Origin: a virus
Virus record (IMG/VR): IMGVR_UViG_3300025598_000152
Location: 1 to 26,102 of that record
Direction: 5' to 3' (one strand)
Length of the DNA: 26,102 nt
Shown piece by piece: positions 1-26,102 of this stretch. The notes beneath the pieces are model-generated. The model made no database searches. It was not told the origin of the DNA and saw nothing but the letters and a program-made list of their open reading frames with translations. Position numbers and translations under genes: made by a program. How positions within the stretch are numbered: the first letter of the stretch is position 1; every line of letters starts with the position of its first letter.

Positions 1-854
1 GCTTTTACCATTGTCGGTATCATGTCACCCATTCTTAATCCCAAAACAGTTAATTCATCGCTTTGTTTATAAGGCCCAACTAAATCAGATAAAACTGTTT
101 CAACTTCTTGGGAAATAAATCCAGCAACATTAGTTGCAGAACCATCTTTCCAATCAAATCTTCTTGGCTGAAGTTTATTGATTTCAGAAAGTCCAGTTTC
201 TAATGGTTTGATATTTGTTTTTAATGTTTGGTCTGAAATTGCTGTAATAGAAGTGCTAGTTGAATAAATCTGACCAGAACCTAAAACATAAAAAGTAGCT
301 GAAGCTGATGTATTTAAACCAGTAAAAACAGAATTTCCATTTGCTCCTGCTTGTACTGTATATCCACTTTGAGAAGATGTAGGTGCAATACTTAATAAAC
401 CACTGCTAATTACACTTGTTGTTCCTAATTGCAATCTACCACTATTATCTAGTGTCATTGCTTGGGTGAAAGCGACTGTGCCCGTTCCTGCTCCTGCCGT
501 ATACCATTTATGAGAACCTTGGTCTAACGCATAAGCCGAAGCACCAGCGTTATTTATATAAATAGGGTTTGTCCCATTAAAATATGCGTTTTGATACAAA
601 TTAAGTGAAGTTGTGCTAAAACTCCATACAGAACCACTAGTAAGTTGCAAAGCCTTAATTGAATTACTAGTTCCCCAAGCACTAGGAGTAACACCTACAC
701 CTACGTTTTGTGAGTTATCTATCGTTACCGCAGTTGTAGCAACACCACCTGAAGTAGTTGTTTGTAAAGCCAATTGTCCAGTAGAGTCAGCAGTTTGTAC
801 TATGCCTGTAACTCCAGAGGAAACCCCGTTATCACTTTTTATCGTTGATGCCAT
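1..854 (-). CDS. Tail fibre protein with C-terminal S74 chaperone domain (3' end cut by window)
   Basis: Open from an ATG at 854 to the window edge (284 complete codons, no stop), so the C-terminus is missing. A clear Shine-Dalgarno (TAGGAG) precedes the ATG, which sits one base after the stop of the upstream fibre gene. The N-terminal part is a low-complexity, Ser/Thr/Gly-rich beta-type fibre sequence containing the motif TAVTIDNSQNVGVG, matching the start of the neighbouring fibre at 856-1791. From about residue 200 it becomes an intramolecular chaperone of endosialidase (peptidase S74) domain: ISDQTLKTNIKPL, then FDWKDGSATNVAGFISQEVE. In this family the Ser-Asp pair (here Ser207-Asp208) marks self-cleavage after the chaperone has trimerised the fibre. 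Function as a receptor-binding fibre is inferred from family and position. Confidence 0.85.
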   Translation of the reverse strand, partial: MASTIKSDNGVSSGVTGIVQTADSTGQLALQTTTSGGVATTAVTIDNSQNVGVGVTPSAWGTSNSIKALQLTSGSVWSFSTTSLNLYQNAYFNGTNPIYINNAGASAYALDQGSHKWYTAGAGTGTVAFTQAMTLDNSGRLQLGTTSVISSGLLSIAPTSSQSGYTVQAGANGNSVFTGLNTSASATFYVLGSGQIYSTSTSITAISDQTLKTNIKPLETGLSEINKLQPRRFDWKDGSATNVAGFISQEVETVLSDLVGPYKQSDELTVLGLRMGDMIPTMVK

Positions 855-855
855 G

Positions 856-1791
856 TTATGCTCCTACCTTTGCTTCTAGAGCTGTTACTTTTGCTGATAG
901 TTCTTGAATTGATGCAATCATAAGAGGTATTAACTCTGTGTAGCGAACAGATAAATACTCTGTTTGATCATTGATTTCATTAGCATTTACTAGTTTAAAA
1001 CTATCAATAGCTTCTGGAACAACAGATTGTACTGATTGAGCTGTAACACCTACCCTTTGTTTTTTCTCTTCATCAGCATTCCATGTAAACTTTATAGTTT
1101 CAATCTTAGCAATATCTGCTAATGGAGTTGTGTAAGTGCCTGTTATTGTCTTTAATCTTGTATCAGAATAAGCAGACCATGCTTGAGCATTATCAGCCAT
1201 AGTAACGCCAATTGCACCATTATTTACAAAATATACTTGATTGCTAGTACCAACTTGTACGTCCCAATATTTACCAGCAGTTGCATTTGTATTTCTTGCA
1301 ACCCAAGCAAATCCATCACTATTAGCTACTTGATAACATGGTCTTGTGGATGCAGATGTTAAAGCAGTTGTAGTACCAACCAACAAATTACCAGAAGTGT
1401 CTAGAATTGCTTGAACACCACTATTTGTTCCTGTTGAAAAAGTAATCGCACCTCCGTCAGACATCATATTAAAGTTGCCGACATTGGAATACAGCCATGA
1501 TTGACTTGCACCAATACCACGGAAAGAATAAGAAGAGCCTGTTAAATAACAACCAATAACAGTAGAATTTGCGCCATTTTTTATGTTTGTGCCGTCATAA
1601 CTTGCAGATGAAGGAGATGTTGAAACATCCAATTTATAAGAAGGACTACTTGTACCAATACCAACCCTTTGAGCTGTATCTATTGTTACCGCAGTAGTCG
1701 TGCCGTTAGTTTGTAGCTGAAGTACGCCCGATGTATCAGACGTATATACTAAGCCTGTCGTTGTCGTTGTTCCTGATGCAATTGAACTCAT
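856..1791 (-). CDS. Tail fibre protein with S74 (endosialidase-type) chaperone domain
   Basis: A 311-aa protein that starts at an ATG with AAAGGAT upstream. Residues 1 to about 60 hold a repeat typical of such fibres (TTAVTIDTAQRVGIGTSSP), followed by a Ser/Thr/Gly/Asn-rich shaft. Residues 209-311 form a complete S74 chaperone domain: SDTRLK with the Ser209-Asp210 dyad, then IETIKFTWNADEEKKQRVGV and TAQSVQSVVPEAI, ending in a helical coiled-coil stretch (SIQELSAKVTALEAKVGA). In known members this domain drives trimerisation of the fibre and then cuts itself off at the Ser-Asp site. It stands directly upstream of a second gene of the same architecture (1-854). Host-surface binding is inferred. 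Confidence 0.88.
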   Translation of the reverse strand: MSSIASGTTTTTGLVYTSDTSGVLQLQTNGTTTAVTIDTAQRVGIGTSSPSYKLDVSTSPSSASYDGTNIKNGANSTVIGCYLTGSSYSFRGIGASQSWLYSNVGNFNMMSDGGAITFSTGTNSGVQAILDTSGNLLVGTTTALTSASTRPCYQVANSDGFAWVARNTNATAGKYWDVQVGTSNQVYFVNNGAIGVTMADNAQAWSAYSDTRLKTITGTYTTPLADIAKIETIKFTWNADEEKKQRVGVTAQSVQSVVPEAIDSFKLVNANEINDQTEYLSVRYTELIPLMIASIQELSAKVTALEAKVGA

Positions 1792-1805
1792 ATTAATCCT
1801 TTATA

Positions 1806-2330
1806 TTACACAACTACCCAGCGCTGACCGTTAGCCACCGTTACCGTAATTCCTGAGTTGATCGTCACAGGACCGACTGAAAAACCATTCGTCCCACTAG
1901 GGATCGTTGAACTGGTTGTCACCGTGGTCGTGTTGGTCAATATAGACCCACCACCCAAACCACCACCAATCCCACCCCACACCGAGCCGTTATAGCCTTC
2001 AAACTGAGCCAGTGTTGTGTTGTACCTCAGCATTGCGGTTGCTGGGGTGCCTGGGCGTTGTGCCGTCGTACCAGTCGGTAATTGTGCAGATCCAGTACTG
2101 TTAAATAAGAAAGTCGTATTTGTGGATGAATAAGTTAAGTTATTACCTATTCCACTGGTCGCCATTGTTTGAACAGTACCACTATTGTCCTTGTAGAACA
2201 ACTTACCATCATAGTAATTAATAGCGAGTTCAGCACCTGTAGATCCACTTGTTAAATTGGATGCAGATGGTGTGTTGCCAGTAGTTCCACTGGCGTAGAT
2301 CAAAATAGGCGTGTAGCCACTCTGCGACAT
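1806..2330 (-). CDS. Short tail-fibre-like structural protein
   Basis: A 174-aa protein with AAAGGAT upstream of its ATG. It is rich in Ser, Thr, Gly and Asn with almost no charged residues, as in phage fibre shafts. Residues of about 83-120 contain a module (RPGTPATAMLRYNT then FEGYNGSVWGGIGG) that is also present in the 707-aa fibre at 2364-4487, so the two share a building block. A Gly-rich hinge (GGIGGGLGGGS) follows, and the C-terminus ends VTVANGQRWVVV. There is no S74 domain. It lies between the 707-aa fibre and the two S74 fibres, which supports a fibre or spike-tip role. No catalytic motif is visible. Confidence 0.65.
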   Translation of the reverse strand: MSQSGYTPILIYASGTTGNTPSASNLTSGSTGAELAINYYDGKLFYKDNSGTVQTMATSGIGNNLTYSSTNTTFLFNSTGSAQLPTGTTAQRPGTPATAMLRYNTTLAQFEGYNGSVWGGIGGGLGGGSILTNTTTVTTSSTIPSGTNGFSVGPVTINSGITVTVANGQRWVVV

Positions 2331-2363
2331 ATTAAATCCTTTTCACTATTGTATCTTTAAACA

Positions 2364-4487
2364 TTAAAATCCTCCACCTGCAACAGCACCCCACACAGGA
2401 GTAGCAGAGGAGCCTCCTGAGATCATCACCTGTCCTGCTGTTCCAAAATTCGTAGTTCCTGAACCTGTGCCTGATGCCAAATTGGTGTTGAGTCCAATGG
2501 CACCAGATACGTTAATTACGTGTGCTGATTGACCAGTAGTTCCCCAAGCCAAATACAACTTTTTACCATTTCCTGAACCGACCGTAATATCCCCATCATG
2601 TCCTGAAAAATAAATTCCGTTATTGATACTATAAAAATCAGCGGGAACACTTGCACCTGAATAAACAGATGAATTCATACCAAACTCACCGTAATAAGAT
2701 GAATCTGTGCCTAAATCATTACTTAAAACGTAATTAGTTGATGCTCCTGCTGTTCCGCTTGTATTTTGTAAAACAGCTTGTAAATAGCTACCTGAAACAG
2801 ATGTACCTGATGCAAAACTAGAGTTTGATGCATTAAAAGTTAACGCAGGGGTGGTGCTCGTCGAACTTGTAGCCCCAATCGTAGGGGCATTGAAAGCAGA
2901 ATTTGTTGCGTTGTAATTTAATGCTGAATTAGAACTAAATGCTCCAGTACCATTACCATAAGGTATATAACCAGTGGCTAATGTTGTAATTCCTGTACCA
3001 CCACTTGATACTGGAAGTGTTCCAGTTACGCCCGTGGTCAGTGGCAATCCAGTCGCATTTGTGAGCGTCACCGATGTAGGCGTACCTAAAATTGGAGTCA
3101 CAAACGTAGGACTTGTTGTCAATGCCACATTGCCAGATCCACTTGTGTTGTAACTTGCACTCCAAGCACTACCCGTACTTAAAGGGATTCCAGACCCTGG
3201 GTACACCATCGAGCTACCATTACTCGCACTGGTAATCTGACCCTGAGCGTTGACAGTAATGTTGGCACTCGTGTACGACCCCGCAGTCACCGCAGTATTG
3301 GATATAGCAATCGTTACCGCACTTGATCCGTTATAGCTAGATCCTGAAAGTCCAGTGCTAATAGTCAACGCATTAGGAGAGGAAGCCGTAATTGTTCCAG
3401 ATCCACCCAAACTAATTGATGTACCGTTAACAGTCAAAGAACTGTTATTCAGTGCTGAATTAGGTAGGGCAGTAATCGTGTTTGTCGCACCACTGATTGA
3501 CTTGTTGGTCAAAGTAGCTGAATTAGATGCAGTCAACGCATCCGTAATCCCGTACCCAGAAAGCGTGGTAGGTGTTCCAGTGATGGAAGTCCACGCAGGG
3601 GCGACCGTAGCACTAGAAGCACTGGTCAACTGACCTTGAGCATTTACCGTGAAAACAGGGATTGAGGTAGCAGATCCGTACGTACTGGCACTTACCCCTG
3701 TACTTGTGATAGAAATCGTTCCTGTGGACGTTATAGTGCCCCCAGATAGCCCCGTCCCCGCGGTTATCGACGTCACCCCACTATTTGTGGCAATTGACCC
3801 CCAAGTACTGTTTGCGTACCCCTCAAAAGTTTGCGTATCAGTGTTGTACCGAAGCATACCGTTGGTTGCACTAGGTCTTGCAGAGGTTCCACCAGAAGGT
3901 AGGGTAATGGAGCCAGTCCCTGGGATCACAGGGTTGCTAGACAATGCAACAACAGGTGCTGAATTGCCATTTGTAACCGTAATCTGGTTGCTTGTTCCCG
4001 TAACCGATGTAGAAGATATGGTCGTTCCAGATACTGTAAGTAGTCCAGTACCTGAATAAGACGACAAATTAGCCATAATCCCACTCAGAGACAACGTAGG
4101 ATTACCCGTTGTTCCATCAGGATTAGATATAGACAATCCAGATCCAGATACCGCTATCTGCACCGCAGACATAGTACTTGCACCCGTCTTTACCTGAATT
4201 CCGTTGCTATTATTAAATAAAGCTAAAGGTGCCCCAGTCAAAGATAAAACATAACTTGACCCTGAGCCATTATCTGTACCAATCAAACCACTACTAGCAC
4301 CTATATAACGTGCTCCACTCAGCGTGGGTTGTGATCCAACAGTCAAAAATGTCTGTGTTAAAACAGGTGAATTGGCTATAGCACTGACAGTAGTTTGAGA
4401 AGTAACCCCGTTTTGTACAACAGGTACTACCTCTGCCCCTGTCAGAGTCGATGCGGTAGGTAATTGTGATATTTGTACTTGTGCCAT
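2364..4487 (-). CDS. Large tail fibre protein
   Basis: A 707-aa protein whose ATG overlaps the stop codon of the upstream 114-aa gene (TAATG). The N-terminus (QISQLPTASTLTGAEVVPVV followed by QNGVTSQTTVSAI) is the type seen in phage fibre and tail proteins and probably anchors it to the particle. The rest is a long Ser/Thr/Gly/Asn-rich shaft with internal repeats: TVNAQGQLTSAS near residue 277 recurs as TVNAQGQITSAS near residue 407. A module with GMLRYNT and FEGYANSTWGSI (about residues 195-232) is shared with the gene at 1806-2330. It ends in a Gly-rich tail (GAVAGGGF). No S74 domain or enzyme motif is seen. Receptor binding or forming the fibre arm is inferred. Confidence 0.75.
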   Translation of the reverse strand: MAQVQISQLPTASTLTGAEVVPVVQNGVTSQTTVSAIANSPVLTQTFLTVGSQPTLSGARYIGASSGLIGTDNGSGSSYVLSLTGAPLALFNNSNGIQVKTGASTMSAVQIAVSGSGLSISNPDGTTGNPTLSLSGIMANLSSYSGTGLLTVSGTTISSTSVTGTSNQITVTNGNSAPVVALSSNPVIPGTGSITLPSGGTSARPSATNGMLRYNTDTQTFEGYANSTWGSIATNSGVTSITAGTGLSGGTITSTGTISITSTGVSASTYGSATSIPVFTVNAQGQLTSASSATVAPAWTSITGTPTTLSGYGITDALTASNSATLTNKSISGATNTITALPNSALNNSSLTVNGTSISLGGSGTITASSPNALTISTGLSGSSYNGSSAVTIAISNTAVTAGSYTSANITVNAQGQITSASNGSSMVYPGSGIPLSTGSAWSASYNTSGSGNVALTTSPTFVTPILGTPTSVTLTNATGLPLTTGVTGTLPVSSGGTGITTLATGYIPYGNGTGAFSSNSALNYNATNSAFNAPTIGATSSTSTTPALTFNASNSSFASGTSVSGSYLQAVLQNTSGTAGASTNYVLSNDLGTDSSYYGEFGMNSSVYSGASVPADFYSINNGIYFSGHDGDITVGSGNGKKLYLAWGTTGQSAHVINVSGAIGLNTNLASGTGSGTTNFGTAGQVMISGGSSATPVWGAVAGGGF

Positions 4488-4831
4488 TATGAACCTATAA
4501 CAATTTCGTCTTCATCACCATTTACCAATTTTGGATTGGAAGTATTTGTACCAGTTGAAATTATAGAGTTGCTGTACTGTCCTGTGATCAACTGATTGTT
4601 AGGAACTACCAACGCTTCATCAGGTCTAGGGAATCTTAGGTTAATCCTCTCGGTCTTTCTTGCGGGGAGGCGATACGGATCCTTCTCATCCCTACAACCC
4701 TCCTCACACACTTGTAACCCAGGGAAGTTAATGTCAGGACTCAGCGTGGACAAAGGACGCTTGAACTTGCACCTATCGCAAATCGCAATCGCTATACTCG
4801 CATACCCTTCTGTGTCTAACCATTTAGGCAT
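4487..4831 (-). CDS. Small zinc-ribbon-like structural protein
   Basis: A 114-aa protein with an AAGGTGAT ribosome site close to its ATG. Its N-terminal half has four cysteines in two pairs (Cys18-x2-Cys21 and Cys42-x3-Cys46), the arrangement of a small zinc-binding ribbon. The C-terminal half is uncharged and Asn/Ser/Thr-rich, then ends acidic (NGDEDEIVIGS). It lies between the head-tail adaptor-like gene and the 707-aa fibre, and its stop overlaps the fibre start, so the two are probably translationally coupled. A link between neck and fibre is possible but not shown. I do not recognise a named family. Confidence 0.6.
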   Translation of the reverse strand: MPKWLDTEGYASIAIAICDRCKFKRPLSTLSPDINFPGLQVCEEGCRDEKDPYRLPARKTERINLRFPRPDEALVVPNNQLITGQYSNSIISTGTNTSNPKLVNGDEDEIVIGS

Positions 4832-4835
4832 AACA

Positions 4836-5909
4836 TCACCTTGTGTATGGAGCTATATTCGGAGCCAAATAGATAGGAGACTTATCCCTTTCCTCAAGTT
4901 CTGCCATTTGGAAGTACTTCTCTGCTTGTCCTTCTAAGTACTGAATCCTTGGAATATCCACCCCAGGGAGTTCAATACTCATCTGATGAGCCAACATAGA
5001 CTGAACCGCCAACATCCAACGATCTGGTATCTCCAATTGGTTTGTTAACGCTCCAACGTCCTGAATCTGCCTTGAATACCAAATAGTAGCCTGTACGAAA
5101 GCCGTCTGCGGTACCGGCCACAAATAAAACGTAGGTTGCGGTATCGTCCTATCAAACCAGTACTGATACGGTTGATTGGCAGTAAAGTTTTGGTTCGGTA
5201 GATTGGTGTAATCATCCCTGTTCAGACGTGACATCTGCAACAGTCTTGCATTGTTACCAAAGTAAAGTTCACGTAAAGATAGGGTTGTGCCCCCAGTAGC
5301 TACCATCCTGTAGTACGGGACGTTTTGCCCTGGGTCTATGTCTTGCCAAATCCACTGAGAATCCGTCACCGTGACGCTCGTTCCAGTGTAAAGAGTTGTC
5401 CAAGTAGTGCCATCAGAAGACGCTTGAAACGTGTAATTCCAAGTCTGGCTACCACCATCAGAGATATAAGGCATAAAACCTATAGATCCAATGTAAGTGT
5501 TCTGACCAGTGCCGTAAAACACGGAAATATTGCCATTTGCAGACGTTTGTTGACAATAAGTTGCGATATTGTCATCATAGACGTTAGCAACTGTACCCCC
5601 AGAGCTTGTTGTATAGCTACCAGAAGGTTGGTTCATTGTCCTATACAACGCATTTAATATGTCATTTGCACCGTTTGGCAAAGAATAAATGTATTGGTTG
5701 GCGTTTAGCCCTATCACATACTTAACCACCGCCCAGTACTGAATACCTTGGTTGATTAGGTTGGATAGGATGTAAAAAAGAGACTCCTTAGCGGACTGAA
5801 CTTGTTCATCAGTCAACTCTTCGGCAAGTTTCCCCGCACGACGGGCACCATGATCTATCAGCGTTTGTACGCTAATGACCGTATTGCCAACAGTTCCTGA
5901 ATAACTCAT
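4836..5909 (-). CDS. Head-tail adaptor-like protein (P22 gp4-like) with inserted discoidin-like domain
   Basis: A 357-aa protein. Residues 1 to about 90 are helical (SVQTLIDHGARRAGKLAEEL, SLFYILSNLINQGIQYWAVV) and the C-terminal part from about 222 carries LNRDDYTNLPNQ, FYLWPVPQ and a helical end. Together these resemble phage tail-accessory or neck adaptor proteins of the P22 gp4 type, which seal the portal after packaging. Between them (about 91-220) sits a beta-rich segment with VANVYDDNIATYCQQTSANG, WNYTFQASSDGTTWTTLYTG and VPYYRMVATGGTTLSLREL. This looks like a galactose-binding/discoidin (F5/8 type C) fold. The family assignment is by motif and context, not by a search. The insertion is unusual for an adaptor and may add a surface-binding function. 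Confidence 0.6.
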   Translation of the reverse strand: MSYSGTVGNTVISVQTLIDHGARRAGKLAEELTDEQVQSAKESLFYILSNLINQGIQYWAVVKYVIGLNANQYIYSLPNGANDILNALYRTMNQPSGSYTTSSGGTVANVYDDNIATYCQQTSANGNISVFYGTGQNTYIGSIGFMPYISDGGSQTWNYTFQASSDGTTWTTLYTGTSVTVTDSQWIWQDIDPGQNVPYYRMVATGGTTLSLRELYFGNNARLLQMSRLNRDDYTNLPNQNFTANQPYQYWFDRTIPQPTFYLWPVPQTAFVQATIWYSRQIQDVGALTNQLEIPDRWMLAVQSMLAHQMSIELPGVDIPRIQYLEGQAEKYFQMAELEERDKSPIYLAPNIAPYTR

Positions 5910-5912
5910 AGA

Positions 5913-6170
5913 TTACCACCCTGGACAGTGCCATCTCTTCAAAGATGCTTTAGCTCTTGGAGCATCACCCTTAGAGTGCTCTACAACACCCGACATTCGG
6001 GCACAAAATGAATCCTTCCTAGCTCCACCCTTGGGTTGGGGTGCCTTTAAATGCGATCCAGTCTTAGCATTGTACGCATCACGACCCGCTTTTGTCATCC
6101 CTGCACCCTCATCAGTGCTCAAGAAGTGCCTACCCTTACCCTTAGTGGTTTTGCTAATTGGATTTACCAT
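5913..6170 (-). CDS. Small basic protein, DUF6321-like
   Basis: An 85-aa protein. I chose the ATG at 6170 over a TTG two codons upstream. The chosen start overlaps the stop of the previous gene by seven bases. The protein is strongly basic: [20 protein letters not shown], then [19 protein letters not shown], ending KRWHCPGW. The order (K.GR..YN..TG..LK.PQP.GG.RK.SFCARM) matches the small phage and bacterial DUF6321-type proteins as I remember them. Their function is unknown. Like the preceding gene it ends in a Cys/Trp tail. Both are probably small virion or DNA-associated proteins, which is speculative. Confidence 0.7.
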
Positions 6171-6490
6171 GAACAACCACTCGTTTTCTTCATTGATCCA
6201 CCTTCTTTTTTCTTAGCTGTTTTAGCAGATTGGATAAACGCATCTTTAGTTGGAGCACCCTTTGACCCAGGTTTACGCATATGCTCAACAGGTAATCCTT
6301 CAGCTTTTTCATGTTTTATCCTCTCTTGTTTTTTGTGGATATTTTCATAAAGTCCACCTTCACTCTTGTGTGCTTTTCTTTGCATTGAATATGCAATCGC
6401 AAGTGCCTGTTTAACGGGTTTGCCATGTTGCACCTCAGTTGAGATGTTCTTTTCAAATGCATTCTTAGACTTACTTTTTATAAGAGGCAT
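6164..6490 (-). CDS. Small basic phage protein of unknown function
   Basis: A 108-aa protein. The start was set at the ATG at 6490 because GGAG lies just upstream and the residues before it read through the end of the 877-aa gene. The N-terminus ([20 protein letters not shown], then [20 protein letters not shown]) is a pattern seen in many tailed phages as a short stand-alone protein of unknown role. It is followed by a Lys-rich region ([20 protein letters not shown]) and ends [14 protein letters not shown]. It is very basic, with no membrane segment. Its stop overlaps the next small basic gene, so the two are likely co-translated. Position among structural genes suggests a virion or DNA-binding role, unproven. 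Confidence 0.7.
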
Positions 6491-6500
6491 CTCAACTCCT

Positions 6501-9134
6501 TTAAGCTTGTGATTCTTGCCAAGACAAACGAGCAAAAGCAGTTCCGTTGGAACCAACCTGACTGACCGTTACATACAAGATGTCTGGACCATCGGGGTAG
6601 GTACCCGCTTGGCTTGTCGGCACTGAGTTGGACAATCCACCACCTAGTGCAGCGTTACCGAACGGAGCAACTGAGGTCAAGTCCAAAGTTGTCTGCCCCG
6701 CGGTGTTGGTAAAGAACGCAGCGATTGACTCACCACCACTAATCGTAGTTGCAGTATTGGTGTTGGTTGCCACCTGAACGATAGACGTTGTATTAGTACC
6801 GTTTTGTGTTGGTGATGCAAATGCACTGAATCCACTTGTTCCACCAATCACACCGTTCAAAATAAATTGAACTAAGTAACTTGTGGTGGTCAACATAGCA
6901 ATCTCACGCATTTGCAACTGCAAACGGTTGATAATTTCCTTAACACCCAATGTACCAACAGTTCCGTTATCCACTGAAGGAGCAACACGAATAGCCATAA
7001 TAGGTACAGCAGTTGTTCCAGTTGTAGATACCGCTGAAGTCATACCATAGTTGTAAATAGCAGATACGTCTTGCGTAAATCCACCATCCATCACAACAGA
7101 TGAACCCCAATGAGATAACTGAGCTGCTGAATCAGGAGAAGCATACTCAACCGCAACTGGTGCAGTTGCTGAGTAAGTAAACGCTGTTGCAGAAGCACCA
7201 CCAGTTGTACCACGTGTTAATCCAGTCAAAGTGGTAGAAGTTAAACCTGTATATGTGAAGTATTCAATTACACCAGAAGTACCATTTCCAATAATACGAC
7301 CAGTACCACCAGAAGGATTGAATCCAGAGGTGCTTAAAACTGTAAGCGTAGTATCTGTAGTTGCAACACTTGCTGTGATTGTTGTCAATGGCACTATAGT
7401 ATTTTGCTCATAGTGCGAAGGCAAGTTGCCTGAACGCATATAGGCTTGATACTGTATGTTATTGTTTTGGAAACCATAAACATAAATGATCTGACCATTT
7501 GTTGCTCGGAATCCAAACCTAGCTACCCCTGCACCGTACCAAGAATAGTCCATGTAGAACATTTGGACTTTGGTAAGGTCTAAGTTATAGCCTGATGGGT
7601 TAGAAGCAGAGTTTGATCCATCACAAACATCCCACCACTGTGATTGAGGAACTCTTGTCTCCACAACACGAGAAAGTAGTGCATTTGCAATAGTTGCTCC
7701 ACGGTACTCAGGAGTTATATACAACTGTGTATCGCTAGTAATCGTTGTAACACGGTGCGTTTGACCACGAATCACAACATAATCACCAACAACCAACTGA
7801 GTTGTAAACTGAGTATTGGCACCAGTAATCAAAGAACTATTTTGTGTTGCTGTAACAGTACCAGTAATTTGATTTACGCTATTACGCAATACGCAATAAA
7901 GTGTTTGACCATCAAATTGGAAGAAAATACCGTTTTGACTATCAAAGAAACCAATCTTATTGCTTGAACCATACCAAGAATATGGGCTAACGTGTGGGAT
8001 TGCAGGAACGGTACACGTTGCTGGTGTGGCACTTGGCGTGGTCGCAGCGGTATAGGTAAATGTCAACGCTGTTGGTACAGAGACAATCTTAAAAATACCG
8101 TTATATGCAGACTGATCAAACCCTAATACTTGAACATACGTGTTAACTGTCAAGTTATGTGGAGTTTTGCTCGTTACCGTAACAGTTGTACCAGAAGAAG
8201 TAAGTGTCGTAAAAGCAATCTGTGGTTTAAGGATAGTTCCTGTTGAGAACTGAATACCTTTACCTGATTGGTAACGGAAATAACGACGAGTTTGACGGAA
8301 CAACTGTTGATTAGGTACTGAAGCACCCGCTGTAAAGTTGACAGATCCATCATATGCATGTGTATCTACCCATCCAGAAGGACGAGAGTATAAGTTTGTT
8401 TGACCAGCGGTATTTGCAATCGTCGTTGATGGTGTTCCATTGACGTTAGTGAATGTAAATGTCGTAGCACTTGGTGTAGTTGCTACAGTTTGTGAACCAT
8501 TGATTTGTGTTGCTGTAGAAGGTCCTGTCGTACCAGTAATAAAAATTGCTGAGTTAACAGACAATCCATGTGGGAAAGATGTGGTAACAGTTACTGTAGA
8601 ACCTACAAATGTAAACGCTGTTGTGCCAGTTAAAGCAATACCACAACTTGAATATGTATAGCCTTGGTAGCAATATGTTGTTGTAGCAGAGTAGTTATTA
8701 ACTGTAGTAACTGGGTTAGCCACTTGAACAGTAATTGATGTACCCGCAGACACACCCGCTACCACATACGCCCAACCTTGAGCATTGGGGTCAATGGTGT
8801 CTTCAATAAAAAATGGTGTACCTGTTGCAATCGTCACATTTGATGAAAACGTAACCACCAATTGATAGGTATTTGCTTGATTACCAGTAATTGCAGATAC
8901 TGGTAAAGCAGAATTCGGTAAGTAATATAAAGATTGACGATTGTTTTGTAAGGAAACTTGTTCCCACTTGGTGGGTTGTTGTCCATACTCAAAGTCAGTA
9001 TCAATCAAAGATTGAGGAGTTGATACTCTGATTTTGTCTACAGCATCATAAGCACCAGATCTTTGTGCTTGTTGGAGACGTAATTGATTGTCAGAATTTG
9101 ACGTGGGACCAGTATAGACTGAGAGTTCAGACAT
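6501..9134 (-). CDS. Large virion structural protein with repeated beta modules
   Basis: An 877-aa protein with AGGTGA upstream of its ATG. The N-terminus ([20 protein letters not shown], then [20 protein letters not shown]) is mixed helix and resembles structural proteins of environmental phages. Two related beta modules occur near residues 165-240 ([20 protein letters not shown]) and 310-380 ([20 protein letters not shown]), each followed by a TFTFT or TFTYT strand. Around 525-545 is a conserved-looking block, [20 protein letters not shown], seen in large structural or baseplate-type proteins of aquatic phages. The C-terminal third is Ser/Thr-rich. The transcript carries a UUCG hairpin just upstream. 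It is probably a major neck, tail or surface protein, and the exact role is not determined. Confidence 0.65.
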
Positions 9135-9152
9135 ATTTCACCTATTAGAGTA

Positions 9153-9172
9153 GTGGGAGCCGAAGCCCCCAC
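9153..9172 (-). terminator. UUCG-capped hairpin between the His-rich gene and the 877-aa gene
   Basis: On the minus strand the bases GTGGGGGC and GCTCCCAC form an eight-pair stem (one G-U pair) closed by a TTCG tetraloop, a very stable loop class. It lies in the short gap after the stop at 9179 and before the start at 9134. No T-run follows, so it is not a complete intrinsic terminator. It could be a partial terminator, an RNA-processing or a stabilising element. Confidence 0.55.
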
Positions 9173-9178
9173 CGATTT

Positions 9179-10633
9179 TCACTTTTTAGCTCTACCGCCA
9201 TGCTTTCTAACAAGCGGTGGATTGACAAAACCCCTACCTGCACCTGCGTTTCTCGGAGTAATCCTTGAAGCTTCAGTATAGGCTTCAGTGTCTTTAAACC
9301 TTTGTTTAGCATCTTTAACATCTTGCGGAGATACATCTCTTATATCTTGATCAGTAGGAAATTGCATTCCCCCATCCGCATGATGCTGAACTTTACCACC
9401 CTTTTTGAACGTACCCGCTAAACGAGTAATTGCAACGGGAGGAGACGCTGGTTTGCGACCTTGAGGCATAGCCACAGCAGAACCCTGTTTATTAACAGTG
9501 CCCCCCGTGGCGAAGTGCTTTTTTGAGGCTTTACCCCCATGCTTGTATCCACCACCATTGCCTTCTTTAACAGCACCAGTAGTCTGGAGTCTTACCCCAG
9601 GCTTGGTTGTGTCGGCAGGGCGATCTTCCCAATCACCACCCTCAATAGTGTCTTTTAGGTTGAGGTCAGGAGCAGCGTGTCCACCCTTGGCAAAGTGATG
9701 CTTACCACCGTGCTTGTGATGAGCCTTACCACCGTGTTTGAATCCACCTGCGTTTGACTCTTTCACCTCGCCAGTACCGTGTACTGAATCATGGTGCTCA
9801 CCATCCATCATCATGGTGTTCTCAAATCTCTTGGCAACATTGTCAGAAACAGTGCCACCAATAGCGTACTTACCACCCTTGCACATAGCCTTGTGGTGCT
9901 CTGCCATCTTGTGGTGATGGTGAGATCCACCCTCTTTGTGCATCTTGGCGTGGTGTTTAGCCATAGCCTTATGGTGCTCATGTGATCCCTCTGGGTGACC
10001 AGAGATCTTATGAACCTTTCCACCATGCTTATAACCACCGCCATTACCTTCTTTGACCATGCCAGTGCCATGAACCTTGTCATGGTGCTCACCGTCATGC
10101 ATCTCAGTCTGTAAGTACTTAGGAGCATCATTCTCAATAGTGGTCTTAGTCTCGAACTTGTCGATTTCTTTGCCCATAGCTGAACCACCTTTTGCAAAGT
10201 GCTTCTTGGCATGACCACCTTTCTTAAGACCGTGATGAGCTTTAGAAGCTTTCTCATGCTCGTGGTGCTTGAGTTCTTTCTCGACCTTCTTGATTTCACG
10301 CATTTCAGCTTTTTCAGCTTTTCCACCCTCAGCGTGATGAGCTTTACCACCTTTTTTCATCAAAGGAGTAGGCATCCCTTTCATCGCTGCACGTCTTTGT
10401 GCCAAAGCACCCATGACGGGAGCGGGGATGGGAGCCATGCCACCACGTGCTGGGGCATTAAGCATCCCACCCATAGCTTTGTGCATTGTCTCGTGACCAT
10501 GTCCTTCGTGCTTTCCACCCTTCTTGTGATGAGCAGAGCCACCCTTTTTGAGCTTCAGAATAACTGATGGTTCATCAGTCAACATCTTTGGCATTTGGGA
10601 AAAGCCAGAACCAGATTTAGTTGTTTTAGCCAT
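9179..10633 (-). CDS. His/Lys/Gly-rich repeat structural protein
   Basis: A 484-aa protein with AAGGAG upstream of its ATG. Its composition is extreme: most of residues 30-400 is His, Lys and Gly with many HH, KKGG and KHGGK clusters. A module of the form VKEGNGGGYKHGGK occurs three times (about 190-206, 285-302 with S/A/F changes, 352-369). The first two are preceded by an acidic-His segment (DGEHHDKVHGTG, DGEHHDSVHGTG). The C-terminal 90 residues are ordinary (FPTDQDIRDVSPQDVKDAKQ, ending RKHGGRAKK). Short A-x-GG-x-V motifs (YAIGGTV, FATGGTV) are also seen in the 1332-aa protein. It lies among virion genes. Metal binding or binding of nucleic acid is plausible from composition but not shown. 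No named family was recognised. Confidence 0.7.
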   Translation of the reverse strand: MAKTTKSGSGFSQMPKMLTDEPSVILKLKKGGSAHHKKGGKHEGHGHETMHKAMGGMLNAPARGGMAPIPAPVMGALAQRRAAMKGMPTPLMKKGGKAHHAEGGKAEKAEMREIKKVEKELKHHEHEKASKAHHGLKKGGHAKKHFAKGGSAMGKEIDKFETKTTIENDAPKYLQTEMHDGEHHDKVHGTGMVKEGNGGGYKHGGKVHKISGHPEGSHEHHKAMAKHHAKMHKEGGSHHHHKMAEHHKAMCKGGKYAIGGTVSDNVAKRFENTMMMDGEHHDSVHGTGEVKESNAGGFKHGGKAHHKHGGKHHFAKGGHAAPDLNLKDTIEGGDWEDRPADTTKPGVRLQTTGAVKEGNGGGYKHGGKASKKHFATGGTVNKQGSAVAMPQGRKPASPPVAITRLAGTFKKGGKVQHHADGGMQFPTDQDIRDVSPQDVKDAKQRFKDTEAYTEASRITPRNAGAGRGFVNPPLVRKHGGRAKK

Positions 10634-10645
10634 TGTTTAGTCTCC

Positions 10646-11956
10646 TTAAGCTTGGGTAATACCAAGCAAACCTGTTGCCGTAGCATTAGGACCAACTTGA
10701 ATAGCGGTTAAACCAAGTGTAAGCACTAGTCTAGCCAACCCGTTTAATGTACCACCAGGTGTATATGTACCACGAACGTCAGGAGTTACGGAGGTAGATG
10801 TGAACTGGGGAACCATGCTTGAGGCACTTGCTGTATAAGATCCAGTAGCCGCCAAGAATGTACCTGCAAGGTAGTTTGCTTGACTTGAGGAAAGCTTACC
10901 AGTTGTAGCATTGATGTATGTCCACCAGTAGTTAGTACCTGTGCTGATACCAGTTGGAGGCGTACCTGTGAACTGAACGATTGTTCCACTTGCAGGTGAA
11001 TAACCAACAGTCAACACGCCAGGAGAAGCAATTGTCCAACCCGTTACAGCTTGTGTAGCGTAGTTGGTCGTATTTGAGTAATAACCCAAAGCCAATGTAC
11101 CAGAGTCGTTAGACAAAGATCCACTGAATCTGTTGCTTAAAATATAAGCGTAGTCGGAGATACGTGCAGGGAGTCCAAGCACGTTAGATGTATCACCAGT
11201 CATGCTGATACCAGAAGCTGCTCCAAACGCAATTGAATACACTTGGAAGAAAGCTTTACGTCCAACCACTTGAGTAGCAGAAGATGTACTGTTTAAGATG
11301 ATCTCAGTCATAGGTTGACCGTAATAATCGTATCCAGTTACAGTTGCTGATACAGCAGTAATTGAGTTAGCGAATGTCAAACCAGTGTTTGTACCAGAAG
11401 TAACTGTAGTTACCGTTCCACCAGAAGTGGTTGTCAGTGTGAAGGTTGTAGTACCGTTTGTTGCGGATATCAGGTATGTACCCGCCGCAAGTGTAGAAGT
11501 ACCAGAGTTAGTACCAGTTACAGTCACTGTCTGACCAACTGCCAATCCTGTGAGTGGAGTTGTTGCAACAGCAAATGAGCCAGTTGTATTAGATGAGGTA
11601 ATGTTTGCAGTTACAAAGGTAGCTGCGGTAAACGAACCAGTAGTGATTGCCACTGCTCTTGGATAATCAAACTGAACAACAGTCGTACCGTCACCACGTA
11701 CAACACGAGTCGTACCTGCTGTAGCACTTGTGTTCGCCAGTGATGTTCCACTGTATGTTGTTGCTGTTGTTGGTGTTACTGATGCTAAAACAGCAGAAGC
11801 AGTACCAACAGCTGCGGTCGTGTCATACAAAAATGTACGACCCATTGGACCAAATCCAGTGCCCATTGGGGATGGATCACCATAATTACTATTTGCATTC
11901 GTACCAGCGTACGATTGTGCGGAACCTAAGAAGAGATCGTCGCTAAATTGCGGCAT
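10646..11956 (-). CDS. Virion structural protein, low-complexity beta-rich
   Basis: A 436-aa protein that is Ser/Thr/Gly/Ala-rich with few charged residues. It begins MPQFSDDLFLGSAQ and has a conserved-looking middle (ATVTGYDYYGQPMTEIILNS, then VGRKAFFQVYSIAFGAASGI and LGLPARISDYAYILSNRFSG) that seems to be the folded core. Residues about 115-195 form an apparent inserted Ig-like module (LAVGQTVTVTGTNSGTSTLA, then TTTFTLTTTSGG) of the same style as the beta modules in the 877-aa protein. It stands after the capsid gene, separated only by an HNH gene, so it is probably an abundant head or neck component. A decoration, tail or capsid-associated role is inferred. Confidence 0.6.
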   Translation of the reverse strand: MPQFSDDLFLGSAQSYAGTNANSNYGDPSPMGTGFGPMGRTFLYDTTAAVGTASAVLASVTPTTATTYSGTSLANTSATAGTTRVVRGDGTTVVQFDYPRAVAITTGSFTAATFVTANITSSNTTGSFAVATTPLTGLAVGQTVTVTGTNSGTSTLAAGTYLISATNGTTTFTLTTTSGGTVTTVTSGTNTGLTFANSITAVSATVTGYDYYGQPMTEIILNSTSSATQVVGRKAFFQVYSIAFGAASGISMTGDTSNVLGLPARISDYAYILSNRFSGSLSNDSGTLALGYYSNTTNYATQAVTGWTIASPGVLTVGYSPASGTIVQFTGTPPTGISTGTNYWWTYINATTGKLSSSQANYLAGTFLAATGSYTASASSMVPQFTSTSVTPDVRGTYTPGGTLNGLARLVLTLGLTAIQVGPNATATGLLGITQA

Positions 11957-11982
11957 ATTTTTTCCTTTTGGGCATGAACCCG

Positions 11983-12513
11983 TTAAGAATTAATAAAAAT
12001 AGATGATTTACGTTGATTTACTATAGCAGGTATAACTTGTAAATTATTTGGGACATGAAAACCAGATACATTCTTTCCATGAAGAGGAATAATATGATCA
12101 ACGTGCCATTGAAATCCAAATAACTTAGTTCGTCTCTGTGCTAACTCGTAAGCTTCTTCAATCATCCACAAATCGTCGGTTGTTAACCAACTTGGAGTTT
12201 GCTTTCTAATAGATGCTCTTCTTTTTGAAGCCATTGCACAAACCTTATGAGGATTTGTTTTTGACCAAATTTTCATGTAACAAACTTTACATAGATCTTT
12301 AGCAAATACTTCAGATGTGCAACCATTAGAAAAACAAACTCCAAATGTAGGATTGCGTTTTACAACAGGTTTTTCAAATTTTGAATTTCTCAAAATTCTA
12401 TTGCGATGTGTAGAACACAATCCCAAACCACGATATTTTGCAGAATTAGAACAACCGTCCGCAGTACACATTAAATGCGATCCTTTGTGTGGTTGTCCTT
12501 TAATTCCACTCAT
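11983..12513 (-). CDS. HNH homing-type endonuclease
   Basis: A 176-aa protein. Two cysteine/histidine zinc knuckles are visible at the N-terminus (Cys16, Cys21, Cys33, His36 and Cys60, Cys65, Cys75, Cys78). The C-terminal HNH nuclease motif follows (FQWHVDHIIPLHGKNVSGFH, then VPNNLQVIP), with the His137-x-Asp139-His140 core and an Asn at 156/157. HNH enzymes of this kind nick or cut DNA and often spread as free-standing homing genes in phage genomes. It interrupts the series of structural genes right after the major capsid gene. It is visibly richer in A and T than its neighbours, with a weak ribosome site, all signs of recent insertion. A packaging role (as for HNH partners of terminase) is less likely because it is far from the terminase genes. 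Confidence 0.85.
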   Translation of the reverse strand: MSGIKGQPHKGSHLMCTADGCSNSAKYRGLGLCSTHRNRILRNSKFEKPVVKRNPTFGVCFSNGCTSEVFAKDLCKVCYMKIWSKTNPHKVCAMASKRRASIRKQTPSWLTTDDLWMIEEAYELAQRRTKLFGFQWHVDHIIPLHGKNVSGFHVPNNLQVIPAIVNQRKSSIFINS

Positions 12514-12528
12514 ATTGTGATTTATTCC

Positions 12529-13443
12529 TTACACGCCAGGTGTACCGAAGAGAGCACGTGGGTCTGTCCAACCCAAGGCATAACGCTCAGTAGCCTTGTA
12601 ACGCATAGAGTCAGTCTCGAAGTCACCTTCCATAGTCTTCTCTAAACGTCTACGCATGAGGAGTTTTAAGCCCTCTGGAGCGTCTGTCTGCACCCACCAT
12701 GCGGTAGCTGAAGTCAAACGACTGATAACCGCAGCACCCTCATCCAATAAGCCAATAGACTTAACGGGGTTGATGTCGTTGTTAGCAGTTCCAGTACGCA
12801 AAACTGATTTGAGTAACACTTCAGCTTGGAAAATGTTGCCTGGAGCCACGACCAATTGGCGTGGAACCAAACGAATTTTCTTCTGGTTGTTATCAACAGC
12901 AGAGCGAATCTGAATCAACATTTGCTCTAAAGATGTCTGTGACAGCACCGCTGCTGTGGACAACTGATTAGAGAATGTACCGTTTACGATTGGGTGAGCA
13001 GTGTTGATCAAAGATACGCCATCACCACCAACATAGTTGGAGTTAAAAGCGTTGTTGAGCACGTTTGCTGCCAATGTCTCTTTTGTCTCAATCAAAGACT
13101 GAGCTAAGTGACGAGCGTAAACCTGACCGATACGGATATGGTCGCCATCTTCAACGAGAATCTTTGTCAGTGCGAACGCAAGTCCGTATACTGAGTAGAT
13201 GTATCGTTGTAAGAATAACACGCCACCTTGCTGATAAGACACTGGTGTGCCATCAGGAAGTTGGGGTGCTGCTCCAAATCCATAAAGGACTGGCTCTTCG
13301 TGGTAGTTACGTGGAATACCTTCTTGTTCACGGAAAACACGTGACCATTCGTCTTCACGGAGATCATAGACACCATCAAAACATTCGTTAAGAATGGGTT
13401 CGACAATACTTCTAAAGTCCGTACTTCGCATTGGTGCGGCCAT
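12529..13443 (-). CDS. Major capsid protein (Mu gpT-like family)
   Basis: A 304-aa protein with AAGGGG upstream of its ATG. Its length and motif order fit the Mu gpT-like major head proteins: LAANVLNNAFNSNYVGGDGV, then LINTAHPIVNGTFSNQLS, a helical segment QMLIQIRSAVDNNQKKIRLV, then PRQLVVAPGNIFQAEVLLKS, GTANNDINPVKS and WWVQTDAPEGLKLLMRRRLE, ending ERYALGWTDPRALFGTPGV. These build the HK97-fold shell. No prohead protease gene or long cleaved delta domain is evident; a separate scaffold-like protein is encoded upstream. It follows the probable decoration protein by a few bases. Confidence 0.85.
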   Translation of the reverse strand: MAAPMRSTDFRSIVEPILNECFDGVYDLREDEWSRVFREQEGIPRNYHEEPVLYGFGAAPQLPDGTPVSYQQGGVLFLQRYIYSVYGLAFALTKILVEDGDHIRIGQVYARHLAQSLIETKETLAANVLNNAFNSNYVGGDGVSLINTAHPIVNGTFSNQLSTAAVLSQTSLEQMLIQIRSAVDNNQKKIRLVPRQLVVAPGNIFQAEVLLKSVLRTGTANNDINPVKSIGLLDEGAAVISRLTSATAWWVQTDAPEGLKLLMRRRLEKTMEGDFETDSMRYKATERYALGWTDPRALFGTPGV

Positions 13444-13453
13444 AATTTACCCC

Positions 13454-14026
13454 TTATAGAGAAGTTACAGATCCGAAGAACTGTGACTGAGAGTTGACCA
13501 CACGTACGATGGTATAAGAATCGCCCCAAGCATTGCCAGGGACGGGCGAAAGATCAACAACACGCATTTGACCTTGTGAACTAGAACCAACATATGTCGA
13601 AGCACCTAAAGTTGCTTGTGACAAACCTGTTGTTGTAGATCCAGAAGTTAAGTTTGTGAAGTTAAACTCTTGACCAACGGTCGTTTGAGCCATAGTTCCG
13701 TCTGCTTGGATCTCATAAACGATACTGTTATCGTTGTAGAAGAAAGCAGTGCATGAACCAGTAATGTAGGAAGTACTTGCCGGCCAGTAATTGCTTACAC
13801 GGAAACGACCTGTAGTATCTGTCCATTGAACCCCCGCGAACGCCCCAGACCAAGCACCTGTGGTTGTTACGGGAACGATTACTCCTGATGAGTAAAGTAC
13901 TGGTTGTCCCTTCAAAATATTTGAAGAGTAGCCAGAAGTTATACCCCCTGCTAACGCCTGAGCACGATCCAAACCAGAGGGATGGAACGCAGGGCGTAAA
14001 CCGAAGGCTTGTAATGCACTTGACAT
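13454..14026 (-). CDS. Probable capsid decoration protein
   Basis: A 190-aa protein with a strong AAGGAG site before the ATG. It begins SSALQAFGLRPAFHPSGLDR and is otherwise beta-rich with the segments NILKGQPVLYSSGVIVPVTT, GAFAGVQWTDTTGRFRVSNY and MRVVDLSPVPGNAWGDSYTI. The pattern of a short protein with a KGQPV-type strand, encoded directly next to the capsid protein, fits head decoration or stabilisation proteins of aquatic phages. It is not a sure family assignment. It ends ten bases before the capsid start, so stoichiometric co-expression is likely. Confidence 0.6.
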   Translation of the reverse strand: MSSALQAFGLRPAFHPSGLDRAQALAGGITSGYSSNILKGQPVLYSSGVIVPVTTTGAWSGAFAGVQWTDTTGRFRVSNYWPASTSYITGSCTAFFYNDNSIVYEIQADGTMAQTTVGQEFNFTNLTSGSTTTGLSQATLGASTYVGSSSQGQMRVVDLSPVPGNAWGDSYTIVRVVNSQSQFFGSVTSL

Positions 14027-14050
14027 ATCAAACTCCTTTTTTTCTACCCG

Positions 14051-14590
14051 TTATCCTGCAAATATTGGAGCGGGTAGAGGTTCATCAATTTTGCCAATAC
14101 CTTCACCTTCAAGTCGTCCTAGTGCTTTTCCTGAACTGTCTCTGCCAACTGCCTGTTCCGCTTGGATGCGAATTTTGTTCGCTTCCTCAAGGGGCTGATC
14201 GTGATGGAAGTGAGTCATAACCTCTTGGTATACATCCATCGGGATCTTGTACAGTAACATCTCATTACAAGCAATATGTCCGACATACTCTCCTGATTTG
14301 ACTTTGTGGCTTTCGTATCCTGGTACCTCATCTGTTTTCACTGGTACGTATCCAAGTCGAATCCTCTTATCAATACTGTCATACGTATTGGTCGTTGACA
14401 ACCAACAAGTATGCCAACCAGGGATTTCTGGTGTGTCTGGCAATGCTCTTTGTGTCCACTCATCACTCCACATCTTGCGACGTTCCTGCGTTGAGGCGAA
14501 CTTTTCTTCTGGTGCTTTACGGGACTCGTCTTGCGTTGCACGACTATCTCTACCGCCAGCATTTAAAGATTTTTTTAAACGTGATTCCAT
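14051..14590 (-). CDS. Conserved-looking head-region protein of unknown function
   Basis: A 179-aa protein with an AAAGGAG site upstream. The N-terminus is basic and probably disordered (RLKKSLNAGGRDSRATQDES), then comes a compact region with PDTPEIPGWHTCWLSTTNTY, DKRIRLGYVPVKTDEVPGYE and YVGHIACNEMLLYKIPMDVY, and a helical C-terminal part (MTHFHHDQPLEEANKIRIQA). It lies between the scaffold-like and decoration genes, a place often held by head assembly or internal virion proteins. No catalytic motif or transmembrane segment is visible, and I do not know a named family. Confidence 0.55.
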   Translation of the reverse strand: MESRLKKSLNAGGRDSRATQDESRKAPEEKFASTQERRKMWSDEWTQRALPDTPEIPGWHTCWLSTTNTYDSIDKRIRLGYVPVKTDEVPGYESHKVKSGEYVGHIACNEMLLYKIPMDVYQEVMTHFHHDQPLEEANKIRIQAEQAVGRDSSGKALGRLEGEGIGKIDEPLPAPIFAG

Positions 14591-14592
14591 AA

Positions 14593-15555
14593 TTAATTAC
14601 TCCTTTGTGAACGGGCTTCCATTGCGTAACGCTTAATCATCTTGTTGCGTTTAACTGGGTCATCCCAGAATCCCGCATCCTTCATCGCTCTAACCTGTTC
14701 AGGTTCTAGTGTGAAGGTGTTTCGACCTGCACTTGCCGAAGATGATTCTCGTCCACTACTCGTCACCACATTCCTTGGACGTTGTCTAACTACAGGTTCA
14801 TCGTCTGTATCGTTATTGTACCTATGCGGTAGGCGTCTTTGCAACCTATTATCTAACTCATCCCAATATTCTGGTCTGGTCGGATCCCAACCCTCTTCCA
14901 CTAGGCGTTTATCAATAACCTTTGCAATCTCGCTGTCCTCGTCCGATGCGTCTGGACGGTACCAACTATTGCGTTCCATCCACTCCGAGGCGTTACGCTG
15001 TAGACGTGGATCTGGAATGTTTTGTTTTTGTGCGGGTTGCTGAGACGCTTGTTTCTTAAGGTTCTTCAGTGCGTCCAGTTGCTGACGTGTCTCATAGAGT
15101 AAATCCTGAGCTTTCGCCATTGCCTCACCATCCATAGCAGTTGTTGCTTCTGTGATTTTGAGTCTTGCATACTGGAGTCTAAGTTCTTGATCCTCAATCG
15201 CCTTATCAACCCTAGCTATTTCTGCTCCGTGAGTCTTGCGTTCAACCTGAGACAGTCTTTGCATTAACTCTAAGTTTTGCCTCTCAAGTTGTTGTAGCTT
15301 GACGTCCTTTTCTGCGTTGTCTTGCTTTTGACGGATTCGTCTAGCCTTTCTACGGCTTATCTTTTCCCGTCTCTCCTCTTCTGAGTCATTAGGATCGTCG
15401 TGTTCTTCGTGAGAAGCTTCAACTTTATCCTTTGGCTCGTCATTTTCTTGATCATCTGGAGATTTAATGTCATTAGGTAGGTCAACAACCGCTGAACCAT
15501 CTAACTCTTCTTTAACCTTCAAATCTTCTTCTGGTTTTTCTTTTACTTCACTCAT
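14593..15555 (-). CDS. Probable scaffolding protein
   Basis: A 320-aa, highly charged protein. The first 65 residues are acidic (PEEDLKVKEELDGSAVVDLP, EEHDDPNDSEEERR). Then comes a long basic-to-mixed coiled coil of about residues 65-170 (KDVKLQQLERQNLELMQRLS, LYETRQQLDALKNLKKQASQ). The C-terminal part carries WMERNSWYRPDASDEDSEIA, WDPTRPEYWDELDNRLQRRL and ends with a basic helix (PVKRNKMIKRYAMEARSQRS). A charged, extended coiled-coil protein with a short basic C-terminus, encoded between portal and capsid genes, is the standard form of a phage scaffolding protein. The C-terminal basic helix would bind the capsid protein. No protease motif is visible. Confidence 0.7.
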   Translation of the reverse strand: MSEVKEKPEEDLKVKEELDGSAVVDLPNDIKSPDDQENDEPKDKVEASHEEHDDPNDSEEERREKISRRKARRIRQKQDNAEKDVKLQQLERQNLELMQRLSQVERKTHGAEIARVDKAIEDQELRLQYARLKITEATTAMDGEAMAKAQDLLYETRQQLDALKNLKKQASQQPAQKQNIPDPRLQRNASEWMERNSWYRPDASDEDSEIAKVIDKRLVEEGWDPTRPEYWDELDNRLQRRLPHRYNNDTDDEPVVRQRPRNVVTSSGRESSSASAGRNTFTLEPEQVRAMKDAGFWDDPVKRNKMIKRYAMEARSQRSN

Positions 15556-15587
15556 GCTTTTCCCTCTTTTCGGTAGTCTTGCACGTC

Positions 15588-16001
15588 TTACACATATTCC
15601 GCCATTGCTAACGGATCTCCAGTTACCCTAGATATGACTTCATGGTCGTTCAGCATCATAAACAATGCTTTGTCTTCCAATGGATCTTCTCCAGGTACCG
15701 CAACCTCCCACCTATCCCCACCCCACTTAGGGACACGGATGAAATCACCTATCTTTACCCACGAACCCTCCGGCCACGGAGCCATAGTGTCACGGTTACG
15801 ATAGGCAAGTGGACCAATTGCCAGTACTTTTGCGACCATATTTGCCCATTTTTCGGTATCACGAGTTTCCTCTGCCAAAATAATGCCAGATTTGGTCATT
15901 TTCTTTTTAACTCTCTTGAGTTGTACTAATACTCGTCCTCCCAATGGCTCTACACCAGGTTCTACCTCTGGAAAAGCCCATGCCAAGTCTTCTGTACTCA
16001 T
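15588..16001 (-). CDS. GroES-like co-chaperonin
   Basis: A 137-aa protein from the ATG at 16001, chosen because an AGAGGA site precedes it and its ATGA overlaps the upstream stop. A longer reading from 16094 would enter the upstream gene. It aligns by eye with GroES: EPLGGRVLVQLKRVKKKMTK, then SGIILAEETR (the mobile-loop hydrophobic tripeptide, residues 39-42, as in GIVL of GroES), AKVLAIGPLAYRNRD and GSWVKIGDFIRVPKWGGDRW, ending DHEVISRVTGD. GroES caps the GroEL folding chamber. Phages such as T4 (gp31) encode their own version for capsid folding. Placement among portal, scaffold and capsid genes fits that role. It is longer than bacterial GroES (about 97 aa) because of an N-terminal extension and an insertion. 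Confidence 0.75.
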   Translation of the reverse strand: MSTEDLAWAFPEVEPGVEPLGGRVLVQLKRVKKKMTKSGIILAEETRDTEKWANMVAKVLAIGPLAYRNRDTMAPWPEGSWVKIGDFIRVPKWGGDRWEVAVPGEDPLEDKALFMMLNDHEVISRVTGDPLAMAEYV

Positions 16002-16183
16002 TCTTTTTCTTCCTCTTCTAGTTGTTTTTCTATTAAATCTAGGATGTTTTGCAACCCTATGTTTATCCCGACCATGCGTTGATAGGATTCCCAATTGATA
16101 GCGGCACCACTTGCTAATGAAGTACCAATATCACCTTGCATCTCCTTCACCTTCGTGATCAGATCTCCGATAAACTTGCTCAT
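15998..16183 (-). CDS. Small hypothetical protein
   Basis: A 61-aa protein whose ATG overlaps the stop of the 49-aa gene and whose stop overlaps the GroES-like start (both ATGA), so it sits in a tight translational chain. It is mostly helical, with a conserved-looking centre (ASGAAINWESYQRMVGINIG) and a strongly acidic C-terminus (EKQLEEEEKE). I do not recognise a family. Being placed between portal and co-chaperonin genes, it may be a small head-assembly helper, but that is only context. Confidence 0.65.
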   Translation of the reverse strand: MSKFIGDLITKVKEMQGDIGTSLASGAAINWESYQRMVGINIGLQNILDLIEKQLEEEEKE

Positions 16184-16329
16184 TTTTTCTTAGATGTGTG
16201 AGCTAAACCGCCTTGCTTTTTCTCGCTACCACCTTTGGGTTGGTAACTTGTTCCATCAAGCTTCTCACCTTGAGCTAAACGCTTGTGTTGGGGTACGTCA
16301 ATACCCTTTTGCTCTTGTTCACTAGCCAT
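16180..16329 (-). CDS. Very small basic hypothetical protein
   Basis: A 49-aa ORF beginning MASEQEQKGIDVPQHKRLAQ, then GEKLDGTSYQPKGGSEKKQG and ending with HTSKKK. A strong AGGAGG site lies just before its ATG. It overlaps the portal stop by eight bases and shares an ATGA with the next gene, which supports real translation. It is rich in Lys, Gln and Gly with a KGGSEKKQGG segment that echoes the KKGG style of other proteins here. Function unknown. Confidence 0.65.
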   Translation of the reverse strand: MASEQEQKGIDVPQHKRLAQGEKLDGTSYQPKGGSEKKQGGLAHTSKKK

Positions 16330-18877
16330 GTTGACCTCCTAAGTGTCGTTGTGCTTCGTTTTGAAGCGAAATTGCAGTGTCATACTGCTCTTGCTGTAGC
16401 CTCGCAGCGTCTCTGGTGAGTTCTGCTGAAGCTATACGCTCTTTTGTCAGGTTATCAGTCGAGTTCAACGCTATGTCCAACTCGTGCTGTGCCTGAGCTT
16501 GTTGTATCTCCGCTTGGTTCTTGCTCGTCTCGATCTGCAATTGCTGTTGTAACTGCTGACCTTTGAGAGCCATCTCCTGTTTATCACGCTCTGCCCTACG
16601 CTGAGTCTCAGCCATTGAGGTCTGAATAAGAGCTTGTGCGTCAGGATCAAGGGGTTGTTGTTGTGCCTGTTGCTGATACTGTTGTTGTAACTGCATTAGG
16701 TGTTGGAAGTCAGGCAACAACTGTGCAAATATTTGGTTCTGCGTATCCATTCCAACGTGTTGGGAAGCCAAAGCAAACAGTCTGTCAATGTGAGCCGTTA
16801 ACTTAGGATCTTCGTACTCTTGAGCTTGTTTCTTATCGCTCTTAGTAGCGTATGACTGCATCTGTTGCAGATACCACATAGTCATATGCTGTCTAAGATG
16901 CTCGATCATGGGTGCAATTAGACTAGGTCCGATGATCGGATTACCACCTAACAGTGGGTTTTGTACAAAATCAAAGTGAGACTGTAGGTGTGCGAGGTGG
17001 TCTTGCTCAGGGTAAGCAATCGCTCCTTGACCCATAGCCATGTCCACGTTCTCTTGAGCGGGGTTCTTTTTCTTGTCATCAGCCTCGTCAACCATGAGTT
17101 CGTTGATCGCGGGGACTTTCATCTGTTTCAAAAACCTCTCAAGCACTGCCTTTTGCTTGAACTGGTTAGGATACTTATCCATCAAAGCCATAACCGCTTG
17201 GCTCTGTGCCATCCTCTGAGTCTCAGAGAAGATGTGTGGATCTGATACTGGCACTACATCCGTATTACGCTCAAAGTCTTCCTTGGTGATCTCCAAGTCT
17301 TTGACAATCTCACCTTTGCGTTGGTCATCCAAGTACCAACGGTTGAGTCTGCCAAGAATCTTGAGCACACGACCTTGTGACTCGTGCAGTCTGGCGTGGA
17401 TTGCTGAGAATACAGCAGATCCTTGCTCAATAAGGGCTTGTGTAGTACCTACAGGAGCTTGGGCAGTAACGTCCGCTATCTTCTCCTCAGCCGTGGTTAC
17501 AACGCCCTTAGCAGCGTTATCTAGCCACCCAAGTAGTTCAAAAAGAACAGGAGAGGGGGGATTAAAAGGCATAGGCATAGCAATTTGCCTAATATCATTG
17601 ATTCCTGGTCCCGCCTCAATCTCCGCAACTTGCGTAACTTCCACCTGCTGAGACTGACCACTAACCTTAGCCCCCTTGAGCTTAAGCATCGTAGCACTAT
17701 TGTTAATGTGAGCAGTGTCCAAAAGAGCACGTAGAGCACCAGTAAGGGCGGCAGACAAACCACCGATAAGATGAGGAAGACCAACCGCATAAGCCCCTCT
17801 CCACGGAATGAACTTAAACTCCACCACCCAATCAAGTTTTGTCTTTGTCTCATCCCCATCCTCCCAGTTTCTATACAAACCAACCACATCGTGATCAAGC
17901 GTGTCAATCATCAAAATGTATGGAGCCATTTCACCCTTGGTGACTTCATCATCCTCTAACTCTAGCCACACATAGGTGTGATAGAACCTTCTGATGCCGT
18001 CCTCATTGTCTTGGTATCTCTTACCTTCAATCTTATTATTAGCCTTCTGAGCACCCGTTGGCTCAGGCTCCATAGTCGCACGAATCATGTTAATGTCACG
18101 GTACATACCTGACTTGATCCTCATGCGGACTTCAAACTCAGTAATCTCGTGAACCTCGGTGGCTCGTTGTGCAGTGTAGAAGTTGGACGCAGCGAACGGG
18201 ACAATCACCCTATCAATAGGCAAGAACTCCACGCATGGACGCTTCTTGATCTCGTCGTACCATAGCTTTAGGTATTGGGAACCCCCAAGAGGAAGTTGGG
18301 TCAACAACTGCTCTTGTTCGTCACGGAATTCCTCAATCTGCTCTGTGAGTTGCCAGTTCATGTAATCCCGTTTACGTTCTGCACGTTCGGTCTTAGATTC
18401 GTCAACTTCACCAATAATCTTTGTGCGGACTGGTCCGTCGGGTGGGAACATCTCCTTAATCGCCCTAGACGCAAAGTCAACGCATGACTCAGCCATCACA
18501 GGGTGAACCACCTTAGACGCTCCAAAGAAGGTTGCCCCACCTGGGGAGTCATTACCCATACCCGTACGCTTGATCCCGTCCTCGTACTGCTTATCACGCA
18601 TCTTACGAGCTTCTTTGTCCTTCTCAATGAGGTTGATGTACTCAAGGGCTAAACCCTTAACATCAAACACATCAGCCAGATTCTCATAGAACTTTTTGTC
18701 CTCCGAAGGTCCTTTGAACTCAGGATCATGAACAATAACCGAACCGTCTGGTAGCTCTTCCAACTCCATCTCATCTTCAGGTAAATCAACATCGACTGAG
18801 CCATCTGCATTCTCAACCATGTCTATACCGTCTATGTGACGACCGTAATCTTGTTCAATGGGCATTTGTGTTGCCAT
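16322..18877 (-). CDS. Portal protein
   Basis: An 851-aa protein with AGAGGA upstream of the ATG, this site lying inside the stop of the previous gene. It begins with an acidic stretch (ADGSVDVDLPEDEMELEELP). The body shows portal-type segments: RMRDKQYEDGIKRTGMGNDS follows a helical start, then SKVVHPVMAESCVDFASRAI, RAERKRDYMNWQLTEQIEEF, YLKLWYDEIKKRPCVEFLPI and WVVEFKFIPWRGAYAVGLPH. The C-terminal 130 residues (about 715-850) are Gln/Ala-rich coiled coil (QLQQQYQQQAQQQ, QQLQQQLQIETSKNQAEIQQ), comparable to the long barrel of P22-type portals. The dodecameric portal forms the DNA channel at one capsid vertex and docks the terminase. Length is above the usual 400-730 aa, which fits short-tailed phages with a barrel. 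Confidence 0.85.
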   Translation of the reverse strand: MATQMPIEQDYGRHIDGIDMVENADGSVDVDLPEDEMELEELPDGSVIVHDPEFKGPSEDKKFYENLADVFDVKGLALEYINLIEKDKEARKMRDKQYEDGIKRTGMGNDSPGGATFFGASKVVHPVMAESCVDFASRAIKEMFPPDGPVRTKIIGEVDESKTERAERKRDYMNWQLTEQIEEFRDEQEQLLTQLPLGGSQYLKLWYDEIKKRPCVEFLPIDRVIVPFAASNFYTAQRATEVHEITEFEVRMRIKSGMYRDINMIRATMEPEPTGAQKANNKIEGKRYQDNEDGIRRFYHTYVWLELEDDEVTKGEMAPYILMIDTLDHDVVGLYRNWEDGDETKTKLDWVVEFKFIPWRGAYAVGLPHLIGGLSAALTGALRALLDTAHINNSATMLKLKGAKVSGQSQQVEVTQVAEIEAGPGINDIRQIAMPMPFNPPSPVLFELLGWLDNAAKGVVTTAEEKIADVTAQAPVGTTQALIEQGSAVFSAIHARLHESQGRVLKILGRLNRWYLDDQRKGEIVKDLEITKEDFERNTDVVPVSDPHIFSETQRMAQSQAVMALMDKYPNQFKQKAVLERFLKQMKVPAINELMVDEADDKKKNPAQENVDMAMGQGAIAYPEQDHLAHLQSHFDFVQNPLLGGNPIIGPSLIAPMIEHLRQHMTMWYLQQMQSYATKSDKKQAQEYEDPKLTAHIDRLFALASQHVGMDTQNQIFAQLLPDFQHLMQLQQQYQQQAQQQPLDPDAQALIQTSMAETQRRAERDKQEMALKGQQLQQQLQIETSKNQAEIQQAQAQHELDIALNSTDNLTKERIASAELTRDAARLQQEQYDTAISLQNEAQRHLGGQHG

Positions 18878-18879
18878 GT

Positions 18880-21800
18880 TTATCCTCTAGTATTTAATTC
18901 GTGACGCATCATGTTCAAATCGTCTGATACGTGCACCTTGCCACCTACAGCCATTCCATTAGTCCAAGTCCTTGGTTGTCTACCAAAATGTCCTTGAACA
19001 TACTGTGTTTTGCTTAAATCAGATGCTTCATTTGAATTTAATTCAGGCGAGTAAGTAGCCAAAGCTGCACCAGTTGGCAACAATGTGTTTACAGCCGATC
19101 CAATCAAATCTCCGTAATTACCTTTCTGTGCAGCTTGTACAGCGTCATTGATGTATGGAATATCAGTCAATCTACTAATATTGTTTGGTGTAGCTAAAGA
19201 CTTTACAACTCCACCCACATCATAATTGGGCATAAACTCAAGTGGATTGAGTGTGACTTGTCCGTTAGCAAGTCTTAACGACGGATTTATAAATGATTCT
19301 TGCCTTGGTTGCCCAGGCGTAACTGAGCCACCAACAGCTAATTTTTTAGATTTACTTACTTGGTCGGAGCCGACAGTGTCCCCACTGAGTACATTTCCTT
19401 GCGATTCTTCTGCCTCTCTAGCCCAACGAGTTGCTCTTTCAACCCCTTCACGTATGGGTTTTCCGCTCCAAACTTTTTCTCCAGGGCGGGTATTTTTTCC
19501 TTGATTAGTTCTGACTGTGTTTTTAATTTCATTTAGTCTCTCCTCATATTGATTCTTAAACACTACTTCCGTATCATACCAATATTGTCGTGCGTTACTA
19601 ATGCCAGGGATTTTCTGTGCCACAGTTGAAGCAAGATTATCCATTTCATTAGCTTGATTCATCACACGCTCAGCGATTTGTTTATCGTTAAGGCTCGACC
19701 AATCAAACATCCCGTACCGTTGTTCAAACTCAGGCACAAGCTGAAAACGTACGCCAACAGCGGAAGGCATCCCCCCCGCCATAGCTTCAGAGCTTCGTCT
19801 TCCATCAACAACTACAGTATAGAAGTTAATGCCTTCTTTTGCCAGATTATCCAAAATTGGTTGTAATTTTTCCACATCATTAGCTTCTTTGAAATAAATT
19901 TCAACACCTGGTCTATGAGTTAATGGATTAGGTACTTCATCATGCCGTAAAACTTTAGATAAGAACGTGCTATCTTGATTAAATTTATTGGCTTGAGACA
20001 CAATTTCGTGAAGTAATGGGTGAGGGTCATACCCGTCTCTAACCACCACCTCAAGGTCTAAAGAACGCTCTGGATCTCCATATCTACCCTCAGTGGATAA
20101 AGCTTTACTACCCATTACGGTAGCCCCATCATCACTGGAGTAAATTGCGTCTTTGATAGAGTTGCTAAGACTCTCCATGTCTTTATTTGTTGGCGTAAAT
20201 TCTGGGCGTTGTATAGACAATCCCGCTTGATAACGCTCAAGAGATCTGGACATTTCACTCAACTGCTGTTGAGCACCACGCTTACTCTCTAGCAACTCAT
20301 CAAATGTAGGCTTTTTGAGCACAGCATTTAATTTATTATCGTCTCGATCAGCCCTCAAAGCATCAACATAATCATCAAACTCATCTAAAAATGGTTTTAC
20401 CTCATCAAGTTGATCTTCAGTTAAACCCTTTAAACTCTTTTGAAATTCACTTCGAAGTTCTCTTAAATTAGCCAAACTTTCAATAACTTCAGTTGCGTGT
20501 TGCTTTAATTCTGGGGTTACAGCAACTCCAGTATCTAACATCTTTCTAAGTCTGTTAACTTCTTCCTGATTCTTAATACCTGCAAGGTCAGCCTCTTGCT
20601 CAAATGATCCACCTTCGCCAGATGCAGAAGTCCAATTCTTTTTAGTCCAAAGTTCTTTTTCTTTAAACCAAACAAGAGCCTGCAAATCATCATCAGATAT
20701 ATTTTTAAGAATATCGTGCTGTGACATATTTGGATCTGTGCGGATCTTGCCAACAGCCTTATGAAATACATCCTGACCAAGACCAAATTGTCCAGTTGTT
20801 GTTCCGTCTGGTAACATAGAACCTATTACACCACTTTCAGCCATAGAAGGTATACGCTCCTTACCCGCCAATCTCTGAAGCAACCTAGCAGCCCATACAT
20901 CAATTGTTGCCCTATCTTTAAAGCCAATCAAGTTACCTGAGAATGTAATTGCCTTTGGAGCAGTAGCGCCAATACCAATATCAATATTAGGATTCTTAAC
21001 AACTCTAAACAAATCTGTTAAAGCACGTATACCGTTCTCGCCATTGAATCCATATTTCTTTTCATTATCTTTGAGTGGCATTAATTCATCTGGCAATTTT
21101 CTTGCATCCGACAACTCTTGCATCATCCTTTTGTATTCAGGATCTTTCTCTTTAATCTCTTTTTTAGTTCTGGTTTGATTTTGCTCATTAAACCAAGTCT
21201 CAAGTTCTTTTTCTTTGTCTTTAATATTTTCTTGCCAAGCTTCCCACTTGGGCATCAATTCATCAAAGTCACCCTTGCTTGCTTTTCTCAGCAAATCAAT
21301 AGCATTTTTCCAATTCTCACGCACTGGTGTATTTGGTGATGTGGCACCCAACAAATCAGCAAAAATGTCCCCAAGACCACCAAACTCTTGGCGCAATCTG
21401 GATCTCATCTCTTTGTACCAACCTGCCTGACGAATGATATTGCCTGCTGTTTGATCTCCGCTTTTAAACCTGTTATAAATTTCCAATACTTCATTCTTTA
21501 ACTTTTCAGCCAATGTTTCAATATGATTCTCATACTGTAAAGTATTTGGCTCAATTAATTTTCCGTTTGCATCTTTGTCAAAGCTATATGGAATATTTTT
21601 ATATTCAATATCATAATCACCAGGCTTGTCTTTGTTTGGAACAATTCTGTTTAACTCAATATGAGCCCAAGGATCATCACCACTGCTTGGATTGTCTATC
21701 TTATGTTGACGAACTTTTGCTTCTATTTCTGATGCTGGTACTCCTGCGTCCTTCGCCCCTTGCTTAATAACTTGTTTTTCAGCCGCAGACAATATACTTT

Positions 21801-22878
21801 TACTTCCAGTTTCACGCTCACCACGCTCAACCATTAAATTGTGTTGTGATATATCTCCCTTCTTCATATCAATGAGAGTTGGCTGATCTTTAATCTCACC
21901 TTCAATTGGTTCAGCACCAATTGTTTTATTTTTAACAGCTTTATCTTCAATGGCTTTTGATAATGTTTCGCCATTCATTGGTATATCTTTTGAAACTATA
22001 GCTAATTGATCTGGAGTGTATGCATTAACTTCGTCAGCAGATCTAATCAAGTGTGGTTCTTCTGCCTGCTCATGTAATCCATAAACATAATGCCCATTAG
22101 ACAAATGCTTCTGAGCCTCTTCAGTACTTGCAGGTTGGAATGAGTGTTCAGCTATTTGTTCTTCTGTATGAATTGTCGGTTCTGGTTCTTTAACTTTATT
22201 AGACTTTACTTCAATTCTTTCTTCAGGCTTAATTACTTTTTCAAACGCAGGACTCTTCGGATCTGTAACAAACATTGACAGTTGCGGTTGCATAACATCA
22301 GGTAAGACTGGTATCTTTAATTCTCCTTTGGCAACCATATCTGCGACTTTAGGTGCAATATATTCAGCACCTTCTTTAATCACCCTAGCTCCTGCACGTA
22401 CAGCCTTACCTACTGGAAATGGTGCCGCAACACCGAGTGCTTCAGCAACTTCATTGACAGGTCCAGTTTGTTTTAATGGTAAATTGCTTAATAAAGAAGA
22501 TGTTGTAGTTGGCAAATCCTTTTTTTCACCAAATATTTCTTTAGATTCAATTGGTGAAACAGGTAATCCTGCTTCTGGATTGTTAAATAAATTAACTATG
22601 TCTGAAGGAAATCCGATCCCAGAAGCTATTGATCCCCTCAATGCTGATATAGGTGCATTAGCTGATTGAGTAACCGATTCTGGAGTTTGATGTGGACGTT
22701 TTCCCATCCCAGGGTAGACAAATGCAGGTTTGGTTAAATCTTCACCTTCTTGACCACCGTCTTTAAACTTACGCATGGGTTGCATCATCAACTCATGTTT
22801 CATCATGTCAGAATCATCAGCAACATGAATTTTTAAATTACGATTATATATAGGCTTGTTTGCATTAGGATTTGGCAT
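18880..22878 (-). CDS. Large multidomain (polyvalent-type) phage protein of unknown function
   Basis: The start was set at the ATG at 22878 (AGGTG five bases upstream), giving 1332 aa. A 16-codon longer reading to 22926 has no better ribosome site. The first about 40 residues hold HVADDSDMMKHELMMQPMRK. The last 15 residues repeat this as HVSDDLNMMRHELNTRG. In between are: an amphipathic, Glu/Lys-rich region (about 60-430); a folded-looking domain (about 480-740) with DLLGATSPNTPVRENWKNAI and GFKDRATIDVWAARLLQRLA, which resembles phage DUF7178-type domains (uncertain); helical linkers; and a domain near 900-1060 (DDGATVMGSKALSTEGRYGD, SLDLEVVVRDGYDPHPLLHE). The C-terminus has AVGGSV and GMAVGGKV motifs. 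It may be a virion-internal or injected protein. No certain enzyme motif was identified. Confidence 0.7.
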   Translation of the reverse strand: MPNPNANKPIYNRNLKIHVADDSDMMKHELMMQPMRKFKDGGQEGEDLTKPAFVYPGMGKRPHQTPESVTQSANAPISALRGSIASGIGFPSDIVNLFNNPEAGLPVSPIESKEIFGEKKDLPTTTSSLLSNLPLKQTGPVNEVAEALGVAAPFPVGKAVRAGARVIKEGAEYIAPKVADMVAKGELKIPVLPDVMQPQLSMFVTDPKSPAFEKVIKPEERIEVKSNKVKEPEPTIHTEEQIAEHSFQPASTEEAQKHLSNGHYVYGLHEQAEEPHLIRSADEVNAYTPDQLAIVSKDIPMNGETLSKAIEDKAVKNKTIGAEPIEGEIKDQPTLIDMKKGDISQHNLMVERGERETGSKSILSAAEKQVIKQGAKDAGVPASEIEAKVRQHKIDNPSSGDDPWAHIELNRIVPNKDKPGDYDIEYKNIPYSFDKDANGKLIEPNTLQYENHIETLAEKLKNEVLEIYNRFKSGDQTAGNIIRQAGWYKEMRSRLRQEFGGLGDIFADLLGATSPNTPVRENWKNAIDLLRKASKGDFDELMPKWEAWQENIKDKEKELETWFNEQNQTRTKKEIKEKDPEYKRMMQELSDARKLPDELMPLKDNEKKYGFNGENGIRALTDLFRVVKNPNIDIGIGATAPKAITFSGNLIGFKDRATIDVWAARLLQRLAGKERIPSMAESGVIGSMLPDGTTTGQFGLGQDVFHKAVGKIRTDPNMSQHDILKNISDDDLQALVWFKEKELWTKKNWTSASGEGGSFEQEADLAGIKNQEEVNRLRKMLDTGVAVTPELKQHATEVIESLANLRELRSEFQKSLKGLTEDQLDEVKPFLDEFDDYVDALRADRDDNKLNAVLKKPTFDELLESKRGAQQQLSEMSRSLERYQAGLSIQRPEFTPTNKDMESLSNSIKDAIYSSDDGATVMGSKALSTEGRYGDPERSLDLEVVVRDGYDPHPLLHEIVSQANKFNQDSTFLSKVLRHDEVPNPLTHRPGVEIYFKEANDVEKLQPILDNLAKEGINFYTVVVDGRRSSEAMAGGMPSAVGVRFQLVPEFEQRYGMFDWSSLNDKQIAERVMNQANEMDNLASTVAQKIPGISNARQYWYDTEVVFKNQYEERLNEIKNTVRTNQGKNTRPGEKVWSGKPIREGVERATRWAREAEESQGNVLSGDTVGSDQVSKSKKLAVGGSVTPGQPRQESFINPSLRLANGQVTLNPLEFMPNYDVGGVVKSLATPNNISRLTDIPYINDAVQAAQKGNYGDLIGSAVNTLLPTGAALATYSPELNSNEASDLSKTQYVQGHFGRQPRTWTNGMAVGGKVHVSDDLNMMRHELNTRG

Positions 22879-23053
22879 AGCACCTCGCAATATTACCCAG
22901 TAGTGTACCCTTGCTACTACCCTCAAAGCTAGTGGGGTGGGTCACATAAAGCAGTGTTATCCCTTCTCCATTTGACGAGTCATAGTCAACGAAAGTGTTG
23001 TCGCTAACACAACACCCCACCCCATACAAATGATAACCGAAGTTACATAGCAT
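22865..23053 (-). CDS. Small cysteine-containing ORF between terminase and the large protein
   Basis: A 62-aa reading frame whose ATG at 23053 overlaps the terminase stop by 11 bases and is preceded by AGAGGT at good spacing. Its stop overlaps the start of the 1332-aa gene by 14 bases. The product (MLCNFGYHLYGVGCCVSDNT, then VDYDSSNGEGITLLYVTHPT) has four cysteines and no known family. It fills the whole 164-base gap between its neighbours. The overlap style and ribosome site support coding, but the same DNA also has marked hairpin potential, so a regulatory reading is the alternative. Confidence 0.45.
   Translation of the reverse strand: MLCNFGYHLYGVGCCVSDNTFVDYDSSNGEGITLLYVTHPTSFEGSSKGTLLGNIARCYAKS
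22932..23020 (-). other. Inverted repeats between terminase and the 1332-aa gene
   Basis: GTGTTGT and ACAACAC (22995-23001 and 23009-23015) form a perfect seven-pair hairpin with a seven-base loop. GTGGGGTG and CACCCCAC (22932-22939 and 23013-23020) form a second, partly competing eight-pair stem. They lie inside the small 62-aa ORF, so structure and coding overlap. No T-run follows. A role in attenuation or translation control of the downstream gene is possible. Confidence 0.35.
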
Positions 23054-24494
23054 ATGGGTTACCTCTTGGTGTTGGATTGGCATCAATGTAATCGTCTGCG
23101 TCGTAATCCTCTCTTGGTGGTGGGTCAATGTTCAGGAACCCTGCGTCTCTTAACCACCTCAATGCTTGTGTCATCGCATCCACAAAGTCATCATGTGTCG
23201 CATCAGGGAATGCACAGATCTGGCTTATAGCTCCCTCTGCCCAGTCTCTAACGTATCCCTTGTTCACACTAGACTCAGGCACCCACACCCGACCTGCACG
23301 TATGATATTGGAGACAATTGACAACCTCTGCACCTTGTCTGCCCGTCCTGGGTTATACCCCTGTACTGGGAGTTGGGCACGTTGCAAGTCTTGAATCAAA
23401 GATATTCCAGACGCCTTCTCCTCCACCAGAATCATCTCTACTCGCTTCTTGTCCTTACCCTCGCCATACACGCTCTCGAACTCATCCATCACCTTTGGAC
23501 GCAAGTCTGGGTACTGTAGTCTGTCTTGCCAACAGTCTAATATCAACACAGACATTGGTGCGTCCTGTGGCTTAAATACTCCAAAAGTAATACAGGCAGT
23601 TGGATCGTTGTGTGCTTTCTCAGTAAACGCACAGTCATAGCTCTGGAGCACAAACTCAAGCTTGGGTAGTGGCATAGGGTCACCCATTGAGTTGAACGCT
23701 GGGTAGAGCTTGAACCACTTCCTCTTAACAATACCTGTCAACTCAGGATCTAGGATCTCAGCCAAGACTTCCTGTCTGTACAGTGCTGAGTCTGGGTCGT
23801 ACTGCTCAATCTGCTTCTTAAAGTTAGCCGACAGGTTATCAATGTTGGCGTAAGTTGATGCTGTGGTCAACGCTACATCCATCCCGTTCCTACCCACCAG
23901 ATCAACAATCAGATCCTTTGGCTTGGGTGTAGTGGTGCAGATAATCTGAGTCTTGTCGCCCAGTCGGATAGAGAAGCTGAGGAGATCCCAAGCTTCCTGT
24001 AGGTAATCCCAAGCTGCCAACTCGTCTAACCAGCCACCGTGGAACTGCGGACCACGGAACCGTTCTGGCTCTGAGGCAGGGATTCCTTTAATAATAGATC
24101 CGTTAATCAGGGTGATCTCGTTATCGTCCTTCAAATGCTTTTTAATGAGTATCTGAGGCATTACGTTGATCAGTCCACTGTCACCCATGAAGCACACGTC
24201 CTTGAGGTCTGAGTGCGTTGGAGCACCAACCAACCACCTTGTCTTGGGTTTTGTCCATGCGTTCCACCAGAGCCACTCCGCAGCGAGTCTGGTCTTCCCC
24301 GCTCCCCTCCCCCCTAATACTAAAGCAATACTCCAATCCCAGTTGGGTGGTATCTGGTGGTCATGGGCTATAGATAGCCATTTGATCCTATTAGCATAGG
24401 CAAGTTGATCCTCTGGATGCAATACAGCAAAGTGACCCTTTATCTCAGGGTCGCTCAGTATCTCAATGACCTCATCAAGATCCTGTGTTTGCAC
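23043..24494 (-). CDS. terL: Terminase large subunit
   Basis: No ATG start is available. The GTG at 24494 (483 aa) is my choice; a TTG at 24524 is an alternative. Residues 61-68 are the Walker A motif GGRGAGKT in SIALVLGGRGAGKTRLAAEW. The Walker B region is near 155-162 (FHGGWLDELAAWDYL), and the coupling motif follows at about 185-192 (QIICTTTPKPKDL). The C-terminal nuclease domain has acidic residues in FVLQSYDCAFTEKAHNDPTA, ILVEEKASG and DATHDDFVDAMTQALRWL. This protein is the motor that pumps DNA through the portal and cuts the concatemer. It overlaps the small subunit by about 20 bases, so translation is coupled. Confidence 0.92.
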   Translation of the reverse strand: MQTQDLDEVIEILSDPEIKGHFAVLHPEDQLAYANRIKWLSIAHDHQIPPNWDWSIALVLGGRGAGKTRLAAEWLWWNAWTKPKTRWLVGAPTHSDLKDVCFMGDSGLINVMPQILIKKHLKDDNEITLINGSIIKGIPASEPERFRGPQFHGGWLDELAAWDYLQEAWDLLSFSIRLGDKTQIICTTTPKPKDLIVDLVGRNGMDVALTTASTYANIDNLSANFKKQIEQYDPDSALYRQEVLAEILDPELTGIVKRKWFKLYPAFNSMGDPMPLPKLEFVLQSYDCAFTEKAHNDPTACITFGVFKPQDAPMSVLILDCWQDRLQYPDLRPKVMDEFESVYGEGKDKKRVEMILVEEKASGISLIQDLQRAQLPVQGYNPGRADKVQRLSIVSNIIRAGRVWVPESSVNKGYVRDWAEGAISQICAFPDATHDDFVDAMTQALRWLRDAGFLNIDPPPREDYDADDYIDANPTPRGNPYAM

Positions 24495-24987
24495 TTTGTT
24501 TCTTAAGCATGAGGTGTTCAACAACAGTGTTCATTGCGTCCTTAGCGGTCACAATAACTTCGGACTGCATGGGATTGTCCTTGTCACCAGCGATTATCGT
24601 CCTATCCCCATACTTCTTAGGGTTCCACTTCGCCAAGAGCTTGAGCTTGATCTCAGCCCTCATCTTGACCAGTTGGACGTACCCTGGGTCAACCCTTCCC
24701 CCACCCTCAGTGAGTATTCTTTCGGGTTCTTGGCTAATCTCATTGAGGATGTCCTCAGCTATGGCATCCCCTCCCTGATCACGTGCGTGTGCGATGGCTC
24801 CCGATAGATTAGGGTCTTTATGCATCCACTCATAGATCTTTTGCCATGCAGGCATATGATCATCTCTACATATTTGTCTTAGTGGTTCCCCATTACTTAG
24901 TCTTTGACAGATCTCATCTGCTAGTTCAGGGGTATATTTGGACGGGCGTCCTATCTTTTTCTTTGGCGGTTTGGTTACGTTATCCAT
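24475..24987 (-). CDS. terS: Terminase small subunit
   Basis: A 170-aa protein with a GGAA site before the ATG. The N-terminus is a basic tail plus helix-turn-helix: KKKIGRPSKYTPELADEICQ, then RLSNGEPLRQICRDDHMPAW and QKIYEWMHKDPNLSGAIAHA. This is the pattern of phage terminase small subunits, which bind the packaging site and regulate the large subunit. A middle coiled region (DAIAEDILNEISQEPERILT) and a conserved segment (RAEIKLKLLAKWNPKKYGDR) follow. It is directly upstream of the large subunit and overlaps it. Its DNA target is unknown, but the repeat block at 25239-25547 is a candidate. Confidence 0.88.
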   Translation of the reverse strand: MDNVTKPPKKKIGRPSKYTPELADEICQRLSNGEPLRQICRDDHMPAWQKIYEWMHKDPNLSGAIAHARDQGGDAIAEDILNEISQEPERILTEGGGRVDPGYVQLVKMRAEIKLKLLAKWNPKKYGDRTIIAGDKDNPMQSEVIVTAKDAMNTVVEHLMLKKQSANTGS

Positions 24988-25028
24988 AATATTCCAATGT
25001 CGAACCTAGTTAATGCCTGTATTGTATA

Positions 25029-25238
25029 TCATCCGTTCTGGATTCGCCTCTCCATTCTGCGGATCGTAGCTTTATATTGGTCGTTCTCGTCTTTTAGTAC
25101 CTTTACCTTGGCGTCCAAGTACTTCATTCTGGCACTTACATAATCTAAATAATCATTTATCTTGACAAACTCTACCTCTGCCTTGGTCGGCTCGTCCATT
25201 AACTTCTCTGGCTCTTTCTTCTTTCTTGTTGCCACCAT
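25029..25238 (-). CDS. Small coiled-coil protein upstream of terminase
   Basis: 69 aa from the ATG at 25238, chosen because AAGGAG lies at ideal spacing. A longer in-frame reading to 25310 has no such site. The N-terminus is basic (VATRKKKEPEKLMDEPTKAE), followed by a predicted coiled coil (YLDYVSARMKYLDAKVKVLK, then DENDQYKATIRRMERRIQNG). It stands 41 bases before the small terminase start. It could be a packaging accessory or a DNA-binding regulator, but no family is recognised. Confidence 0.65.
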   Translation of the reverse strand: MVATRKKKEPEKLMDEPTKAEVEFVKINDYLDYVSARMKYLDAKVKVLKDENDQYKATIRRMERRIQNG

Positions 25239-25348
25239 TAACTCCTTGTTATAGTTGGTGGTTGGTACTGATCTCCAACTTGCCAACCGTCCTTGATATC
25301 GGCTCGACATTGGCTCTCACGACTATTGATGCGTATCAGTCTACGCAC
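25238..25348 (-). CDS. Tiny possible ORF overlapping the repeat block
   Basis: A 36-aa reading frame from a GTG at 25348 (MRRLIRINSRESQCRADIKD, then GWQVGDQYQPPTITRS). Its TAA overlaps the ATG of the 69-aa gene (TAATG), and the AAGGAG of that gene lies in its last codons, the usual layout of coupled phage genes. The peptide looks protein-like, but the start has no clear ribosome site, and the second repeat copy lies directly upstream. It may be the remnant of a longer gene. Confidence 0.35.
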   Translation of the reverse strand: MRRLIRINSRESQCRADIKDGWQVGDQYQPPTITRS

Positions 25349-25452
25349 TCACCAACAAGAATGAGGACTGTTACCCGTTTTTCACAGAGCAGGATACCTG
25401 CATCTCTCACAATCCCCATACCTGTTAGTTGTTGGTGTCCTGCCTTGAACAT
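25336..25452 (-). CDS. Possible tiny ORF inside the repeat block
   Basis: A 38-aa frame from ATG 25452 (MFKAGHQQLTGMGIVRDAGI, then LLCEKRVTVLILVGECVD). It has no convincing ribosome site and lies fully inside the structured repeat block, so it may be chance. The part TVLILVG is coded by the repeat and recurs in the plus-one extension of the upstream gene. Listed only because the stretch holds no firmer gene. Confidence 0.2.
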   Translation of the reverse strand: MFKAGHQQLTGMGIVRDAGILLCEKRVTVLILVGECVD

Positions 25453-25493
25453 TAACGCAGGTTACCAGTCTCAGGCTTTCGCCACACCAACAA
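25429..25493 (-). ncRNA. Candidate structured element (three-way junction) in repeat copy 1
   Basis: Read on the minus strand, TTGTTGGTGT (25493-25484) pairs perfectly over ten bases with ACACCAACAA (25438-25429). Directly inside is the hairpin GGC-GAAA-GCC (25483-25474), a GNRA tetraloop. Directly inside the other side is CCTGC with GCAGG (25461-25457 and 25443-25439). The helices abut without gaps, except for a 12-base linker. Repeat copy 2 has the same entry strand, pairing seven bases with 25254-25260, and a hairpin TGCGTA-GACTGA-TACGCA at 25330-25347. No named RNA family was recognised. Confidence 0.4.
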
Positions 25494-25543
25494 GAATGAG
25501 GACTAGATCTTCGTCACCTTGTGCACAGGCTTCTCCCCAATCC

Positions 25544-25738
25544 TCATACTTCTTGATACTTTAGTACTTCTTTTATATCATCCACACATTTTTGATTTGC
25601 CACCCAGTATAAGACTGGTTGCATTGCGTTTGGCATATAGAATTTTACCACGACTGAGTCACCAATGAGCAGATTTTGAAAGCCTTTTGCCCCTTCCTCA
25701 GTCTCAAATATGCCACCTATCATCGGTATTTCCTTCAT
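25544..25738 (-). CDS. Small hypothetical protein
   Basis: A 64-aa protein with GGAGAA upstream and an ATGA overlap with the previous stop. It begins MKEIPMIGGIFETEEGAKGF and continues QNLLIGDSVVVKFYMPNAMQ, PVLYWVANQKCVDDIKEVLK. It looks like a compact alpha/beta protein with no known family. After its TGA an open plus-one frame continues for 24 codons (down to 25471), so the end may be altered by a frameshift. Confidence 0.6.
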   Translation of the reverse strand: MKEIPMIGGIFETEEGAKGFQNLLIGDSVVVKFYMPNAMQPVLYWVANQKCVDDIKEVLKYQEV

Positions 25739-25968
25739 TCGCTTTTCTCCAGTTGTTTTTCAATCCATTCATCCAACTTTTTATGCAACCATTCAATATT
25801 ACGCTCACCAACTGATTTGCCGTTATTCGTTATTCTAGGGTCAGTCAAAATATCTTTGATGATATCTCCTGAAGTGAACGTGATAGTGGTTCCATCATGC
25901 ATCGTGTTTACACTTAAGCCGACTCCTTTATGAGAAACGCCAAACCCCGCTGTTAAAACTTCATTCAT
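25735..25968 (-). CDS. Small hypothetical protein
   Basis: 77 aa from the ATG at 25968 (GGAG nine bases upstream); a longer reading from 25989 lacks such a site. It reads MNEVLTAGFGVSHKGVGLSV, then TMHDGTTITFTSGDIIKDIL, ending with a charged helix (GERNIEWLHKKLDEWIEKQL). The start overlaps the end of the upstream gene and the stop overlaps the next gene by ATGA, so it is one link of a translational chain. The role is unknown. Confidence 0.6.
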   Translation of the reverse strand: MNEVLTAGFGVSHKGVGLSVNTMHDGTTITFTSGDIIKDILTDPRITNNGKSVGERNIEWLHKKLDEWIEKQLEKSE

Positions 25969-26102
25969 TTTCGCTCTCCATAACATCAATAATTAACTGT
26001 TGCTTTACTAATTCCAAACAACCGATTGCGGTTGCTGTGTAAAGCGTTTCATCGTACTTGTGGATTAGTTCTAGCATTTCTTCAACAAGACTATCCGATA
26101 AT
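25961..26102 (-). CDS. Partial small phage protein (5' end outside window)
   Basis: An open frame that enters from the right edge and stops at TGA 25961-25963. The visible 46 residues read LSDSLVEEMLELIHKYDETL, YTATAIGCLELVKQQLIIDV, MESENE. The form (helix, then Y-E-x-x-x-x-x-T-A-I-G-x-L-E-x-V-K) is seen in short phage proteins of unknown function. It overlaps the next start by eight bases. The N-terminus is missing. Confidence 0.55.
   Translation of the reverse strand, partial: LSDSLVEEMLELIHKYDETLYTATAIGCLELVKQQLIIDVMESENE

Follow-up and report, generated by a model that had tools for sequence, protein, structure and literature searches.

What is the repeated block that lies just upstream of the terminase genes of this virus? 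The window, i.e., the whole 26,102-nt stretch of DNA that was analysed, carries near its right end, on the minus strand, two small ORFs, the block, a 69-aa ORF, terS and terL, in this order. A sequence-only reading had placed the block about 250-560 bases before the small terminase gene, preferred a packaging site (pac or cos) and listed a structured RNA or decayed short genes as alternatives. The distance is 252-560 nt, as measured from the start, 24987, of the Sf6-type terS (24987-24475, minus strand). The 69-aa ORF between them has a weak, below-cut-off match to DUF6284, and its orthologue occupies the same position in MW202545, without an array. Elsewhere on the minus strand, the window encodes a phage GroES-like protein (15588-16094; Cpn10, PF00166, E = 6e-8) amid structural genes; a 176-aa ORF between capsid-region genes (11983-12513) looks HNH endonuclease-like by eye and had no Pfam match at the threshold applied.

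On the minus (coding) strand, the block consists of two tandem structured-RNA units (25552-25250). In each unit, an A hairpin with the stem AUGRGGAUU/AGUCCUCAU precedes a B hairpin with the stem GUUGGUG/CACCAAC, and the module order is A1-Bgamma-A4-Bbeta (Table 1). The perfect 20-mer, AGTCCTCATTCTTGTTGGTG, which was said to occur twice, 135 nt apart, within a longer similar unit, was located in both minus-strand copies (25504-25485 and 25369-25350) with this spacing, and it is the constant A-B junction. Its end, TCCTCAT, pairs with ATGAGGA (25547-25541) in copy 1 and with ATGGGGA (25419-25413) in copy 2; thus, the change from A-U to G-U had been described correctly. However, the extent of the repeat had been understated: the A stem comprises 9 bp and an outer helix beyond a U-U mismatch, and a second hairpin, GUUGGUG...CACCAAC, follows every A hairpin, with exact matches at 25491-25431 and 25356-25254. 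The minus-strand fold of 25247-25552 has z = -4.4, none of 100 shuffles being equally stable, and its minimum-energy structure contains the A stems and the GUUGGUG/CACCAAC helix.

Table 1. Features of the array in the window and of the ORF downstream of it
Feature	Position	Strand	Evidence or occurrence
Whole array, two A-B units, A1-Bgamma-A4-Bbeta	25250..25552	-	grammar common to many contigs; fold z -4.4
A1 stem, 5' arm ATGAGGATT	25539..25547	-	sequence; pairing covaries in relatives
A1 variable module, 34 nt	25505..25538	-	module recurs in 22 contigs, on differing stems
Junction copy 1: A stem 3' arm AGTCCTCAT, B stem 5' arm GTTGGTG (25491-25485)	25485..25504	-	exact, 29 contigs
Bgamma variable module with GGCGAAAGCC hairpin	25438..25484	-	found in L002, L011, L021 beside different A modules
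B stem 1, 3' arm CACCAAC	25431..25437	-	pattern match 25431-25491
A4 stem, 5' arm ATGGGGATT, G-U variant	25411..25419	-	sequence; G-U pairing retained
A4 variable module, 41 nt	25370..25410	-	family also in L001, L010, L019, L040, L070
Junction copy 2; B stem 5' arm at 25356-25350	25350..25369	-	20-mer repeat
Bbeta hairpin 1 GCGTAGACTGATACGC; loop ACTGAT 25340-25335	25331..25346	-	covariation
Bbeta hairpin 2 GTTGGAGATCAGTACCAAC; loop ATCAGT 25272-25267	25261..25279	-	kissing loop with hairpin 1 loop; compensatory change
B stem 2, 3' arm CACCAAC	25254..25260	-	paired 100% across 11 sequences
Downstream 69-aa ORF; array fills its upstream gap	25029..25238	-	ORF list

Pairing was analysed in three sets of homologous modules. 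For the A stem, the interior of the module was the sole criterion for selecting 12 sequences; pairing holds in 97.4% of cells, two-sided changes occur in three pairs, one pair is seen as AU, CG and UA, and no shuffle reached the score. For Bbeta, the set comprised 11 sequences of lake-phage and isolate origin; 98.3% are paired, with double changes in 8 of the 22 pairs, the loop-loop helix included. For example, the kissing loop is ACUGAU/AUCAGU in the window and GCUGAU/AUCAGC in most others, a compensatory G-C to A-U change compared to enterobacterial phages; because the search patterns fix most of both loops, loop pairs that do not vary are uninformative and the varying pairs count. For Balpha (124 distinct copies, selected by the two loops of this module), the first four pairs of P2 are paired in 99%, 97%, 81% and 76% of copies, versus the expected 60%, 59%, 44% and 38%; one pair of P3 is 100% paired and occurs in all four Watson-Crick types, and the outer stem of at least 7 bp is formed in 97%, compared to 25% with shuffled partners. 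Since copies are related by descent, these figures are not formal probabilities. The G-U pairs and compensatory changes are of the RNA type, on one strand, and the unpaired loops are conserved. The A stem, Bbeta and Balpha all covary, and the structured-RNA alternative is strongly supported by covariation. Decayed protein-coding genes, the other alternative, were rejected: the module lengths share no common frame and base pairs are conserved instead.

A search for the 20-mer in other phages had been suggested. Our scan of 2.9 million viral contigs (IMG/VR) found it, exact, in 29 other contigs, far beyond chance, and in all of them it joins variable modules, i.e., its role is invariably that of a linker. 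The following grammar was found: linker 2 (CAACARCUAACAAGUAUGAGGAUU), an A module, the junction (AGUCCUCAUUCUUGUUGGUG), a B module, CACCAACA, and linker 2 again, repeating. The linkers are the stems beneath the modules. Longer arrays include three A modules (L009) or four linker-2/junction pairs (L004). A scan for Balpha (GGKTTAGCKCC...CTGCTTTATG) matched at least 120 contigs; a second linker lineage (ACACGCAUGGGGAUU / AGUCCCCAGCCGUGUUGG) has the same architecture in many contigs among the Balpha matches listed, and a third (CAACAGGUAAGAGCAUU / AGUGCUCUUUCCGUUGUGG) is found in cultured enterobacterial phages. In the loci analysed, a purpose-written scan detected 111 A hairpins at 82 loci, with 74 distinct modules in about 45 families of 26-85 nt; the background was 6 matches on reversed sequence versus 117. 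The linker of the enterobacterial phages contains CACAACA (L202:1433-1450; lambda, L207:990-1010), which in the array lies within a predicted stem; CACAACA is the GcvB R1-seed target motif reported in the phage anti-sRNA AgvB (PMC4104026).

Cultured phages with the same architecture include Bas80, HK620 and Magnus, and homologues are present in the laboratory phages lambda, BASEL Bas77-80 and HK620. The link to isolates was made with a short junction-plus-Bbeta query at a permissive E-value limit and then confirmed by sequence reading; no array was recovered among phage isolates when the window block or a lake-type array served directly as the blastn query. At least part of the Bas80 segment is matched by 497 phage records; of the 5426 complete E. 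coli genomes, 359 have such a match. None of the records inspected annotates an RNA at the array. About 2 kb in the Klebsiella phage Magnus (L203:600-2700) and in St11Ph5 (L211:890-2770) apparently holds many hairpin modules; annotation there is sparse or doubtful, parts of the Magnus segment being tiny hypothetical proteins. The linker pair was unmatched in plasmids. As to a chromosomal origin, a relaxed-junction genome scan gave 14 matches, by inspection in coding-like sequence of scattered phyla, and in 369 genomes of one class the A-hairpin pattern had no match and the Bbeta pattern had two isolated matches with two mismatches; since such patterns cover only part of the linker lineages, other prophage copies may still exist.

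Comparison of close relatives revealed how the arrays change. In relatives of the window phage, ten differing arrays are flanked by the same genes. For example, L008 and L014 have flanks that are 98.7% and 96.3% identical, and their best array match is 28 nt; for L011 and L014 the flanks are 96.5% and 97.0% identical and the best array match is 25 nt. The flanks of the window and of L009 are ~91% identical, and the inner modules differ. The A1 module itself sits on both AUGAGGA/UCCUCAU and AAGAAGA/UCUUCUU stems. Thus, near-total replacement of modules at one locus occurs between phages with 96-99% identical flanks; exchange via homologous recombination at the constant stems would be the simplest reading.

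Arrays were found in tRNA clusters (as in phiSUSP1), before a cro-like gene, in lambdoid late leaders, between tail genes and, in Tyrion, near the terminase, and tRNA genes are frequent neighbours. In lambda, a single A hairpin lies directly after tR' and before gene S, whereas HK620 has a longer array between the annotated pR' and tQ. The Bas80 array runs against the tail genes next to it, has a promoter-like site and is followed by tRNA-Met; that of STGO-35-1 also opposes its neighbours and only a tRNA follows. The L196 array opens an apparent early transcript ahead of the cro-like gene. The arrays of the window, lambda and many lake phages are upstream of genes of the same direction, although the orientation census relied on a crude ORF caller and is indicative only. 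No clear promoter adjoins the array on the minus strand of the window. The array is considered accessory because the A and B signatures are absent from HK022 and the array is absent from the terS-upstream region of MW202545, where terL is 63% identical and the order small gene-terS-terL is the same. Sub-threshold matches to the int-alpA RNA (34.1 and 29.5 bits; cut-off 35.8) lie a few hundred bases downstream of the arrays in L188 (4742-4816) and L196 (5440-5506). Immediately after the L059 array, ARAGORN called a tRNA-like gene (7257-7334) with an odd anticodon (catc, tRNA-???), and L063, L069 and L070 contain a similar sequence.

Some modules resemble parts of the translation machinery. T-arm-like hairpins number 14, versus 0.18 in shuffles, and belong mostly to one module family. 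A module of enterobacterial phages contains a tmRNA-like messenger part (L202:1284-1350, L203:1234-1300, L205:1239-1305, L209:1494-1560, L210:1495-1560), with the tag ANDDVVLMAA or ANEEMYLAVA; the tags vary among phages, and the frame and stop are kept. Rfam tmRNA_permuted aligns the resume-codon and tag region, with a score below the curated threshold, and ARAGORN called no tmRNA in any tested locus. Both T-arm-like and tmRNA-like modules are absent from the window array.

The analysis shows paired stems, a kissing loop, a modular grammar, a spread over unrelated phages and modules replaced almost entirely between near-identical phages; these features are best explained by a minus-strand non-coding RNA of alternating A and B modules on constant stems. 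Going from this observed structure and shuffling to function, we infer, with middling confidence in the reading as a whole, an accessory RNA that acts mainly in trans and engages the translation/tRNA machinery. The constant stems would be shared sockets and, at the same time, patches of homology where recombination would swap entire modules between phages, and each phage would draw its string of self-contained RNA domains from a shared pool. Such a moron-like RNA may bind or mimic parts of the host translation/tRNA machinery, and the fast turnover of modules may result from an arms race against factors or defences of the host. Action in trans is suggested because the Bas80 array opposes the genes around it, the HK620 array lies between pR' and tQ, and arrays occur in tRNA clusters; the link to translation is suggested by the enriched T-arm-like hairpins, the tmRNA-like tags and the tRNA neighbours. 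The tags, the hairpins and the contexts therefore favour, as a hypothesis, a trans RNA engaging this machinery or its enemies.

It should be noted that arrays often precede co-directional genes, which is compatible with a cis role as well. The array could thus be a leader acting on its own transcript, as a put-like antiterminator, a stabiliser against RNase or a control of processing or translation downstream; we consider this rather unlikely, yet it is the strongest rival. The window, lambda and many lake arrays have the orientation that it predicts, the L196 array begins an apparent early transcript, and the lambda hairpin is placed just after tR'; however, the Bas80 and STGO-35-1 arrays run against their neighbours, with only a tRNA to follow, and such diverse swapping domains are not obviously needed in a leader. 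HK022 is the phage known for put RNAs; it is without the array signature, and identity with the HK022 put antiterminator RNA was rejected as no A/B signature is shared.

The mosaic content of modules, the near-inverted-repeat linkers and the many locations would also be expected of selfish or neutral cassettes, hairpin units that spread by easy DNA hairpin or repeat recombination with no benefit for the phage, similar to integron attC sites or REP/MITE-like repeats. This appears improbable given the RNA-type G-U pairs and one-strand compensatory changes, the conserved unpaired loops with their loop-loop helix, the always alternating A-B order, as opposed to scattered single insertions, and the retention of arrays in compact phage genomes. 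An architectural role, in which the modules form a large RNA particle or scaffold comparable to the ROOL and GOLLD cages, is more improbable still: a large folded phage RNA with kissing loops near tRNAs is compatible with it, whereas ROOL and GOLLD were unmatched in the Rfam scans, and composition and length vary freely among phages.

The pac/cos site, with repeated terminase-binding sites upstream of terS, agrees with the position of the block in the window, with close relatives that are arranged likewise and with the terminase-proximal array of Tyrion. This preferred reading of the earlier analysis found no support and is very improbable: arrays of other phages occupy many contexts far from the terminase, none is present beside the 63%-identical terL of MW202545 in the same gene order, and near-identical phages replace the array content almost completely. 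A guide or antitoxin array processed for a protein partner (TIGR-Tas, type III toxin-antitoxin) is hardly credible: RNA units in tandem that combine constant with variable parts are shared with such systems, but the modules are folded, 26-85 nt long and common to several phages, not 9-nt guides, the neighbouring ORFs tested match no TIGR-Tas or toxin protein, and Rfam ToxI was unmatched in the window and 8 loci.

For the exchangeable-module RNA, we tentatively extend the proposal to many tailed phages, including lambda, which may share an open RNA-level cassette platform with domains acting in trans on translation, tRNA biology or defence. If so, it would be an RNA counterpart of protein anti-defence islands; if trans-acting, the arrays would provide phages with a fast-evolving RNA arsenal, and if cis-acting, they would still account for large unannotated gaps in phage genomes. 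Because laboratory phages have homologues and matches occur in so many E. coli genomes, this overlooked RNA class is immediately testable.

With Rfam 15 in gathering mode, the window and 8 related loci gave no match at threshold; in E-value mode, only adjacent tRNAs passed in 17 further loci, tmRNA and int-alpA being sub-threshold. A known RNA family was therefore rejected for the scanned loci, where only adjacent tRNAs exceeded the cut-offs. None of the ROOL, GOLLD, OLE, ToxI and YrlA models exceeded its curated cut-off in the window and 8 loci, and the single weak YrlA match overlaps a tRNA. We found no description of the array in the open-access literature that was searched, so that its novelty is provisional. 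Each of the nearest ideas (tmRNA, YrlA, ROOL/GOLLD, TIGR, type III antitoxins) breaks down at a defining feature that was tested or lacks an above-threshold match, and, to our knowledge, a cassette-like exchange of structured RNA domains on a constant frame of helices has not been described.

The enterobacterial module resembles tmRNA (SsrA, including tmRNA_permuted and alpha_tmRNA) in its pseudoknot-like stretch, its putative resume region AUAAAUGCAAACGA and a short tag that closes with Ala and a stop; in contrast to tmRNA, it scores under the Rfam cut-off and no tRNA-like domain was found. YrlA, a bacterial Y RNA known from bacteria and phages, is likewise modular, with tRNA-mimicking parts and tRNA genes nearby, but is not known to have a constant A/B frame that carries exchangeable domains. 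ToxI, the type III antitoxin, consists of near-identical tandem pseudoknots before a ToxN-type toxin gene, whereas the array modules differ from each other and the genes downstream of the window array are a small ORF and the terminase, not a ToxN-type toxin. AgvB and AsxR are Hfq-bound RNAs of 51-60 nt from convergent sRNA genes of lambdoid prophages (PMC4104026), and they are phage RNAs located near the same late-leader site; identity was rejected, as these genes are convergent and short while the arrays follow the late-leader direction. TIGR arrays are also phage-borne tandem RNAs in which constant parts alternate with variable ones, with two kinds in each unit; however, the TIGR spacers are guides of 9-12 nt, accompanied by box C/D motifs and a protein with a Nop domain (PMC12045711), compared to folded domains of 26-85 nt here. 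Nine ORFs of the window, which is a partial genome, were scanned, and neither the five that adjoin the array nor the other four encode a Nop-domain Tas protein. Finally, ROOL, GOLLD and OLE, two of which are phage-linked, are large folded RNAs without a protein-coding role (PMC12286853), as is the array; each of them has one fixed architecture, whereas the array is a changing string of domains.
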